Positions 1-64,000 of a DNA stretch of 64,000 nt are shown in pieces. Numbering within the stretch: the first letter of the stretch is position 1; each line of letters opens with the position of its first letter. Under the pieces are notes generated by a model. The model did no database searches. It was not told where the DNA came from and saw only the letters and a list, made by a program, of their open reading frames with translations. A program made the position numbers and the translations under genes. The DNA lies in NCBI RefSeq assembly GCF_014698235.1, contig NZ_JACJSP010000002.1:248001-312000 (forward strand). The letters run 5' to 3'. This DNA is from Limnothrix sp. FACHB-406. GTDB taxonomy: Bacteria; Cyanobacteriota; Cyanobacteriia; CACIAM-69d.

Positions 1-731
1 GAATCGATCGGGTCAATGTTGCGAGCCACAATCGTTTGCAGAGCCGTGACAATTTGCGCCCCCACCAACACCGAGTCGATCGTTTGGTGAGGCATGGCTC
101 CATGGCCGCCTTTCCCAAACAGGGTGCAAGCAAACAGTTCCACCGCCGCCATTAACGGCCCCGGCCGCACGCCTACCGTACCCAGCGGCAAGTTATTCCA
201 CAAATGCAGCCCAAAGATGGCATCCACATCGGGATTGTGCAGCACCCCGGCTTCGATCATCGGTTTTGCGCCGCCGGGCCCCTCTTCGGCCGGCTGAAAA
301 ATCAGCTTGATGGTTCCGGCCAGTTGCGATCGATGGTGGGCCAAATAATAGGCCGTGCCCAGGGCGATCGCCGTGTGGCCGTCGTGGCCGCAGGCGTGCA
401 TTTTGCCCTCGTGGCGCGATCGATAGGGCACTTCGTTTTGCTCTTGCACGGGCAAGGCATCCATATCGGCCCGCAAGGCAATGGTTGGGCCCGGTTGGCT
501 GCCTTTAATGACCGCCACAATGCCGGTTTTGGCGATGCCCGCTTGGTAATCAATACCCCACTCTCGCAGGCGATCGCACACAAAAGCGGCCGTCAGGGCC
601 TCTTGAAATCCCAACTCTGGGTACTGATGAAACTGTCGCCGCCAAGACACCAATTGCGGCAACAAATTTCGCACATCTAACCGTAACTTCGATAGGTCAA
701 TTCCTGGAGCGGTGGGTAAGGTGGAAATCAC
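1..731 (-). CDS. M20-family amidohydrolase (N-acyl-amino-acid / IAA-Leu hydrolase type), C-terminus outside window
   Basis: Zn-dependent amidohydrolase that hydrolyses N-acyl or amino-acid conjugates in the cytoplasm. The minus-strand frame reads RRQFHQYPELGF near the start, then ADMDALP, the metal-site block HACGHDGHTA and EEGPGGAKP, all hallmarks of the M20D (HipO/AbgB-like) family. The gene runs off the left edge, so only about 243 codons of the usual 390-400 are present. I place the start at a GTG at 731, giving a VISTLPTAPGIDLSKLR N-terminus like cyanobacterial relatives; there is no in-frame ATG nearby. The substrate cannot be told from sequence. Confidence 0.88.
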   Translation of the reverse strand, partial: MISTLPTAPGIDLSKLRLDVRNLLPQLVSWRRQFHQYPELGFQEALTAAFVCDRLREWGIDYQAGIAKTGIVAVIKGSQPGPTIALRADMDALPVQEQNEVPYRSRHEGKMHACGHDGHTAIALGTAYYLAHHRSQLAGTIKLIFQPAEEGPGGAKPMIEAGVLHNPDVDAIFGLHLWNNLPLGTVGVRPGPLMAAVELFACTLFGKGGHGAMPHQTIDSVLVGAQIVTALQTIVARNIDPID

Positions 732-1071
732 GGAAGTTCAGATACTTTTCAGATTTTCCTTAGACCTTAGCTTAGAGTTTTTCTGTTGGGCCTTGTACGA
801 ATGGCGATCGGGAGAGCGATCGGGACAGGGGCAGAATCCAAAACAGCGCGATCGCCCTGAAAATGCGGAAAGCACTCGGTCTGGAAACCCTGAGATCTGC
901 CATAAATCTTGATGCAATTACCCCAAGGTGACGGTCGGTGACGATCAATTGTGGACTTTCATCAACTTCCATCGCGAATTGATCCAGAACGCCCCGATCG
1001 CCCTGGCCATTGGCTAGATCGAAAAGAGAATTCAGCGCTAATCACCGGATCCCAAACCGGAGGGAGCCACC
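732..1071. other. Intergenic region, divergent promoters expected
   Basis: 340 bp between the divergently transcribed amidohydrolase and TerB-like genes. It must hold both promoters. I see scattered CGATCG sites and an AGGGAG ribosome-binding site just before 1072, but no RNA gene or convincing ORF. Confidence 0.6.
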
Positions 1072-1554
1072 ATGCTAAAACCGCCACCACCTCCCCCGAT
1101 CGCCCCCAAGCAAATGAACCTGCTGCGGGTGGTTGCTGCCATGGCCTGGGCCGACGGACATTTGGCCGACGAAGAAATTGAAGTGATGCTCGATCGCTTC
1201 AGCCAACTGTTTGCCCGCGACGGCCAACAATCGATCGAACTGAAACAAGACTTGCGGGAATATTTGGTGCAAAATCTGCCCCTGGCAGAAATTGTGCCTA
1301 AGCTCACCAACGACGCTGACAAAGAATTGGCCCTGGAATTGGCCTATGAAACCATTGCCTCCAGCGCCCGCACGCCCGATGAAGCGGTGATTAATGCCGA
1401 AGAATCCGCCGCCTATGGTGAATTGGTGCGGCTGTTGGCCCTGTCGCCGGACGTGGTGAAACGGATTGAATCGAACAGCAATCAGGCCGGGGCTTCCAAG
1501 CAAGACCTAATTGAGTTCTTGGCTCAAAAGCTCGCAGAAACCGACCTGTCCTAA
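1072..1554 (+). CDS. TerB-like (tellurite-resistance TerB / DUF533 fold) protein
   Basis: Small all-helical cytoplasmic protein of 160 aa. After a proline-rich start (PPPPPP) it reads MNLLRVVAAMAWADGHLADEE and EEIEVMLDRFSQLF, the pattern of TerB-like domains in which the acidic DGHLxDEE segment can bind metal. Later helices (ELALELAYETIASS, EESAAYGELVRLLALSP) complete the bundle. The start has a good ribosome-binding site (GGAGGGAG, 8 nt upstream). TerB-like proteins act in stress or membrane-linked processes; the precise role here is unknown. It stands alone, followed by a palindrome at 1615. Confidence 0.7.
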   Translation: MLKPPPPPPIAPKQMNLLRVVAAMAWADGHLADEEIEVMLDRFSQLFARDGQQSIELKQDLREYLVQNLPLAEIVPKLTNDADKELALELAYETIASSARTPDEAVINAEESAAYGELVRLLALSPDVVKRIESNSNQAGASKQDLIEFLAQKLAETDLS

Positions 1555-1614
1555 GGCTCGATCGGGAGCAGACCGGAAGCAACGATCCGCCGCCTGCTCC
1601 CAGAATCAACCCAG

Positions 1615-1636
1615 ACAAGGGGCTTAAGCCCCTTGT
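1615..1636. repeat. 22-bp perfect palindrome (ACAAGGGGCTT half-site), copy 1 of 3
   Basis: A perfect inverted repeat with half-site ACAAGGGGCTT lies between the convergent TerB-like and aldo/keto reductase genes. The same core recurs at 4315 and, with a TGCG centre, at 31825. As RNA it folds into a strong hairpin and could end transcription from both sides, although there is no long T-run. Confidence 0.75.
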
Positions 1637-1689
1637 CCCCGTGAGGGTTAGTGCTTGATCAGTCTCCCAAAATACTGATCAGGCATCTG

Positions 1690-1776
1690 CTAAGACCTTC
1701 GCCAAGATTTCGCCAAGACCTCGCCAAGATTTCGCCAAGATCTCAACAAAAACCTCCGCCAAGACCTCAGCTAAGA
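1690..1776. repeat. Degenerate 11-bp tandem repeat (TCGCCAAGATT)
   Basis: The unit TCGCCAAGAyy is repeated about four times without gaps and then continues in degenerate form (CTCCGCCAAGACCTCAG). The array runs up to and slightly past the stop codon of the aldo/keto reductase. It looks like replication slippage. Confidence 0.7.
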
Positions 1777-2979
1777 CGATTGCGAAAGGCGCTTCACCGC
1801 CCCGCCCGCCAGTAACTGGTGCGCCTCCGTCAGAATATTCAAGACCCGATCGGGATAGGGACTGCGGGCTAAACAGGGGCGCAAGTCTAGCTCCGACAGG
1901 CGATCGCCCCGTTGCCCCGGAAACCAGTGGCCCCCATTGCCCAACAGGTTGTAGCGCATCTTGCCATAGGCCACCATGTCAAAGGCCTTCACCAAATTCC
2001 ACAGCCACACGATCGTTCGCACACTGATTTCGCCCGGCACTTCTTCCGGCTTTGGCAACCCCTGTTCCCAAGTGCGCAGCCAGGCCTTCCCTTCCCCGGG
2101 GCCAAACTCGCGATCAAACGCCTCGATCGCCGCTTGCTCCAACCGTCGCGTAATCATCGGCAGTAACTGACCCGGTTGATCCAAAAAGGACAGGGTTTTC
2201 AGGTGCTCATCAAAATCGCTAGGCCGAGCGGCCCCCAGGCTCAGGGTATGCACCTGCGGATGGCTTAAACAAAACAAATTGTTAAACACCATCGGACTCA
2301 GGGGCTTGCAGAGTTCCACCAATTTGGGCGATGGCTCGTATAGCAGTCCCCCTTTATTGGCTGGACTGATAATAAACACGCCCATATCCAACTGGGTGGC
2401 CGCCTCGATCGCCCGCCAGTTGGTTTGGTTGATGTAATACCAATGCAAATTGACGTAATCAAATTGGTTGGACTGAATCGTCTCCATGATTACGTCCAGG
2501 GGCCCATGGGTGGAAAATCCAATGAACCGCACTCGCCCCTCCGCCTGCCAGCGTCTGGCGCGATCGAGGCAGCCCCCCGGCCGCAACGTCCAGTCCAAAT
2601 GCTCACGGGTGTTAATTCCGTGAATGCCCAGCAAGTCCACATAGTCGAGCTTGAGGTAGCCCATGGACTGTTCAAAGTCCCGCTCAAAGTCGGCCACCTC
2701 GGCAGCAGGCCCCACCTTCGTTTGCACAATCAAATCCTGGCGGGGATATTGCGGCAGCACCCAACCGAGTTGCATCTCGGAGCTGCCATAGCCCCTCGCC
2801 GTCTCAATGTGGTTAATGCCCAAAGCAAGGGCCCGCTCGATCGTGGCGGCCAAATTGGCTTGGCCCGCCGCGTCAATTTGTGTGGGTGAGAGGTCTTGCC
2901 AGGCCTGTTGGTAGCGCATTCCACCACAGGAAAACACCGGCATTGATAGCTCTGTGCGCCCAAACCGTCGATAAAGCAT
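1771..2979 (-). CDS. Aldo/keto reductase family oxidoreductase
   Basis: Cytoplasmic NAD(P)H-dependent reductase of 402 aa. The start MLYRRFGRTELSMPVFSCGGMRYQ matches the usual N-terminus, so I prefer the ATG at 2979 over upstream alternatives. The TIM-barrel landmarks are NHIETARGYGSSEMQLG (catalytic D/Y region, with E in place of the usual D), LIVQTKVGP (catalytic Lys), YVDLLGIHGIN (catalytic His) and GVFIISPANKGG. The length and C-terminal half fit the long cyanobacterial predicted-oxidoreductase group (COG1453-like), but the Cys cluster for a terminal 4Fe-4S centre is not evident. Substrate unknown. Confidence 0.88.
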   Translation of the reverse strand: MLYRRFGRTELSMPVFSCGGMRYQQAWQDLSPTQIDAAGQANLAATIERALALGINHIETARGYGSSEMQLGWVLPQYPRQDLIVQTKVGPAAEVADFERDFEQSMGYLKLDYVDLLGIHGINTREHLDWTLRPGGCLDRARRWQAEGRVRFIGFSTHGPLDVIMETIQSNQFDYVNLHWYYINQTNWRAIEAATQLDMGVFIISPANKGGLLYEPSPKLVELCKPLSPMVFNNLFCLSHPQVHTLSLGAARPSDFDEHLKTLSFLDQPGQLLPMITRRLEQAAIEAFDREFGPGEGKAWLRTWEQGLPKPEEVPGEISVRTIVWLWNLVKAFDMVAYGKMRYNLLGNGGHWFPGQRGDRLSELDLRPCLARSPYPDRVLNILTEAHQLLAGGAVKRLSQSS

Positions 2980-3238
2980 GGGTTTTTGGGATCTGAGGAA
3001 TTGTTTTAGAAACAAGGGAATGCGTGGCAAGGTTCAATAACCCAATGCTAGACAGCCATACCCCATGCTAGACAGCGATGCTGAATGCCGCGCCGGATCG
3101 CCAGTTCAGCCATGTTGGCTGGGGCGGACTGGATCCGTGGCCCATAACGCACCGTTGAAGGGAAGCGATAGGATTAAGTCATGTTTAAAATGGCCGCCCA
3201 TTTCCTAATCCCCAACCCCTTGTGTTAGGAGTCTTCCC

Positions 3239-4264
3239 ATGGATATCACAGAACTGAATGAACTCGAAAGTTCCGTCCAAGACCTGATTTCGGCGGCAAA
3301 GGTCGAGCTAGAAGCGAAACGCCTAGAAAAGCAGCGAGACGAATACTATCAACATGCCCTTGCGGAAATCGAAGCCCGGTTGAACGCGGTGTTAGCGCAA
3401 GTGCAAACCACCCTCAAAGAGTTGCCGGCCGATGAGTTTGGCGACAGCATAACCCGCCGCAAACTCCAAGAGAAGGAAGCGGATATTTTGCAGCAACTGG
3501 CCGATGCGCCGCGCTTGGCTTCAGAAGCGGCCGATCGGCAGTTGATTTTGCAAGAAGAACGACTGATTGAGGAACGCTTACTGGATCAAACAAACCGGTG
3601 GCGCTATGAGCTAAGGGAAGACCTGCTGGACATGATTCGCGACCAGCAGGATTTTTATAGCGCAACGGACGCGGCCGTGGCGATTCGGGGTTATATGCAT
3701 GACCTGAAGGCGATCGATGCCCTCACGGAAGTGCTGGAAGCCTTGATGGATCAAATTAACCAACACAGTGAAGAAGGGCCGGTGGCCAAGCGTCGGGGCA
3801 ATGATGAACAGACGCTGATGTTTATTTATGAAAAGGCGATGCAGAATCGGGCGCGGGTGGAGCGCAGTCCCGATGTGCGGCCCCAAACGCGGCATCGATC
3901 GTCTGAGCGCCGTCCCAATCCCTACTCGGAGTTGGCGGGTAAGGTGGTGGTTTTTGGGGGCCACGATCGCTTGGAGTCGGCGGTGCGCAATCGCTTGCGG
4001 GAATCGAAGGTGGAATTGGTTTGGTGTACGGCCCAGGCGGGCCTGAACATGGCTCAGCAGGGGGAAAGCCACATCTCCAGCGCGGACTTGGTGATTATCG
4101 TGACCGGTTATGCCAGCCATTCCTTGACGGAAAAGGCGATTCAGTCGGCTAAGAAAATGGGCATTTCACCGGAGATGGTGAACACCACGGGGATGACCAA
4201 GCTGCTGGAGACGATCGAGTTTGGGCTGAAGGCGAAGTTGCTGGCGAAGCGCTTGGGGGGTTAG
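3239..4264 (+). CDS. Coiled-coil protein with C-terminal DUF2325 domain
   Basis: 341 aa, preceded by AGGAG. The first two thirds are charged and helical (LEAKRLEKQRDEYYQHALAE, LILQEERLIEERLL), probably coiled coil. From about residue 235 the sequence reads KVVVFGGHDRLESAVRNRL, LVWCTAQAGLN, SSADLVIIVTGYASHSLTEKA and NTTGMTKLLETIEFGL, the Rossmann-like DUF2325 domain. The function of DUF2325 is not established. The palindrome at 4315 follows the gene. Confidence 0.8.
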   Translation: MDITELNELESSVQDLISAAKVELEAKRLEKQRDEYYQHALAEIEARLNAVLAQVQTTLKELPADEFGDSITRRKLQEKEADILQQLADAPRLASEAADRQLILQEERLIEERLLDQTNRWRYELREDLLDMIRDQQDFYSATDAAVAIRGYMHDLKAIDALTEVLEALMDQINQHSEEGPVAKRRGNDEQTLMFIYEKAMQNRARVERSPDVRPQTRHRSSERRPNPYSELAGKVVVFGGHDRLESAVRNRLRESKVELVWCTAQAGLNMAQQGESHISSADLVIIVTGYASHSLTEKAIQSAKKMGISPEMVNTTGMTKLLETIEFGLKAKLLAKRLGG

Positions 4265-4314
4265 GGGCGATCGTCTGAAACCCTAACTCCGCCCTTGGCA
4301 GAGATCGTAAGGAG

Positions 4315-4334
4315 CAAGGGGCTTAAGCCCCTTG
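4315..4334. repeat. 20-bp perfect palindrome (CAAGGGGCTT half-site), copy 2 of 3
   Basis: Same palindrome as at 1615, 50 bp after the DUF2325 gene stop. A short T-pair follows, and it may act as a transcription terminator. Confidence 0.75.
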
Positions 4335-4350
4335 TTACAGCGATTAGGGT

Positions 4351-4545
4351 ATGGACAATGAACCGTTTTCGCTAGATTCCAGTAAGAAGCGACAGGCCCC
4401 TTGGGTTCAGCGTTGGTTGGCGGGCCGGCGGCCCCGGCCGTTGCCCAGCGGTTTAGAATGGATTGCGCATCAGTTTGAAGATTTGTTGAGGAATGGCGAG
4501 GGGGTGCGATCGCCGGGGTGGGGAGGATCTAGCCCCTGCCGATGA
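4351..4545 (+). CDS. Possible small hypothetical protein (64 aa)
   Basis: An ATG-started frame reads MDNEPFSLDSSKKRQAPWV and then ERs such as LEWIAHQFEDLLRNGEG before turning into composition typical of non-coding DNA. It sits in the 478-bp gap before the ABC transporter genes. No family is recognised and no clear ribosome-binding site is visible. It may be a gene remnant or a chance frame. The rest of the gap (4546-4742) shows nothing else I can support. Confidence 0.25.
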   Translation: MDNEPFSLDSSKKRQAPWVQRWLAGRRPRPLPSGLEWIAHQFEDLLRNGEGVRSPGWGGSSPCR

Positions 4546-4742
4546 TCCAAGGAATTTCCTGCGCAATCTCCCTGGAGAGCTTCTCCCTGGAGAATGGCCC
4601 CTGAGAAATCCTGCTCGTCTTGCCTTGCTCCGGTTTTCGGCTGCTGTTTTAGCTACCTGCCAGCCCCGGTCTCTGTTCTGGTTGCTATCCAACGGTGTCA
4701 GACCCTGGGGCCGGGCGATCGCCCCTGACTCTCGCGCGGCCT

Positions 4743-5759
4743 ATGACCCCTGCAATTGCGATTCGGAACCTACAAAAACGCTATGGCGACGTTACCGCCG
4801 TTGATCACGTATCGCTGGAGGTGAAACCCGGCGAGATTTTTGGCCTGTTGGGGCCCAACGGCGCGGGCAAAACCACCACGATTCGCTGTCTTTGTACCTT
4901 GGCCCAGCCGGATGGGGGAGAAATTTTTGTGTCGGGGGTGTCGGTGTTGCGGGAACCCCGATCGGCCCGTAAGCGGTTGGGCTATGTGGCTCAGGATGCT
5001 GCGTTGGACAAGGTGTTGACCGGGCGGGAAATGCTGGAGTTGCATGGTGCGCTCTATCACTTGCGACGCGAGGCGATCGGGCAGCGGATTGCAGCCATGG
5101 CGGATCTGCTGGGGCTGGGTGACTGGCTCGATCGGAAAACGGGAACCTATTCCGGCGGCATTCGCAAGCGCTTGGACTTGGCCACGGGGCTGCTCCACGA
5201 GCCAGATGTGCTGGTGTTGGATGAACCCACGGCGGGGCTGGATATCGAAAGCCGGATGGCCGTGTGGGAGTTTTTGCGGAAGTTGCCCCAGTGGGGGACA
5301 ACGGTTTTGATCACCAGCCATTACCTGGAAGAGATTGATGCGCTGGCCGATCGGGTGGCGATTTTGGATCAGGGCCAGGTGATTGCCCTGGGCACACCGT
5401 CGGAGTTGAAGGCTCGGTTGGGGGGCGATCGCATTTCCCTGCGCATTCGGGAATTTACCCCCGCTGCCGAGGCGGAAACGGCCCAAACCCTGCTGACGGC
5501 GCTGCCCTGTGTCAAGGATGCGATGATCAACCGGAGCCAGGGAAATACGCTGAATTTGGTGGTGGATGATCTCGATCGGGGGTTGACCCTGGTGCAGCAG
5601 GCCTTGGAACAGGCGGGGTTGCCGGTGTTTGGCATTGCCCAATCGCGCCCGAGTTTGGATGATGTTTATCTGGCTGCGACGGGCCGGACATTGCTCGATG
5701 CGGATTTGGCAGCGGGCGATCGGGATCCTAAGCTGGCCCGCAAGCAAAATATGCGCTAG
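4743..5759 (+). CDS. ABC transporter ATP-binding protein (DrrA / ABC-2 exporter type)
   Basis: ATPase subunit of an ABC-2 type exporter, acting at the inner face of the cytoplasmic membrane. Visible motifs are Walker A GPNGAGKTT, Q-loop YVAQDAALD, signature YSGGIRKRLDLA, Walker B VLVLDEPTAGLD and the switch His in ITSHY. The C-terminal ~90 residues form the DrrA-like extension ending in RPSLDDVYLAATGR. I chose the ATG at 4743 (MTPAIAIRNLQKRYG) because the family starts there; an upstream start at 4695 would add unlikely residues. The permease begins 84 bp downstream. The transported substrate is unknown. Confidence 0.92.
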   Translation: MTPAIAIRNLQKRYGDVTAVDHVSLEVKPGEIFGLLGPNGAGKTTTIRCLCTLAQPDGGEIFVSGVSVLREPRSARKRLGYVAQDAALDKVLTGREMLELHGALYHLRREAIGQRIAAMADLLGLGDWLDRKTGTYSGGIRKRLDLATGLLHEPDVLVLDEPTAGLDIESRMAVWEFLRKLPQWGTTVLITSHYLEEIDALADRVAILDQGQVIALGTPSELKARLGGDRISLRIREFTPAAEAETAQTLLTALPCVKDAMINRSQGNTLNLVVDDLDRGLTLVQQALEQAGLPVFGIAQSRPSLDDVYLAATGRTLLDADLAAGDRDPKLARKQNMR

Positions 5760-5843
5760 GCCTCAGACCATTCCTTCCAGAGTTTCCAGTTCTCCATCTA
5801 GTTCTCTCTATTCACCCCTACCCTCCAGATTCCCCTAAGCCTC

Positions 5844-6710
5844 ATGAGCACGACTTTGCCCACGGACAGTCCCACCCGATCGCCCGCCCTGGAACCCTCG
5901 CCCCTGGCGGAATTTTGGCAAGAAACGGCGGCCCTGCTGCGACGGTTGTTAATTCAACTGCAACGGCGGCCGGTGACCTTGGTGGCCGGCACTATTCAGC
6001 CCCTGATGTGGTTGGTTTTGTTTGGGGCCCTGTTCCAAAATGTCCCGGCCGATTTGTTTGGCGATCATGTGGGCTATGGGCAGTTTTTGGGGGCGGGGAC
6101 GATCGCCTTTGCGGCCTTTAGCGGGGCGCTGAATGCGGGCTTGCCGGTGATGTTCGATCGGGAATTTGGCTTTCTGAATCGGCTGTTGGTGGCCCCCTTG
6201 GTGTCGCGCTTTTCGATCATCACCGCCTCGGCCCTGTATATTGGCTTGCTGGCCTTGATCCAAACCGTGGCGATCGTGATTGCGGCGGCTGTTTTGGGGG
6301 CTGGGCTGCCGGGGGTGGCGGGGTTGGCCGTGGTCGGGGCGATCGTGCTGCTGTTGGTGGCGGGGGTCACCTCCCTCAGCTTGGGTCTGGCCTTTGCGCT
6401 GCCGGGCCACGTGGAATTAATTGCCGCTATTTTTATCACCAACTTGCCCCTGCTCTTTGCCAGCACGGCCTTGGCTCCCTTGTCGTTCATGCCCGGTTGG
6501 TTGCAGTGGGTGGCGGTGTTGAATCCCTTGAGCTACGCGATCGAACCCATTCGCTATCTTTATCTGCATCCGGACTGGAGTTTTAGCAGCATTGTCATGC
6601 AAGCGCCCTTTGGATCGGTTAGTTTTGGTATGGCCCTCGGGGTTCTATTCATTTTTGATTTGGTGGCGATCGGGCTTGTGCGGCCATTGCTGCAACGGCG
6701 GATGGCATAG
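5844..6710 (+). CDS. ABC-2 type transporter permease
   Basis: Integral membrane partner of the ATPase encoded just upstream. The 288-aa protein has about six hydrophobic segments (TIQPLMWLVLFGALF, IGLLALIQTVAIVIAAAVL, AGLAVVGAIVLLLVAGVT, LIAAIFITNLPLLFAS, ALGVLFIFDLVAIGLV). The FDREFGFLNRLLVAPLVSR segment is the typical ABC-2 permease coupling region, and the NPLSYAIEPIRYL motif near the end is typical of DrrB-like permeases. Probably an efflux or lipid/drug export system. Confidence 0.9.
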   Translation: MSTTLPTDSPTRSPALEPSPLAEFWQETAALLRRLLIQLQRRPVTLVAGTIQPLMWLVLFGALFQNVPADLFGDHVGYGQFLGAGTIAFAAFSGALNAGLPVMFDREFGFLNRLLVAPLVSRFSIITASALYIGLLALIQTVAIVIAAAVLGAGLPGVAGLAVVGAIVLLLVAGVTSLSLGLAFALPGHVELIAAIFITNLPLLFASTALAPLSFMPGWLQWVAVLNPLSYAIEPIRYLYLHPDWSFSSIVMQAPFGSVSFGMALGVLFIFDLVAIGLVRPLLQRRMA

Positions 6711-6743
6711 GACGCTGGATCGCAGGAGCAGGCTAGACGTGGC

Positions 6744-7421
6744 ATGGAGCAGAATCTAAAAGACAAGCTGGATTGCTTTTTAGCATCCCCCTATGGACGC
6801 ACGATGCTGGGGGAATACGCTTACCTCCATGCCTCGGAATGGTTGCAACAATATTGCGAAGCGGCCGGCGCAATGGCGAATTTGCCGGACTGGTTGCTCC
6901 TCCTGTTGGAGTTGGGGCAAGAGTCGGCGGAGATTTTTGCGAGTTTGACCGATGCCGGAACCCTGGAAACCGATCGCAAAACCATGTCCCTGTTGCTGGA
7001 GCGACGGGGGCTCCTGCTGGCCCAAACCAGCGGCCGGCTGCGACAGACCTTGGAACTCCATCGCCCGGGCCTTGACCTCAGCCAGGATGCAATCGAAGAC
7101 GCTAGCCTATTGGCATCAACCCATCCACCGCGATCGGGGTTGGCGGGTTCCGGCCGTCGCGACAACATCGTGAATCGCAACCACTGGGAACCGAAGGCGG
7201 ACTTTTTGCCTCACAGTGAAAGGCGGGTGATTGGCGATGTGGGGGGCACCCCTCTGCTGTTGGTGGGCTACGAAAAAAACCAGTCCCGATCGCCCATGGT
7301 TGCTCGCGCCACTTCCGGCAACCCTCAACAGGATTCGCTGTTTGCGGTTCCCCTGTCCGATTTGCTGGTGCATTCTAACGAACCCGTTAATATCCCTGAA
7401 TTGGAGTTAGCTGAATCATGA
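6744..7421 (+). CDS. Hypothetical protein, helical N-terminal domain
   Basis: 225 aa, no family recognised. The first ~125 residues are predicted helical (LKDKLDCFLASPYGRTMLGE, LPDWLLLLLELGQESAEIF, LLLERRGLLLAQTSGRLRQ); the C-terminal part is polar and Ser/Pro-rich. Its stop overlaps the start of the next gene by 4 bp (ATGA), so the two are probably translated together. No membrane segment or signal peptide is evident. Confidence 0.6.
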   Translation: MEQNLKDKLDCFLASPYGRTMLGEYAYLHASEWLQQYCEAAGAMANLPDWLLLLLELGQESAEIFASLTDAGTLETDRKTMSLLLERRGLLLAQTSGRLRQTLELHRPGLDLSQDAIEDASLLASTHPPRSGLAGSGRRDNIVNRNHWEPKADFLPHSERRVIGDVGGTPLLLVGYEKNQSRSPMVARATSGNPQQDSLFAVPLSDLLVHSNEPVNIPELELAES

Positions 7422-7789
7422 GCCATCCCTCGATCGCTCCCTCGATCGCCTGGTTGTCGGGATCCTCGATCGTCACCGTCTTGAGCATTCTGGCCTTGGG
7501 CAGCAACCCCGCGATCGCCCAATCCTCGGCCCTGGGTGACCCAAATGCCAATGGATCGTCCGGTGATGTGCGCCCCAATGAAGTGTTTCAAGGCTCCGGC
7601 GTTTCTGCCCAAGATTTGATTCGCAACATCATGTTGGCCCCGGGGCAAACCCTGGATGATTTCAATCAACAACAGTCGGGACGGATTGACAACGCTGCCA
7701 ATGAGTTTTTGCGCCAGCGCCAGCAGCGATTGGAACAAAACGGCCAAGGCGGTGCTAGCGTGACCCCCAGCAGCCCAACTCGCAATTAA
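7418..7789 (+). CDS. Hypothetical secreted protein
   Basis: 123 aa. The N-terminus contains a hydrophobic stretch (WLSGSSIVTVLSILALGSN) ending in PAIAQS, a good signal-peptidase I site, so the mature ~90-residue protein is probably periplasmic. The mature part is polar and Gln/Asn-rich (FNQQQSGRIDNAANEFLRQ). Family not recognised. It is coupled by an ATGA overlap to the preceding gene and followed by a terminator at 7807. Confidence 0.6.
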   Translation: MSHPSIAPSIAWLSGSSIVTVLSILALGSNPAIAQSSALGDPNANGSSGDVRPNEVFQGSGVSAQDLIRNIMLAPGQTLDDFNQQQSGRIDNAANEFLRQRQQRLEQNGQGGASVTPSSPTRN

Positions 7790-7806
7790 TTCGCGATGCG
7801 GTCTAC

Positions 7807-7846
7807 AAAAACCCCGCTCGATCGAGTCGCGATCGGGCGGGGTTTT
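7807..7846 (+). terminator. Rho-independent terminator
   Basis: AAAACCCCGC and GCGGGGTTTT flank an inner CGATCG/CGATCG pairing, giving a long GC stem ending in a T-run, 18 bp after the secreted-protein gene. It could also serve the ilvD side. Confidence 0.85.
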
Positions 7847-7915
7847 GCGGATCGAAATGCGGATCGAGATGCGGATCTGAATAACGATCGGAAATAACTG
7901 GGTGGATTGGGTCGC

Positions 7916-7954
7916 GCTGAATTGCTGGGCTGAATTACTGGGCTGAATTGCTGA
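7916..7954. repeat. 13-bp tandem repeat (GCTGAATTGCTGG), three copies
   Basis: Three contiguous near-identical units, the middle one carrying A for G (GAATTACT), just downstream of ilvD. No function evident. Confidence 0.65.
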
Positions 7955-7968
7955 CCCAGCCCCAAACC

Positions 7969-9654
7969 CTACAGCAAGTTCAAATCCGTCACGGCTCCCA
8001 GGCTGCTGGAAGAGACCAACTTGGCATATTTTGCCAACGTGCCTCGTTTGTAGCGCGGTTCCGGCGGTTGCCAGTTAGCCCGGCGGGCCGCCAGCTCCTC
8101 ATCGGACACATTCAGTTGCAGCTTGCGGTTCGGAGCATCGATCGTGATGCTGTCACCCTCCTGCACCAGGGCGATCGTGCCACCCACGGCCGCTTCGGGA
8201 GCCACGTGACCCACCACCATGCCATAGGTTCCACCCGAGAAGCGCCCATCGGTGATCAGCCCCACCGAGTCGCCCAGACCCGCACCGATGATCGCCGCCG
8301 TCGGAGCCAACATTTCCCGCATTCCGGGGCCGCCCTTGGGCCCTTCATAGCGAATCACCACCACATCACCGGGGTTGATTTGATTCGCCAAGATCGCCTT
8401 TAAGCAATTCTCTTCCGACTCAAACACCCTTGCCGGGCCGGTGATCACGGGATTTTTCACGCCGCTGATTTTGGCCACGGAACCTTCGCTGGCCAGGTTG
8501 CCCTTCAGAATGGCCAAGTGACCCTGTTGATAAAGGGGCTTGTCGAAGGGACGGATGACATCTTGGTCGGGGCGCGGTTCGTCGGGGATCTCCGCCAGGG
8601 TTTCCGCGATCGTCTTGCCGGTGATTGTCAAGCAATCCCCATGCAGCAGCCCCTGATTCAGCAAAATTTTCATCACTTGGGGGATGCCGCCGGCCTTGTG
8701 CAAGTCGGTGGCCACATAGCGACCGCTGGGCTTCAGGTCGCAGAAAACGGGCACGCGGGCGCGGATTTCTTCAAAGTCGTCCAGGGTGAGGGGCACCCCG
8801 ATCGTGTTGGCGATCGCCAGCAGGTGCAACACCGAGTTGGTGGAACCGCCCACGGCCATGATCACGGAAATGGCGTTTTCAAAGGCCTTGCGGGTCAAAA
8901 TTTGCTTCGGTGTGCGGCGTGCTCTGATCGCTTCGGCCAACACGCGGGCAGACTCGGCCGCGCTGGCGTTCTTCTCGTCATCCTCGGCGGCCATGGTTGA
9001 GGAGTAGGGCAGGCTCATGCCCATGGCCTCGTAGGCGCTGGACATGGTGTTGGCGGTGAACATGCCGCCGCAGGAACCCGCACCGGGACAGGCGTTGTGT
9101 TCCACGGCCATCAGCCGGGCTTCGTCAATTTTGCCAGCGCTGAATTGGCCCACGGCTTCAAAGGCGCTGACGACAGTGAGATCTTCTCCGTGCAGATGGC
9201 CGGGTTTGATCGTGCCGCCATAGACAAAGATGGCGGGAATATCCAATCGGGCCATGGCGATCATGGCTCCGGGCATGTTTTTATCGCAACCGCCGATCGC
9301 CAGGATGCCATCCAGACTTTGGCCGTTGCAGACGGTTTCGATCGAGTCGGCAATTACGTCCCGCGACACCAGGGAATATTTCATCCCTTCAGTGCCCATG
9401 GAGATCCCGTCACTGATCGTGATCGTGCCGAAAATTTGGGGCATTACGCCAGCTTCGCGGGCTGCGGCCATGGCGCTGTCGGCCAGGGTGGCAATGCCCA
9501 TGTTGCAGGGGGTGATGGTGCTGTAGGCGCTGGCGATGCCGACGATCGGTTTGCTGAAGTCATTGTCACCAAAGCCCACTGCACGGAGCATGGCGCGGTT
9601 GGGCGATCGCTGCACACCGCTGGTGATCTGTTGGCTGCGGAAATTGTCGGACAT
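7969..9654 (-). CDS. ilvD: Dihydroxy-acid dehydratase
   Basis: Catalyses the dehydration of 2,3-dihydroxy-isovalerate and -methylvalerate, the third shared step of valine/isoleucine/leucine synthesis, using an Fe-S cluster. At 561 aa it is full length. Visible signatures are PCNMG (cluster Cys), [12 protein letters not shown] (family signature, second cluster Cys), [14 protein letters not shown] (third cluster Cys), [11 protein letters not shown] and the terminal [21 protein letters not shown] signature. The ATG at 9654 gives the usual [22 protein letters not shown] start. It lies alone, tail-to-tail with the secreted-protein gene. Confidence 0.97.
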
Positions 9655-9751
9655 GGGGTTTTGCTCTCTCTAGCCGATCCAGAAAAGCGATCTTTAATTG
9701 TCGCACTGGGTCTGTCGAATCAAGCTGAACAAATCTCGATCGCCTGGTTTC

Positions 9752-10786
9752 TTAATGGTTTGGATGGTTTGGGGGACTGGAATAGCTTGTTGGGGAGCTG
9801 TTTGGTTCCATAATTGACGCTCCCGCCGGTTGATTGCTGGTTTTGCTGCTGGCTGGGTTGTTGGCCTTGCCGCTGGCCTTGCTGTTGGTCTGGTTATCGG
9901 GTTGCTGGCTGGGTTGACGGCCCGGTTGAGAACTGGATTTGCCATTGGCCAGAACGCGATCGCCCGCGCTGGTCTCGGAGCCTGGGAGGGGGGCGGTGGT
10001 GAAGCGATCGACCGCCAATTGCAGGTAGGCCGCTTCTTTTTCAATGCCAATAAAGGCGCGATCGACTCGTAGGGCTGAAAGGCCCGTTGTGCCGCTGCCG
10101 CTGAAGGGATCGAGCACCAAATCTCCCGGATTGGTGCTGGCGGAAATGATTCGATCGAGTAAATCCAGAGGCTTTTGGGTGGGATGTTTGCCTTGCAATT
10201 TCTCCGAAGCCGGTGGGGTGGGAATTGACCAAACACTCCGCATTTGTCGGCCAGAAAGCTTGAGGGGATCGCGGGGAAAATCTCCCAGCTTCATGGCTTC
10301 ATAGTTAAAGACATGTTTTCCTTTTTTGCTTTTGCGGGCCCAAATTAGGGTTTCATGGCTGGCCGTAAAAAAGCGACAGGATAAATTGGGACTAGCGTTG
10401 GGTTTATACCAACAAATTTCGTTCAAAACATGAAAATCCAAACATTGCAGTGCAAAGCCACAGGCATAGATATTGTGATAGGTTCCTGAAATCCAAATTG
10501 TGCCATTGGGTTTCAAGATCCGCCGACATTCCTGAATCCAAGCGCGGTGAAATTCAAAATCCTGTTCAATGCCATTGCTGCGATCCCAATCGCCTTTATT
10601 GACACTGACGGCCCGGCCGCCATGACAGGTAAACCCGTTATTAGACAGGTTATAGGGCGGATCAGCAAAGATCAGATCCACACTATTGGCCGGGAACAGG
10701 GGCAAAATTTCAAGGCAATCGCCCTGGTAAAGGGTGCATCGATCGCGCTGGTAGAACGGCTGGACTGCCACAGAAGGCTCGGACAT
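9752..10786 (-). CDS. DpnA-like N6-adenine DNA methyltransferase (probable GATC specificity)
   Basis: Transfers a methyl group from S-adenosylmethionine to DNA. Beta-class order: catalytic ADPPYNLSN (about residues 40-48) comes first and the AdoMet loop DPFSGSGTTG last. The body resembles DpnA of the DpnII system as I recall it: VSVNKGDWD, GTIWISGTYHNIY, NLSCRFFTASHETLIWARK, GKHPTQKPLDLLDRII. DpnA and related cyanobacterial enzymes methylate GATC, so that is the best guess. There is no nuclease beside it, so it is a solitary methylase. The last ~75 residues are a Ser/Gln/Pro/Asn-rich tail (from about 272) outside the catalytic fold. Confidence 0.88.
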   Translation of the reverse strand: MSEPSVAVQPFYQRDRCTLYQGDCLEILPLFPANSVDLIFADPPYNLSNNGFTCHGGRAVSVNKGDWDRSNGIEQDFEFHRAWIQECRRILKPNGTIWISGTYHNIYACGFALQCLDFHVLNEICWYKPNASPNLSCRFFTASHETLIWARKSKKGKHVFNYEAMKLGDFPRDPLKLSGRQMRSVWSIPTPPASEKLQGKHPTQKPLDLLDRIISASTNPGDLVLDPFSGSGTTGLSALRVDRAFIGIEKEAAYLQLAVDRFTTAPLPGSETSAGDRVLANGKSSSQPGRQPSQQPDNQTNSKASGKANNPASSKTSNQPAGASIMEPNSSPTSYSSPPNHPNH

Positions 10787-11376
10787 GGTTCTAGGCCAAA
10801 CGACACACCAAAAGGAAGGCTGGAACGGGACAAAACCACGCCCCGATCGACATAGAAAGATCAGCTTATCGAGAAAGCAAGATTGTGGCTAGCTAAATCC
10901 GCTGCTTAAACTTAGTCGCAAACCTAATCTAAACCGTTGGTTAACTCTACTATCAACCCTAATCTAATGCAGGGAACCGTAGCTAGGTTAGCCAGAAAAT
11001 AACAATCTGGCTAGGTAATTTGCCAACTTTGTTTACGGATCAATGGGCTAATCTTGACGCTGGGCCAGCGCTTGAGGGCTTTTGGGAAACGACAAATTAA
11101 GACCGATGCCGCTGTTCACGGCCTGAAAATTTTGGAACGGGAGCCAAGTTGTGGTCGGAGGTCATCCATGGCCACCGGTTGATGGGCGATCGCCCGCCGA
11201 GTGAGTCGCGATCGCCGGTTAACAGGCCGGTTCAGTTGATTGGGCCGATCGATTCGATTGGGCTGATCGATCCGATCGAGCCGAGCCAACGGATCGCGCC
11301 AAAACTTCACGGGTAAATTGGGCCGCTGGGCCCGTCACGAAGGGGATGCTCGATGGTCTAACGGTTGATTAACCGA
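10787..11376. other. Intergenic region, no gene seen
   Basis: 590 bp between the methylase start and the 3' end of the next minus-strand gene. The first half is AT-rich and includes a hairpin (TAGCCAGA / TCTGGCTA, 10989-11013); the second half is crowded with CGATCG/GATC sites. It should hold the methylase promoter. No tRNA or credible ORF found. Confidence 0.5.
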
Positions 11377-12432
11377 TTAACCCCACCGATCGTCGCCTTT
11401 GCCCAAGGGTTCGTCCAGGGCCATTTGTTCGATCGCGCTGGCAATTTTTAGGGCCTTCAGGGCCTGTTCGCCGCCGATCGAGGGTTGCATCTCGCCCCGC
11501 ACACAGTTCACAAAATGCTCCAATTCCGCATGGAGCGGCTCCGTGTTCCCGATCGCCACCGACTCGATCGACCCATCCAATCGATAGCAAGCCTGACTGG
11601 CGCGATCGCCTGCCGGATAGCTGGAGGTTTTGCGATGAACCAAAATTTGACGCGCCAGGAAATCCGCCTCCACCAGTGAATCCTGGCAATGGGCCGCAAT
11701 CCGGCGAATTTTGCGGTGTGTCACCTTGCTGGCCGTCAGGGTAGCCACAATCCCATTGGCAAAGCCCAGGGTTGCCGTCACATAGTCCAACTGACCGGAA
11801 GCGGCCCGGCTGCCGCTGGCCGACAAACGCACCACCGAGGAGTTGGCAATTTCCAAAATCAGATCAATGTCATGGATCATCAAGTCCAACACCACCGACA
11901 CATCATTGGCGCGATCGGCGTGGGGACTCATGCGATGGGCTTCGAGCGCTAATACCCGCTCCGTTTTCAGAACGTTGAAGCATTCTTGAAACGTGGGGTT
12001 AAATCGCTCAATATGTCCCACCAGCAAAATGCATTGACGTTCGGCCGCCGCATTCACCAGGGCCTCCGCTTCAATGATGCTGGCGGCGATCGGTTTTTCC
12101 ATGAGCACATGCACCCCAGCCCGCAGGCAATCCATGCCCACGGTGTAGTGCAGCTTGGTGGGAACCGCGATGCAAACCGCATCCACCAAGGGCAGCATGT
12201 CTTTGTAGTCTTCAAAAAACCGAACGCGGTATTTGCTGGCCAATTCCAGCCCCCGTTCCACATTCAGATCTGAAATTCCCACCAATTCGGCATCCTTAAG
12301 CAAGCTCAGGATCCGGGCGTGGTGTTGTCCCATGTTGCCGACCCCGATCGCGCCAACGCGGATGGGATGGTGGCTCGGCCGGGCAAGGGCAGGCCGAATT
12401 TGAGCATCGAGCGATTCGCTACGGGATTGCAC
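11377..12432 (-). CDS. Gfo/Idh/MocA-family oxidoreductase
   Basis: NAD(P)-dependent dehydrogenase of 351 aa. N-terminal Rossmann fold VGAIGVGNMGQHHARIL (about residues 25-41), then the family signature VLMEKPIAASIIEAE with the catalytic EKP, and the C-terminal substrate domain containing DLMIHDIDLILEI. It resembles UDP-GlcNAc 3-dehydrogenase-like members used in surface sugar synthesis, but no sugar genes lie nearby. The frame opens with GTG at 12432, and no in-frame ATG precedes the Rossmann motif. It is divergent from queC, 108 bp away. Confidence 0.88.
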   Translation of the reverse strand: MQSRSESLDAQIRPALARPSHHPIRVGAIGVGNMGQHHARILSLLKDAELVGISDLNVERGLELASKYRVRFFEDYKDMLPLVDAVCIAVPTKLHYTVGMDCLRAGVHVLMEKPIAASIIEAEALVNAAAERQCILLVGHIERFNPTFQECFNVLKTERVLALEAHRMSPHADRANDVSVVLDLMIHDIDLILEIANSSVVRLSASGSRAASGQLDYVTATLGFANGIVATLTASKVTHRKIRRIAAHCQDSLVEADFLARQILVHRKTSSYPAGDRASQACYRLDGSIESVAIGNTEPLHAELEHFVNCVRGEMQPSIGGEQALKALKIASAIEQMALDEPLGKGDDRWG

Positions 12433-12540
12433 GCGCGTTTAACAGCAGCAGTGAAGGGGCAATGGGGCGAGGAGTGATGCCGCCAGCGTCGGCCGGCCAC
12501 ATCCTACCATAGGGTGGATTTTCGCAAGAATTCTTGACCC

Positions 12541-13302
12541 ATGACCGTCGTACCGCCTGGAACTCCGGAAGCCGCCCCAACGCCCTCTGCTCGATCGCCC
12601 CAGTGCCAACCGCCCAAAGCCGTTGTGTTGCTCTCCGGTGGTTTAGACTCATCCACGGTGCTCTATCAAGCCAAGGCCGATGGGTGCGACTGCTACGCCC
12701 TGTCTTTTGATTATCAGCAGCGCCACCGTCGGGAACTGCAAGCGGCTGTGGCGATCGCCCAGGCGGCCGGCGTGGTGGCCCATCAAGTGGTGCGGTTTGA
12801 CCTAACCCAATGGGGTGGCTCGGCGCTGACCGATAACCAGCTTGATTTGCCGAGCGATCGGCCCTTGGACGGCATGGCGACGGAAATTCCGATCACCTAT
12901 GTGCCGGCCCGCAACACGATCTTTTTGAGCTTTGCTCTGGCCTACGCGGAGGCGATCGACGCGCAACGGGTTTATATCGGCGTGAATGCCCTGGACTATT
13001 CCGGCTATCCCGACTGCCGGCCCGACTACTTGGCGGCCATGCAGTCGGTGTTTCAGTTGGGCACGCGCCAGGGTCGGGAGGGCCAGCCGATCGAAATCGT
13101 TGCGCCCTTGGTGGAGCTACGCAAAACGGACATTATCGAGCTGGGCAATCGGTTGGGCGTGCCTTGGGCGGATACGTGGTCTTGCTATGCGGGGGGCGAT
13201 CGCTCCTGTGGCCGCTGCGATTCCTGTCGGCTGCGGCTGGCGGCCTTCGCGGAATTGGGCCTAACCGATCCAGTCCCCTACGAAGTTCTTCCCTCACAAT
13301 AG
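12541..13302 (+). CDS. queC: 7-cyano-7-deazaguanine synthase
   Basis: Converts 7-carboxy-7-deazaguanine to preQ0 with ATP and ammonia in queuosine biosynthesis. The ATP-pyrophosphatase P-loop VVLLSGGLDSSTVLYQA is at about residues 30-46, followed by SFDYQQRHRREL, YVPARNTIFLSFA, GVNALDYSGYPDCRPDY and the zinc site CGRCDSCRLR near the end (with an upstream Cys in WSCYAGG). The length of 253 aa is slightly long owing to a ~28-residue N-terminal extension. A stem-loop follows at 13311. Confidence 0.96.
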   Translation: MTVVPPGTPEAAPTPSARSPQCQPPKAVVLLSGGLDSSTVLYQAKADGCDCYALSFDYQQRHRRELQAAVAIAQAAGVVAHQVVRFDLTQWGGSALTDNQLDLPSDRPLDGMATEIPITYVPARNTIFLSFALAYAEAIDAQRVYIGVNALDYSGYPDCRPDYLAAMQSVFQLGTRQGREGQPIEIVAPLVELRKTDIIELGNRLGVPWADTWSCYAGGDRSCGRCDSCRLRLAAFAELGLTDPVPYEVLPSQ

Positions 13303-13310
13303 ACTCAATT

Positions 13311-13357
13311 CTGATGTGTGCTATGGTTGGAGAATGAGACCTAGCCAACCACATCAG
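13311..13357 (+). terminator. Stem-loop after queC, probable terminator
   Basis: CTGATGT...GGTTGG pairs with CCAACC...ACATCAG around a 14-nt loop, with an internal bulge, 8 bp after the queC stop. A short GGTTTTGAG stretch follows. It marks the border to the AT-rich ParA/HEPN block. Confidence 0.5.
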
Positions 13358-13389
13358 AGCTTTCGGTTTTGAGTCTGATCAGGTCAAAA

Positions 13390-13430
13390 GAAACTAGAGA
13401 CTGCTGACCTAATCGTTGATCTCTAGTTTC
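13390..13430 (+). promoter_or_regulatory. 11-bp inverted repeat upstream of the ParA-like gene
   Basis: GAAACTAGAGA and TCTCTAGTTTC form a perfect inverted repeat separated by 19 nt, about 125 bp before the ParA-like start. It could be an operator, a leader hairpin or a second terminator; the sequence alone does not decide. Confidence 0.4.
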
Positions 13431-13554
13431 AATATCTTTGGCTCGATCGTTATGATTCATGAAAACTTCCTAGAAAATCATAAAAACATCAGTCCTAAAT
13501 CTTAACTGATTTCATAGGCTTAAATTTTAAAACCACTGAAAAGGCTAAATAAAA

Positions 13555-14625
13555 ATGACTAAGAAAATTGCTCTTTTTAACCACAAAGGTGGAGTAGGCA
13601 AAACCACAACCACCTTTAATTTGGGTTGGATGTTAGCCAAAAAAGGTAAACGAGTAATCTTGGTTGATAGCGATCCTCAATGTAATTTGACGGGCATGGT
13701 GTTGGGTGATGCAACAGAAGAGGATGAAGAAAGAGTTCAAAAGATCTACAAGACAACATCAAATATAAAGACAGGCCTTGCCCCTGCGTTTGAATCCCAG
13801 CCACGGGCGATTGAAGCCATTGATTGTGTGCCTGTAGAAGGCTGTCAAAATCTATTCCTTTTGCCCGGTCATCTTAGCTTTGCTGAGTATGAAGTGGCAC
13901 TTGGATTCGCTCAAGAGTTAAGCGGTTCAATTCAGGCTTTGAGAAATATACCAGGAGCAATCAATGACTTGTTAGATAAGACGGCAGAAAAATTTAATGC
14001 TGATTATATTTTGATTGATATGAGTTCAAGCTTGGGAGCAATCAACCAGAATTTACTAGCAATTAGTGACTTTTTTCTGATTCCTACAACTGCTGATTTC
14101 TTTTCGATAATGGCTATTGACTCTCTAGTCAAGGTCTTACCTAGATGGTACGCATGGGCAAAAGTCGCAAGCTCACTGCAAGTTCTTCGAGAAGCTCATT
14201 ACCCTTTTCCAGCGACAAAATTGAAATTTTTGGGAGTTATTATACAAAATAATCGCATTATTCACGGTAAAGCAACAACAGCCTTTCAAAATTGGATTGA
14301 AAAGATTGAGAAGGCAGTTTCTGAACAGCTTATTCCGGCACTTCAAAAAAGTAATATGACGTTGCCTGATTATTTATATCGAGAGCAAGGAGTGCAAGAC
14401 AATCTTTCCTTAGCTAAAATTCCCAACTTCAATAACTTAATTGCCTTGTCTCAAGAGCACCGAACGCCTGTCTATGATTTGACTCCTGAGCAACTTGGGC
14501 AAACAGGTATTGTTCTGAAAAGTAATCAAAAGAAGCAAGAAGAGTTTAGACAAATGTTTTCTGATTTGGCCGATAAGATTATTGCGCTTAGTTCTGAAAG
14601 TTCGGTGTATGCAGTCAGCCCTTGA
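13555..14625 (+). CDS. ParA/MinD-like (SIMIBI) ATPase, partner of HEPN protein
   Basis: Cytoplasmic P-loop ATPase of 356 aa. The deviant Walker A FNHKGGVGKTTTTFN is at residues 8-22, switch I-type DSDPQCNLTG near 39-48, and the Walker B-like ILIDMSSSLG near 160. This is the form of plasmid-partition and MinD-like dimerising ATPases, but no ParB gene follows. Instead a HEPN-motif protein overlaps its 3' end by 17 bp. The DNA is clearly more AT-rich than its neighbours and poor in HIP1 sites, suggesting acquisition. A defence role is plausible but unproven; a stray partition gene is the alternative. Confidence 0.85.
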   Translation: MTKKIALFNHKGGVGKTTTTFNLGWMLAKKGKRVILVDSDPQCNLTGMVLGDATEEDEERVQKIYKTTSNIKTGLAPAFESQPRAIEAIDCVPVEGCQNLFLLPGHLSFAEYEVALGFAQELSGSIQALRNIPGAINDLLDKTAEKFNADYILIDMSSSLGAINQNLLAISDFFLIPTTADFFSIMAIDSLVKVLPRWYAWAKVASSLQVLREAHYPFPATKLKFLGVIIQNNRIIHGKATTAFQNWIEKIEKAVSEQLIPALQKSNMTLPDYLYREQGVQDNLSLAKIPNFNNLIALSQEHRTPVYDLTPEQLGQTGIVLKSNQKKQEEFRQMFSDLADKIIALSSESSVYAVSP

Positions 14626-15367
14626 TCAATTTCGCATCAGTATTGGTCGAGTTAGAGACCTGATTGCACTACACAATTCTATGAAAGCTCAGGCAACCGG
14701 TGCATTGGATGTGTCGGATATGCTGCGTGCAGCTTTGGTGCTGACGGTGAGTGCTCTGGATTACTATATCCATGAGGTTGTGACGCTGGGAATGCTGGAA
14801 ATCTATCGAGGCGATCGCCCTGAGCCAAGCCCTGCCGGAAACATAGCCCAATCAGCCTTTGCCCGCTTTCAGGTTTCCTTGGGTAATGCACGTCAAGATC
14901 GCCTGACTGCAATCAATCTCGCAGATTGGCTGGAGTTTGAAATTCAAAAACTTCAGGGTTATGAATTCCTGCAAAATACTTATACCATTTCCGAATTAAT
15001 TCCAGTTTTGTCTAATAGTCTTTCCAATAAACTAGATGACACTTTGTGGTTAGAAACAGAAATTCGAGAGCGTTTGAGATATCAGAGCTTTCAGCAGGCT
15101 GAAAAAATTGCTGATGCAATTAGGCTAATTTCCGATCAAAAGCTATGGGATACAGTTGCTGATCGAATGAAAAGATCCGCAAAAGAGGTTAAGCAACAAC
15201 TTAGCTTGATTGTGGATCGAAGAAATAAGATTGCTCATGAAGCCGATATTAATCCAATATTGGGAATTGGCGAACGTTGGGGAATTGATGAAATGCAAGT
15301 GAGCGAAGCTGTGGATTTCATTGTTGGTGTAGTCGAAGCTATTCATCAGGTTATTCAGGTTGGGTGA
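14609..15367 (+). CDS. HEPN-domain protein (RiboL-PSP-HEPN-like), candidate RNase
   Basis: 252 aa, mostly helical. Near the C-terminus it carries RRNKIAH (R205-N206...H210), the R-x4-H motif that forms the catalytic site of HEPN ribonucleases, embedded in VKQQLSLIVDRRNKIAHEAD. The N-terminal helices (ALVLTVSALDYYIHEVVTLGM) fit the RiboL-PSP-HEPN type. I chose the ATG at 14609, which overlaps the ParA-like stop by 17 bp and implies coupled translation; an upstream start at 14582 is less likely. HEPN proteins paired with an ATPase or NTPase often form toxin-antitoxin or phage-defence modules. Activity is inferred from the motif only. Confidence 0.75.
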   Translation: MQSALDQFRISIGRVRDLIALHNSMKAQATGALDVSDMLRAALVLTVSALDYYIHEVVTLGMLEIYRGDRPEPSPAGNIAQSAFARFQVSLGNARQDRLTAINLADWLEFEIQKLQGYEFLQNTYTISELIPVLSNSLSNKLDDTLWLETEIRERLRYQSFQQAEKIADAIRLISDQKLWDTVADRMKRSAKEVKQQLSLIVDRRNKIAHEADINPILGIGERWGIDEMQVSEAVDFIVGVVEAIHQVIQVG

Positions 15368-15543
15368 CTCAGGGGCCAAGAGTTGCTGATCAGATAGATT
15401 AAATATCCACAAAATTGACTGAGTAATAAGTTTGTTACCCGATCGCCCAAGAAAGGGTAGGGGCAGTGGATCGATCAATCGCTCGGAATTCCGCTACCAT
15501 ATGGGTCGCTTGACCGCTGTTGCTGAAAGTTGACCCCCTTGCC

Positions 15544-16950
15544 GTGACCGTTTCCCGCCGCCCGATCGCCGTTGACCTGTTTGCCGGAGCCGGAGGGATG
15601 TCCTTAGGGTTCGAGATGGCGGGGTTTGATGTGGCGGTGGCGGTGGAAATTGACCCGATTCACTGTTTAACCCATCAGTACAACTTTCCGCAGGGGGCGG
15701 TGCTCTGTCGGAGCGCGGCGGAGGTGACGGGGGCGGAAATTCGGCAGCAATTGGCGGCGGTGTTGCGGGGCGATCGCCCGAGTGATTCCGAACGGGTTCG
15801 TGATTCAGCGTTGACCAGCCGCCTAGGGCTAGAAGAACCAGAGCTGGAAATTGATGTGCTGTTTGGGGGGCCGCCCTGCCAGGGATTTTCCATGATGGGA
15901 AAGCGGGCCTTTGATGATCCGCGAAATGCCTTGATGTTCCACTTTGCTCGGTTGGTGAATGAGCTGCGGCCCAAGTATTTTGTGATTGAAAATGTGCGGG
16001 GCATGACCCTGGGCAAACATCGGGCGTTTTTGAGCGAATTAATTGATTTATTTGCCGATTTTGGCTACCAAGTGGAAGCCAACTATCAGGTTTTGAATGC
16101 GGCCCATTACGGCGTACCGCAGGATCGCCAACGTTTGTTTCTGTTGGGGGCCCGATCGGGCTGGCCGCTGCCCAGCTATCCAGCGCCCCAAACCCGCCGC
16201 CCGCCGGTTTGCAAAAGCGCCAAGCGCGATCGAACTCTGGCCCATTTGCCCATTTGCCCCACCGTGGCCGGGGCGATCGGGGATTTGCCCGACGTGGATC
16301 AATATCCCGAACTGCGATCGAGCGATTGGTTGGACTTGGGCCAACTGGCCGATCCCCCTGGCGACTATGCCCGCTGGTTACGGGGCGCATTGCGGGATCC
16401 TGCTGATTTCAGCCATCCCCGTCGATCGCCTCGATCGGGCTTGTCCGGTTGTTTGCGTACCGACCACAGCGCCGCCTCAGTGGCCCGGTTCCAAACCACG
16501 CCCCCCGGCGAAGTCGATCGGATCAGTCGCTTTTTAAAACTGCATCCCGAAGGCATTTGCAACACCCTACGGGCCGGAACCCCCAGCAATCGCGGTGCGT
16601 TCACCTCGCCCCGGCCCATTCACCCCATCCAAGGGCGTTGCATCACCGTGCGCGAAGCGGCCCGCCTCCACTCCTACCCCGACTGGTTCTGTTTTCACGG
16701 CACGAAATGGCATGGAATGCGGCAAATTGGTAACTCAGTGCCGCCCCTGTTGGCGCGGGCTGTGGCTGCCCAGGTGCGATCGTGCCTGCCGGGCGAACCC
16801 ACCCTGCCCGATCGCCCCATCCCGATCGGCGATCCTCAGTGGTTGAGCTACACCATGAGCCAAGCCGCCGATTTTTATGCGGTCAGCCGCCACGCGATCG
16901 CCCCGCGTCGTCGGCAAAGGGATCAGGCCCCTGCGGAAGCACTTTCCTGA
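15544..16950 (+). CDS. C5-cytosine DNA methyltransferase (candidate CGATCG/HIP1 methylase)
   Basis: Methylates cytosine C5 in DNA. Motif I IAVDLFAGAGGMSLGFEMAGF, motif IV GGPPCQGFSMMGKR with the catalytic Cys, motif VI YFVIENVRGM, motif VIII QDRQRLFLLG, and IX/X RCITVREAARLHSYPD plus QIGNSVPPLLARAVA are all present. The region between VIII and IX is a long target-recognition domain. HIP1-rich cyanobacteria carry a solitary m5C methylase for CGATCG (M.Ssp6803I type), so that is a likely target; this is inference. The frame opens with TTG at 15520, but GTG at 15544 (VTVSRRPIAVDLF) looks more natural. No restriction enzyme is adjacent. Confidence 0.88.
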   Translation: MTVSRRPIAVDLFAGAGGMSLGFEMAGFDVAVAVEIDPIHCLTHQYNFPQGAVLCRSAAEVTGAEIRQQLAAVLRGDRPSDSERVRDSALTSRLGLEEPELEIDVLFGGPPCQGFSMMGKRAFDDPRNALMFHFARLVNELRPKYFVIENVRGMTLGKHRAFLSELIDLFADFGYQVEANYQVLNAAHYGVPQDRQRLFLLGARSGWPLPSYPAPQTRRPPVCKSAKRDRTLAHLPICPTVAGAIGDLPDVDQYPELRSSDWLDLGQLADPPGDYARWLRGALRDPADFSHPRRSPRSGLSGCLRTDHSAASVARFQTTPPGEVDRISRFLKLHPEGICNTLRAGTPSNRGAFTSPRPIHPIQGRCITVREAARLHSYPDWFCFHGTKWHGMRQIGNSVPPLLARAVAAQVRSCLPGEPTLPDRPIPIGDPQWLSYTMSQAADFYAVSRHAIAPRRRQRDQAPAEALS

Positions 16951-17012
16951 GCTGCGTTTTGCGAATTTCCCGGCTATTTCCCAGCTATTTCCTAGTTAGG
17001 ATCAACCAGCTC

Positions 17013-17195
17013 TCTCAATTCCTAATTCTCAATTCCTAATTCTCAATTCCTAATTCTCAATTCCTAATTCTCAATTCCTAATTCTCAATTCCTAATTCTC
17101 AATTCCTAATTCTCAATTCCTAATTCTCAATTCCTAATTCTCAATTCCTAATTCTCAATTCCTAATTCTCAATTCTTAATTCTCAATTCTTAATT
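17013..17195. repeat. 14-bp tandem array, about 13 copies (built of two 7-mers)
   Basis: The unit TCTCAATTCCTAAT is repeated head-to-tail about 13 times. Each unit is two related heptamers, CTCAATT and CCTAATT, recalling the heptameric STRR repeats of cyanobacteria. The last two units carry T for C (ATTCTTAATT). It fills the gap between the convergent methyltransferase and sensor kinase genes. There are no spacers, so it is not a CRISPR array. Confidence 0.95.
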
Positions 17196-17207
17196 TTGGG
17201 ACTATTC

Positions 17208-18770
17208 CTAAACCGCGCTCTTGCCTTGCAGTTGGGCCGGCTCGATCGGCAGCTCAATCACAAATTCCGTGCCCTGGCAAGGTTCCGAGATGCAGCGCAA
17301 CCGCCCCCCGTGGCGTTCCGTCACAATTTTGTAGCTAATTGACATGCCCAGACCCGTGCCTCGATGGGCGGACTTTGTTGTGAAAAACGGCTCAAACATC
17401 TTCGATTGAATATCTCTGGGCATTCCGCACCCATTGTCACGAATCGAAATGCGCAGCCATCCAGAATTAATCAAAGCTGTTTCAATCCAAATTTTGGGTG
17501 ATTCTCGTTTTGTGCCCGATCGCGCCGGTAACTCACAAGCCTGATTATGGTCTTCCAGGGCATCGATCGCATTCGCTAAAATATTCATAAAAACCTGATT
17601 AATCTGTCCCCCATAACAAGAAATTGGTGGCACATTACCATAGTTTCTAATAATTTCAATGTTCGAGGAAACCTTAGCTTTGTTGAGTCGGCTCTTCAGA
17701 ATCATTAATGTATTATCAATACCTTCATGAATATCAAACCAATCCAGCGCACTAGCATCCAAGCGTGAAAATTGACGTAACCCCTCCACAATTTCACGAA
17801 TTCGCTGACTGCCAATCCGCATGGACTGAAGCACCTTTGGAAAATCATCCAAAGCAAAAGCAAGGTTTTCCAAGTCCAAACTAGCCAAAGCCACAGCACC
17901 ATCCAAAGAATGCTCAGTATCAATGGCTTGATCTTCAGTATTTGAGCCTAACGTGGCTTCACTCAACCAACTCCTGGATGAATTGGCATGGGATATCTCG
18001 TGCCATTCCCTTGCTCGGGGAGAGGCTTTTAATAAAATCTGACAAGCCGCTAGCAAATCTTGAGCATAATTGAGGCAGTGATCTAAGTTGCCATAAATGA
18101 AATGTAAAGGGTTATTGATTTCATGAACAATGCCTGAAATCATTTGCCCCAAAGTGGACATTTTTTCGGCTTGTACAAGTTGAATTTGTGTTTCTTTTAG
18201 CTCCTTCAGTTGTTGTTCAAGCTGGCGAGCTTGTTTTTCCGCCTTAAATCGCAAATGTTCCTGAATGGATAAAGCGTCTTTTAACTGCTCTTGACTAGCA
18301 ATCAACTGCTGATTGAGAGTCTCCACCTGCTTCACGGACATCTGAGTGGTTTGTTGCAAAAACACTAGATCCGGTGTTACGTCATGAAGCGGAAAATCTT
18401 TCAGTTGAATTCCTACATCTGTTAGTTTTTTAGCATCGATCGCGGATGGTGAGCACAGAAAAAGAAAGATTTCTGATTCCAGCAAATCCACCATCTGCCC
18501 CTTCAAAACCAAAGATAAATCTCGAGACTCCAGCAGAAAGAGGGATTGTCTTTTTTTAAGAAAGTCCTCAATGCTAATAGACATGCGAGGACGGTTGATC
18601 GAAAAATGATCTGCAAATGAGCGTCCCCTCAAGGGGTGGGGATAGATTCGATCGAGCGCTTGCCCCACCTGAACAATTTGCAGTTGATGATTGAGGGCCA
18701 AATGAAACGGAAAGAGCTGCACCAGCAACTCTGCTGAAAGGTGGAATGGGGGTAAGGGCAACTGATCCAT
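17208..18770 (-). CDS. H-NOX-associated (HNOBA) sensor histidine kinase
   Basis: Cytoplasmic sensor kinase of 520 aa. The N-terminal ~130 residues (FPFHLALNHQLQIVQVGQAL ... LVLKGQMVDLLESEIFLFLCSP) match the heme-NO-binding-associated (HNOBA) domain. A coiled coil follows (VETLNQQLIASQEQLKDAL), then the phospho-acceptor block GIVHEINNPLHFIYGNL and the ATPase block with IRDNGCGM, FEPFFTTK and GTGLGMSISYKI. No transmembrane segment is seen. The ATG at 18770 is 4 bp downstream of the H-NOX stop, so the two form an operon. The kinase is expected to be controlled by the H-NOX partner. No response regulator is adjacent. Confidence 0.9.
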   Translation of the reverse strand: MDQLPLPPFHLSAELLVQLFPFHLALNHQLQIVQVGQALDRIYPHPLRGRSFADHFSINRPRMSISIEDFLKKRQSLFLLESRDLSLVLKGQMVDLLESEIFLFLCSPSAIDAKKLTDVGIQLKDFPLHDVTPDLVFLQQTTQMSVKQVETLNQQLIASQEQLKDALSIQEHLRFKAEKQARQLEQQLKELKETQIQLVQAEKMSTLGQMISGIVHEINNPLHFIYGNLDHCLNYAQDLLAACQILLKASPRAREWHEISHANSSRSWLSEATLGSNTEDQAIDTEHSLDGAVALASLDLENLAFALDDFPKVLQSMRIGSQRIREIVEGLRQFSRLDASALDWFDIHEGIDNTLMILKSRLNKAKVSSNIEIIRNYGNVPPISCYGGQINQVFMNILANAIDALEDHNQACELPARSGTKRESPKIWIETALINSGWLRISIRDNGCGMPRDIQSKMFEPFFTTKSAHRGTGLGMSISYKIVTERHGGRLRCISEPCQGTEFVIELPIEPAQLQGKSAV

Positions 18771-18774
18771 AGCC

Positions 18775-19326
18775 CTAGTCAGTGGTGTAGTGGATGAGGA
18801 AGGTGTCGCATTCGTCACCCTGAGCGCGATCGGCAATTTGGGTAATTTCCACTTCCGTATCGAAGCGATCGCCCAGCCCTTCAATCAATCCTTCCACCAT
18901 CGGCCCCAGACCTTGGCGAGTCGATCGATAGTGTAATTCCACCGTGTGATGGCCCACCTGATCACAGTCAAAGGACGGGGGACGAAACGCGGGAAACTGC
19001 ACCCCTAGCCGCGTGTGCAAATCATCCAAATTGCCCAAAAAATCCACCAAGTTATCACCGCACATATTCATGATTTCTTGGTAGCCCGCTGTTTTGGTGT
19101 AACCCACCCAATAGTGGCCAAATTTGCGTAACAATTCCGTTGCAGAAATATCCAGAATAGTGGTCGCCGCTTGCACAATGTTGTGGGTGATGTCGTCAGG
19201 ATAGGACTTCATCACAAAGAAATGCTCCTCCGAAAGCTGAGCATGGGCCATGATGTCGTCCCAAATCTCCTGGCCATATTGCTCGCACATCATCATCCGC
19301 AAGGCGCTGTTAATTAAGCCATACAT
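18775..19326 (-). CDS. H-NOX heme-based gas sensor (heme NO-binding protein)
   Basis: Soluble 183-aa heme protein that binds NO (and possibly O2) and signals to the kinase encoded downstream. The start MYGLINSALRMMMCEQYG is typical, so I take the ATG at 19326 rather than a longer frame. Heme-site residues are visible: proximal His in NLDDLHTRLG (H104), the conserved prolines after it (RPPSFD), and the Y-x-S-x-R porphyrin-propionate motif in LHYRSTRQGL (Y133, S135, R137). Length matches stand-alone bacterial H-NOX proteins. Confidence 0.95.
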   Translation of the reverse strand: MYGLINSALRMMMCEQYGQEIWDDIMAHAQLSEEHFFVMKSYPDDITHNIVQAATTILDISATELLRKFGHYWVGYTKTAGYQEIMNMCGDNLVDFLGNLDDLHTRLGVQFPAFRPPSFDCDQVGHHTVELHYRSTRQGLGPMVEGLIEGLGDRFDTEVEITQIADRAQGDECDTFLIHYTTD

Positions 19327-19403
19327 AAAAATAAAGTGAAATCCTGATCTGACGGAGTAGGGAGTTTTGAGCACATGATCAGCAATTCTGCTTAATCACG
19401 TTC

Positions 19404-19434
19404 ATTATATAAAGACGGCAGTTTTGAGCGTCAA
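19404..19434 (-). promoter_or_regulatory. Candidate promoter of the H-NOX/kinase operon
   Basis: On the minus strand TTGACG (19429-19434) and a perfect TATAAT (19404-19409) are separated by 19 bp, about 78 bp upstream of the H-NOX start codon. Confidence 0.5.
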
Positions 19435-19886
19435 GGGATCTTTCTGGTTATCCGAATGGTGCTCAGGAATTTATGAGATTAACTTGGTTAAAATTAATGC
19501 CTACGGTCAAAATCAGTTACGGAAACTGACTAGCCAATCATGGTTGTTTTTGAGGACTTTCGTAAGAAATCAAACATGAATTAAAAATAAAGCTTAATTA
19601 TTTCCGTCAAAAAGTTTTGTGTCTGTGACATTGCGGCATTAGGTTGGCTTGGTACGGGAGGATTGGTAACGAAGTTTGGCGATCTGGATCCATTCCCAGT
19701 TGAGAAATCAATGATCTGGGCGATCGTGCGACACTGCATGACTCAATGATGAATTCTTTAATCGCTTCATGCTCTATTAGTGATTAAAGATGATGATGAT
19801 TCACTCAGTGGCGGAGGAGTTAGCTCAAGGTTCTGCGGCAGGGTCAGCAGTTCAAGCATGGAGCGCCAGATTTCTATCTCCGTCAT
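19435..19886. other. Intergenic region, no gene seen
   Basis: About 450 bp of AT-rich sequence between the H-NOX promoter and the 3' end of the small hypothetical gene. No RNA gene or supported ORF found. Confidence 0.5.
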
Positions 19887-20153
19887 CTAATCTGCATCCC
19901 AAATAATTGCCTCTTGAATTTGATTCATTTCATCGATCGTTTGATCAAAGCTGCCCACTTCGATGCCCTGATCGGCATTAATATCGGCCGCAGAAAGCGT
20001 TTGGCGTTTGACTTTGCCTTTTCGCCCTGGAACAGCAATTAAATCTAGTTGAGCAATATAGACCCTCATTTGTTCAGGAGTTAGCAGCTCTTCCGGTTGA
20101 TATCCCCATTGGTCTCGAATTTTTTGAAGATGGGGTTGGTTGCGATTGAGCAT
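19887..20153 (-). CDS. Small hypothetical protein (88 aa)
   Basis: Reads MLNRNQPHLQKIRDQWGYQPEE and continues as a polar, acidic protein with LIAVPGRKGKVKRQTLSAAD and a Glu/Asp-rich end. Family not recognised. The ATG at 20153 is preferred over an upstream start at 20180. It lies 42 bp downstream of recQ on the same strand and could be co-transcribed. Confidence 0.5.
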   Translation of the reverse strand: MLNRNQPHLQKIRDQWGYQPEELLTPEQMRVYIAQLDLIAVPGRKGKVKRQTLSAADINADQGIEVGSFDQTIDEMNQIQEAIIWDAD

Positions 20154-20194
20154 GATTAGATGATTAATTTCCTTAACCAAATAGAAAAAAACAG

Positions 20195-22441
20195 CTAATG
20201 GGCGAGTTCATTCGCAGTTTCGGCTTCCCAGGCGGCGCGGACAAGGCGGATGTCGGCATAGGTGTAGCGCTGTTGCAAGAACTCGTAGATTTCCGTGAGT
20301 CGTTGGGCCCCGCAATGGTCGATCGCCCGGACAATTTCTTGCTGGATGTCGGGAGCCACAAAATCATCGATGTCGATCGCGTAGCCTTTGCGGATCAGTT
20401 CTTCGATGTGGGTGACGATCGTGGTGGTACGCAGGTTGCGGGCTTCGGCGATGTCCGCCAGGCGTTGGCCCTGTTGGTAGAGTTCCCAGGTGCTGTAGAT
20501 GGTGGTGCTGACGGCGCGGCTGGTGCGATCGCTGATCCGCTGGTCGATCGCCTTGGCCGGTGAATCCAGGTTGAATTCCTGGCAAAACGCCCCGATCGCC
20601 GCCGTGAAGGTTTGGCCGTATTGCTCCAGTTTGCGGCGACCGACTCCGGGCACATCGGCGAACTGCGCCAAATCCAGGGGCCGCAACTTGGCCATGGCCC
20701 GCAGGCTGGCATCGGTGAAAACCACGTAGGGCGGCACGTTTTGCTCGTCGGCCAGTTGTTTGCGGAGTTGCCGCAGCCGATCGAACAGGGGTTGTTCTTC
20801 GGGGGCCAGGTCTTCGGTGTTGCTGGTGGGGCGATCGCGCCGTTGGGGGGGCACGGCGACCCAAACTTCTCGCTGTTTCCGCAACACTTCCCAACTGAGG
20901 GCGTTTAACCGCAAAACCCGATAGCCATCGGTGGTTTCATCGACCAAGCCTTCGTGCCGGAGCGATCGCGCCAGCAATTGCCACTGTTCCGCCGTTCGAT
21001 CCTTGCCAATGCCGTAGGTCGAGAGTTCCTGGTGGTTATTGCGCAAAATCTTTTCGCTTTTGGAGCCGCGCAACACGTCGATGATGTATTGCGTGCCGAA
21101 CCGCTCCCGCACCCGCGCCACGCAGGAGAGGAATTTCTGAGCCGGAATCGTCCAATCTTCCAGGGGTTTGGGGTCGCGGCAGTTGTCGCAGCCGTTGCAG
21201 TTGCCGGGAAAGGCTTCGCCAAAATAGCCCAGTTGGATTGTGCGGCGGCAGACGGTGCTTTCGGCATAGTCGATCGTCTGGCGCAGTTGCTGTTGGGCGA
21301 TCCGCTGTTCGTTGGGGTCGGGCTTTTGGCCGATCAAATATTCAATGCTGCGAATGTCGCCCGTGCCGAAGTAGAGGATGCAGCGGGCGGGGTCGCCATC
21401 GCGGCCGGCGCGGCCCGACTCTTGGTAATAGCCTTCCAGGTTGCGGGGCAGGTCGTAATGCACCACCAGCCGCACATCGGGTTTGTTGATGCCCATGCCA
21501 AAGGCGATCGTCGCCACCATCACCCGCACATCGTCGCGAATAAAGCGGGTTTGGTTGTCGGCGCGGCTCTCGTTGTCCATGCCCGCGTGGTAAGCGAGCG
21601 CTTCGATGCCGTCCATTTGTAGCTTGCGAGTCAGCTCGTCCACCCGTTTGCGACTGAAGCAATAGACGATCGCGGAGCCATCGGTGGTACGCAACAGCCG
21701 CAGCAGTTCGGGATAGGTGTTGCGATCCTTGGGCCGCACTTCGTAGTAGAGGTTGGGGCGGTTGAAGCTGGCGATGTGGATCCGTGGGTCGCGTAACTGC
21801 AACTGGTGCACGATGTCTTGACGGACGCGATCGGTGGCCGTGGCGGTCAGGGCCATGAACGGTACGTTGGGATAGCGATCGCGCAGGCTCCAGAGTTGCC
21901 GATATTCCGGGCGGAAGTCGTGGCCCCACTCGGAGACGCAATGGGCCTCATCGATCGCGAATTGGGCCAAGCCGATCGTCTGGTGGATTCGATCGATCAG
22001 GGGCAAAAATCCCTCGGTCATCAACCGTTCGGGCGCAACGTAGACCAATTTATAAACATTGTTCAGCAGTTCCAATTCGCGCGATCGCAACTCGGCCACG
22101 CCCAAACTGCTGTTCAGAAAGGTGGCGGAAATCCCGTTATCGCGCAGGGCGGCCACCTGGTCTTGCATCAGGGCAATTAGCGGCGACACCACCACGGTCA
22201 GGCCGGGTTGCAACAGGGCGGGCAGTTGAAAACACAGGGATTTGCCGCCGCCCGTGGGAATCACGACCAGTTGATCGCGCCCTGCCAGTGCCGCTTCCAC
22301 AATGTCCCGCTGGCCGGGCCGAAAGCTGCGATAGCCAAAGTACTGCTTGAGGGCCTGATCAAGGTTGGGATCGGTGACCCGATCGGGCGTTGTGGTGGGT
22401 TGCCCCGCCGTTTGGTTTGTTGTCTGACCAACCCCGATCAT
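20195..22441 (-). CDS. recQ: ATP-dependent DNA helicase RecQ
   Basis: 3'-5' superfamily 2 DNA helicase for recombination and replication repair. Motif 0 [14 protein letters not shown], Walker [22 protein letters not shown] box [20 protein letters not shown], motif III MALTATA, and motif [13 protein letters not shown] are present, followed by the RQC zinc site (CRRTI...CNGCDNC) and a C-terminal HRDC domain ([24 protein letters not shown]), for about 748 aa. The ATG at 22441 follows AAGGAA; a GTG at 22456 is an alternative. The protein is longer than E. coli RecQ owing to a tail after HRDC. Confidence 0.96.
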
Positions 22442-22625
22442 GTTCCTTGCCGCCACTCGCCGTGCAATTCCTTGCTGAATTTAGCCCAAAACGGCAGTCC
22501 ATACCGATCTCGCTGGGGATGGGCGATCGATCCGGAGCTGGGGTTCAAGTGCGACCTGCCATAAGCCAGAAAATATACCCAGCCAATGTCAAAATAATCA
22601 CCGATGGGCTGATCTACATCCGGTC

Positions 22626-23387
22626 ATGAACTCTTCCTTTGTGTGGCGGTGGCTTGTGCGACGATCCTGCACATCTGGGCTGCGGCCCGTTGATGATCCG
22701 GGTTCAGGATTGGCAACTGGCTCTGTGGTTGTGGGTACTATGGGTGAAGATTCGGGTTCTGGATCGGTTGCTGGCTCCGTGACTTTGGGTGATGGGCGAT
22801 CGGGCTATCAAACCCAGAAGGCTTCTCACTCAATTTCAGGCTGTTTGATTTCAAATCGCTTGACGGCGGGTGACTCAGCGGTGGGGTTTACGCTGCTGGA
22901 ATTGCTGATTGTGGCGGCGATGGTGGGCATCCTTAGCGCGATCGCCGCGCCCGTTTGGCTATCTTTTGCGGATAATCAACGCCTCAGCCAAGCCCAGGAT
23001 GCGGCCTTTCGGACGTTGCGAATTGCCCAAGCCCGGGCCCGCCAAAATCGCCGGGTTTGGGAATTGTGTTTGCGGGACACGGGCCGATCGGTCGAGTTGG
23101 CGGTGCAGCCCGCTCGGACAGGTTTTTGTGACAATGCCCGGTGGGAACCTCTGCTGGCGGAGGCCACGGGCACGATCGGTGTGGCGATCGATGTGGATAA
23201 CAGCACCCTGCGATCGCGCAGTGGCGTTTACCGAATGCAATTCCAAGGCAGCGGCTGGGTGAATGGGCAACTGGGCCGCATCACCTTTCAACTGCGCGAT
23301 CGGGTGGATAGCCGCCGGAGTTGCGTGTTTGTGTCAACCCTCTTGGGCGCGTTGCGGGGCGATCGCGATCGGGCCTGCTTGCGCTAA
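22626..23387 (+). CDS. Type IV pilin-like / GspH-type pseudopilin
   Basis: Carries the class III (prepilin) signal AVGFTLLELLIVAAMVGILSAIAAP: cleavage would fall after Gly (codon at 22884), leaving Phe+1 and Glu+5 and a hydrophobic helix. The remaining ~165 residues fit a GspH/FimT-like minor pilin with paired cysteines. The ATG at 22626 gives an 86-residue leader, much longer than the usual 6-25; TTG codons at 22845 or 22860 would give normal leaders of about 13 or 8 residues, so the true start may be there. Function: minor pilin or competence pseudopilin in the cell envelope. Confidence 0.8.
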   Translation: MNSSFVWRWLVRRSCTSGLRPVDDPGSGLATGSVVVGTMGEDSGSGSVAGSVTLGDGRSGYQTQKASHSISGCLISNRLTAGDSAVGFTLLELLIVAAMVGILSAIAAPVWLSFADNQRLSQAQDAAFRTLRIAQARARQNRRVWELCLRDTGRSVELAVQPARTGFCDNARWEPLLAEATGTIGVAIDVDNSTLRSRSGVYRMQFQGSGWVNGQLGRITFQLRDRVDSRRSCVFVSTLLGALRGDRDRACLR

Positions 23388-23578
23388 CTCGCGGGTGGTT
23401 GGCTCGCTGGTTTGCGGGCTTCTTTCTGACCAGTACTTTGACATGGAAATAGTGAGTTGGTGAAAATCTTGCAATGCAAGCGATCATTTGTCGCAAGCCA
23501 TCATAATTACAGACATTGTTAACCTTGGCGGATAAGTGATTTTGGCACAAAAATTATCTCATAAGCACTGCCAATTTT

Positions 23579-24394
23579 CTATCTTAGTGATGGTGAACCA
23601 ATCTCTGCACTATTACTAATAGTCGGGTCTCTCATCATGATTTGAAAAAACTCAATAGCTCTTTTTTGGCTCCTGAAAGAAGCAACCTGGATAGCCTGCC
23701 GATTAACTGACTTCCTGATCTTCAAATATGCATCTCTACAGTAATTATTTTTGAGATAGCTAAGGGTATTACTATCAGTTCGATTGACAAAAACTGGATA
23801 GAAGTTCTGAAGTCCGCGAGGATTGGAATCGCCACACTCTGATTTTGGAAAACTCCAACCTGGATAGTTTTGAGCGGTATTGTTCTGAGGCTGGGTAGAT
23901 CTTTGGGGTTGGGTCGCCTCAGTTTTGGGCTGTTGATTAGACTGAGAAGCATATATACCGAAGGCGATCCCTATAAGAAGAAGAAGCAAGGCGAAACAGC
24001 CACAGCTAGACAAGGAAAAATTATCTGTAGAGGAGGAGCGTGGAGAACTGAAAGACTCTGGAGATCTAGTAGGTGGCGTGCCTCGAAAATTAGGTTCTGT
24101 AGTGCTAGGCAGTCTTGGAATATTAACATTACTAGAAGACCCTAGAGATCTAGTGGCGGAAGCACCTTGGGAAGCTGGAGATCTAGGTTGTGTGGGTCTT
24201 GGAATTTGGACTGGAGGTGATCTTCTCGCTACTGCTTCTACAAGAGAAGTGTCACCGCACCAGCATTTCCTATAATGTCGCCACGCACTAAGCGTAAGGA
24301 TTTTTCCACAGCTAGGGCATTTCATGCCATGCTCGTTGACCCTGAAGGTATGGTTAGTGTAGGGGCAACGAATACCTGGTTCAAAACTTTCCAT
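23579..24394 (-). CDS. Membrane protein with N-terminal RING-like zinc module and C-terminal SPOR-like domain (E3 candidate)
   Basis: Last gene of the ubiquitin-like island, 271 aa. Residues 10-46 hold clustered metal ligands (C10, H15/H22, C26-x2-C29, H40, C44, C46) in GMKCPSCGKI...RHYRKCWCGD, resembling prokaryotic RING-finger/treble-clef modules, though a plain zinc ribbon is possible. A Ser/Pro-rich linker leads to one membrane helix (about 131-148, FALLLLLIGIAFGIYA). The C-terminal ~90 residues (CGDSNPRG...NNYCRDAYLKIRK...IQVASFRSQKRAIEFF) resemble the SPOR-like domain at the end of many cyanobacterial envelope proteins. Probable topology: zinc module in the cytoplasm, SPOR-like part outside. 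The ATG at 24394 is preferred to a TTG at 24415. Confidence 0.65.
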   Translation of the reverse strand: MESFEPGIRCPYTNHTFRVNEHGMKCPSCGKILTLSAWRHYRKCWCGDTSLVEAVARRSPPVQIPRPTQPRSPASQGASATRSLGSSSNVNIPRLPSTTEPNFRGTPPTRSPESFSSPRSSSTDNFSLSSCGCFALLLLLIGIAFGIYASQSNQQPKTEATQPQRSTQPQNNTAQNYPGWSFPKSECGDSNPRGLQNFYPVFVNRTDSNTLSYLKNNYCRDAYLKIRKSVNRQAIQVASFRSQKRAIEFFQIMMRDPTISNSAEIGSPSLR

Positions 24395-24429
24395 TATTTC
24401 TATTTCTACTAACAAGAAATCTCACGACT

Positions 24430-25080
24430 TTACTTTCTAGTTTCCCTGCTGCCTTTACGCTTTCTTTGAGTAGAGCGTGCCTGGGTACTACCAGATGAAG
24501 TTACATTGCTGGCATCATTTCTCCAAACTAGCTGCGATCGCGACTCCGTGCTTAACTCTGAATTGTCTCTCCATACCAGATTTTGGGTTAAGGATTGTTG
24601 GTATTGATTCACTAATCGATTCATTCTTTCGTCGCCGTTGGGATCGTAGCTGGAAACTCGTATACCGTGATTGTTACCAGCGTAACCAGAGCTGCCATAT
24701 GCTTGATTCGCTCGATAGGCAGCTATGCTCTTGATTTGACTCTCTGTCAGGCAAGTATTTTCTTCATTGTTAGATATTCCTAGTGCACGACTTTCTTGAT
24801 CCGTTAATCTCAGACTTCCATTTTGGTTACGGTCTCTTAAGTCTGCTAAGAAAGCATCACGTCCAATCGTATGATCACTGCCCACTCTTCCTTGAAAGTA
24901 CCAACACCCGTCCTTTTGCCAATAGTGATCGTGGGAGATTACACTGCCTCTATCGAGGCTGTCTCTATCCCCAGAGCATAGAATTTCCCAGGCACCATCA
25001 GGCTGGCGTTTGAACTTGTACCATAGCCCCGTTGATTGATCTAGTTGAATTGCTTGTCCCCAATGACCATTATTAGACAT
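24430..25080 (-). CDS. Uncharacterised protein with EF-hand-like loop and two LxWR motifs
   Basis: 216 aa, sixth gene of the ubiquitin-like island; family not recognised. The N-terminal half is Trp/Tyr/Gly-rich and probably beta (TGLWYKFKRQPDGAWEIL, YWQKDGCWYFQGRVGSD). An EF-hand-like loop DRNQNGSLRLTDQE spans residues 83-96 (D83, N85, N87, G88, L90, D94). The disordered C-terminal part contains NLVWRD (167-172) and QLVWRN (183-188) and ends in a basic tail (RKRKGSRETRK). The ATG at 25080 follows GGGGGA and lies 22 bp after the ATPase stop. It could be a substrate or adaptor of the conjugation system. Confidence 0.6.
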   Translation of the reverse strand: MSNNGHWGQAIQLDQSTGLWYKFKRQPDGAWEILCSGDRDSLDRGSVISHDHYWQKDGCWYFQGRVGSDHTIGRDAFLADLRDRNQNGSLRLTDQESRALGISNNEENTCLTESQIKSIAAYRANQAYGSSGYAGNNHGIRVSSYDPNGDERMNRLVNQYQQSLTQNLVWRDNSELSTESRSQLVWRNDASNVTSSGSTQARSTQRKRKGSRETRK

Positions 25081-25102
25081 CGTTATTCCCCCATAAATCA
25101 AG

Positions 25103-26824
25103 TCAATCACGCCAGTTTAGTCTCGATCGAGCATCCGCTTGTTCACCTGGACTATTGGCTTGATTACCTTCTCTCCAGATCAGCCTAGAACTGGGTGTTA
25201 GACGCATTTGGTTGGAATCTCTCCAATTAAGTCTACCTCTGGATGAAGGATTCCATGTCATACTTGACCTCATGCTTGACTCTAATTGTTCTGTATAGTC
25301 AACTAAAAAGGGTTTTCGGCAAGCTGTTTTAGAGTGTACTGTGGCAACAAATGGATCACCAACAGGATACTTAATTTCACGTGCTTCTAGGATGGGGACT
25401 AATTCTCGTGAAGTCTCATACCGCTCTCTTGAAGAGCGGGTGCGGAACCAAGGAAACTCATCTTGAGGGTTTGTTTCGTGATGTCTACGTCGCCTAATAC
25501 TTCGAGGTCTATCCCCAATACGATTAACTAGCCAATTAGCAGTTCCATCGCCTACATTTCGACAAAGGATAACCGTATCAAAGTTTTCCATAACCTGATC
25601 GCGATAATCAGGATCAATAAGTTCCAAGCTCTGCGAGGCAATGATTATGCCACCTTTAGCTGAACGAGCTACACTACTAAATTCAGCTATATCAATTTGT
25701 TTTTGTATCCTTGGAAATTCATCAAGCCAAAAAGCTATACCCAATCCTCCCGCAGAGTTTGTCCATCTTTCATAGAAAATTGTCATTAAAATATCAATTA
25801 GCGCTACGGAGATTTTCTTAGAAATATCCCGTCCTGCAAGCTCAGCCCCAATTACAAACAGGGTTTGACGATTCTGAATATCGCGCAGCAAAATATCACT
25901 ATGGTTTGTAACCTGCTCAAAATTTGGCCAAGAAAAAAAACTAAGGCTGTCCTGAATAACCCAAGTGAATGCTTGATCTGCATTTTCACTATTCTCTAAA
26001 AGCCTTAGTTGAGCTTGGATGGATCGATGTAATTCAGAATCCTGGCATCTTTGCAGTAGCAGGCTTAGCTTGTTTAGGGGATCTTGAGCTATTTCATATA
26101 CATGCCTTAAAGTTGCGGAATTGCCCATTACCTGCTTAATGAGTATGATCCACTGAGCAATCCAGGTTATATCTCGCGTAGCAAACTGACGATTTTCACC
26201 TAAATCATCTGTATTGCCATAGAGAGCCTTCGCTAAAATTTGAGCATCTTGAATAGAAGAAATATTATCTAATAAGTTGATACTATGGCTACGCGAGACT
26301 TCTTGAGGAAGTGCGCTCCAGTAGATTACTTGAACACCCCTGCTTTCTGCATATCGTCCCAGCTTATCAATTAATTCTCCCCCCTTGACATCAATCACTA
26401 TGTTAGATAAGCCAGCATCAATCGCCGACTTTATCCCTGGAATAATAAAACCACCCGTCTTACCAGAGCCTGGTGGCCCAATAATTGCAAGGTTTTTATA
26501 GATACTGTTCTCCTGTAGCCAAATATTCTCACCTGAGCGAGTACGACCACGAGATATGTCTAAAAATTTGCCAACATTAAATACAGGCTGTGTTGCCAAC
26601 CTGTCATGATTCTTCAAAATTCTCGCGTTGTGGAAATTTGACCCTGGGTTTCTTAGGATATTTGTAATTTCATTGAGAGTGGCAGTTCCCGAATAATCTC
26701 TCAACTCATGAACATCTATATCCGTTGGAGGTAGAGAGTCAAGAGGCCCAATAATGGTCTCACCGCCCCCAACAAGAGAACGAAGTCCCCATCGCAAATT
26801 CTCGAGTGAGTCCTGCCATGTCAT
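25103..26824 (-). CDS. Soluble TraG/VirD4-like (HerA-FtsK superfamily) ATPase of the ubiquitin-like island
   Basis: 573 aa. Walker A IIGPPGSGKT (about 115-123), IVIDVKGGEL (142-151), Walker B IAFWLDEFPRI (363-372) and GGIIIASQSLELID (391-404) are typical of type IV secretion coupling proteins. Unlike VirD4/TraG it has no N-terminal membrane helices. The tail after residue 525 is disordered and carries three copies of a short motif: RLNWRD (531), RLIWRE (547) and, at the very end, RLNWRD (568-573). The start codon lies 3 bp after the JAMM gene stop. A pumping or unfolding role on modified proteins is conceivable; origin from a conjugative element is the alternative, but no relaxase is present. 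Confidence 0.82.
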   Translation of the reverse strand: MTWQDSLENLRWGLRSLVGGGETIIGPLDSLPPTDIDVHELRDYSGTATLNEITNILRNPGSNFHNARILKNHDRLATQPVFNVGKFLDISRGRTRSGENIWLQENSIYKNLAIIGPPGSGKTGGFIIPGIKSAIDAGLSNIVIDVKGGELIDKLGRYAESRGVQVIYWSALPQEVSRSHSINLLDNISSIQDAQILAKALYGNTDDLGENRQFATRDITWIAQWIILIKQVMGNSATLRHVYEIAQDPLNKLSLLLQRCQDSELHRSIQAQLRLLENSENADQAFTWVIQDSLSFFSWPNFEQVTNHSDILLRDIQNRQTLFVIGAELAGRDISKKISVALIDILMTIFYERWTNSAGGLGIAFWLDEFPRIQKQIDIAEFSSVARSAKGGIIIASQSLELIDPDYRDQVMENFDTVILCRNVGDGTANWLVNRIGDRPRSIRRRRHHETNPQDEFPWFRTRSSRERYETSRELVPILEAREIKYPVGDPFVATVHSKTACRKPFLVDYTEQLESSMRSSMTWNPSSRGRLNWRDSNQMRLTPSSRLIWREGNQANSPGEQADARSRLNWRD

Positions 26825-26827
26825 GAT

Positions 26828-27703
26828 CTATCTTCCACCTCCAAGAATAAAACGGGAAAGCCGTTCGAGTAAATTATTAAGAACATCGAGTATAGAAAGA
26901 ACGCTCCACCCAGAATTTTCAGGATCTTGCCTTGAATTAGTATCTTGAGTAAAGTTTGCTGTCTCTGGATTAGATGCATCCTCCTCAATATTTCTATTTA
27001 CCTCAGGTTTAGGTACAGGTAGTCGAGGCAATTCCACTCTTCTGGTTACTAATGGCTCTGAGGTCTCTTCATTGATTGGGGATGCATTGGGCGGAGATTC
27101 ATTGGGTAAAGATATTGAGCTACTGAGATAGACAGGGCTTAACCGCTTACCCTGTTCTCCATAGAAATATCCTATTTCGCGGCGAATTGGATCATATACA
27201 GCCGCAATTTGCCAAATCTTCCCAAAGGAAAGCCTCTGAGTATTTAGATCTGTTCCAGACAAAAATATTCCATGTCCTGGATGAGAATGATACCAACCAA
27301 CAATTGTTGTTTGTGGATAATGCTCTTTTTGGGTTCTGAGGATTTCCTGCCAACATTCAGGTGTAAATCTGAAGTGAACTCTATTACCTATTGTATAAGG
27401 AGCAGGAATAGAGCCTACTATCTCTGTATAGTGTTTTTGCTCGGCAGAACAGTAATAAGCATTGCCAACTAGAGCACCGCCTGTTTCATTGTTTGGATCA
27501 ACCGAAAGATGATTGATTAATTGGTTCTCTGCACTTTGATCAACGAAGATCAGCATTTCTGAGGGGTGATCTGTTTGCTGAGTCAGAGAGCTTCTTCTTT
27601 GTCGATTATCAATTAGTTGATCTCTGCTTTTTAGAAATGAACTAAGCGCATGATTACGCGGCTTATACACATCAGCATCATCTCGCCATTGCAGTTGAGA
27701 CAT
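26828..27703 (-). CDS. JAMM/JAB-domain deubiquitinase-like isopeptidase
   Basis: 291 aa, predicted to process or remove the ubiquitin-like protein. The JAMM zinc site is complete: E73 in NNETGGALVG, then H139-S-H141 in GWYHSHPGHGIFLSGTD with S149 and D152 (spacing HxH-x7-S-x2-D). A Pro/Glu-rich linker separates this from a C-terminal amphipathic helix (SILDVLNNLLERLSRFILGGGR). The protein begins MSQLQWRDD, so it bears the island's LxWRD motif at its N-terminus. I chose the ATG at 27703, 5 bp after the E2 stop; the longer frame would overlap the E2 gene by 85 bp. Confidence 0.9.
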   Translation of the reverse strand: MSQLQWRDDADVYKPRNHALSSFLKSRDQLIDNRQRRSSLTQQTDHPSEMLIFVDQSAENQLINHLSVDPNNETGGALVGNAYYCSAEQKHYTEIVGSIPAPYTIGNRVHFRFTPECWQEILRTQKEHYPQTTIVGWYHSHPGHGIFLSGTDLNTQRLSFGKIWQIAAVYDPIRREIGYFYGEQGKRLSPVYLSSSISLPNESPPNASPINEETSEPLVTRRVELPRLPVPKPEVNRNIEEDASNPETANFTQDTNSRQDPENSGWSVLSILDVLNNLLERLSRFILGGGR

Positions 27704-27708
27704 GAGGA

Positions 27709-28221
27709 TTACCTCCAATTTAACTGACGAGATGACTGGCTCGTGGAAGAGTTGGAACTGAAGGGGAAAAGATGGCGATTCAAATTCGCCCATTTCGCTG
27801 CTTCTCCATTAGCTGGAGTGCCAAATCGGAGATTTTCATACTGGAGCATCCCAATCACTCTTTTCACTAAAGCGTCTAGTGGATGACTCATGATCATCAA
27901 CTCACTACCTTGGAAACAGAAGCGTCCACTAGAAAAAACATTGGGATGAAATATCGGTGTTGTGAGCTTTACGGTTGGAAGCTCTCCAGGATCTGGGTAA
28001 GCTGCAGGAAACGAGCTAATCTCCAGAATATGATTGGTTCGATACTTTGGCGCTCCGCTGCTTACGGATTCAACGCTCTTGCAGTTAGAAATCTGGAGTC
28101 GGTAATACTCTAGGGGGCAACTACCTTCAATCATTTGGATCTTGACCGGCTCACTGAATGCACAGAGAATTTGCAGGGCGCGATAATCATTTGATAAGCG
28201 CTCATTACGAATCGATGACAT
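27709..28221 (-). CDS. E2-like ubiquitin-conjugating enzyme
   Basis: 170 aa. The UBC-fold core is clear: ILEISSFPAAYPDPGELPTV corresponds to the FP-x-x-YP strand region, then TTPIFHPNVFSSGRFCF gives the HPN motif (92-94) and the active-site Cys (C102) at the spacing of eukaryotic E2s. It should accept the activated ubiquitin-like protein from the E1 as a thioester. After residue 152 the protein is Ser-rich and disordered and ends exactly in RQLNWR, one copy of the recurrent motif. The start lies 6 bp after the ubiquitin-like gene stop, in a tight operon. Confidence 0.88.
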   Translation of the reverse strand: MSSIRNERLSNDYRALQILCAFSEPVKIQMIEGSCPLEYYRLQISNCKSVESVSSGAPKYRTNHILEISSFPAAYPDPGELPTVKLTTPIFHPNVFSSGRFCFQGSELMIMSHPLDALVKRVIGMLQYENLRFGTPANGEAAKWANLNRHLFPFSSNSSTSQSSRQLNWR

Positions 28222-28227
28222 TTCTTC

Positions 28228-28476
28228 TCAGCCTCCTTCAGCTTCAGGTGTAAGAATGAAAACAGAGCCTGACTCGATGCCTGCACCTTGAAACGTATCA
28301 GAGTCTCTCATTACCTTGTTCGTCTTTTCAAGAACAAGAGAACAAGGAACAGTTGACAGCCCAGCTAATTCTTGAGCAGCTTGCCTAAAGTCTCCTAAAA
28401 GCATATCGGCTGGAACATCAGTTGTTTTACGGAAATCACCACTGAGGTTTCTCACGGTTACGGTAACTTGGTTCAT
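28228..28476 (-). CDS. Ubiquitin-like protein with C-terminal Gly-Gly
   Basis: 82 aa, the predicted modifier of the system. The beta-grasp pattern is visible: MNQVTVTVRNLSGDFRKTTD (strands 1-2), LLGDFRQAAQELAGL (helix), SLVLEKTNKVMRDSDTFQGAGI and SGSVFILTP (last strands). The frame stops directly after PEAEGG, so the diglycine is exposed without processing. I chose the ATG at 28476, which sits 7 nt after GAGGAG; the ATG at 28482 is too close to that site. The size and YukD/ubiquitin-like layout fit bacterial Ubl families. No LxWR motif. Confidence 0.85.
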   Translation of the reverse strand: MNQVTVTVRNLSGDFRKTTDVPADMLLGDFRQAAQELAGLSTVPCSLVLEKTNKVMRDSDTFQGAGIESGSVFILTPEAEGG

Positions 28477-28769
28477 TTTCATACTCCTCAAGTAGAGTTT
28501 AGTTCGTGCAAGGCTGACAGCCTACTAGAATAGCAACAACCCATTGATTGTACATAGGTTAAGTCACAAAGAGTAGTGTCTTCAGATTCAACAATTTTAA
28601 GCCTTTCTGTCTGATTTTCTAAAATAAAAATACGATCAGATAAAATGCCATTGTTTGAGCTGGAAATAGTACTTAAATCGAGAAGACTTTTTTGACTTCT
28701 CTTCAGATCATACCACTTGGAACACCAGTAATTCTAGTCCAATCTGAACGTGAAATCTTGATCTCAACG
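28477..28769 (-). other. 293-bp gap between E1-like and ubiquitin-like genes
   Basis: Unlike the other junctions of the island (3-35 bp), this one is wide and AT-rich. It holds an imperfect hairpin (GAGAAG / CTTCTC, 28680-28701) shortly after the E1 stop, which could end or attenuate transcription. It ends in a clear GAGGAG site for the ubiquitin-like gene. A separate promoter for the downstream genes is likely, but I cannot name one with confidence. Confidence 0.45.
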
Positions 28770-29942
28770 TCAAGCCAGTTCATGGATTGTCTCATTTTCA
28801 AGGTTTGTCAAGTAAATTTGATAAATCTCCTCATCATCATGAATGTTTTTATGAATAAATCGGACAATTTCATGAGCGCAAAGTTTAAAGAAAGAAAATG
28901 GCTTTTGAGCATCTTTATGATTGGATTCAACATAGCAATAATGATGCATCTCTCTACGATTGCCACATTTAATGCAAAAGCTTTTACTCTGTGTAACTTG
29001 GTCTCTAAGGTTGACTATTAGCTCAGTGCTACCACACTTTTCACAAGTAACGCTGGATATAAAATCAAACGGAAGTTCTAGTCTCCATCCGTCGCGCAAA
29101 CTCAGCTTTTCGGCAACATAACCTGGACTATGAGATAGACTGAATTGACAAAGATTTTCATCTTTGTTCTTGGGAATTGAATAATGGTCAGGGCATTCCT
29201 TGTCTACAAAAAACTCAACAGTTCGGAATCCAAGTGGTTGACTCACTGGCAGAATCAATTGCGTTCCTGGCTGTAAGTTGCTGCTTCCTAATAGAAGCTG
29301 AATTACTACTTCAGCTTGGTAAGCAGCTACAACAGAAGCAGTCATAATCGTTGTTGCCAGCTTTGGTTCCCGATAATCATCTCTTAAAAGACCACATGAG
29401 TAGCTCTCGTTAAGGCGCTCCCATGCTGATGTGTCCATCTTGCAACGATAGCAAGCAGTCTCAGGTTCTCTAGGATCAAAAAGAGCCACATTTCCTGAGT
29501 AATGGTTGATTCCACCATCAACCCATGGAACTCCAACGGAGTAGCATCTTTTATTAAGTAATCGCCGTGCTCTTACACTGTCTAGGCAGCCTACTACTAC
29601 ATCCATTTCACGGAGTAAACCACGACCAAAATCTGTTTCTAATTTTCCGACTACAGGGTGAATGTGAATATCTGAATTCAGGTCTTTGAGTCGTTGAGTA
29701 ACAACTTCAGCTTTATATTTACCAATGTCAGATTCTCTGAATAGTACAGATCGCGTCAGGTTATGAATTTCAATAGTGTCATAATCAATAACCCAAATAT
29801 GCCCCACTCCAAGCAGGGCAAGGTTTTTAAGCACCTCGTTTCCAAGTGCTCCGCATCCCACGACAGCAACTCTTGCCGCTGCTAACCGTTCTTGCTTCCA
29901 GTTTGGGATGAGGCTATGTCGAGCATAGCGTTCTTCAGACAT
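28770..29942 (-). CDS. E1-like ThiF-family adenylating enzyme
   Basis: 390 aa, first gene of the island; predicted to adenylate the Gly-Gly end of the ubiquitin-like protein. ATP-binding Rossmann motif VAVVGCGALGNEVLKNLAL (25-43), acidic VIDYDTIE (51-58), NLTRSVLF with the Arg finger, and CLDSVRARRLLN (D121). A zinc site is likely from C164-x2-C167 and C250-x2-H253. C183 in YSCGLLRDD is a candidate thioester Cys. After about residue 290 an extra C-terminal zinc ribbon (C300/C303, C323/C326) and helices follow; these are unusual for a MoeB/ThiF protein and may recruit the E2 or a target. The ATG at 29942 gives MSEERYARHSLIPNW, typical of the family. Confidence 0.9.
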   Translation of the reverse strand: MSEERYARHSLIPNWKQERLAAARVAVVGCGALGNEVLKNLALLGVGHIWVIDYDTIEIHNLTRSVLFRESDIGKYKAEVVTQRLKDLNSDIHIHPVVGKLETDFGRGLLREMDVVVGCLDSVRARRLLNKRCYSVGVPWVDGGINHYSGNVALFDPREPETACYRCKMDTSAWERLNESYSCGLLRDDYREPKLATTIMTASVVAAYQAEVVIQLLLGSSNLQPGTQLILPVSQPLGFRTVEFFVDKECPDHYSIPKNKDENLCQFSLSHSPGYVAEKLSLRDGWRLELPFDFISSVTCEKCGSTELIVNLRDQVTQSKSFCIKCGNRREMHHYCYVESNHKDAQKPFSFFKLCAHEIVRFIHKNIHDDEEIYQIYLTNLENETIHELA

Positions 29943-29960
29943 AGTGTGATCTTGTATTCG

Positions 29961-30001
29961 CCAGTATGTATATACTGGCTTTCCTTTACAAGTGTTGTCA
30001 A
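29961..30001 (-). promoter_or_regulatory. Candidate promoter/operator of the ubiquitin-like island
   Basis: On the minus strand a perfect TTGACA (29996-30001) lies upstream of the hairpin-forming repeat CCAGTAT/ATACTGG (29961-29978), which would overlap the -10 region. The E1 start codon is 19 bp further on. An 11-bp direct repeat (AGTAACTGTGA) is next to the -35 at 30001-30022. The palindrome could bind a repressor; no regulator gene is seen in the island. Confidence 0.4.
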
Positions 30002-30073
30002 GTAACTGTGAAGTAACTGTGATTTGTACTCAACACATCACGGGGCTACCCTCGCTTTTTAATCCCAGCCTGT

Positions 30074-30562
30074 TTAATTCGTCGCTTTTTCGCTCACGCC
30101 CTGGCCCAGCTCAGGAGCCACGGGATACCAACGCCAACGCTGAAGCCGAAACCGCACTGTGGTGAACCGGGCCCGTTCCGCCACCGGGCGATCGAGCAAT
30201 TGCTCCACGGGCAATACTGTGCCATCGGTCTGCACAGCCAAATTGTCCGCCTCTAACTCCAGCATCCAATTGCCGAACCGACAGGTGACCGGTGTGATCC
30301 GAAAGCCACTCAAGGACTCGATCGGGTGGCCAATGCGCGCCCCCACACAAAACACCTCCTCCGGGGCCCGGCTCACGACCCGCAGCGCGATCGCCACTTC
30401 CTCGCGTAATTTCTCAGACTGCTCAATTAACGATTGCCACTCAGCCAGGCTGGAGGAGCCACCCGCCAAAGCAGGCTGGACTTCCCAGCCAACGGTGGCC
30501 ACTCGCACAACTCCCACCAGAATGGTGATCAGCCCCAAAGTCCAATGTATGTATTTACCCAT
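30074..30562 (-). CDS. Hypothetical envelope protein
   Basis: 162 aa. A hydrophobic N-terminal segment (WTLGLITILVGVVRVATVG) followed by QPALAGGSSS suggests a signal peptide or anchor. The rest is a small domain with two cysteines (EEVFCVGARIGH, TPVTCRFGNW) and FRLQRWRWYPV. Family not recognised. GC content and CGATCG sites match the host genome, so it marks the right border of the AT-rich island. Confidence 0.55.
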   Translation of the reverse strand: MGKYIHWTLGLITILVGVVRVATVGWEVQPALAGGSSSLAEWQSLIEQSEKLREEVAIALRVVSRAPEEVFCVGARIGHPIESLSGFRITPVTCRFGNWMLELEADNLAVQTDGTVLPVEQLLDRPVAERARFTTVRFRLQRWRWYPVAPELGQGVSEKATN

Positions 30563-30862
30563 TGATCGGGAAGCAACCGCCGAGCGCCCAGACGATTACG
30601 TAGCCTCTGTTACGGTTTTAGCCCGATCGATTCAATCTCAGCCCAGTTCTCAAGAAAACCACACAGCAATTTCAGTGCGTCTGGTCACCACGATCCGATC
30701 GCCTGCCTCGTATCATGCAACCGAAGCGGGCCCCTCATCGGATTGACCCACGGGCAGCGGCCAAAGGGTGAATGAAAAACAACATGGGCAACCCTCGCCC
30801 GGCCGCCACCAACCGGTCACTCCTAACCTCCCCCAACAAACCCTCAGAGCCACTGACTGACC
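30563..30862. other. Intergenic region before argB
   Basis: 300 bp between divergent genes. It should contain the argB promoter. An antisense-type open frame passes through but has no support as a gene. Confidence 0.45.
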
Positions 30863-31762
30863 ATGGATCACGAAAGCGAATACATCAGTAAAGCCGAAGC
30901 CACCCGGGTGCGCGTTCTCAGCGAAGCCCTGCCCTACATTCAGCAGTTTGCCGGGCGCACGGTGGTGGTGAAATATGGCGGCGCAGCCATGAAAGACGAT
31001 CGCCTCAAGGACAAGGTGATTCGTGATGTTGTGTTCATGTCCTGTGTGGGATTACGTCCAGTGGTGGTGCATGGGGGCGGGCCCGAAATTAACAATTGGC
31101 TGGGCAAACTCAACATCGAGCCACAATTCCGCGACGGGCTGCGGGTGACCGACTCCGACACCATGGATGTGGTGGAAATGGTGTTGGTGGGCCGTGTGAA
31201 TAAGGAACTGGTCTCGCTGATTAACCAGGCCGGTGGCATGGCGATCGGGCTTTGTGGCAAAGACGGCAACTTGGTCACCGCTCGCCAAAAGGGCAACCGC
31301 CAGGAAATTGGCTTTGTGGGCGAAGTCAACAGCATCAACATCGATGTGTTGGAACCGATGTTGAACAATGGCTATATTCCCGTGATTTCCAGCGTGGCGG
31401 CCGATGCGGACGGCCAAGCCTACAACATCAATGCGGACACGGTGGCCGGGGAGTTGGCGGCAGCCCTGGGAGCCGAGAAGATGATTCTGCTGACGGATAC
31501 GGCCGGGGTGCTGCGGGACTATAAAGATCCTTCGACCCTGATCCCCAAGGTGGATATTCAAGGGGCCCGGGAGCTAATTTCCCAAGGCATCGTCGGCGGC
31601 GGCATGATTCCCAAGGTGAACTGTTGTGTCCGATCGCTGGCTCAGGGGGTGCGGGCGGCTCACATTATTGATGGCCGCATTCCCCACGCCCTTTTGCTGG
31701 AAATTTTTACGGACGCGGGGATCGGAACCATGATTGTGGCCTCCGATCTGATGAAGTCTTGA
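30863..31762 (+). CDS. argB: Acetylglutamate kinase
   Basis: Phosphorylates N-acetylglutamate, the controlling step of arginine synthesis, and in cyanobacteria the target of PII. 299 aa, full length. Visible are [12 protein letters not shown] (first Gly-rich loop), [55 protein letters not shown] and GGMIPKV. The family-specific residues for the arginine-inhibited, PII-binding type (extended N-terminal helix before TVVVKYGG) are in place. No other arg genes are next to it. Confidence 0.97.
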
Positions 31763-31824
31763 ACGCCTTAGGGGGCGGTTGCGGTTCTTCATAACCCTGA
31801 TCCCGCGGCCATGAGATCGTGGGG

Positions 31825-31848
31825 GACAAGGGGCTGCGGCCCCTTGTC
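31825..31848. repeat. Inverted repeat GACAAGGGGC / GCCCCTTGTC, copy 3 of the palindrome family
   Basis: 10-bp perfect stem with a TGCG loop, 60 bp after the argB stop. It shares the outer sequence of the palindromes at 1615 and 4315 but has a different centre. Probably acts as a 3'-end hairpin of argB mRNA. Confidence 0.75.
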
Positions 31849-31912
31849 TAGTATGGGTATTGCGGAAGTTCCCTGAAGCAACCTGAACCGTTCTGAACTG
31901 TTTCGAGCAATC

Positions 31913-33010
31913 ATGACCTATTCCACAAACACCCTGGGCGTGGCGATCGCCGGTACGGGGTTTGGCCAAAAAGTCCATCTGCCGGTGTTGCAGCAGCACC
32001 ATCGCACTCGCCCGATCGCCCTGTACCATCGCCAAATTGAAACGGCTCAGGCGATCGCCCAACGGCATCAGCTCTCCTATGCCTTCGATAGCTTTGAGGA
32101 AATGGTGGCCCTGCCGGAGGTGCAGGCGGTGATGATTTCTACGCCGCCCTTTTTGCACTACACCATGGCCCAAACGGCCCTGGCGGCCGGGAAGCATGTG
32201 CTGCTGGAAAAGCCGGTGACCATGACGGTGCAAGAGGCGATCGCCCTGGAGCGTTTGGCTGCAAAAACGGGGGCGATCGTGGCGGTGGATTTTGAGTTTC
32301 GGATGGTTCCGGCTTGGCAATATTTGGCGGAACTGCTGGCGGACGATCGCGTGGGCCAAAAGCGACTGATCAAAATCGATTGGATGGCTTCCAGCCGGGC
32401 CGATGCCAGCCGGACTTGGAATTGGTATGCCCAGCGATCGAGCGGTGGCGGGGCCCTCGGGGCGATCGGGTCACATACCTTTGACTACATTCATTGGCTG
32501 TTTGGGCCCGTGCGGCGGTTGTTTGCCCATTTGGTCACCTCCGTGCCCGCCCGACCCGACCCCAGCAGCGGCCAACTGAAACCGGTGGATTCCGATGATA
32601 TTTGCCAAATCTTGCTGGAGCTGACCGATGGCACGCCGGTTCAGGTCTGTTTAAGCTCCACAACCTACCAAGGGCGCGGCCATTGGGTGGAAGTCTATGG
32701 CGATCGGGGCACGCTGATTTTGGGCAGCGACAACCAAGCGGACTATATCCACGGGTTCAAGCTCTGGTATGCACCCGCAGGCGAGCCGTTGCAAGAATTG
32801 CCCGTGCCCGATCGCCTGGCGTTTCCCCAAACCTATTCCGATGGGCGGATGGCGGCCGTGTTGCGGGTGGTCGATCGCTGGGTGCAGGCGATCGATCAAG
32901 GCCAGGCGATCGCCCCATCCCTCCACGAGGGGATTGTGTCTCAGCAGCTAATGGACTTGGCCCACGAGTCCCACGATCGGGGGCAATGGGTGACGGTTCC
33001 CGATGCTTAA
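31913..33010 (+). CDS. Gfo/Idh/MocA-family oxidoreductase
   Basis: 365 aa. Rossmann motif GVAIAGTGFGQKVHLPVL (about 9-26), signature HVLLEKPVTMTVQEAI with the catalytic EKP, and substrate-domain motif GGGALGAIGSHTFDYIHWLFGP. The protein resembles sugar or inositol dehydrogenases but the substrate is not predictable. Only about 33% identical by eye to the member at 11377, so not a recent duplicate. It is followed by a cobalamin riboswitch belonging to the next operon. Confidence 0.87.
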   Translation: MTYSTNTLGVAIAGTGFGQKVHLPVLQQHHRTRPIALYHRQIETAQAIAQRHQLSYAFDSFEEMVALPEVQAVMISTPPFLHYTMAQTALAAGKHVLLEKPVTMTVQEAIALERLAAKTGAIVAVDFEFRMVPAWQYLAELLADDRVGQKRLIKIDWMASSRADASRTWNWYAQRSSGGGALGAIGSHTFDYIHWLFGPVRRLFAHLVTSVPARPDPSSGQLKPVDSDDICQILLELTDGTPVQVCLSSTTYQGRGHWVEVYGDRGTLILGSDNQADYIHGFKLWYAPAGEPLQELPVPDRLAFPQTYSDGRMAAVLRVVDRWVQAIDQGQAIAPSLHEGIVSQQLMDLAHESHDRGQWVTVPDA

Positions 33011-33193
33011 TGGCCCCAAGCCCGCCAAAGTTGCCCCTTGCGAACCGGGGTGGTGATCGACCCCTGTTGAAATATCTTCGATCTGAACTATGCTCTTGGG
33101 ATGAATCGGCCCAGCTCGATCGACGGCAGCCACAGCCAAACCATTTGGCATTCCGTAGCCAGCCGCTGGGCAACCAGCTCGTGATTCAACTGC

Positions 33194-33299
<106 letters not shown>

Positions 33300-33510
33300 G
33301 CGCGATGTTTACCCCTTCCACTTCTGCGAGGTTCGGACTGTGGAGTCCTCACAACTTTTGTCACCGACGGGCGAAACGCTCGCGGCCCATTCCGCATCCC
33401 CATCCGTCGTTTTCAGCCAAGCTGGCTCCGGGAAAACCAGCCCAGCACCAACAAATGGGGTCACCTCGGCCGCCTTGACCCAATCAGCCGACCAACCCGC
33501 CACCGTTCCC

Positions 33511-33900
33511 ATGGCCCTGTTGGTTTGCACTACCTGTGCCAGCACTTGGCAAAACGGCAAGCGCGTGGGCATCAGTGGCGGTGAGCAACTGCTCGATCGC
33601 CTGCAAAGCCGTTTCGCGGATGAGGCGCATGGGGCGATCGCCCTGACTCCCACCCAATGCATGAGCGCCTGTAGCCATGCCTGTGTGGTGGCCTTTGCGG
33701 CCCCCGGTAAACACAGCTATCTGTTTGGGGATTTGCCCCACGATCCGGCCCACCTGGATCAGACCGTGGAGGCGATCGCTGCCTGTGCCGATCTCTATGT
33801 CAATCGCCCCGATGGTCTTTTGGCCTGGGGTGAGCGGCCGGAACCCCTGAAAAGCGGCGTTTTGGCCCGCATTCCCCCCACCACGGTTCCGATTGCCTAG
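33511..33900 (+). CDS. DUF1636 family protein (Cys-rich, ferredoxin-like), B12-regulated
   Basis: 129 aa. Reads MALLVCTTCAS (C-x2-C) and later TPTQCMSACSHACVVAFA and YLFGDLP, the pattern of DUF1636 small metal-binding proteins related to thioredoxin-like ferredoxins. First gene after the riboswitch. The frame is open far upstream, through the riboswitch, but the family begins at the ATG at 33511; a GTG at 33340 would add ~57 low-complexity residues. Function inferred from context: cobalt handling or cobalamin-related redox step. Confidence 0.75.
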   Translation: MALLVCTTCASTWQNGKRVGISGGEQLLDRLQSRFADEAHGAIALTPTQCMSACSHACVVAFAAPGKHSYLFGDLPHDPAHLDQTVEAIAACADLYVNRPDGLLAWGERPEPLKSGVLARIPPTTVPIA

Positions 33901-33980
33901 GGGCCGTTGCCCATTCCTCAGAATTCTGCATCCATCCCATATTCATCCCATCCGCCCACTAGGGCTTGGAGAAATTACCC

Positions 33981-34622
33981 ATGCGACAAACCAAAACATT
34001 GGCATCGGTTCAAGGTTGTTTTGCTGGCGCTGTGACCGGTTTGGCCCTGCTGTTGGCTGCTCTGCCCGCATCGGCACACCACATGATGGGCGGTCAAGTG
34101 CCCAGCAACGGCTTTGAAGGATTCATGTCCGGTTTGGCTCACCCGGTGATCGGCTTGGATCACTTGGCCTTTGTGGCGGCTTCCGGCTTGGTGGCGATCG
34201 GGGCGGCCCGAGGGTGGATTGTGCCTGTGGTCTTTGCGGCGGCGGCCCTCGGCGGCACGGGGCTGCACCTGCAAAGTTGGGATTTACCCTTCCCGGAGCT
34301 GATGGTTTCCGGTTCGGTGGTGCTGTTTGGGTTGTTGCTGGCCATGGGTCGCCAACTGCCGACGGTGGCCTTGGGGGCGATCGCCCTGGTGGCTGGCTTG
34401 TTTCATGGTTATGCCTACGGTGAATCGATCGTGGGGGCAGGCATGGTTCCCCTCACGGCCTATCTGGTTGGGTTCACGGCCATTCAGCTCACGATCGCCC
34501 TCGGGGTGCGGGGGTTGGTGCAACAGTTGGCGGAAGGCTCGATCGCCCAAACCCTGCGCTACATCGGCTTTGCCATTGTGGGTGCGGGCGCGGCATTCTT
34601 AGCCTCGGCCTTGGGCGCATAG
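33981..34622 (+). CDS. HupE/UreJ-family metal transporter (predicted cobalt uptake)
   Basis: 213-aa membrane protein. A signal peptide (VTGLALLLAALPASAHH) is followed by the family motif HPVIGLDHLAFVAASGL with the conserved His/Asp pair, then about five further helices and AGLFHGYAYGESI. HupE/UreJ proteins transport nickel or cobalt; those behind B12 riboswitches are predicted cobalt importers. The ATG at 33981 has GGAG nine bases upstream. It lies 80 bp after DUF1636 and 47 bp before the CobW-type gene. Confidence 0.88.
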   Translation: MRQTKTLASVQGCFAGAVTGLALLLAALPASAHHMMGGQVPSNGFEGFMSGLAHPVIGLDHLAFVAASGLVAIGAARGWIVPVVFAAAALGGTGLHLQSWDLPFPELMVSGSVVLFGLLLAMGRQLPTVALGAIALVAGLFHGYAYGESIVGAGMVPLTAYLVGFTAIQLTIALGVRGLVQQLAEGSIAQTLRYIGFAIVGAGAAFLASALGA

Positions 34623-34669
34623 GGCCGTTCAGGACTGGAGTTCAAGGACTGAATTCAACACCAATAACC

Positions 34670-35746
34670 ATGCACAAAATTCCCGTTACCGTTGTCACCG
34701 GCTTTTTGGGCGCGGGCAAAACTACGCTGCTGCGCCATTTGTTGCAAAATCCCCAAGGCCGCCGGATTGCCGTGCTGGTGAATGAGTTTGGCGAAGTGGG
34801 GATTGATGGGGACTTGCTGCGATCGTGCCAAGTCTGTGACGAAGAGGAGGCGACTGGCCCCAATAACGGCCCCAGCAACGTGATTGAGCTGACCAATGGT
34901 TGTCTCTGCTGCACGGTGCAAGAGGAATTTTTGCCGACGATGCAGCAACTGCTCGATCGCCGCCAGGATATTGACTGCATCGTGATCGAAACCTCCGGTC
35001 TGGCGCTGCCCAAGCCGTTGGTGCAGGCCTTTCGCTGGCCGGAAATCCGCACGGGGGCGACGGTCGATGGCGTGATTGCCACGGTGGACTGCGAAGCCCT
35101 GGCGGCTGGTCGTGTGGTGGGCGATGTGGCCGCGCTGTTGGAGCAACGGGCCGCCGATGACAGCCTGGAGCACGAAACCCCGATCGAGGAGTTGTTTGAA
35201 GACCAGCTTGCCTGTGCTGATTTGGTGTTGTTGACCAAGTGCGATCAAGTGGCCCCGGAGGATGTGGCCCGGGTGGAAGCCTGGCTGAAGCAGGAGTTGC
35301 GACCCGGTGTGAAAATTGTCCGTTGCCAGCGGGGGGCGATCGCGCCGGAACTGCTGTTGGGCTTCAATGCGGCCGTGGAAGACAACCTAGCCGATCGGCC
35401 CAGCCACCACGATCATCACCACCATGACCACGATCATGACGAGGATCATGACCACGATCACAATCATGACGACGACATCAGCGCGATTGCCCTCACCCTC
35501 GGAACCGTGGAGCCTCGCGCCCTGGTGCAACGCCTAGAGCGGCTGGTTCAGGAGTGGGAAATCTACCGCATCAAGGGATTTGCCGATGTGGCTGGCAAGC
35601 CAATGCGCCTGGTGGTGCAAGGGGTGGGGCCGCGGTTCGAGACCTTCTTCGATCGCCCCTGGCGGCCCGATGAAGCGCGATCGACCCAATTGGTGATCAT
35701 TGGTCGCGATTTGGATCGATCGGCGATCGCGGCGGCCATTGGATAA
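34670..35746 (+). CDS. CobW/P47K-family metallochaperone GTPase
   Basis: GTP-dependent metal chaperone of 358 aa. P-loop VVTGFLGAGKTTLLRHLL (residues 6-23), the metal motif GCLCC in NGCLCCTVQEEF, and the base-recognition LTKCD. Between the GTPase and C-terminal CobW_C domains lies a His/Asp-rich loop (about 242-266) built of repeated HHDH/HDHD units, a metal-binding stretch. In this operon, under a B12 riboswitch with HupE, it most likely delivers cobalt for cobalamin; zinc chaperone is the alternative. It ends 20 bp from the convergent DUF456 gene. Confidence 0.92.
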   Translation: MHKIPVTVVTGFLGAGKTTLLRHLLQNPQGRRIAVLVNEFGEVGIDGDLLRSCQVCDEEEATGPNNGPSNVIELTNGCLCCTVQEEFLPTMQQLLDRRQDIDCIVIETSGLALPKPLVQAFRWPEIRTGATVDGVIATVDCEALAAGRVVGDVAALLEQRAADDSLEHETPIEELFEDQLACADLVLLTKCDQVAPEDVARVEAWLKQELRPGVKIVRCQRGAIAPELLLGFNAAVEDNLADRPSHHDHHHHDHDHDEDHDHDHNHDDDISAIALTLGTVEPRALVQRLERLVQEWEIYRIKGFADVAGKPMRLVVQGVGPRFETFFDRPWRPDEARSTQLVIIGRDLDRSAIAAAIG

Positions 35747-35765
35747 GGCCAGGCTCGGGGAAAAG

Positions 35766-36311
35766 TTACATCGCCTGATTCCAGGTCGTGCCCACAAACA
35801 CGATCGCGGCCATCAGGGCCAACAGTCCTTGAATCACGTTGCCAATGATGGATCCCAACAGGATGCCCAAAGCCGCCTTTAGGGAAACTTTGAAGCGGGG
35901 CACGAGTGGTATGGTGCGCCGGTAGAGCATTTCCCCCACCACGGCCCCCAACACCGGCCCCAACAAAATGCCTGCCAAAGGCCCTCCGATCGGGAGGGCC
36001 GGCAACAGGCCAAAGAACCCCAACAGCAACCCCACGATCGAGCCAATTTGCCCCCACTGGCTGGCTCCGGCCTTTTGTGCGCCAATGATGCCCGCCAGGT
36101 TGTCGATTAACAGGCTCAAGACCAACACGGCGATCGACACCCACAGGGCCGTGGTCACCAGGGCCCAGCCCTTGACGGCTCCCCAAATCACCACGGCCAA
36201 CACCACCAAACTGGGCCCCGGAATGGCGGGGATGAAGGATCCCAAAACGCCCACCAAGGCCATGGCGATTAAGCCCAAATACAAAATTGTCTGACCTGTC
36301 TGCCCGTCCAT
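35766..36311 (-). CDS. DUF456 family membrane protein
   Basis: 181 aa, very hydrophobic, with Gly-rich helices: MALVGVLGSFIPAIPGPSLVVLAVVIWG, WVSIAVLVLSLLIDNLAGIIGAQKAGAS, GSIVGLLLGFFGLLPALPIGGPLAGILLGPVLGAVVGE and GILLGSIIGNVIQGLLALMAA. The repeated pattern of paired glycine-zipper helices defines DUF456. Function unknown. Confidence 0.85.
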   Translation of the reverse strand: MDGQTGQTILYLGLIAMALVGVLGSFIPAIPGPSLVVLAVVIWGAVKGWALVTTALWVSIAVLVLSLLIDNLAGIIGAQKAGASQWGQIGSIVGLLLGFFGLLPALPIGGPLAGILLGPVLGAVVGEMLYRRTIPLVPRFKVSLKAALGILLGSIIGNVIQGLLALMAAIVFVGTTWNQAM

Positions 36312-36383
36312 GTTGAGTTGCGAATTGAGCTGCGAGTTGGTTGGTGAATTTGGGCGAGTTAATCGGGTTGGGATGACAACGGG

Positions 36384-37346
36384 CTAGCGATCGAGCCGCA
36401 CCCTCGGATCCAAAACTCCGTAGAGGCCATCCGCAATTAGATTGAACAGCACAATCAAAATCGCATAGATAAACGCGATCGCCATCACCACGGGCGTATC
36501 GTTGCGCTGGATGGAGTCCACCAGCAAAGAGCCAATGCCCGGCACACGGAACACCTGCTCCGTCACGATCGCCCCCGTGAACACCGCTGGCACATCGAGC
36601 GCCACCAACGTCACCACGGGAATCAAGGCATTGCGCAAAATATGCCGCCCCACCACGATCCATTCCGGTAGTCCCTTCGCCCGAGCCGTGCGCACATAGC
36701 CCTGATAGACCTGTTCCAGCACCGAAGCACGGGTGAACCGCATCAGTCCGGCCGTTTGAAACAGGGCCAACACCCCGATCGGCATAATGGACTGCTTGAT
36801 CTGCTCTCCCAGGCTAGCGAAATCCACCACTTGCAGGTTGCTGTCATAGATAAAGGGCAGCCAGCGCAGTTGCACACTGAACAGCAAAATCACCAGCAAG
36901 CCCGTGAAAAAGGGCGGCAGAGAAAAGCCAATGAAGGAAATGAGCGTGGCTGTGCGATCAACCCAGCCATGGCGCTTGAGGGCAGCAATTAGCCCCAACG
37001 GCAGGGCAATGAGGGCGCTGAATCCATAGGCCACCCCCACCACGGCCAGGGTGGTGGGTAACCGTTGGCTAATCAATTCCAAAACGGGCACTCGACTCAC
37101 GAAGGAGTAGCCTAAGTCGCCCCGTAGCAGGGACAGCAGCCACTTGACATAGCGGATGTGAACGGGTTGATCCAACCCCAGGGAGGCGCGAATTTGCGAT
37201 CGCACCTCGGGGGAGAGGGCCCCGTTGGCGGCAAATTCACCCAAGGGGTCGCCGGGGGCCAGGGCCAGGATGCCAAAAATAATCAAACTGATGGCGAGCA
37301 GCGTTGGAATTGCCACCCCAATTCGTCCGAGGAAGTAGCGCCCCAT
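36384..37346 (-). CDS. ABC transporter permease, DppB/OppB type
   Basis: Inner-membrane permease for peptides or nickel, 320 aa. Start MGRYFLGRIGVAIPTLLAIS and LAPGDPLGE match the family; the signature EQVYQGYVRTARAKGLPE (EAA loop) and VFTGAIVTEQVFRVPGIGSLLVDSI near the end are clear. I chose the ATG at 37346; the longer frame upstream has no support. Partner permease, ATPases and binding protein are not in the window. Confidence 0.92.
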   Translation of the reverse strand: MGRYFLGRIGVAIPTLLAISLIIFGILALAPGDPLGEFAANGALSPEVRSQIRASLGLDQPVHIRYVKWLLSLLRGDLGYSFVSRVPVLELISQRLPTTLAVVGVAYGFSALIALPLGLIAALKRHGWVDRTATLISFIGFSLPPFFTGLLVILLFSVQLRWLPFIYDSNLQVVDFASLGEQIKQSIMPIGVLALFQTAGLMRFTRASVLEQVYQGYVRTARAKGLPEWIVVGRHILRNALIPVVTLVALDVPAVFTGAIVTEQVFRVPGIGSLLVDSIQRNDTPVVMAIAFIYAILIVLFNLIADGLYGVLDPRVRLDR

Positions 37347-37572
37347 GGGTTTAGTCGCGATTGACCCGGCTGATGGATCGAGTGATTGAATCGAATGCCT
37401 GAATTGAATGACTGAATTGAACGATTGATCAGGGCATTGACCAACGTTCAAAGTTCAGAATTCAAAGTTCAGAATTCAGACCGATGATAGGCCTTTAGGG
37501 CCGATCGCCCCGTAGCCAGCGAGACCCGCCGTGCAGATCGCTTCGGGCGGGTGTCGCTTGGCCAGATCGGCC

Positions 37573-38613
37573 TTAACGGACAAATTGGGGCATGATTTCA
37601 GCGGCGGTGAACAGGCCAAACTGCCCGCGCCGTTGCAGGGAAACGCCGGCCTTCAGATAACCAAAGGCGGGGCCACAAACGTTGGCGGCCATGCTGGTTT
37701 CGTCGCCGAGGGTGAAGGTGTGGGTGGAGATTTTGCCCTCGAAGGTGCGGCCCGTCACTTGCACATTGGTGCTGAGGGGTTTCTTGGCGTTGCGCGTATC
37801 CACCACACCACCGACGGTGACCCGATCGCGGCTGCAAATGCCCGCCAGTTCCAGCATCAGATCATCGGCATGTTCCATGTTTTCCAAGGATAGGATGCCG
37901 TTGGTGGTGTCGAGCAGGGCTTCGACTTCCGCATCGGTCATCAGGCGGGCCCGCTCGGTGTCATAACCGGGCATGTGGGCGATGTCTTCGCGGATGGTGG
38001 CGCGGTAGGCTTCCCAGTTGGCGATGCCGACTCCGAAGGTGATTTTGACGCTGTGAACTTCGGCGTAGCTTTGGGCGGCGATCGTGGCGGCGGCGGTCAA
38101 CAGGCCGGGGGTGGCTCCGCAACCGGTCAGGTAGGTGATGCCAGCGTTGGCGAGTCGATCGCCCAGGGCCAGGATCTGTTCCATGGCGCTGGTGCGTTTG
38201 AGGGCATCCACCAACACGCCGCGCCAACCGGAGGCGATGATTTGTTCGACAACCTCGGCCATGAAGGTGTTGGGCAGGTTGGGCAGGGCCAGGAAGAAGC
38301 CATCAACGTTACCCTTGGCGGCTTCGATCGCCTCGATGATGCTGGTGGGGCTGAGGGAGCCGCCGGGCAGATGGCCCACGGAACCCCGATCGCGGTAGGT
38401 GGCGATCGCCCGATCGGGATCTAGCCCTTCGGGGCTGTAGGCAAAGCCATCGCGATCGACCGCTGCCACCAACAGCATTTCGCGCTTGGGAGCCAGCACC
38501 CGCGCCGCCGCTTGGCCCAAACCGCCAAAGCCCATCACCCCAACCCGAATTGCGCCGGTCTTGTCCGAATTCACCATTTGCGCCGATGCCAAGTCCACAA
38601 CCGAATGACTCAT
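37573..38613 (-). CDS. Saccharopine-dehydrogenase-like NAD(P)-binding protein
   Basis: 346 aa. N-terminal Rossmann motif [21 protein letters not shown] (about 22-42), followed by a dehydrogenase-like body with [23 protein letters not shown], and a C-terminal domain [25 protein letters not shown]. This set is typical of a cyanobacterial protein usually annotated saccharopine-dehydrogenase-like; its reaction is not established. Monocistronic as far as can be seen. Confidence 0.75.
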
Positions 38614-39259
38614 AACGGAATCCCCAAACTGAACGGGTCAATCAACTTCCAACAACTTCCCACAATACAGATTCCAACCAATTCCCAGTGCGGGAAAACG
38701 CTGGAAAAAGATAACCCCCAATCATTGCAGTGATCGGTAAATCTCAGCAATCGCGATCGCCGGGCCACCTGCTTGGACTCGGCGGGTTTCGATCGAGATT
38801 GCCTGGGCGGTGGGTTGCCCAAACCGGTAGCTGACAATACTTTCGAGCGATAAATGGTGGGCGCTCAATGGCCAATCGATTGCCCCAAACCCTTGCCAAT
38901 GCGTCCCTTGACTGCGATCGGAAGTTACGCCACACTATCAAAAAGGCAAAGTCAGCGCTCCTATTCAATTTAAACAATTGTCAAGAAGCGTCTCGAAATG
39001 GATCGTTTTTTGGACGATCCGAATCGATCGACTCTCGATCGATATTTCAGACCCTCGGTAACTCGGTGAAATCCCGATTCTAAAAAGACCATGGTTTGCT
39101 CGGTTGGCGCTTTTCGCGGCCCGGAACTCCTCCGTTGGGTTCCCCGTTGCGAAGCGATCGCCCGAGTCAGTGCTCAAACACCGGTACGAGTTATCCCGCT
39201 TGGGAACTTGTGCAAAGGCCTTGAGACCGCCTGTTGGCCGCCTAGTCTGGAAACCCTGC
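38614..39259. other. Intergenic region upstream of DUF2997
   Basis: 646 bp. It contains a small hairpin (GGATCGT / ACGATCC, 39000-39020) and a purine-rich stretch, and should hold promoters for both flanking genes. A frame from 39104 opens into DUF2997 but the extra residues do not look like protein. Confidence 0.45.
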
Positions 39260-39472
39260 ATGGAAACCCTGGAATTCATCATTTACCCCGATGGTCGGGT
39301 ACAGGAGAAAGTCACCGGTATCATCGGGGCCTCCTGTGCCGAAGTGACCGCCGCCATCGAAGCACAACTGGGGCGGGTCATCAGCCGCGAGGTAACTTCC
39401 GAAAACTTTGCTCGGGCCCAAGCGGATCGCGAGGCCTCGATCAAAGCCCAAACAACCTTCAGCGAGTGGTAG
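39260..39472 (+). CDS. DUF2997 family protein
   Basis: 70 aa: METLEFIIYPDGRVQEKVTG, ASCAEVTAAIEAQLGRVI and a charged tail match DUF2997, a small cyanobacterial/plastid-lineage protein that is almost always encoded beside ycf35. The ATG at 39260 gives the family N-terminus. Function not established. Confidence 0.82.
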   Translation: METLEFIIYPDGRVQEKVTGIIGASCAEVTAAIEAQLGRVISREVTSENFARAQADREASIKAQTTFSEW

Positions 39473-39599
39473 CACTCTGGGATTTCTAAGGCGCAGCTTT
39501 CGAGCCATTCGGGAGCGGCGCTTTAAAAATTTCAGCCGCGCTTGCTCCGGGGGGTCTGCATCGTTCAACCCGTTCAGATCGCTGTTAACGAAAACCACC

Positions 39600-39986
39600 A
39601 TGTCGCACTTTAGCCAAATCAAAACGCAACTTCGCAACCTGACTTCCCTGAAAGCCGCCCTGACGGATCTGGGCATGGATTGGAAAGAAGGCCCCGCCAC
39701 CGTGCGTGGTTACCAGGGGCAAACGGAAACCGCCGACGTGGCGATCGAACAGCCCAACGGCTATGACATCGGCTTTGCCTGGAACGGTCAGGAATATGCC
39801 CTGGTGACCGATATGCAATTTTGGCAACTGAACGGCTCGGTCGATCGGTTCCTGAAGCAAGTGACCCAGCGCTATGCCTTCCACACCGTGATCAACAGCG
39901 GTGCTGAACAGGGCTTCCAAGTGGCCGAGCAGGTCAAGAATGAGGACGGATCGATCCGTCTGGTGTTGCAACGCTGGAATGGTTAA
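39600..39986 (+). CDS. ycf35: Ycf35 (DUF1257) protein
   Basis: 128 aa: MSHFSQIKTQLRNLTSLKAAL, DLGMDWKEGPATVRGYQGQT, GFAWNGQEYALVTDMQFWQ and QRYAFHTVI are the conserved blocks of Ycf35, found in cyanobacteria and red-lineage plastids. Function unknown. It lies between DUF2997 and a ferredoxin, a standard cyanobacterial order that points to a shared, probably redox-linked role. Confidence 0.92.
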   Translation: MSHFSQIKTQLRNLTSLKAALTDLGMDWKEGPATVRGYQGQTETADVAIEQPNGYDIGFAWNGQEYALVTDMQFWQLNGSVDRFLKQVTQRYAFHTVINSGAEQGFQVAEQVKNEDGSIRLVLQRWNG

Positions 39987-40203
39987 GGTTCGTTAAGGGA
40001 GAGGCTTTGATCCTTTCTGCGCAACGACTCAACCGGCCGTGTCGTCTCCATTGTCTAGCGCTGGCTTTGCCCAAAGCAGTGGCGATCTCGCCAGGTTTTC
40101 TCGCTTGCGATCGGGGCAGGTTCTCAGAGTCCAAACTCGGAACTTGCCCCGATTTGTTTTTTCCGATTGTCGGCTTGCTATGCCACTAGAGGCAGGAAAA
40201 ATC

Positions 40204-40710
40204 ATGGATCAGGAACCACAAGCACCAATGGAATCCGCAATGGGATCCGCAATGGGATCCACCGACCTGGGGGTCAACAATGACGCAGGCCCCGGGTTTG
40301 CGCCAGAGCTGGGCGGTGCATTGCGTGGCCTGGGCGATCGCACCGGATTGGAGCCGGAGCTAGGCGGCCTGGTGCGCCAAAAGGGCGTGTATGTGGACGA
40401 AATTACCTGCATTGGCTGCAAAAACTGCGCCCACGTAGCCCGCAACACCTTTTACATTGAGCTGGAATATGGCCGGGCCCGAGCCATTCGCCAAGACGGT
40501 GACCCTGAGGAATTGATCCAAGAGGCGATCGACACCTGCCCGGTGAACTGCATCCATTGGGTTCCCTTTGCGGAGCTGAAGCGACTCGAAGAAGAACGGC
40601 GCTATCAAGAAATTCCCACGGCGGGCTTCCCGATCGATAAATCCGTGATTGCGGCTAATTTGCGTCGTCGCAAGGAAGCGGCCAGAAAACGGCGATCGGA
40701 ACAGGGTTAA
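40204..40710 (+). CDS. 4Fe-4S ferredoxin, ycf35-linked type
   Basis: 168 aa. Cluster motif ITCIGCKNCAHVARNTFYIE and, at the matching spacing, DTCPVNCIHWV, give the ligands of one 4Fe-4S centre. Before it is a ~60-residue Gly/Asn/Met-rich leader with internal repeats (AMGSAMGS); after it a basic tail (RRRKEAARKRRSEQG). The ATG at 40204 is preferred over upstream codons in the open frame. Probable electron carrier; partner unknown. Confidence 0.88.
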   Translation: MDQEPQAPMESAMGSAMGSTDLGVNNDAGPGFAPELGGALRGLGDRTGLEPELGGLVRQKGVYVDEITCIGCKNCAHVARNTFYIELEYGRARAIRQDGDPEELIQEAIDTCPVNCIHWVPFAELKRLEEERRYQEIPTAGFPIDKSVIAANLRRRKEAARKRRSEQG

Positions 40711-40843
40711 ACAACGATTGCAACTCACCATTACAACCAACGATTACAACCCACCATCACAAGCCTGAGTCCACGATTTAATGGTCGATCGCCCCTGACC
40801 CACGGGCTGACCCCGTTTCCCGAAGCTCTTGTTTCCCAAAGCT

Positions 40844-41434
40844 ATGGTTCCTGAACCGCGAGTGAATGAACCCAGGGCCGATCGATCGCAGGTGGATCCT
40901 CCCAGGGCGAATGACGATCGCCCTGAGTCGATCGTCATTCGCCCTGGCTTGCCCAGCGACGCAGCGGCAATTGCCCGACTTTTTCACGATACTGTGCGAG
41001 AAATTAACAGCCGCGACTACAGCCTCTCGCAGGTGAAAGCTTGGGCCCCGGATGATTTGTCGTTTCGTAACTGGGCTGAACGCAGCCAAACCCGCTGGAC
41101 AATCGTGGCTGAAGATCGGTCAGTACCCGATCGCTACCTGATCGCGGGTTTCTGTGAATTGGAACCCGATGGGCATATTGATTGCTTCTACTGCCACAAA
41201 AACTATCAACGCTGTGGTTTGGGTCGGCAGCTTTACCAGACCCTAGAAACCGAAGCACTCGATCGTTCCCTTCAACAATTGCAAGTTGAATCCAGCATCA
41301 CAGCGCGCCCTTTTTTTGAAGCGATGGGCTTTCTTATGCTCTCTCCCCAGACCGTAAGTGTTCGAGGCGAAAGTTTTGTGAATTACAAGATGGTTAAAGC
41401 GCTCAGCCCAACTCCCAAAGGCAGCATAACCTAA
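40844..41434 (+). CDS. GNAT family N-acetyltransferase
   Basis: 196 aa. Acetyl-CoA-dependent transferase fold: SIVIRPGLPSDAAAIARLFHDTV (N-terminal strand-helix), LIAGFCELEPDGHIDCFYCHKNYQRCGLGRQLYQTLE with the Q/R-x-x-G-x-G/A acetyl-CoA loop, and FFEAMGFLML near the end. The start is uncertain: ATG at 40844 gives a Pro/Arg-rich 37-residue leader that is encoded partly by a 19-bp inverted repeat (40902-40947). Substrate unknown. Confidence 0.85.
   Translation: MVPEPRVNEPRADRSQVDPPRANDDRPESIVIRPGLPSDAAAIARLFHDTVREINSRDYSLSQVKAWAPDDLSFRNWAERSQTRWTIVAEDRSVPDRYLIAGFCELEPDGHIDCFYCHKNYQRCGLGRQLYQTLETEALDRSLQQLQVESSITARPFFEAMGFLMLSPQTVSVRGESFVNYKMVKALSPTPKGSIT
40902..40947. repeat. 19-bp perfect inverted repeat inside the acetyltransferase gene
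   Basis: CCAGGGCGAATGACGATCG (40902-40920) and its exact complement (40929-40947) are separated by 8 nt, lying across the junction between the leader and the start of the GNAT fold. It reads through in frame. As RNA it would be a very stable hairpin close to the start codon. Confidence 0.9.
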
Positions 41435-41526
41435 GATTTAAACAAGCGAAATCTGCATCTCTGCCATGCGATCTTTTGATGAAAATTCGAGAATTAATCA
41501 CTAATGACTTTGTGATTGAAAAATGA

Positions 41527-41567
41527 AAAAATTAGTTGATTTAATTGAAATTAATCAACTAATTTTT
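41527..41567 (+). terminator. Terminator hairpin (15-bp perfect stem, T-run)
   Basis: AAAAATTAGTTGATT pairs with AATCAACTAATTTTT around an 11-nt loop. It lies 92 bp after the acetyltransferase stop. The A/T tails make it symmetrical, so it could work in both directions. Confidence 0.8.
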
Positions 41568-42032
41568 GATCTGAGAATCATAGAGCAAATACTGATTGTT
41601 GATTCCTGAATTGGGAACTTAATTATAAATTTTGTCAACTGCTGGGATCGGATTCTAGCAATGGAGAAACGGGCGTGCTACCTTGAAAGTCCGGAAAAAC
41701 TCGTAAATTAGTTCGAGCATTTCGAAGCATTACCCCTGCCCATTACCTGTCTCTGTCACGATCTTGCCCCCTTGATCCCGATACGTTGGTATCAATTTAA
41801 ACCAGAAAATCTGTATTGATCAATCCTGGTTGTTCCGGCATTGCTTGTAAAGCGGCCTGTGAAAGCTAAATCCTGAGACTATGAATCAGAGAAAAAATAA
41901 AATAATCCTAAAAAAGTTGAATTGCCATCTGTTGTTGTGGTTCGGTCTGAATGACCGATCGGCCCTCGGCTCAGAGTGAGCCTGCCACTCACTGCTCCTA
42001 TCCTCTTCATTGCTAAAACTGATGGCTCCAAA
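41568..42032. other. AT-rich intergenic region upstream of the sensory operon
   Basis: About 465 bp, AT-rich and without HIP1. It should contain the promoter of the binding-protein/kinase operon. No gene seen. Confidence 0.45.
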
Positions 42033-43046
42033 ATGATGGTTCCCCAAAAATTTCGACCCAAACGGTTCCCACAATTTCTGTTGGTTTGTGCATTCGTTCT
42101 GAGCCTGGTGATTCATGGCTGCTTGGCCGGTGGAAATCGCGAGCTGCCAACCTTGCGAGTAGGGATGAATAATTGGCCCGGCTACATGATTGCCCTCTAC
42201 GCCAAAGAAGCGGGCCTCTTCCAAAAGCGCGGTCTCCAGGTGGAGTTAGTGCGCTTCACCAATCAGCAAGATAATATTCGGGCTACCATTCGCGGCTCGT
42301 TGGATGCCAGTTTTGTGCCCCTGTGGGAGGCAATGCAGGTAGACCCGGGGAACGATCGCCCGGCTTATGTGATGGTGGCGGACATTTCCCATGGTTCCGA
42401 TGGGATTGTGGCGCGATCGTCCGTGCCCTCGGTGAAAGATTTGCGGGGCAAAACCGTGGCCGCCAAGTTGGGAACCGTCAGCCATCTGATCTTGCTAGAG
42501 GCTTTGCAGTCTCAGCAACTGAAGCCAACGGACGTGAAAATTAAAGACGTTTCCAACGATATTGCCGTGCAGTTGTTGTCCAAAGGCGAAGTGGATGCGG
42601 CGGTGGTTTGGGAACCATTGCTGAGTGAAACGGCGGCCAAAATTAAAGGCAAAGTGATTTTTACCACCAAAGATGTGGATAGTTTGGTGATTGATGGATT
42701 GGCCACGCGGGCTAGCTTTGCGGCGAATCATCAAGCGGAATTAACCCAACTCATGTTGGCTTGGTTGGATGCGATTCATGCGGTGGATACCCAGCCCGAT
42801 CGCGTGTTTGCCAGCATTGCGCGTCAGTTGGGCCAAACGCCAGAATCCGTTGCTAAGGACTACTCCGGCCTGTTGAAGGGTGGAGTTGAATTGAATCGCC
42901 GGATGTTTGAGGGTCGTCTTGAAGCCGCTAAAAATGAAATTGTGCAGTTGCTGAAGTTAGACCCGCGCCATCGCCAGGTTATTCGTGAAGATATTGAGTT
43001 TGATCGTGGGCCGATGATGACTGCAATTGAACAATGGAAACCCTAA
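42033..43046 (+). CDS. Substrate-binding lipoprotein (nitrate/sulfonate/taurine, NMT1/THI5-like)
   Basis: 337 aa. N-terminal hydrophobic segment ends in [11 protein letters not shown], a probable lipoprotein box, so the protein is anchored at the outer face of the inner membrane. The mature part reads [71 protein letters not shown] and [10 protein letters not shown], the SsuA/TauA/NrtA-like periplasmic fold. No permease or ATPase follows; instead its end overlaps a histidine kinase gene by 13 bp, so it probably presents a ligand to that kinase. The ATG at 42033 is preferred to the GTG at 41976. Confidence 0.85.
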
Positions 43047-45478
43047 TTTCAAGCCAAAACCCAGACCAAAAGTCCGGGACAATCATCATTACCCCATCGC
43101 CCAAATCTCCCAAAGCGGTTGCCCCTGCCCGCAGCCTGGCTCGGCAGCTCCTCAGCAAGCTAGGAATTTCCCTGATGGCGATCGGGGTGTCCATTTTGGG
43201 CGTGAACTATCACCTGATTTCGGCCCAATTGCAAAACCAGATGGGCAAGCGGGCCTTTGCCATTACCCAAGGTTTGCAGTTTGCGACGGAAGGACTGCTG
43301 GAAATTAGCCAAGAGAGCATTTTGCGGCGAGTGGTGCAAAATTATGCCACCCTGCCAACGGTGTTGGAAATTGCCATTTTGCGACCCGATGGCACGGTTT
43401 TAACCCATAGTTCCGGCTTCCTAGAAAACCAATCCTATGCTGCAAAATATCCTGGACTGGCGGAACCGATTCAAGGGGCAGCCGCTTCGGGGGTCGAAGC
43501 CAGTTACCCCATGCAATTGCAGGGGCGATCGGTGTTGGTGAGCCTGATGCCCTTTAGCAGCACGCTTTTTCAGGTGCAAGGGAAACGAGGGTTGGCCGTG
43601 GTAATGCTGGATCAAGAGCAAACGGCCTTGGAAATTCGCCAGAGTTTTTTGACTTCCATGGTGACTTGGGGGGCTGGCATCATTGGCATTTTGGGTTTGG
43701 GAACTCTGCTGTTGCAGCGCCTGGTGTTGCGGCCTTTGAATCAGCTTCAGCAGGCGATCGGGGTTAGCCAAGCAGGCATGACTTTCACCTTGCCTCCGCA
43801 AATGCCTGACCATGAAATCGGCTTTTTGGCAAAAACATTTGAGCAGATTTTTACCCAAAATATTGCCTTGCTAAATCAAGCCCAACAGCAAACGGTGGCC
43901 CTGGCCAAAGCCAAAGAGGCGGCGGATGTGGCTAACACGGCCAAGAGTGAATTTTTGGCCAATATGAGCCATGAATTGCGAACACCGCTGAATGGCATTT
44001 TAGGCTATGCCCAAATCCTCCTGCGATCGCGCACCATGACCGAAAAGGAGAAGCATGGGTTAACGGTGATTTACCAATGTGGCTCCCATCTGTTGAATTT
44101 GATTAATGACATTTTAGATCTGTCTAAAATCGAAGCGCGAAAGCTAGAAATTTTGCCCGCTCCGGTGAATTTTCCAGCATTTTTGCAAAGTGTGATCGAA
44201 ATTTGCAAAATCCGTGCCGAACAGAAAGAACTGAATTTTATCTATGAAGCCGATCGCCCTTTGCCGGAGGGGTTGTTGTTGGATGAAAAACGCCTGCGTC
44301 AGGTGCTAATTAATTTGTTGGGCAATGCCATTAAGTTCACCGATGTGGGATCGGTGACGTTGCAGGTGCAATGGGTTGATCGCCCCGTGGAAACCGCCGC
44401 AAAATCCCACCAACCAGCACAACCTTGCTTGCGGTTCGTGGTGAAAGACACGGGCATTGGCATGAGTGTCGATCAGTTGGGGCGTTTGTTCACGGCCTTT
44501 GAGCAGGTGGGCGATCGCCGCAGAAATGCCGAAGGAACTGGTTTGGGTTTGGCCATCAGCCAGCAAATGGTGCAGTTGATGGGCGGAACCATTCAAGTAC
44601 AAAGTACCTTGGGCGTGGGGAGTGTTTTTTCGTTCCAGTTGTCATTCCCAGAAACTGATCGCTGGCAAGTGCCGTTGCTGGAGTCCCACAGTCAATTGGT
44701 GGTGGGCTATGAGGGGGCGAAGCGCAATTTGCTGATTGTGGACGATCGCCCCGAGAATCGATCGGTGCTGGTGGCATTTCTAGAGCCGCTGGGATTTGGT
44801 TTGGTCGAAGCGGAAAATGGGCAAGTGGCCTTGAACTATTTGCGATCGCAGATTCCCAATCAACTCCCAGATTTGGTGATTACGGATTTAGCCATGCCTG
44901 TGATGGATGGCTTTGAAATGCTGGAAAAAGTCCGCAATGATCCGCTGCTCTGTCACTTAAAAATCTTGGTTTCTTCTGCTTCTGTGACGCAACTTGATCG
45001 CCAAACTAGCATCGAAGCGGGTGGTGATGATTTTCTGGCCAAGCCAGTGTCAATGGCAAGTTTGCTGGACAGTTTGCAGCGCTATTTGGGCGTGGTTTGG
45101 CGCTATGAATCGGAGGATGTTGCTGCGGGTTCTCAATCCACAGCAGCCCATTTAACAGATGAATTCACTGAACAAAAAGCCATTCATTTACCCGATCGGG
45201 CAACCCTGGAAAATCTGCTAGATCTGGCCCAGCGGGGACGCTTAAAACAACTCTTGGCAGTCATTGACCCCCTGCAAACCCAAGATCCGCAACTGCAATC
45301 CTTCTGGAAGGAATTGCGATCTTTGGCGAAAACCTTCCAAGCGGAACGGATTGAAACCCTGCTGCAAACGGCCCTGGCCAGTCAAGATCAATCGCTGCCC
45401 AGCGAAGATCACACTGAGCCGGCCATTGTTGGGTCAGCCATTACCAGTCAGCCATCAACCTTTGGAGAGTTCTCATGA
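43034..45478 (+). CDS. Hybrid sensor histidine kinase with receiver domain
   Basis: 814 aa membrane kinase. First helix near residue 40 ([20 protein letters not shown]), periplasmic sensor region to about 195, second helix [25 protein letters not shown], then HisKA with [18 protein letters not shown] (phospho-His near 316), HATPase with [21 protein letters not shown] and [12 protein letters not shown], and a receiver domain (about 555-690) with [10 protein letters not shown], phospho-Asp in [12 protein letters not shown] and Lys in FLAKPV. The C-terminal ~120 residues are helical. Its start codon lies inside the binding-protein gene, and its stop overlaps the next start (ATGA), so all three are coupled. 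Confidence 0.94.
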
Positions 45479-46842
45479 CCAATATGCTATCGGGTTTGAT
45501 TTTGATTGTGGATGATACGCCCACGAATTTGGATGTGGTTTGTGAAGCGTTGAGCGATGCGGGACTTGAGGTGGCCATTGCCACCAGTGGTGAACGGGCG
45601 CTGCAGCAGGTGCAGCGAGAACTGCCGGATTTGATTCTCTTGGATGTGATGATGCCGGGAATTGACGGGTTTGAAACTTGCCAGCGCTTGAAGGCCGACC
45701 CCTTGACTCGATCGGTGCCAATTATTTTTATGACCGCGCTGTCGGATACGGATAGCAAAATTAGGGCCTTAGACTTAGGAGCCGCTGATTACATCACGAA
45801 GCCCTTCCAAGAACAAGAAGTGCTCGCAAGGGTCAAAACCCATTTGCAAATTCGATCGCTGACCAAAGAATTAGAACAGGATTTGGATCAAAAAAATGCG
45901 GCTCTGCAAGCTTCCCAATTGCACCTAATTCAAAGTGAAAAAATGTCTGCCCTGGGAAACCTGGTGGCAGGGATTGCCCATGAAATTAATAACCCGATCG
46001 GGTTCTTACGGGGCAGCATTGAGCACATTCAAGACTATTTGGAAGATTTGATGGAGCATTTGGACTGTTATCAACAGACCTACTCGGAAGCGAGTGCCCA
46101 AATTTTGGATCATGCGGAAGATATTGAGCTGGACTTAATTCGCGAAGACTTGCCCAAAATTCTCGATTCCATGAAGGCCGCTAGCCATCGCATCGCAGAA
46201 ATTAGCACCAGTTTGCGAACTTTTTCGCGATCGGATAGTGATAATGAAGATGCTCAGGTGTTGGCAGATATCCATGAGGGCTTGGATAGTACCTTGTTGA
46301 TTTTGAAATATCGCCTGAAAGCGAGCGATCGCCGCCCAGAAATTTTGGTTCAAAAACTGTATGGGAACTTGCCGGAAGTGCCTTGCTTTCCGGGACAGCT
46401 CAACCAGGTTTTTATGAATTTGTTGGCTAACGCGATCGATGCCTTCGATGAAGCCACCCATCAACAATCCTTTATGGAATTGGCAACTCGGCAGCCAACC
46501 ATCACGATCGAAACCCTCCTAGCACCCGATCAACAATCGGTGGAAATTTGGATTCGTGATAATGCCTTTGGAATGAGTGAAGCGGTGCAGCAGCGCATTT
46601 TTGATTGGGCTTTCACGACCAAAGGCGTGGGGCGTGGCACGGGGTTGGGTTTGGCGATCGCCCGCCAAATTGTGGTCGATCGACATCAGGGCGAGCTGAC
46701 AGTGAACTCAACCTTGGGAGAAGGCAGCAGTTTCTGCTTGCGGTTACCGCTGCCCTCAATGTTTTCTGATCTGACTTGGGACAGTGGCGCGATGATGGGA
46801 GGGGTATCGCCCAGTTCCCTGGTGGAGTCCCATTGTTTTTGA
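45475..46842 (+). CDS. Response regulator fused to histidine kinase
   Basis: 455 aa, soluble. Receiver domain at 1-125 ([17 protein letters not shown], phospho-Asp in [24 protein letters not shown]), a short coiled coil, then a kinase core with [22 protein letters not shown] and ATPase motifs [52 protein letters not shown]. In this core N-box Asn is present and the G1 box is IRDNAFGM, with A-F replacing the usual G-x. Third gene of the coupled operon; phosphate probably flows from the hybrid kinase to this receiver. Confidence 0.93.
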
Positions 46843-46924
46843 GGGCCACCGCTCTTGCTCAATTAACCGGAAATCGTCCCTGTGGATCTGGCTCCGATCA
46901 TTCAACGGGAATTGCCCAACCTTC

Positions 46925-48016
46925 CTAGGTCTTCAGGGATTCCAGCACCCAGGGAGATTGTTTCGGGGGTTCCATCTTCGGATAGAGCGTTAGCACCTGT
47001 TCCAAACCCAGGCGCGATTGGGCGGCGGTGCTGAGGGGCGATTGTCGCTCCCGATCGAAATGTTCACCGGCCGCACAGGCAATCATGGCCGCATTGTCGG
47101 TGCAGAACTTCATGGGCGGGAACAAAACCCGTAGCCCTAAGGGTTCCGCCGCCGCCGCCAGGGTTGCCCGCAAGCCACGATTGGCCGCCACCCCACCCCC
47201 GATCGCGATCGTCGAAAGGCCCAGATCCTGTGCCGCCGCGATCGTCCGCTTGGTGAGGGCATTCACCACCGCCGCTTGGAAGCTGGCGGCCAAATCCGCC
47301 AAAGGCAGCTCAGGGGATTCCGCTTGCAGTTTTTGCACCAATCGCAACATGGCCGTTTTCAGGCCGCTGAAGCTGCAATCGTAGGGATGAAAGCCCCCTT
47401 CCGGCAACGAAACGCGCCCTTCCGGCAACTTGAAAGCCTTGGGATTGCCCTCGGCCGCCAGGCGATCGATCACGGGCCCGCCCGGATAGCCCAAGCCCAT
47501 CAACCGCGCCACCTTGTCAAAGGCCTCCCCCGCCGCGTCATCCCGGGTTTGACCCACCGTTTCATAAACACCCGAGTCGCGCACCGCAATCAAGCTGGTG
47601 TGGCCCCCAGAAACCAACAAACACAGGAACGGCGGCTGCAACGTTGGCTCCATTAAATAGGAGGCGCAGATATGGCCTTCCAGGTGATGCACCGCCAAAA
47701 AGGGTTTTTGGTGCAGCATGGCCAGGGTTTTGCCCGCCGTCAGCCCCACCAATAGGGCCCCAACCAAACCGGGCGCACTGGTGGCGGCCACCGCGTCGAT
47801 CGCCCCCCAATCGAGACCCGATTCCTGGAGCGCTTGGGCGATCGTCCAATTAATCGTTTCCACGTGGCCCCGGGAAGCCACCTCCGGCACAATGCCGCCG
47901 TAGGGCTGGTGGAGGGCAATTTGCGACGAGACCACATTGGCCAGCACTTGACGATTCTTTACGATCGCCACCGCCGTCTCATCACAACTTGTTTCAATTG
48001 CTAAAGCAGTCGCCAT
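46925..48016 (-). CDS. tsaD: tRNA N6-adenosine threonylcarbamoyltransferase
   Basis: Transfers the threonylcarbamoyl group to A37 of tRNAs that read ANN codons. 363 aa. Family signatures: [16 protein letters not shown] at the start, [23 protein letters not shown] (metal-binding His pair), [31 protein letters not shown], and [10 protein letters not shown] with [17 protein letters not shown]. Full length. Divergent from psaF, 224 bp away. Confidence 0.97.
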
Positions 48017-48240
48017 CGTTGGGAATTTGGCTGATATGGTGAGGGGCAGTATTGGCCATTTGTTGAAGTCTAACTGGTTTCGGCCGAAGACTTCAAACGC
48101 GCCCTCTGCCTAGCCTTGCGCGGTCTGGTGTTCCTCCTTAAAGGGATCCAAACCCACGGGGCGATTGGGCAAAGTTCTCGCGACAAATTGCCGTGATTTG
48201 TAACAGAAACGTATTGTTTCATAAAGAAAGGAAACAATCT
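48017..48240 (+). promoter_or_regulatory. psaF upstream region
   Basis: The 224-bp divergent intergenic stretch carries the promoters of tsaD and psaF. An A-rich AAGAAAGGAAACAAT segment with the AAGGA ribosome-binding site lies directly before the psaF ATG. I do not place -35/-10 boxes. Confidence 0.45.
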
Positions 48241-48723
48241 ATGCGTCAGTTGTTTGCAATTGCGCTAGCGGTTTGCCTCTGGTTTGGGTTTGCTGCCCCG
48301 GCTAAGGCAGATTACTACGCTAACCTGACCCCCTGCGGCCAGAACGCTGCCTTCGTCCAACGCGCCAAAGCAGCCACCACGCCCCAGGCGAAAGCTCGTT
48401 TTGAAAAGTATTCCACGCTGCTGTGCGGTGAAGAGGGTCTGCCTCACTTGATCACCGATGGCAACCTGTCTCACCTGGCAGAATTCACGATCCCGAGCTT
48501 GGCTTTCCTGTACATCGCTGGCTGGATTGGCTGGGCTGGTCGTTCGTACCTGCAAGCCGTCAAGAAGGGTGACAGCCCCGAAGAAAGCGAAATCATCATC
48601 AACGTGCCTTTGGCTGTGAAGTGCTCCTTGGGTGGTGCGGCTTGGCCCGCAGCGGCCTTGGCTGAATTCAGCAGCGGTAAGTTGTTGGCCAAAGACAGCG
48701 AAATTACGGTTTCGCCTCGCTAA
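48241..48723 (+). CDS. psaF: Photosystem I subunit III, PsaF
   Basis: Plastocyanin/cytochrome c6-side subunit of photosystem I. 160 aa with an N-terminal signal peptide (FAIALAVCLWFGFAAPAKA) cleaved before DYYANLTPC, so the N-terminal part faces the lumen. Conserved paired Cys (TPCGQNAAF, STLLCGEEGLPHL), AEFTIPSLAFLYIAGWIGWAGRSYL (membrane helix) and a second hydrophobic segment NVPLAVKCSLGGAAWPAAALAEF. ATG at 48241 has AAGGA upstream. First of the psaF-psaJ-psaL group. Confidence 0.98.
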   Translation: MRQLFAIALAVCLWFGFAAPAKADYYANLTPCGQNAAFVQRAKAATTPQAKARFEKYSTLLCGEEGLPHLITDGNLSHLAEFTIPSLAFLYIAGWIGWAGRSYLQAVKKGDSPEESEIIINVPLAVKCSLGGAAWPAAALAEFSSGKLLAKDSEITVSPR

Positions 48724-48724
48724 A

Positions 48725-48742
48725 CCCGGTTGGTTTACCGGG
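48725..48742 (+). other. Hairpin between psaF and psaJ
   Basis: CCCGGT and ACCGGG pair around six bases directly after the psaF stop. There is no T-run, so it is more likely a mRNA processing or stabilising hairpin than a terminator. Confidence 0.4.
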
Positions 48743-48979
48743 GTGCGGTAAGGGCACAGGTTTATGGTGACAAATCGGATGACGACCTCGATCGGTCAGC
48801 CTCCGTTGCTGGCAAACAACTGATTCTGTGAGCGATCGCCTGGGGCTGGGAGGCACAACCAACCGACCCGGTGATCGCTTCCCTGTTATCAGCGATCGCC
48901 CCGTTTCCGTTCCCGCCTGGGCCATGGCCGATCGACCCCCACTCCCCTGTTTTTAGAGATCTGGATTCGGAGACCATCC

Positions 48980-49105
48980 ATGAAAGACTTGCAGCGCTAT
49001 TTGTCCTCGGCTCCCGTGTTGGCAGCCGCTTGGGTTACCTTCACCGCTGGCCTGTTGATTGAATTCAACCGGTTCCATCCGGATTACTTGGTGCCGCCCT
49101 TCTAA
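48980..49105 (+). CDS. psaJ: Photosystem I subunit IX, PsaJ
   Basis: 41-aa single-helix membrane subunit next to PsaF. The frame reads [19 protein letters not shown], then [22 protein letters not shown] and stops, matching PsaJ throughout. It is too short for usual gene finders. A 256-bp gap separates it from psaF, longer than usual in this pair. Confidence 0.97.
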
Positions 49106-49241
49106 ATAAAGGGCGATCGCAGTTTGGGCGTTGGGTTGGGTCTGCCAAAGGGCAGCCAGAACACCGGCCCACGATCCAAACAACCAGTTTTGAAAACGCT
49201 TTGTCCCGCTGATTGCACGCTTAACCTCTAGAGGGAAAACT

Positions 49242-49724
49242 ATGGCTTTGGACGTGGTTTCTCATAACGGCGATCCCCAGGTCGGCGATCTGGTGACTCC
49301 GATCTCCGGTTCTGGTTTTACGAAGGCTTTGATTCAAAATCTGCCGGCCTACCGCAAGGGGCTGTCGCCGATTCGTCGTGGTTTGGAAGTGGGCATGGCC
49401 CATGGTTATTTGCTGTTTGGGCCCTTTGCCTTCACGAGCCAATTCCGCAACACCAGCTACGGCACTTTGGTGGGCTTGATTGAAGCAATTATTTTGGTGA
49501 CGATTCTGTCGCTGTGCCTGTCGGTCTATGGCAACGTGACGACCAAGGCTCCTTTGGCCTCCGTGGCCGTGTCCGAAGTGCCCGCTGAGTTGGGCACGAA
49601 GGAAGGCTGGAGTGAGTTCGCTGGCGGCTTCACGATCGGTGGCATCGGCGGCGCGGCCTTCGCTTACGCGGTTTATTCCGTGGTGCAGTCGGGCGTGTTC
49701 CAAACCTTTGCGAACGGTCTGTAA
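49242..49724 (+). CDS. psaL: Photosystem I subunit XI, PsaL
   Basis: 160-aa membrane subunit that holds photosystem I monomers together in trimers or tetramers. Conserved stretches DPQVGDLVTPISGSGFTKALIQNLPAYRKGLSPIRRGLEVGMAHGYLLFGPF and three helices (TLVGLIEAIILVTILSLCLSVYG, FAGGFTIGGIGGAAFAYAVYSV). GGGAAA precedes the ATG. It follows psaJ by 136 bp. No psaI is found in the 170 bp after it. Confidence 0.98.
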   Translation: MALDVVSHNGDPQVGDLVTPISGSGFTKALIQNLPAYRKGLSPIRRGLEVGMAHGYLLFGPFAFTSQFRNTSYGTLVGLIEAIILVTILSLCLSVYGNVTTKAPLASVAVSEVPAELGTKEGWSEFAGGFTIGGIGGAAFAYAVYSVVQSGVFQTFANGL

Positions 49725-49764
49725 TTGACCCGGCCCTTGGTTTTCAACCTGAACTTTTAAGCCC

Positions 49765-49799
49765 AAAAAGGCGGTGGTCTCAATGGCCATCGCCTTTTG
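49765..49799 (+). terminator. Terminator after psaL
   Basis: AAAAAGGCG and CGCCTTTT with inner GTGG/CCAT pairing form a stem ending in TTTT, 40 bp downstream of the psaL stop. Confidence 0.8.
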
Positions 49800-49894
49800 G
49801 TTTTGGGCGGCTCATGAATTTTGGGCCGCTGGTTTGGGCACTGATTTCTGGGTGCTGGTTTCTTGATTTTCTGGATCTTGATTTCCTGGATCTT

Positions 49895-51526
49895 TTAGGA
49901 GTCGATCGCGGCGGGTAAATCCGCCAGCCAACTGGCCGCCCGTTGCCCATTGCCGGGGCCGCTGGCCAAACCCCAAGACCCGGTTCCCGTAATCACGAAC
50001 CCATTGGGGCCACAGGGAGCCACCGTTGATTGGCCATCCGCATGGACTGGCCGCGCCCCCACCCAGGGTTGCAGAGCCGCCAACACCGCCCCATCCGGGG
50101 ATTCGGACTCCAAATTGGGGGAGCCATGGAGCGCCCACAGCTCCGGAAAGAACTGCGCCGCCGCCCTCAGTTGCGATTGCAGGGCCCACCGTGCGCCGGG
50201 GTGTTGTAAATCGAGGGGCCGATCGACCCCGGGATAGAACTTGCAGCCGCCGATCCGAATTTCCCAATTTCCGGCGTTGGCTCCCAGGGCTTCCGGCTGG
50301 AATCGATCGAGCCGACGCGGATCCAAAACATCCAGGGGAATGAGCCGATCGCCCCAGGCCGCGGCCCAGGTGCGATCGATCCAATCAGTGGCCTCCCCGC
50401 TCATATCCAGCGCCAGGCGATCGAGCGCCCGCTGCTGATCCAACCAATCGAGAAAAGCCGCCGCCGGAATCAGGGTGGGGCTGATCACCAACGGCCCGGC
50501 GCTGCCGTCCTGTTTCCAGGCCCGGCGGGGAAAGGTCAGACCCTGGGCGATCGCCGATCGGGAAATGGAGAACGTGATCGATGTGCCCGCGATCGGGAAG
50601 AGCGGTTGGCTGACCGCGCCGCTTTGTTCCAGCAGCGGATCAAATCCTGTGGCAAAGATGAACCGATCGGTGGCGCGACCGAGGGTGATCGCCTTGCCCC
50701 CTTGGTGGGCCCGCAATTGCTGGATTTGACCGCTGGCATCCCGATCGATTCCGGCAATTTCCGTGTTCAGTTGCCACTGAATTCGCCCCATTTGGTTCAA
50801 CCGATCGGTCAATTCCGCCACCAATCGGCCCGCATGGATTGCGCCCCCCGGTTGGCGGGTGATTTGGCCCGCAAAGGCCGCCGCTCCCAAAAAAGGAGCC
50901 AAACCGGGATTCAAGGCCAAGGCCTCCGCCACCGACACTAGGGCCGCCACGGAGCGATCGCCTGCGGCCCGATGCAGCCGCGCCACCTCTTGGTTGGCCT
51001 TGGTTTCAGCCTGGGGCCCCTGATAAACCCGCAGTTTCGCCCCCAATTGCAAACCGGTGCGGGCCGCCAGGTGCGGATCTTGAGCAGCCAGCTCGCGCCA
51101 AAGGTGCAAATTGCGGAACCCCAATTGCAGCATGGCCCGCTCCCGATCGGCCGCCGTGGCTTCCTGAACCCGCGCCCGCTCCAAAAATGCCCCGATCGCG
51201 GCTCGATCGGCCCCCTGAGCCACAAACCCCGGATAGGCATAGCCCCCCTGATCCACAGGCGTTTCAAAGGCCTGGGCCAATTGCGCGGCCGTGAGACCGC
51301 CGGCCACCAGCCCTTCGGTGGCCGTCAAGCTGCGCCCATTGCCTGCCGTCAGGCCCGCCCCCGGCGTGGCAGCGCGATCGACCATCACCAAGGGCAGTTC
51401 CGTTTGGCCCGTTTGGCGAATGGCCCAAGCGGTCAACAAGCCCGCCACGCCCGCACCGACGATGTAGACACGACAGGCGCGGGGCCCGGTGGTGCGATCG
51501 ACAGGATTCAACAGAACAGAGGACAT
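49895..51526 (-). CDS. FAD-dependent oxidoreductase (DAO-like)
   Basis: 543 aa. N-terminal dinucleotide fold VYIVGAGVAGLLTAWAIRQ (about 20-38) and VMVDRAATPGAGLTAGNGRSLT, a second FAD segment FIFATGFDPLL, and the C-terminal GFVITGTGSWGLASGPGNGQRAASWLAD that closes the FAD site. The arrangement fits D-amino-acid-oxidase-type flavoproteins, but the substrate residues are not recognisable. The protein is longer than most family members. Convergent with psaL. Confidence 0.82.
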   Translation of the reverse strand: MSSVLLNPVDRTTGPRACRVYIVGAGVAGLLTAWAIRQTGQTELPLVMVDRAATPGAGLTAGNGRSLTATEGLVAGGLTAAQLAQAFETPVDQGGYAYPGFVAQGADRAAIGAFLERARVQEATAADRERAMLQLGFRNLHLWRELAAQDPHLAARTGLQLGAKLRVYQGPQAETKANQEVARLHRAAGDRSVAALVSVAEALALNPGLAPFLGAAAFAGQITRQPGGAIHAGRLVAELTDRLNQMGRIQWQLNTEIAGIDRDASGQIQQLRAHQGGKAITLGRATDRFIFATGFDPLLEQSGAVSQPLFPIAGTSITFSISRSAIAQGLTFPRRAWKQDGSAGPLVISPTLIPAAAFLDWLDQQRALDRLALDMSGEATDWIDRTWAAAWGDRLIPLDVLDPRRLDRFQPEALGANAGNWEIRIGGCKFYPGVDRPLDLQHPGARWALQSQLRAAAQFFPELWALHGSPNLESESPDGAVLAALQPWVGARPVHADGQSTVAPCGPNGFVITGTGSWGLASGPGNGQRAASWLADLPAAIDS

Positions 51527-51744
51527 GGCAGCAACTTGGGGTCTAGGGGATGGGAGCAGGCGGGTCGATCGGGTGGGCGATCGGGGATAATAAATTCAGG
51601 ATAACTATTCAACGATGAATCGATGAAAGCTTCAAGGGCTAAACAGCGGTCACCATGACCGTTGGCAACGGCCGCCGTAGCCCAAAGCTCATTTTAAAAA
51701 CGATCGCCCCAACGATCGCCCATTCACGCCGCTGCCCAATCGGC

Positions 51745-52626
51745 CTAAGGTTCCGGTTCCGTTGCCGGAGCGATCACCGCAAACAGCGCCGAATAGTCCG
51801 TGTTGCCCAATCCCAGGGCGATCGCCCGTTCCACCACCGCCCGCACCGCCTGAACCGGAGCCGTCTCGATTCCTTGGGCCCCCGCCGCCTGGCTGAACAA
51901 GTCCAGATCCTTCAGCAGATGCTTCGTGGGGAAATTGGGGCGATCGAAGTCCCGATCGAGCATCCGTTGTAATTTCTTGTCAAAGGTCGGCGCGTAGAGG
52001 GCGCTGGGTCGCAAAATCTGCAAAAAGGTCTCAACGGCAATCCCTTCCCGCTGCACCAGAGCCAAACTGGCCGCAAAAGCCGTGGTGAGCGACCCAATCA
52101 ACTGATTCATGGCCAGTTTCAGGGCCGCCGCTGACCCCACGGGCCCCACCAACAGCGGCTCAGGGCCAAAGGTTTGCAACCAAGCCCGATCGCGCTCAAA
52201 CTGCTGCGGCGTGGCCCCCACCATCAACAGCAACTTACCCGCGCTCAGTTCGGGGATGCTGCCCAGAACGGGCGCTTCGTAATAGTCACAGCCCAAAGCG
52301 GTCAACTCCGCGCCGATCGCCCGGCTTTCCTCCGGGGCGATCGTCCCCATTTGCACCACGGTTTTGTCCGCCAACAGCGCCCCGATCGCCCTATCCAGCA
52401 GCACCGATCGAATCGCGGCCCCATCCGCCAGCCACAACACCACCCGATCGGCCGGGGCGATCGCCGCTGCCAAGTCCGTCGTGGTGTTCAGGCGATCGAT
52501 CCCTTGCAACGATTCCAGAGCCTCGGGCGATCGGTTCCAAGCCAGCACCTCCTGCCCCGTTGCTGCCAGCCGCCCGGCCGCGGCCCGACCCATTAACCCC
52601 ATGCCCAACACGGCTACTACAGTCAT
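51745..52626 (-). CDS. NAD(P)-dependent beta-hydroxyacid dehydrogenase (3-hydroxyisobutyrate dehydrogenase-like)
   Basis: 293 aa. Start MTVVAVLGMGLMGRAAAGRLAATGQEVLAWNRSPEAL is the Rossmann motif with an Arg preferring NADP(H). Later: DKTVVQMGTIAPEESRAI, YYEAPVLGSIPEL (substrate site, usual DAPVSGG-type), KLAMNQLIGS with the catalytic Lys, and NFPTKHLLKDLDLF. The family includes glyoxylate/succinic-semialdehyde reductases, a likely role here. Confidence 0.9.
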   Translation of the reverse strand: MTVVAVLGMGLMGRAAAGRLAATGQEVLAWNRSPEALESLQGIDRLNTTTDLAAAIAPADRVVLWLADGAAIRSVLLDRAIGALLADKTVVQMGTIAPEESRAIGAELTALGCDYYEAPVLGSIPELSAGKLLLMVGATPQQFERDRAWLQTFGPEPLLVGPVGSAAALKLAMNQLIGSLTTAFAASLALVQREGIAVETFLQILRPSALYAPTFDKKLQRMLDRDFDRPNFPTKHLLKDLDLFSQAAGAQGIETAPVQAVRAVVERAIALGLGNTDYSALFAVIAPATEPEP

Positions 52627-52815
52627 TGCGCTTACTTTTGTTCTGAGTGATTAGTTTGCGTGATCCTTAAGATCGCATCAAACTGCTGAGAAAATATGAA
52701 TCCTTAAATGTCAATGATCAACTGAATCGATCATCCCGTCGGTTGGATGGAAGTAAGGCTAAATTGTGATGAAATGGTTGATTTTTCTCCCATATACCGA
52801 AAATTCTGACCACTC

Positions 52816-53059
52816 AACCGATCGACCCGGTTGGAGGGCGTACCGCTGTACGCCCCTACCCGATCGGGCCTTGTTGAATGGAGCGATCGATGCGGAAAAA
52901 ATCGATCAATTCCCGTAGGGGCGCATCGCCATGCGCCCTCCGATACGCGAAATCTCGAATTGTCAATTCATGGCAACCGATCGACCCGGTTGGAGGGCGT
53001 ACAGCGGTACGCCCCTACCCGATCGGGCCTCGTTAAATGGAGCGATCGATGCGGAAAAA
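52816..53059. repeat. Two 85-bp direct copies of a palindrome-bearing repeat, plus a related palindrome between them
   Basis: Copies at 52816-52900 and 52975-53059 are nearly identical except for the hairpin centre: GTACCGCTGTAC in the first is GTACAGCGGTAC in the second, i.e. the loop is inverted. Between them (52915-52941) lies a different palindromic element, GTAGGGGCGCATCGCC followed by ATGCGCCC. These look like small dispersed palindromic elements. They occupy the gap between the dehydrogenase promoter and the methylase-nuclease gene. No gene is seen in 52627-53156. Confidence 0.85.
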
Positions 53060-53156
53060 TCCGATCCGCAAAATCTCTACGGCTTCCTGAAATGTGATAC
53101 AAAAAAATAGGATCTTTGCGGGTGGGATGTCCGCATTTTGGCTGGGAGATTGGGAT

Positions 53157-56100
53157 ATGTCGCGCCTGCTAATCAATGAGTACTACAAGCGGTTAGAGCG
53201 TTTGCGCGGGGCCAGTACTAATGAAGGTGTAACCAGCGGTGCATTTTTATTGCTTTTGTCGTCCTATTGTGATCGACGAAGCTATCAACTAGTTACTCAG
53301 CTCAGTCGCCATACTTCTAGAGGCAATCTGATCAGATTTGATGGTGTAGTACAGAACTACCTGCACTTTGATTTGGGCTATTGGGAAGCAAAAGATGAAA
53401 AGGATGATCTAGATCAGGAAATCGAAGCAAAATTCGACAAGGGTTATCCAAACGATAACATCCTGTTTGAAAATACAAGAGAAGCAATCTTATATCAAAA
53501 TGGCTCTGAAGTTTCTAGGATTGACCTAGCCAAACCTGACGAACTCGATAATTGTCTCAATCAGTTTTTAGATTATGAGCGGCCGGAGGTGAAGGGATTC
53601 CGGCAGGCGATCGAGAAGTTTCGGGAGGATTTGCCGCAAATTGTGGAGGTCTTGCGGGAAACGATTGCCCAGGAAGAAACCAGCAACCAGCGTTTTTTGG
53701 AGTTGCGCGATCGGTTTTGGGAAACTTGCAAAACGTCGATCAATCCGCAAATTACGCTGTTTGATGTGCAGGAAATTTTGATTCAGCATATTTTGTCTGA
53801 GGATATTTTCCTGAATGTGTTTAATGACGCGCAATTTCACCGGGACAACAACATTGCGCGGCAAGTGCAATCGGTGGTGGATACGTTTTTTACGGGTGGG
53901 TTGCGGCGAAATGTGCTGAAGTCGATCGACCACTATTACGGGGTGATTCGGCAGCAGTCGGCGGCGATCGCGGATCATCGCGAGAAGCAAGAGTTTCTGA
54001 AGTCGGTTTACGAAAATTTCTACAAGGCTTATAACCCGAAGGCGGCCGATCGGCTGGGGATTGTCTACACGCCGTCGGAAATTGTCAAGTTCATGATCCA
54101 GGGGACAAATTACCTGCTGGAGAAACATTTCGATCGGCTGTTGTCTGATGCAGGGGTGAAGATTCTTGATCCGGCGACGGGCACGGGGACGTTTATCACG
54201 GAGTTGATTGAATATTTGCCGGTGCGATCGCTGGAGCAAAAATATCGGGAGGATTTGTTTTGCAATGAGGTGGCGATTTTGCCGTACTACATTGCGAATT
54301 TGAATATTGAATATTGCTATCAGCAGAAAACTGGAACGTATGAGGAGTTCAACAATATTTGCTTTTTGGATACGTTGGATCATGCGGGGTTGAAGGAGGA
54401 GCAAAAGGATCTGTTTTCGATTTCGGTGGAAAATACGGAACGGATTCGGCGGCAAAATGCGGAAGATTTGACGGTGATTATTGGCAATCCGCCCTATAAC
54501 GCTTGGCAGGAAAATTTTAATCTCCGCAATCCAAATCGTCCTTACAAGGAAATTGATCAACGGGTTAAAGAAACCTATATCAAAAAAGGAACAGCCCAGA
54601 ATCAGATCGCTGTTTACGATATGTATGTGCGGTTTTATCGTTGGGCAGCCGATCGGTTGCGTGGTCAGGGAATCATTTCGTTTATTACGAATCGATCATT
54701 CATTAACTCTCGGGCTTTTGATGGCGTTCGGAAGTGCTTTTTTGAGGAATTTGACTATATTTACTTGCTGGATTTAGGGGGTGATGTGCGCGAAAATCCG
54801 AAGCTTTCGGGTACAACGCACAATGTGTTTGGAATTCAAGCGGGCGTGGCGATCGCCTTTTGTGTGAAGTTGCCAGTTGAACCGGGCGAAAAGCGCAATT
54901 GCCGAATTTTCTACATCGATCAGCCAGAAATGGCGACGGCGAAGGAAAAGCTGCGATTTTTGGCTGAAAGCTCACTGGAATTGTTGGCAAAGTCCGAGAT
55001 GGTGCGGATTAGACCCGATGCGAAACAAAACTGGATTAATCAGACGGACAACGATTTTGATCAGTTGTTGCCGCTGGTTGATAAGGAAGTGAAGGCAGGC
55101 CGGGGCGATCGATGTGTCTTTCGTCTATTTTCACGCGGCGTTGCAACAGGACGTGATGAGTGGGTTTATGATTTCTCTCTCGATTCATTGAACGAAAAAA
55201 TTGAATACATTATCGACGACTATAAAAATTGCCTGCAAAGCTCTCGTCAAGAAATTTCAAGAATCAAATGGGATGAGAAGCTATCCAGAACATTCCAAAA
55301 CATGATTCCTGTTCTTTTAGATAGGAAAAATTTCAAAAGAGCTTGGTATCGACCTTTTCAGACAATAAATCTCTATTTCGATGAAGTTTTAAATTCTAGA
55401 ACTGGCGAATTTTCAAAGATTTTTGTTTCTGAGTCTAGCAATCTTGCAATTTCTCTGACTGCTCCTGGATCGCAAAAGTCTTTTGTGAGCCTGATAGTTG
55501 ATTCGATTGCAGATTGGCATTTTGTTGGAGCAGCAGCAGGCACTCAATGCTTGCCAGTTTATACCTACGATCGCGATGGCAATCGCAGCGAAAACATCAC
55601 CGACTGGGCGCTGCAACAATTCCGCGACAACTATCAGGATTCACAGATTCAACGGCTCGATATTTTTCATTACACCTACGCCGTTTTGCACCATCCCGCC
55701 TATCGGCAAAAATACGAAATCAACCTCAAACGCGACTTTCCCCGACTGCCCCTCTATGCAGACTTTTGGCAATGGGCAAATTGGGGCCGCGACCTGATGG
55801 ATTGGCATATCAATTACGAAGTGATCGAACCCTATCCCCTCGATCGCACCGACCTGCCCCCCGACGAAAAAGCCAACCCACCCAAACTGAAAGCCGACAA
55901 AACCAAAGGAACCATTCAAATCGATCGGCTCACCACCCTCAGCGGCATTCCCCCGATCGCTTGGAACTACAAACTTGGCAACCGCAGCGCGATCGAATGG
56001 GTCTTAGATCAACACAAAGAAAAGACCCCCAAAGACCCAACGATTCGCGAACTGTTTAATACTTATCGCTTTGCCGACTACAAAGAACGGGCGATCGATT

Positions 56101-56192
56101 TGATTCAGCGCGTCTGTACCGTTAGCATCAAAACTATGGAAATCGTGCAACAAATGCCCGCTGAATCGGTGCATCAGCCGCGAGTTTTCTGA
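53157..56192 (+). CDS. Single-chain restriction-modification-like protein (type ISP/IIG-like N6-adenine methylase with N-terminal nuclease-like domain)
   Basis: About 1011 aa. The N-terminal domain contains NLIRFDGVVQNYLHFDLGYWEAKDEKDDLDQEIEAK, an Mrr/PD-(D/E)XK-like D...E-A-K pattern. Then a helical linker, and an N6-adenine methylase: LGIVYTPSEIVKFMIQGTNYLLEKHF, AdoMet loop ILDPATGTGTFITELIEYL, catalytic IIGNPPYNAW and IISFITNRSFI. The C-terminal ~400 residues are a type ISP-like target-recognition region ending in YKLGNRSAIEWVLDQHKEK. The SF2 helicase that lies between nuclease and methylase in LlaGI-like type ISP enzymes is absent. ATG at 53157 has GGGAG upstream; GTG 53094 and ATG 53127 are alternatives. 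Confidence 0.85.
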   Translation: MSRLLINEYYKRLERLRGASTNEGVTSGAFLLLLSSYCDRRSYQLVTQLSRHTSRGNLIRFDGVVQNYLHFDLGYWEAKDEKDDLDQEIEAKFDKGYPNDNILFENTREAILYQNGSEVSRIDLAKPDELDNCLNQFLDYERPEVKGFRQAIEKFREDLPQIVEVLRETIAQEETSNQRFLELRDRFWETCKTSINPQITLFDVQEILIQHILSEDIFLNVFNDAQFHRDNNIARQVQSVVDTFFTGGLRRNVLKSIDHYYGVIRQQSAAIADHREKQEFLKSVYENFYKAYNPKAADRLGIVYTPSEIVKFMIQGTNYLLEKHFDRLLSDAGVKILDPATGTGTFITELIEYLPVRSLEQKYREDLFCNEVAILPYYIANLNIEYCYQQKTGTYEEFNNICFLDTLDHAGLKEEQKDLFSISVENTERIRRQNAEDLTVIIGNPPYNAWQENFNLRNPNRPYKEIDQRVKETYIKKGTAQNQIAVYDMYVRFYRWAADRLRGQGIISFITNRSFINSRAFDGVRKCFFEEFDYIYLLDLGGDVRENPKLSGTTHNVFGIQAGVAIAFCVKLPVEPGEKRNCRIFYIDQPEMATAKEKLRFLAESSLELLAKSEMVRIRPDAKQNWINQTDNDFDQLLPLVDKEVKAGRGDRCVFRLFSRGVATGRDEWVYDFSLDSLNEKIEYIIDDYKNCLQSSRQEISRIKWDEKLSRTFQNMIPVLLDRKNFKRAWYRPFQTINLYFDEVLNSRTGEFSKIFVSESSNLAISLTAPGSQKSFVSLIVDSIADWHFVGAAAGTQCLPVYTYDRDGNRSENITDWALQQFRDNYQDSQIQRLDIFHYTYAVLHHPAYRQKYEINLKRDFPRLPLYADFWQWANWGRDLMDWHINYEVIEPYPLDRTDLPPDEKANPPKLKADKTKGTIQIDRLTTLSGIPPIAWNYKLGNRSAIEWVLDQHKEKTPKDPTIRELFNTYRFADYKERAIDLIQRVCTVSIKTMEIVQQMPAESVHQPRVF

Positions 56193-56268
56193 GGCTCCAG
56201 CCAAACCGCATGGGCATAATGGGAGCCATGGCCCAAACCGCAACCGCAACACCCGCGAGGCCCACCCC

Positions 56269-57003
56269 ATGATTGCTCAACTCGATCCGCAAACTCCTCC
56301 AGCGGTGATTTATCCCGACAGCGACGGCCAACCGATGGCAGACAACACCCAACAATTCCGCTGGATTACAGTCATTCAAGGCAATCTGGATTGGATTTTT
56401 GCCCAGAATGATCAAGTGTTTGTGGCCGGCGACCTGCTTTGGTATCCCGTGGAAGGCGACAACAAAACCCGCCAAGCGCCCGATGTGATGGTGGTGTTTG
56501 GGGTGGCTAAGGGCGATCGGGGTTCCTATATGCAATGGCGCGAAGGAAACATCGCCCCCCAGGTGGTTTTTGAGATTTTGTCGCCCGGCAATCGATTAGC
56601 AGAAATGCTGAAAAAACAGACGTTTTACGATCGCCACGGAGTCGAGGAATATTACATCTATGACCCCGATCGCCATGAACTCAGCGGATTTTTGCGCGGG
56701 GCAGCACCGACACCCTGGCTGACCCCGATCGAGTCCATGGAAAATTGGGTGAGTCCGCGCTTGGGCATCCGCTTTGAATTCACCGAAACTGGCCTGAATC
56801 TGTTTCAGCCGAACGGTCAGCCCTTTTTGACCTACGCGGAATTGGGCGAGCAACTGGTGAACGAGCGATCGCGCGCCGAAGCCGCCACCCAACGGGCCGA
56901 GGAGGAGCGCCAACGGGCAGAACAGGAGCGCCAACGGGCCGATCGCCTGGCGGAACAGTTACGCGCCCTGGGCATCGATCCCGATTGGCCAGCGGACGGG
57001 TAA
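56269..57003 (+). CDS. Uma2 family (DUF820) putative endonuclease
   Basis: 244 aa. PD-(D/E)XK-type fold common and multiplied in cyanobacteria: QVFVAGDLLWYPVEGDNKTRQAPDVMVVF (catalytic D in APDV), APQVVFEILSPGNRLAEMLKKQTFYDRHGVEEYYIYDPDRHEL (E-x-x-S and K-x-x-x-Y region). The C-terminal 45 residues form a charged coiled coil built of repeats (RAEEERQRAEQERQRADRLAE). Biological role unknown. It follows the methylase-nuclease by 76 bp on the same strand but is probably unrelated. Confidence 0.85.
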   Translation: MIAQLDPQTPPAVIYPDSDGQPMADNTQQFRWITVIQGNLDWIFAQNDQVFVAGDLLWYPVEGDNKTRQAPDVMVVFGVAKGDRGSYMQWREGNIAPQVVFEILSPGNRLAEMLKKQTFYDRHGVEEYYIYDPDRHELSGFLRGAAPTPWLTPIESMENWVSPRLGIRFEFTETGLNLFQPNGQPFLTYAELGEQLVNERSRAEAATQRAEEERQRAEQERQRADRLAEQLRALGIDPDWPADG

Positions 57004-57117
57004 GGCACTTCAGAACAGAATCGGGCCATTTTGGGGGGTGAATGGGCCTCTGCCTATACCATTTGGTTGAAAGAATCGCGGATTCGATCGCGATCGCCCT
57101 TGCTCCTGTCTCGTCCT

Positions 57118-58266
57118 ATGTCTGAGTTTGTTGCCGTCGATGCCCCCGCTGCCACCGAGTTCGATCGGGCAATGATGCGCCGTTGTCTAGCGTTGGCGCG
57201 TCAGGCCCTGGGGCGCACGGCCCCAAACCCAATGGTGGGTAGCGTGATTGTGCAGGGTACGGAAGTGGTGGGAGAAGGGTTCCATCCCGGCGCGGGCCAG
57301 CCCCATGCGGAGGTGTTTGCCTTGCGGGCCGCGGGCGATCGGGCGCGGGGAGCCACCGTGTATGTCAGCCTTGAACCCTGCAATCACTACGGCCGCACGC
57401 CGCCCTGTTCCAAGGCGCTGGTGGCAGCGGGCGTGGCCAAGGTGGTGATTGGGACGGTGGATCCGAACCCACAGGTGGCGGGCCAAGGGATTGCCACCTT
57501 GAATGCGGCGGGCATTGAAACCTTGGTGGGGGTGGAACGGGCCGCGTGCGATCGGCTGAATGAGCCGTTTTTTTATCGAATTCAGCAGGGTCGGCCCCTG
57601 GGCATTTTGAAATATGCCATGACCCTGGATGGCAAAATTGCCACCACCCACGGCCACAGCGCTTGGGTGACCGATGAGCGGGCCCGGGCGGAGGTGCATC
57701 ACCTGCGGGCCGGTTGCGATGCGGTAATTGTGGGGGGGAACACGGTGCGGCGCGATAACCCCAAGCTCACCAGCCACGGCCTGGAAAGTCACGATCCGCT
57801 GCGGGTGGTGATGACCCGGCGACTGGAGTTGCCCCAAACCACGGCGGATGGTCGAATTTTGCACCTGTGGGAGCCGTCGGAAGCGCCAACTTTGGTGTTG
57901 ACTTTGCCGGGGGCAAATCCGGAAATGCAAGCTTGGCTGCGCGATCGGGGTGTTGAGGTGCAGGAAGTGCCCGACCTGTCGCCGGCCCGGGCGATCAAGG
58001 TGTTGAATCAGCGGCAATTTCTATCGGTGTTGTGGGAATGTGGCGGGGCCCTGTCGGCCCAGGCGATCGCCGATGGATCGGTGCAAAAAATCCTGGCGTT
58101 TATTGCGCCCAAAATTGTCGGCGGCGTGGCAGCTCCGTCCCCGGTGGGCGATTTGGGGCTGACGCAAATGGGCGACGCGATTGCCCTGGAGCGGGTCACC
58201 TGGCGATCGGTGGGCCAAGACTTCGCGATCGAGGGCTACTTGCGTCCCCTCAAAAAAACCGATTAG
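57118..58266 (+). CDS. ribD: Bifunctional riboflavin deaminase/reductase RibD
   Basis: Deaminates the pyrimidine precursor and then reduces its ribosyl chain in riboflavin synthesis. 382 aa. N-terminal zinc deaminase: GRTAPNPMVGSVIV, HPGAGQPHAEVFAL (His/Glu), VSLEPCNHYGRTPPCSKAL (two zinc Cys). C-terminal reductase: GILKYAMTLDGKIATTHGHSAWVTDERARAEVHHLRAGCDAVIVGGNTVRRDNPKLT and LWECGGALSAQAIADG. ATG at 57118 fits the family; the longer frame to 57031 does not. Its stop overlaps the end of the convergent small gene at 58263. Confidence 0.96.
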   Translation: MSEFVAVDAPAATEFDRAMMRRCLALARQALGRTAPNPMVGSVIVQGTEVVGEGFHPGAGQPHAEVFALRAAGDRARGATVYVSLEPCNHYGRTPPCSKALVAAGVAKVVIGTVDPNPQVAGQGIATLNAAGIETLVGVERAACDRLNEPFFYRIQQGRPLGILKYAMTLDGKIATTHGHSAWVTDERARAEVHHLRAGCDAVIVGGNTVRRDNPKLTSHGLESHDPLRVVMTRRLELPQTTADGRILHLWEPSEAPTLVLTLPGANPEMQAWLRDRGVEVQEVPDLSPARAIKVLNQRQFLSVLWECGGALSAQAIADGSVQKILAFIAPKIVGGVAAPSPVGDLGLTQMGDAIALERVTWRSVGQDFAIEGYLRPLKKTD

Positions 58267-58514
58267 GGGTGCATCCCTTCCGCCGCCGCCCAACCCAGCA
58301 ACTCCGCCTCATCCTCGATCGCCACTTCCACGTAGGCCTTGAGTTGCCCCAGGTTGCCACCCGCCAGGGTCAGCGCCGCCATCAACACTTGCTCCGTGTG
58401 GGCTGTGGCGGCCGGGTCTTGGGGATAGTTCACCAAAATTCCCAGCACGGTTTCTTGCTGTTCGATCGGGAACTGGGCTTTGACGTAATCTCGAATCGCT
58501 TGGGGCAACAACAT
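58263..58514 (-). CDS. Small hypothetical protein (83 aa)
   Basis: Reads MLLPQAIRDYVKAQFPIEQQETVLGILVN and ends VAIEDEAELLGWAAAEGMHP; helical and acidic. Family not recognised. Stop overlaps the end of ribD by 4 bp in convergent orientation. ATG at 58514 preferred. Confidence 0.6.
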   Translation of the reverse strand: MLLPQAIRDYVKAQFPIEQQETVLGILVNYPQDPAATAHTEQVLMAALTLAGGNLGQLKAYVEVAIEDEAELLGWAAAEGMHP

Positions 58515-58592
58515 CGCAATCCTCCCGATCACCGAAAGCGACTGATTAGATGTTACTAACCAGCCGCTCTCAGGGTTTTTGGGATTTTAAAA

Positions 58593-58664
58593 AGCGGGTG
58601 ACGCGATTCGAACGCGCGACATTCACCTTGGCAAGGTGACGCTCTACCACTGAGCTACACCCGC
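58593..58664 (-). tRNA. tRNA-Gly (anticodon GCC)
   Basis: 72-nt cloverleaf on the minus strand: acceptor GCGGGTG/CACCCGC with discriminator T, D arm GCTC...GAGC, anticodon stem TCACC/GGTGA around loop TTGCCAA (anticodon GCC), and T arm GCGCG-TTCGAAT-CGCGT. CCA is not encoded. Confidence 0.97.
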
Positions 58665-58934
58665 TTGCGTTTGACGCTTTAGTAGAATGCCAAGAGTTTT
58701 TTGATTTGTCAAGGGTTTCAGAAAAATTTTTCCTACCCAGCAAGGGCCCCAACCAGGGCAGCCAAGGGAACTGGGGCCAAGAGGCCAGGTGATGTTGCCC
58801 AAAGCCAACGCTTCCGGCCACGAGGCTGCTAACGATGGTCCATTCCAGCCAAAGGGGCAGAGGGCGAGGCCGGGGGTCAGGGAGTTGCATAGGGAGGTGG
58901 AGAGGGGATGAGCCGATCGCGTGGGAGCACCACC

Positions 58935-60452
58935 TCAAAGCAGGCCCATGGCCCGTTGGGTGGTTAGGTCAGCAATGCCGGTGGGGCTGAGTCGTCGCGA
59001 TCGCTGGAAGTTGATGACGGCCTGGGCGGTGAGGTTGTCATAGACTCCGTTTACCCGATCGAACCCCAGGAGACCAAGGGCAGCCAGGCGCTGTTGCAGG
59101 GCCGTGACGCGCACCCCTCGATCGCCCGGCATTAGCCACCGATCATCGCTGCGGGCACTGGGCGATCTCTGGGCCAGGGGGCTGGTGTTGGGAATGGCTC
59201 GCGGGGCGGCGGCGGGCCGAGGCGATTGGAAGGCAGGGACGGCGCGGGCTGGTGTTGCCGAGTTGGGGGCAGGGCTGGCTTGGCTACCGCTGGAGACCCC
59301 AAACAGGGCCCGGAGGGTGGCGGGGCTGGCTTGGCCCGTGGCGGGGAGTTGGCGCGATCGCTGGAAGGCGGTGACGGCTGCTTGGGTGATGTCGCCATAG
59401 AATCCGGTGCTGCGGGCTTTGAGGAATCCCAAGGCTCGCAACTGATCTTGCAGGGCCTTGACCCGATCGCCGCTGTCTCCGGGTTTCAAGGCCTGGTAAT
59501 CGGGATTGAGGGGCCGCATGGACGGGTGATCGGGTGGGTTGACCGGGGTGGCCGGTTGGGCTGGTGTTGGCTGGGTCGATCGCTGGCTGACTGCTTGGCG
59601 ATCGGCGGGTTGCCCATTGGTCGATCGGGCATTGGTCGATCGGGGATTCGCCGGTTGGGCCGCCAGACGGGTTTCGATCGCCCGCAGGGTTTCCGGTGTG
59701 GCCCGGCCCGTGGCGGTCAACCCCGCCGCCTGTTGGAAAGCTCGCACCGCCCGGCTGGTGATTGGCCCATAGAACCCCGTGGGCGTGGTTGTGAAAAAGC
59801 CCAACTGGCGCAAGCGGGTTTGCAGTTGCCGAACGGCGGCGCTCCGTTGGCCGGGCCCCAGTCCATTGCTGGCTGTGGCCGGTTGGCTGGAAATCGGGCG
59901 GTTGGGCTGGGTTGGCGTGCCTTGGCCGCTGTCGGTTCCGGCTCGATCGCGCAGGGCCTGCATGGTGGCCAAGTCCACATGACCCGTGGTTGAGAGGTTC
60001 AGGGATTGCTGAAACCGTTCCAGGGCTTGGCGAGTGGGGCTGTCGAAATTGCCAGTGGGTTCGGCGGCCAAAAAGCCCAACCGATTCAGGAGCCGTTGCA
60101 ATTCCCTGGTGCTGGGGCCCCGATCGCCCGGTTGCAAATTCGCCACCAAGGTTAAATCAGCCCCCGTGGCTTCCAGGAGCGATCGCTTCGTCACAATATC
60201 CACCGCCCCCTTGGTATAGAGACCCCGCGATCGCTGAAAGGCTTCTAGGGCAGCGGCCGTGGCGTTATCAAACTGGCCATTAAGGGGGCCGCCGTAATTA
60301 CCCAGGGTTTTCAGTTGTCGTTGCAAGCGCACCACGCTGGGGCCCGCATCACCCGATCGCTGGCTGGCCGACAGGGCCCAAGCGGGCGCACCGCCCAAGA
60401 CCACAACCCCGATCGCTGTTGCCACACAACTTCGCTCGATCGCCCGGCCCAT
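58935..60452 (-). CDS. Exported protein with five peptidoglycan-binding (PG_binding_1) repeats
   Basis: 505 aa. Signal peptide ATAIGVVVLGGAPAWALSA, then five PG_binding_1 modules recognisable by the repeated pattern V-x2-LQ-x2-L-x2-LG ... G-x-Y/F-x5-T-x2-A-V-x2-FQ-x2-x-GL: near residues 38-95, 107-168, 205-262, 330-385 and 445-503. The modules are joined by Thr/Pro/Ala/Gln-rich linkers rich in low-complexity repeats (STNARSTNGQPADRQ). No catalytic domain is present. It probably coats or organises the periplasmic cell wall. Confidence 0.88.
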   Translation of the reverse strand: MGRAIERSCVATAIGVVVLGGAPAWALSASQRSGDAGPSVVRLQRQLKTLGNYGGPLNGQFDNATAAALEAFQRSRGLYTKGAVDIVTKRSLLEATGADLTLVANLQPGDRGPSTRELQRLLNRLGFLAAEPTGNFDSPTRQALERFQQSLNLSTTGHVDLATMQALRDRAGTDSGQGTPTQPNRPISSQPATASNGLGPGQRSAAVRQLQTRLRQLGFFTTTPTGFYGPITSRAVRAFQQAAGLTATGRATPETLRAIETRLAAQPANPRSTNARSTNGQPADRQAVSQRSTQPTPAQPATPVNPPDHPSMRPLNPDYQALKPGDSGDRVKALQDQLRALGFLKARSTGFYGDITQAAVTAFQRSRQLPATGQASPATLRALFGVSSGSQASPAPNSATPARAVPAFQSPRPAAAPRAIPNTSPLAQRSPSARSDDRWLMPGDRGVRVTALQQRLAALGLLGFDRVNGVYDNLTAQAVINFQRSRRLSPTGIADLTTQRAMGLL

Positions 60453-60748
60453 GGTGGTGTCCTCCTGCTTGCTGATGCTGATGGTTAGGGGCTGGCTGTT
60501 GTTTGAACCGTGACTTGGAGCCGTTCCTGTGCATGGCTGCTTTTGAAGGCTACTTTGGATCGTTGCCTCATCCCGAAGGCTGAGTCCAAGGACTGGTTCA
60601 ACGGAGCCAAGCTTGTCCTGGCCATGCTAGCTCAGGCGATCGACCGGTTTGCAGGGTCGGTTGCAACGGTTGCGCTGGGCGGGCGGAAGCCCCCACGACC
60701 AACCGTTGCCCGATACTATGAAAGACTCCGAAAGACTCCTTTGGCCAT
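60453..60748. other. Intergenic region between the PG-binding gene and mutS
   Basis: 296 bp between divergent genes; contains a 10-bp tandem duplication GAAAGACTCC just before the mutS start (60720-60739). No gene seen. Confidence 0.5.
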
Positions 60749-63700
60749 ATGAGTGCCTCTGCCACGCCGCGTGAGATTCCTAACGCTGACTATCGGCTGC
60801 TGAACCGCGATCAGCTCACGCCGATGATGCAGCACTATGTCTCGGTCAAAGAACAACATCCCCAAGCCCTGTTGCTCTATCGAGTGGGTGACTTTTTCGA
60901 GACTTTTTTCCAGGATGCTTGCACGATCGCGGAAGTGCTGGAGTTGGTGCTGACTTCCAAGGAGGGCGGCAAAGATATTGGGCGCGTACCCATGGCCGGT
61001 GTGCCGCACCACGCGATCGAGCGCTATGCGGCGCAACTGGTGGAAAAGGGCTATGCGGTGGCCCTCTGTGACCAAACCCAGGATGCCGCCGAAGCTCAGG
61101 GGTTGGTGCGGCGGGAGGTGACCCGAATTCTCACGCCGGGGACGGTGCTCGAAGAGGGCATGTTGGCGGCCCGCAAAAATAACTTTTTGGCGGCGATCGT
61201 GCTGGAGCGTCGCCATTGGGGCTTGGCCTATGCGGACATTTCCACCGGGGAGTTTTGGGCCACCCAAGGGGAAGAGCCAGAACCCTTGGTGCAAGAGCTG
61301 TTGCGCCTGAGTCCGTCGGAAGTGTTAGTGCCGGTGAATGCACTGGATTTGGTGGGACTGTTGCGGCCGGGCGAGAGTCGATCGCACCTGAAGGGGCGGG
61401 ACTTTCCCGATTGGTTACCCGGCCAGTTTTGCTATGCCCTGCGGCCCCAATCGCGGTTTGGGCTGGCGGAAGCAAGGCAACGATTGCTCGATCGCTTCCG
61501 GCTGCGATCGCTCGAAGGGGTGGGCTGCGATCGCCGGCCCTTGGCGGCCCGGGCGGCGGGCGGGCTGTTGACCTATCTCACGGAAACCCATCCCAGCTCC
61601 GAAGACCAAACCCGCGAAATTCCGCTGCAACTGCTCAAAACCTACGAAATTACAGACTATTTAATTCTGGATTACCAAACCCGCCGGAATTTGGAAATTG
61701 TCCAAACCGTGCGCGATGGAACCCTGACCGGATCGCTACTGTGGGCGCTCGATCGCACCGTAACGGCCATGGGCGGTCGGGCCCTGCGTCGTTGGTTGCT
61801 GCAACCCCTGCTGGATTTGGATGGAATTCGGGCCCGCCAAGGGGCGATCGGGGAACTGATTGACCAGCCCGACTTGCGCCAGGATCTGCAGCGGCTGTTG
61901 CGGGAAATGTATGACCTGGAGCGGTTGGCGGGGCGGGCCGGGGCGGGCACGGCCAACGCCCGGGATTTGGTGGCTTTGGCGGATTCCTTGGGTCGGTTGC
62001 CGGAGCTGGCCCAAGTGGTGGGCGGAGGCCGATCGCCCTATTTCCGCGTGTTGCAACAAGTGCCGCCGGCCCTGGAGCAATTGGGCGATCGCCTACGCAG
62101 CCACCTGGTTGATGAGCCGCCCCTGTCGGTCACCGAAGGCGGCCTGGTTCGGGATGGTGTGAACCATGCCTTGGACACCATGCGCCAGCAATCGGCGGGC
62201 GATCGGGACTGGCTGGCCAACTTGGAGGCGATCGAGCGGCAACGCACCGGCATCAACACCCTAAAAGTGGGCTACAACAAAACCTTTGGCTACTTCATTG
62301 GCGTGTCCCGGGCCAAGGCGGATCTCGTGCCCGAGGACTATATCCGCAAGCAAACCCTCGTGAACGAAGAGCGCTACATCACCCCGGAGCTGAAGGAGCG
62401 GGAAGCGCGAATTTTGTCGGCCCGCGAAGACCTGAACCGGTTGGAATACGAGATTTTCTGTGAGTTGCGATCAGCTACGGGGGAGCTGGCGAATCAAATT
62501 CGCAAGGTGGCCCTGGCGGTAGCGGCGATCGATGTGTTGACCAACTTTGCCGAACTGGCGATCGCCCGGGGCTATTGCCGACCCGTGATTGATCGAGGCC
62601 GCACGATCGAGATTCGGCAGGGTCGCCACCCGGTGGTTGAACAATCCCTACCGGAAGGGTTCTTTGTGCCCAACTCGACCCAGTTGGGGTATGAACGATC
62701 GGGCGATCGGGCGGGGAGCCAGTCTGGTGCGCTGGTGGCTGCTTCCTTGGGTGCATCGATTGATTTATCAATCGATGTATCAATTAATACTCGACTTGAT
62801 TCGGGCGATCGTGACTTTGATCAACACTTTGATCAACTGTCCGATCGCCCAAAAAATCCACCCCTTAGGTCAGACCTTAATCCAGCCCTTGACTCGGCTG
62901 GCCATGCCACTTTTGATCCATCCCTTGCGCCCTCGCCTGGGTCATCGACCAATCAGCCTCAGGCCGATTTACCCGACGGGCCCCATTTGCCCGATTTAGT
63001 GGTGCTCACGGGGCCCAACGCCAGCGGCAAGAGTTGCTATTTGCGGCAAGTGGGCCTCATTCAGCTCATGGCCCAGGTGGGATCCTACGTGCCAGCCCAG
63101 GCGGCCCATTTGGGAATCTGTGATCGAATCTTTACCCGGGTGGGGGCGGTGGATGACTTGGCCACCGGGCAATCGACCTTCATGGTGGAAATGAACGAAA
63201 CGGCTAATATTCTCAACCACGCCACCGATCGATCCCTGGTCTTGCTCGATGAAATTGGGCGCGGAACGGCCACCTTTGATGGACTGGCGATCGCCTGGTC
63301 GGTGGCGGAATATTTGGCCAGTGAACTGCGCGCGCGATCGATCTTTGCCACCCACTACCACGAGCTAAACGAACTGGCCACCCTGTTGGACAACGTGGCT
63401 AACTACCAAGTGGCCGTCAAAGAATTGCCCGATCGCATTGTGTTTTTGCATCAGGTGCAACCGGGCGGAGCCGATCGCTCCTACGGCATCGAAGCGGCCC
63501 GCCTGGCTGGGTTGCCCCCCAGCACGATCGCCCGGGCCCGCGAAATCATGGCCCAAATTGAAAAACACTCAAAAATCGCCGTAGGCCTGCGCAAAACCGC
63601 CCAAACGGGGCCTCGGACTCACTCAAAAACTGCTAATGAGCTAAACAGCGCCTCAGAGCCGCCCATCGCCCAATTAGACATTTTTGGAAATGGGAGTTAG
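60749..63700 (+). CDS. mutS: DNA mismatch repair protein MutS
   Basis: Mismatch-recognition ATPase. N-terminal mismatch-binding motif [11 protein letters not shown] (the F-x-E finger) at about 48-58; connector and lever domains follow; clamp and lever segments include [46 protein letters not shown]. ATPase: [18 protein letters not shown] (Walker A about 754), [35 protein letters not shown] and ATHYHEL. 983 aa against ~850 for E. coli: the excess is a ~100-residue polar insertion (about 645-745) just before the ATPase P-loop strand. The C-terminal dimerisation tail ends in IAQLDIFG. Confidence 0.97.
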
Positions 63701-64000
63701 GCGTGAGGTTAGTTGACCAGTGTGATGGCTGGGTTAATCACCAGGTTGATTGCTGAGTTGAATTTGGGGCTTTATTTGGAGATCAATTTGAGATTGAAGA
63801 TTGGGCTGGGTTTTGAGTTAAACGTTGGGCTTGACTGGCTACTCGCTTTTGGGGGCTAACGGCTGGTGGCTGATTTTCTGGACTGAACCTGGCGCGATCG
63901 CGATCCGGTTTCTCCAAGACTTCAGCGTGATCTCAGGATAGTTCCCCTCAATTCAGACGAATTCTGTCACCGCAATCCTGAAAAATTTCGCCAAATCCAG
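63701..64000. other. Non-coding right end of window
   Basis: 300 bp after mutS, G/T-rich on the plus strand with repeated GGGCTGGGTT/GATTGCTGAGTTGA-like words. No gene or RNA recognised. Confidence 0.5.

What the first reader, a model, noticed from the sequence alone, without database searches (positions are those of the whole stretch)
23579..30001. Complete ubiquitin-like conjugation island: E1, Ubl-GG, E2, JAMM, TraG-like ATPase, EF-hand-like protein and RING-like membrane protein
Seven minus-strand genes in a row. Five carry decisive motifs: ThiF-type E1 (GxGxxG, Zn site), an 82-aa beta-grasp protein ending exactly in GG, an E2 with HPN and Cys102, a JAMM protein with E-HxH-x7-S-x2-D, and a Walker A/B ATPase of the coupling-protein type. 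The seventh has a RING-like zinc module. Bacterial Ubl systems are known (CBASS Cap2/Cap3, Bil, Bub and the operons described by Iyer, Burroughs and Aravind), but I do not know of a characterised one with a soluble TraG/VirD4-like ATPase and a RING-SPOR membrane protein. Block is AT-rich and nearly HIP1-free, as for an acquired defence or envelope-quality system.
Basis: partly seen in the sequence, partly recalled or inferred. Interest (0 to 1): 0.95.

Follow-up and report, generated by a model that had tools for sequence, protein, structure and literature searches.

The report
Tail-tagged ubiquitin-like system in cyanobacteria
A cyanobacterial gene island encodes a complete bacterial version of the ubiquitin tagging machinery, and several of its proteins, including a DNA-pump-like motor, carry the same tiny tryptophan tag that probably makes them gather on the ubiquitin-like protein, much as short motifs do in our own cells.

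Summary
The island is real. E1, Ubl, E2 and JAMM are confirmed by profiles, and Ubl and E2 also by structure prediction (SUMO/ISG15-like; RAD6/UBE2S-like). The VirD4/TraG-type ATPase is confirmed. The 'EF-hand' is not conserved, and no SPOR model matched. The block is a 6,649-bp insert (23424-30072), absent from a 93%-identical congener. ATPase-bearing operons occur in 11 cyanobacterial species; no VirB4 is found in this genome, so conjugation is unlikely.

A short motif, [L/I/V]-x-W-x-[D/E], lies in the E2 C-tail, the JAMM N-arm, the ATPase tail (three copies) and the P6 tail (two copies), but not in E1 or Ubl. Across 30 related operons it is in 29 E2 tails, 27 of 28 JAMM arms, and all ATPase and P6-position tails. 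Its flavour changes in concert across proteins (LNWRD versus VKWHK) while the domains carrying it are swapped. It resembles eukaryotic Ubl-binding motifs (SIM; IDWG-type shuffled ATG8-interacting motifs).

Best reading: a membrane-linked Ubl-conjugation module whose parts assemble through a bacterial Ubl-interacting motif. That the Ubl reads the motif, and that the role is defence, are inferred.

The parts
23424..30072 (.). whole insert, absent from congener G042
   Evidence: flanks align at 93-94% to adjacent DNA in G042 with 2 bp between them
28770..29942 (-). E1: ThiF-type adenylating enzyme with C-terminal zinc ribbon-like part, 390 aa
   Evidence: Pfam ThiF 1.1e-55
28228..28476 (-). Ubl, 82 aa, beta-grasp, ends GG
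   Evidence: profile to ubiquitin; model pLDDT about 95, VIA Z 12-13 to SUMO/ISG15
27709..28221 (-). E2, UBC fold, HPN and Cys102, 170 aa, tail ends LNWR
   Evidence: profile to RAD6/UBE2A 3e-16; model
26828..27703 (-). JAMM protease, 291 aa, begins MSQLQWRD
   Evidence: Prok-JAB 1.3e-9
25103..26824 (-). soluble VirD4/TraG-type ATPase, 573 aa, with motif-bearing C-tail
   Evidence: T4SS-DNA_transf 1.4e-19, TraG-D_C 6.6e-9; 64-70% identical orthologues
24430..25080 (-). P6, 216 aa: folded domain of unknown type (about residues 1-166) plus tail with two motifs; swapped domain in other operons
23579..24394 (-). P7, 271 aa: degenerate RING-like zinc module, transmembrane segment, variable C-terminal domain
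   Evidence: alignment of 15 relatives, Pfam of relatives
27712..27723 (-). motif copy LNWR (E2 C-terminus)
27680..27694 (-). motif copy LQWRD (JAMM N-arm)
26810..26824 (-). possible motif copy MTWQD (ATPase N-terminus)
   Evidence: conserved in relatives
25217..25231 (-). motif copy LNWRD (ATPase tail)
25169..25183 (-). motif copy LIWRE (ATPase tail)
25106..25120 (-). motif copy LNWRD (ATPase C-terminus)
24565..24579 (-). motif copy LVWRD (P6 tail)
24517..24531 (-). motif copy LVWRN (P6 tail)
29960..29979 (.). palindrome upstream of E1, possible operator
   Evidence: inverted repeat; function untested

Best explanation
The island is an accessory Ubl-conjugation module. Shown: E1, Ubl, E2 and JAMM of the right families in one operon with a VirD4/TraG-type ATPase, a swappable P6 protein and a membrane protein with a zinc module. 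Shown: E2, JAMM, ATPase and P6 share the short motif [LIV]-x-W-x-[DE]; it is conserved and changes in concert across related operons; it is absent from E1 and Ubl here. Inferred from the families: JAMM trims Ubl precursors, E1 activates Ubl, E2 and the RING-like membrane protein attach it to targets. Inferred: the motif binds the Ubl by beta-strand addition, like SUMO-interacting or shuffled ATG8-interacting motifs, so that E2, JAMM, ATPase and P6 gather on charged or conjugated Ubl by avidity. Inferred: the ATPase then remodels, unfolds or moves the Ubl-marked target or DNA while P6, nuclease-like in some relatives, acts on it. The likeliest role is conflict or stress defence triggered through the variable domain of P7.
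For: Families and folds. Conserved operon in 11 species. Motif: 7 LxWR in 1,993 aa of the island against 0.63 expected (maximum 5 in 5,000 shuffles), 6 LxWR[DEN] against 0.11; 2 and 0 in 15,133 aa of other window ORFs; codons vary synonymously, so selection acts on the protein. In 30 operons: 29 E2 tails, 27/28 JAMM arms, 10/10 ATPase tails, 20/20 P6/Z tails; Ubl 2/30 against 13.6 expected. Concerted flavour change LNWRD to VKWHK in E2, JAMM, ATPase and P6 of the Roseofilum/Microcoleus type. The tail is kept while the folded P6 domain is swapped. Ubl as reader: it lacks the motif; its beta2 is basic with LxWRD motifs and acidic with VKWHK motifs; partial Mantel motif-Ubl given E1 and E2 r=0.25, p about 0.01, while E1 is negative. 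Eukaryotic parallels: SIM (PMC12751080) and the IDWG/D sAIM of C53, which binds UFM1 and ATG8 (PMC10183829). Accessory insert.
Against: The folded Ubl-E2 chain leaves the E2 tail disordered, not docked. Microseira (L028) is a chimera: basic motifs in ATPase and P6 coexist with a basic-beta2 Ubl, so charge matching is not strict, and it rests on one clade. E1 C-termini in one group end IAIQF, which could be a motif of the same kind, so its absence from E1 is not universal. Shuffled tails also give the loose motif in a third to a half of cases because they are W/F-rich. The partial Mantel test is inflated by shared ancestry. No phage or stress phenotype is known. No motif-tagged protein was found outside the island.
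Confidence: 0.55

Rival explanations
1. The motif is read by E1 (or by the RING-like protein), not by the Ubl: it is a docking tag that holds the enzymes on one scaffold, as the E1 ubiquitin-fold domain or Atg7 holds its E2.
For: E1 is in every operon and lacks the motif in the ATPase-bearing group. E2 must meet E1. The L028 chimera shows that the Ubl and the motif flavour of ATPase and P6 can be mismatched.
Against: Partial Mantel with E1 is negative. It is harder to see why JAMM, ATPase and P6 should all bind E1. The RING-like proteins themselves often carry the motif.
Confidence: 0.22
2. The system is envelope or protein quality control rather than antiphage defence: P7 senses the envelope, the conjugate marks damaged or membrane proteins and the ATPase extracts them, much as p97 does.
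For: Membrane-anchored P7 proteins with variable C-terminal domains (GUN4, pilin-like, NTF2-like). No known defence system is matched. Bub operons, a related kind, have no demonstrated antiphage activity (PMC13373217).
Against: Patchy distribution (10 of 391 genomes), plasmid carriage in Crinalium, exact strain-level presence or absence, and swappable P6 domains fit conflict systems better.
Confidence: 0.3
3. The ATPase is a DNA- or protein-transfer coupling protein and the Ubl and motif are transfer signals (a secretion or conjugation system).
For: VirD4/TraG family and the TraG-D_C domain. The Crinalium plasmid is mobilizable.
Against: No VirB4 in the genome. The motif is also in about twenty operons without any ATPase.
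Confidence: 0.08
4. The motif is a by-product of W-rich linker drift or recombination between neighbouring genes and has no function.
For: Tails are low in complexity; shuffled tails often contain the loose pattern.
Against: Codons differ between copies, the flavour changes in concert, the position is kept in 29 of 30 E2 tails, and the motif is depleted in Ubl.
Confidence: 0.06

Closest known systems
Prokaryotic E1-E2-RING-JAB operons with YukD-like Ubl (Burroughs, Iyer and Aravind 2011, doi 10.1039/c1mb05061c; recalled from its abstract, paper not held)
   Same: Separate E1, classical E2, JAB protease, YukD-like Ubl and a treble-clef RING-like protein in one operon.
   Different: Soluble VirD4/TraG-type ATPase, swappable tail-tagged P6, and the shared tryptophan motif, none of which I could find described.
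Iyer et al. 2006 operon types 6d and 6e (PMC1779556)
   Same: Ubl, JAB, E1-like and E2-like genes together; both types are reported from cyanobacteria.
   Different: 6d E2 lacks the classical histidine and comes with an alpha-helical protein; 6e has polyUbl, an inactive E2/RWD domain and E1 fused to JAB. Here HPN is intact, the proteins are separate and the Ubl has one domain. That paper's main text has no mention of TraG or VirD4.
Bil (BilABCD) antiphage system
   Same: Four-part E1/E2/JAB/Ubl logic with JAB processing of the Ubl.
   Different: BilB has a CEHH active site and BilA two Ubl domains (PMC11354881); here HPN and one Ubl domain. E1 matches the BilD model only at 6e-9 over part of its length.
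CBASS type II Cap2/Cap3
   Same: E1, E2 and JAB chemistry.
   Different: No CD-NTase in the island; E1 and E2 are separate; the operon has its own Ubl.
SUMO-interacting motif (SIM) and shuffled ATG8-interacting motif (sAIM, IDWG/D)
   Same: Short hydrophobic motif in disordered regions, several copies, acidic neighbours; sAIM has the same residue order, and similar strings occur here (IDWQ in the L090 E2, IDWI in the L087 JAMM).
   Different: Eukaryotic; binding of the bacterial motif to its Ubl has not been tested.

Membership tests
Prokaryotic Ubl-conjugation operons with classical E2 and RING-like protein | ThiF-type E1 | tested here: met
   Pfam ThiF 1.1e-55
Prokaryotic Ubl-conjugation operons with classical E2 and RING-like protein | UBC-fold E2 with HPN and catalytic Cys | tested here: met
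   HP invariant in the alignment, N and C102 present; profile to RAD6 3e-16; model
Prokaryotic Ubl-conjugation operons with classical E2 and RING-like protein | beta-grasp Ubl with C-terminal Gly-Gly | tested here: met
Prokaryotic Ubl-conjugation operons with classical E2 and RING-like protein | JAMM/JAB protease with metal motif | tested here: met
   Prok-JAB 1.3e-9 and HSH-x7-S-x2-D
Prokaryotic Ubl-conjugation operons with classical E2 and RING-like protein | RING finger with two zinc sites | tested here: inconclusive
   Prok-RING_1 0.0018 for the Roseofilum P7, below the curated score; in the window about one zinc site is complete
Bil system | E2 with CEHH active site and two-domain Ubl | tested here: not met
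   E2 has HPN...C; Ubl has one domain
CBASS type II | CD-NTase and E1-E2 fusion (Cap2) | tested here: not met
   none among the seven proteins
Iyer 2006 type 6d | E2 lacking the classical active-site histidine | tested here: not met
   HPN present
Conjugative type IV secretion system | VirB4 ATPase in the genome | tested here: not met
   PF03135: none in the genome; the control search found it in Caulobacter
VirD4/TraG coupling-protein superfamily (the ATPase alone) | T4SS-DNA_transf and TraG-D_C domains with Walker A | tested here: met
   1.4e-19 and 6.6e-9; GPPGSGKT
SIM/sAIM-type Ubl-interacting motif | direct binding to a Ubl | not testable with these tools
   no complex prediction or binding assay available; the in-frame Ubl-E2 model left the tail undocked

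The most novel reading that the evidence does not exclude
Bacterial Ubl pathways have their own short-linear-motif code: a Ubl-interacting motif [LIV]-x-W-x-[DE], placed in disordered tails and co-evolving with the operon's Ubl, recruits enzymes, a VirD4-type motor and interchangeable effectors to Ubl-marked targets. This is the logic of SUMO-SIM and UFM1/ATG8-sAIM signalling, convergent with or ancestral to the eukaryotic one.
Probability: 0.42. Interest if true: 0.9.

Novelty: new variant of a known kind. Interest (0 to 1): 0.8.

Why it matters
If the motif binds the Ubl, then non-covalent reading of Ubl marks, and not only the conjugation chemistry, existed in bacteria. It gives a way to find all parts of such pathways, including effectors with no recognisable family, by their tail. 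It also makes the origin of SIM- and LIR-type signalling directly testable with small proteins and peptides. The ATPase variant would be the first Ubl system I know of with a dedicated VirD4-type motor.

Tried and rejected
P6 as an EF-hand protein: loop not conserved. P6 fold: no Foldseek match at E<0.001, best VIA Z 6.3, within what unrelated models reach. PD-(D/E)xK nature of the alternative P6 (L030): only sub-threshold DUF234 and UPF0102 hits plus an E...EID...ExK pattern seen by eye; no PDB profile match. Z protein of the ATPase-less operons as a PIN nuclease: guessed by eye, no Pfam or PDB support, dropped. Docking of the E2 tail on Ubl in an in-frame TGA read-through chain: folds well, tail disordered. 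Phages: no E2 relative. PADLOC: only generic E1-E2/JAB/BilD models, and mads_8 for the ATPase at 4e-6. A search for other motif-rich genes in the genome found only ATPase and P6. Some paper searches failed on short terms or found nothing. Conjugation as the function: no VirB4. Transposon ends at the insert: no terminal repeats or target duplication seen.
Full report
Observation. The seven minus-strand genes are present at the stated places. Pfam assigns E1 (ThiF 1e-55), JAMM (Prok-JAB 1e-9) and the ATPase (T4SS-DNA_transf 1e-19). E2 (UQ_con 7e-6) and Ubl (YukD 0.006) fall below the curated cut-offs on their own. Profiles from relatives settle both: the E2 profile matches RAD6/UBE2A at 3e-16, and the Ubl profile matches ubiquitin from its start to Gly-Gly. 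Ubl and E2 happen to lie in one frame, so I folded them as one chain with TGA read as Trp. The model has mean pLDDT 88.7. Its Ubl part matches SUMO, ISG15 and Caldiarchaeum ubiquitin at VIA Z 12-13, and its E2 part matches UBE2S and UBE2G2 at Z about 12.5.

Corrections. The EF-hand loop of P6 is absent in all six orthologues. The zinc module of P7 keeps about one zinc site, so it is RING-like at best. No SPOR model matches P7 at E<1.

A discrete insert. In a congeneric genome (G042), window 20187-23423 and 30073-32908 align at 93-94% to directly adjacent DNA. The island is thus 23424-30072, with no target-site duplication or terminal repeats seen. GC is 42% against 56%, with one HIP1 site. The ATPase gene is missing from the other five genomes held for the order.

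Relatives. That is 10 of 391 genomes sampled from one order. About twenty more cyanobacterial operons have E1-Ubl-E2-JAMM, usually with a RING-like membrane protein, but no ATPase. The genome has no VirB4, so this is unlikely to be a conjugation system.

The shared motif. E2 ends in LNWR. JAMM begins MSQLQWRD. The ATPase tail has LNWRD, LIWRE and LNWRD. P6 has LVWRD and LVWRN. This makes 7 LxWR in 1,993 residues against 0.63 expected, and 6 with a following D/E/N against 0.11. The rest of the window's ORFs (15,133 residues) have 2 and 0. Codons differ between copies (TTA/CTG/CTT/CTA for Leu; AGG/CGA/AGA/CGT for Arg), so the repeat is selected in the protein and not in the DNA. Over 30 operons the motif (in the loose form [VIL]x[WF]) is in 29 E2 tails, 27 of 28 JAMM arms, all ten ATPase tails and all twenty P6/Z tails, but in only 2 of 30 Ubls against 13.6 expected. 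RING-like proteins often carry it too, for example LIEWEDLK and GIEFRDLE at their ends.

Concerted change. Crinalium and Oscillatoria have LNWRD throughout. Roseofilum and Microcoleus have VKWHK, VKWGK or IRWHK in E2 and JAMM, and IRWRR and VKWRN/IKWGK in ATPase and P6. Microseira changes W to F in both E2 and JAMM (NLIFR, QLEFRD). A further group of operons lacks the W motif but repeats a KFxI[QK] string in the E2 tail and JAMM linker. The P6 tail, with two motifs and a basic RKMTR-like end, is kept while its folded domain is replaced by a PD-(D/E)xK-looking domain in three operons. P7 likewise keeps its zinc module and transmembrane segment while its C-terminal domain varies (GUN4 9e-26; pilin-like 9e-28).

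Reading. Tail motifs conserved in position, varying in concert and attached to different domains are what a docking motif with one common reader would look like. Three weak points favour Ubl. First, its beta2 strand is basic where the motif is acidic (FRKTTDVP with LNWRD) and acidic where the motif is basic (KEEEATVP with VKWHK). Second, motif divergence follows Ubl but not E1 after partialling. Third, eukaryotic motifs of the same kind bind Ubls: SIMs by beta-strand addition (PMC12751080), and the IDWG/D sAIM of C53, which binds UFM1 at alpha1/beta2 and also ATG8 (PMC10183829). Against this, the charge swap is one clade, Microseira is a mixed case, and the E2 tail stayed undocked in the folded chain.

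Mechanism. Shown: the enzyme families and the motif. From established family knowledge: JAMM trims Ubl precursors (relatives end GGY, GGA, GGYNYDS) and removes Ubl; E1 and E2 charge it. Inferred: the membrane protein serves as E3 and sensor; the motif concentrates E2, JAMM, ATPase and P6 on Ubl; the ATPase remodels or translocates the marked target; P6 acts on it. A defence role rests on mobility, patchy spread and swappable parts; it is not shown.

Known or new. The conjugation core belongs with the E1-E2-RING-JAB Ubl operons described by Burroughs, Iyer and Aravind (2011), which I could not read here. It is not Bil, CBASS, or type 6d/6e of Iyer 2006. I found no report of the ATPase variant or of a shared motif in the open papers searched; subscription papers and preprints were not covered.

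Noticed in passing
L025:6686-6934, L026:7359-7604, L029:8137-8418: Extra Ubl copies that lack the terminal GG (ending VS, TS, CC), next to a conjugatable one in L025 and L029: possible decoys or structural subunits.
   Followed up: partly
L026:8487-9005: Second E2 without the catalytic Cys that keeps the tail motif (QIKWK): a catalytically dead, still tagged paralogue.
   Followed up: no
28477-28769: A 293-bp gap between E1 and Ubl, where Crinalium has its second Ubl; no readable remnant seen in three frames.
   Followed up: partly
29960-29979: Perfect palindrome GCCAGTATGTATATACTGGC just before the E1 gene; may be an operator.
   Followed up: no
L022, L023, L024, L093: Related operons without the W motif repeat KFxI[QK] in the E2 tail and the JAMM linker, perhaps an analogous tag of another flavour; their JAMM has a long extra N-terminal region that matches the E2 profile weakly.
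   Followed up: partly
L015:5187-5885 and relatives in L081-L088: Z protein: unassigned domain with two W motifs at its C-terminus, in a P6-like position of ATPase-less operons.
   Followed up: partly
L044:4977-5674: A third kind of protein in the P6 position: LNWQE and LNWQD followed by degenerate KSKAxTNKTTQLSAA repeats.
   Followed up: no
L095, L096: A different, longer locus with a distant E2-like, a JAMM-like and a ThiF protein among large unassigned genes.
   Followed up: no

Follow-up and report, generated by a model that had tools for sequence, protein, structure and literature searches.

A candidate membrane-tethered E3 with a RING-like zinc domain and a SPOR-like domain, encoded in a cyanobacterial island for ubiquitin-like conjugation

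Among the components of bacterial ubiquitin-like pathways, E3s are the least understood. Tri-ligase operons, which comprise genes for E1, E2, Ubl, JAB and RING proteins and in which the Ubl is YukD-like, were reportedly predicted in bacteria by Burroughs et al. in 2011. In E3s of the SP-RING and U-box kinds one zinc site or both have been lost, and the start is of the [CD]P-x-[ST] type. Operons of E1, E2 and JAB, as well as YukD, are covered by a 2006 survey (PMC1779556), and one type of bacterial Ubl/RING operon is described in PMC7159879, which cites the 2011 study. BilABCD systems contain E1, E2, Ubl and JAB in one operon, their Ubl (BilA) having two domains (PMC11354881). Section 3.8 of the same review, following Pisano et al., deals with RINGs of bacteria in which two pairs of ligands are missing, while the pairs in the central hairpin and the C-terminal extension are kept.

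The locus analysed here lies in a stretch of 64,000 nucleotides from Limnothrix sp. FACHB-406 (the window), in an island which, like the tri-ligase operons, holds genes for E1, E2, Ubl, JAB and a RING-type protein together, the latter being RING-type in the half-zinc sense only. E1, E2, Ubl and JAB form one operon, as in BilABCD, but the window Ubl consists of only one domain, 84 aa long, which sets the island apart from these systems, and a RING-like and an ATPase gene are added. In comparison with the type described in PMC7159879, Ubl and E2 are encoded by separate genes, the RING-like protein is membrane-anchored and, in one clade, a VirD4-like ATPase is added. The RING-like domain exhibits the same pattern of ligand loss as the half-zinc RINGs of PMC11354881, for which that section gives no membrane context, whereas the window protein is anchored. 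A literature search, the scope of which took in neither preprints nor the 2011 study of Burroughs et al., returned no earlier report of this operon with a membrane-anchored RING. The present analysis adds the rule of membrane anchoring, a SPOR-like ectodomain, a shared motif and, across 45 domains, the half-zinc pattern, to a kind of operon that had already been predicted.

The island and its relatives

The island is a clean horizontal insertion of seven genes and 6,649 bp (23421..30069), absent from the sister species G001. Matches to G001 cover window positions 22001-23420 (90%) and 30070-31500 (94%) and are separated in that genome by a single base, and as the flanking genes are adjacent in the sister species, 23421-30069 is extra in the window. 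The GC content of the island is near 41-43%, compared to about 58% in either flank. All its genes lie on one strand, in the order (from upstream) E1, Ubl, E2, JAB, ATPase, an uncharacterised protein and the RING-like gene.

The E1 (28770..29942, minus strand, as are all genes below) exhibits the ThiF fold (ThiF, 1.1e-55), and a PADLOC match to BilD is confined to its residues 21-136. It is followed by the YukD-like Ubl, which ends in GG (28228..28482; YukD, 0.0059, below cut-off), and by the E2 (27709..28221), with an HPN motif, the active Cys (Cys102) and a C-terminal LNWR motif; its UQ_con match (7e-6) falls just under the cut-off, and eukaryotic E2s are retrieved from the PDB (best 1.8e-11) by a profile built on E2s from four islands. 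The JAB/MPN peptidase (26828..27703; Prok-JAB, 1.1e-9) carries an N-terminal LQWRD motif, and the VirD4/TraG-like ATPase of 573 aa (25103..26824; Pfam T4SS-DNA_transf, 1.4e-19) has three LxWR motifs in its C-terminal tail and no segment with a hydropathy of 1.6 or more. The ATPase is linked to the Ubl operon in the clade of the window (the window and L035-L039) and was not detected in the other loci. The uncharacterised protein (24430..25080), with two LxWR motifs, has no match in Pfam, PADLOC or NCBIfam; homologues are found at the equivalent position in Crinalium, Dulcicalothrix, Coleofasciculus and Geitlerinema.

Homologues of the E2 are rare, being present in 3/145 relatives and 3/388 genomes of the class (the window's own genome counted), and the closest annotated copy is found on a Crinalium plasmid. 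An E2 profile, which is blind to the RING-like gene, identified 37 loci in a genome-contig collection. The RING-like gene was found beside E1/E2/JAB in 23 of them with an HMM of five sequences (A4), and an HMM of 38 sequences (A5) added seven more, from Vibrio (two), Sphingobium, Desulfobacterales, Cupriavidus, Chloroflexota and Photobacterium. Linkage to E1-Ubl-E2-JAB thus amounts to 30/37 loci in cyanobacteria, proteobacteria and Chloroflexota, in agreement with the initial annotation, which had placed the gene in a Ubl-conjugation island. It was not detected in the remaining seven (L052, which is broken, L062, L066, L067, L069, L070 and L072); in L062, L069 and L070, the approximately 1.8 kb upstream of E1 contain no same-strand ORF of at least 110 aa bearing the pattern. 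The RING-like gene follows JAB (or the ATPase and the uncharacterised protein) in most cyanobacteria and precedes E1 in the proteobacterial and Chloroflexota type. An E1-Ubl-E2-JAB operon of the Vibrio type, which includes the RING-like gene, is also present on a viral contig of 41.5 kb from IMG/VR (L077), and a search of a phage collection with the Crinalium E2 as a query returned no match.

The N-terminal zinc domain

The RING-like gene (23579..24394, minus strand) encodes a protein of 271 aa, with an ATG at 24394 and a stop at 23579, comprising a RING-like domain, a transmembrane (TM) helix and a SPOR-like domain. Starting from a TTG at 24415 would lengthen the protein by 7 aa; translation more likely begins at the ATG, since the M-E-[ST]-F-E that follows from it is shared with relatives. 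Cysteines are found at positions 10, 26, 29, 44, 46, 131, 133, 187 and 219, and histidines at 15, 22 and 40. As a single query, the protein has no real match in Pfam, PADLOC or NCBIfam, and at full length it found zero relatives in the genome-contig collection. The N-terminal domain (modelled as residues 1-65, 24200..24394, minus strand) is not a chance similarity, because it recurs, at up to 58% identity to the window, in homologues from other genera that occupy operon positions next to these genes.

Its conservation was assessed over 45 distinct domains out of 46, leaving out L047 and L061, which come from the same genomes as L030 and L031. C26 is present in 44/45 (the exception being one truncated row), a Cys or His at 29 and at 44 in 45/45, and C46 in 44/45. 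From the ligands listed in the initial annotation, C26-x2-C29 and C44-x-C46 are therefore kept, whereas 30 of the domains have D at position 10 and only 11 have C, and H40 is private to the window protein, so that neither C10 nor H40 is a conserved ligand. Positions 13 (T/S/N/I) and 37 (S/A/E/N), which from the spacing of RINGs we take to be their C2 and C6 positions, are Cys in 0/45 rows. Position 12, which falls between the places where C1 and C2 have been lost, is occupied by V, F, Y, W, L or I in 43/45 rows; RINGs contact E2 at the corresponding place. As far as can be predicted from sequence, the window domain has one four-ligand site and not the full two-zinc set, and thus differs from a canonical RING with two zinc sites and eight Cys/His ligands in a cross-brace.

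Prok-RING_1 (PF14446) is the commonest Pfam family among the domain members (16/38, best 1.5e-4; the next family, 5/38), but its cut-off of 29.1 bits is reached neither by them nor by the window row. In the window's own domain it was not matched at E up to 1, the best Pfam matches being Cys_rich_CWC (0.015) and families of zinc-ribbon type; it was also not matched in the window's genome, and among 96 genomes of the class it yielded one weak match and 0 above the cut-off. No sequence match to SP-RING or U-box proteins was obtained. A profile of the domain run against PDB sequences first retrieved C2H2 finger arrays (best 4.6e-10, positions 16-42 of 70). We regard this as a likeness confined to the linker of C2H2 fingers and not as C2H2 identity, because the structural neighbours of the model belong to the treble clefs and its second pair of ligands has the form C-x(1-2)-C. 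The entry for EL5, a RING protein, was matched over 9-55, at an E-value of 0.75 only.

The AF2 model of the domain (alignment A6 of 35 rows, without both L035 rows and L045) has a pLDDT of 92.0 and a pTM of 0.73. A Foldseek search with it gave nothing at E 0.001 or better (best E 0.45), the best 50 matches including ZZ domains, the RINGs of TRAF3 and Rad18, and the U-box of Prp19. In VIA-align, with Z up to 5.5, ZZ-type and LIM chains are among the first matches, the RINGs of RNF125 and Ring1b score 4.0 and a match labelled U-box 3.9; ZZ domains outrank RINGs, yet matches at Z 4-5.5 are nearly tied. According to the model, the domain is a treble clef of the RING/ZZ/LIM kind and not a zinc ribbon. 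The zinc module proposed in the initial annotation, which had suggested comparing residues 1-55 with Prok-RING and zinc-ribbon profiles, thus retains its RING-like character as regards its treble-clef neighbours (the comparison was run on residues 1-65), while it has one zinc site and the window row lacks a Prok-RING_1 match. As structure does not separate RING from ZZ or LIM and only one zinc site is present, the E3 function is something that we infer.

The membrane helix and the attached domains

A Ser/Thr/Pro-rich linker connects the RING-like domain to the TM helix at residues 131-149 (23948..24004, minus strand; Kyte-Doolittle hydropathy 2.42). As this is the one hydrophobic segment of the protein, the single helix (131-148) and the membrane tether that had been proposed both stand. 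A TM segment with hydropathy of at least 1.6 is present in 39/43 RING-like proteins (L047 and L061 again left out). The four without a call are L056, which is borderline (1.54), L057, cut by the end of its contig, and L043 and L045, whose N-terminal parts are shorter than in their TM-containing homologue L046.

The attached domains vary among relatives. A SPOR-like domain is attached in L037 as in the window protein, Big_2 in L030, TPR in L046, and PPC and SH3_3, both below cut-off, in L031 and L065, respectively; the proteobacterial type has an OB-like C-terminus (a weak match) and Crinalium an NTF2-like ectodomain (very weak, E 0.79). In Planktothrix L046 the RING-like domain is on the same side of the helix as the TPR repeats. 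Several loci hold two RING-like membrane proteins, some copies (L036, L037) contain two RING-like domains in tandem, and one Crinalium copy is tail-anchored. In L030 (13099-15408) two TM segments flank the RING-like domain, which has Big-type repeats on its N-side, an arrangement that misfits a simple in/out scheme.

The C-terminal domain (modelled as residues 167-271, 23582..23896, minus strand) resembles SPOR domains and, judging by the contexts in which relatives carry it, lies outside the cytoplasm, as had been suggested from the tail with IQVASF, which sits at residue 235. C187 and C219 are invariant across 26 rows, and the AF2 model from these rows (pLDDT 87.8) exhibits the beta-alpha-beta-beta-alpha-beta order of SPOR domains. 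Among tied structural matches (best Z 5.3), which also comprise other ferredoxin-like folds, are the SPOR domains of 1x60 (Z 5.0 with 72 aligned at an rmsd of 3.4) and 6i09 (Z 4.7 with 70 aligned at an rmsd of 3.5). SPOR (PF05036) is the commonest Pfam match of the members (14/26, best 0.0024), and one relative, L004, reaches the cut-off of 21 bits with 21.0 bits, while the window copy shares the strand and helix order but has no SPOR sequence match. This resemblance alone does not show peptidoglycan binding, and the role in envelope stress or phage entry suggested in the initial annotation gains no support from the present results.

The protein is matched in 22/145 genomes of relatives, nearly all through the C-domain. 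By inspection, the intact copies of this domain are preceded by a hydrophobic segment or by a start resembling a lipobox, and L024 is a truncated version of one such protein. Two members of the window's family carry the C-domain behind a protein kinase plus a TM segment (Pkinase 7.4e-36 and 1.8e-38), the kinase standing where the window protein has its RING-like domain. These fusions, L002 and L003, come from the window's family and genus. The domain may therefore be a sensor module swapped between kinase and RING-like domain. As the C-domain follows lipobox-like starts and kinase-TM segments in relatives, the C-terminus would be outside and the zinc domain inside. Positive-inside counts in the 39 proteins with TM agree with the N-in topology in 26, tie in 10 and disagree in 3, among them the window protein, with Lys/Arg 1 vs 2, against the expected side.

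The shared motif and the proposed role

In the 2,045 aa of the seven proteins encoded by the island, LxWR is found 7 times, compared to a mean of 0.27 and a maximum of 3 in 1000 shuffles, and it is found 0 times in the 16,745 aa of 43 further long ORFs elsewhere in the window. Four related islands have 9, 7, 8 and 4. The sites lie at the C-terminus of E2, the N-terminus of JAB, in the ATPase tail and in the uncharacterised protein, as well as in some RING-like proteins, but not the window's. A looser form occurs in 21 of the 28 E2 tails that were parsed (mean in shuffles, 6.3) and in 32/36 JAB N-termini (12.8), L045, L047, L055, L061, L072 and nine unparsed E2s being left out; its regular expression was composed after viewing the tails and the counts are descriptive. 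E2 and JAB retain the W/F form in distant phyla, and in Microseira L039 F replaces W in the E2 (LIFR) and at the JAB start (LEFRD), while JAB keeps an internal LQWRD. Because the motif recurs in E2, JAB, the ATPase and the uncharacterised protein, it may serve a common docking pocket.

We consider it somewhat probable that the RING-like protein is a membrane-tethered E3 or ligase adaptor of the mobile E1-Ubl-E2-JAB operon. This is supported by its gene in 30/37 loci found with an E2 query blind to it, the treble-clef model with ZZ, LIM, RING and U-box neighbours, Prok-RING_1 in 16/38 members, the hydrophobic position 12 in 43/45 domains and the TM segment in 39/43 proteins; the layout is supported by the C-domain behind lipobox-like starts and kinase-TM segments and by the RING-like domain and TPR of L046 on one side. 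Against it count the window row with Cys_rich_CWC and zinc-ribbon-type families instead of Prok-RING_1, the C2H2 arrays over part of the domain in the PDB profile search, the lack of a strong structural match (E 0.45, Z 5.5) with ZZ above RINGs, the positive-inside count of 1 vs 2 in the window and the 7/37 loci without a detectable RING-like gene. The cytoplasmic single-zinc domain would bind E2~Ubl and promote transfer, LxWRD-type motifs would dock E2, JAB, the ATPase and the uncharacterised protein onto a partner common to all of them, allowing the pathway to assemble at the membrane, and the outer SPOR-like domain would bind an envelope ligand, possibly a glycan, and set where or when conjugation occurs. 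A broader proposal, which we put forward as tentative, is that such islands encode a class of one-pass receptor-like E3s with a cytoplasmic half-RING and changeable domains, some of them outside (SPOR-like, NTF2-like, PPC-like), which gather E2, JAB, the VirD4-like motor and the uncharacterised protein via [hydrophobic]-x-[W/F]-[R/N]-[D/N] into a membrane complex modifying proteins upon an envelope event.

Several of these observations can be read differently. The absence of half of the RING ligands, the rank of ZZ and LIM above RINGs in structural comparison, and a motif common to E2, JAB and ATPase that suggests some docking receptor would also fit a ZZ/LIM-like adaptor, which would bind a substrate, a short motif or the Ubl and do no more than recruit the pathway to the membrane, the E2 acting without an E3; as Prok-RING_1 tops the family scan (16/38) and the near-tie at Z 4-5.5 does not settle ZZ over RING, we regard this as rather unlikely. 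It is improbable that the membrane protein is the main Ubl substrate or anchor, a receptor itself modified to signal an outside event: the receptor-like layout with differing extra domains and the two such proteins in several loci agree with it, but it leaves unexplained why the zinc domain is conserved and the other domains vary. Still less credible is an ordinary envelope zinc-ribbon protein adjoining the operon by chance, which the weak zinc-ribbon-type matches of the window copy might suggest, as this is largely refuted by the operon linkage in 30/37 loci over several phyla and is also at odds with the treble-clef model.

A mobile compact operon with an anchored half-RING and a common docking motif represents a small reconstitutable system, which allows one to ask directly if a bacterial RING acts as an E3, and at the membrane. 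If the E3 reading is true, the layout resembles that of eukaryotic transmembrane RING ligases, in which a cytoplasmic ligase is controlled by an outside domain.

Variation has been also observed in other components of these operons. Crinalium L035 has two tandem Ubl genes (11418-11995), one of which ends in GGY and may need trimming, while the other, without GG, may be a decayed copy. In L031 (3011-4312) and its relatives L058, L060, L065 and L068, the JAB carries a long N-terminal extension that appears E2-like by eye.
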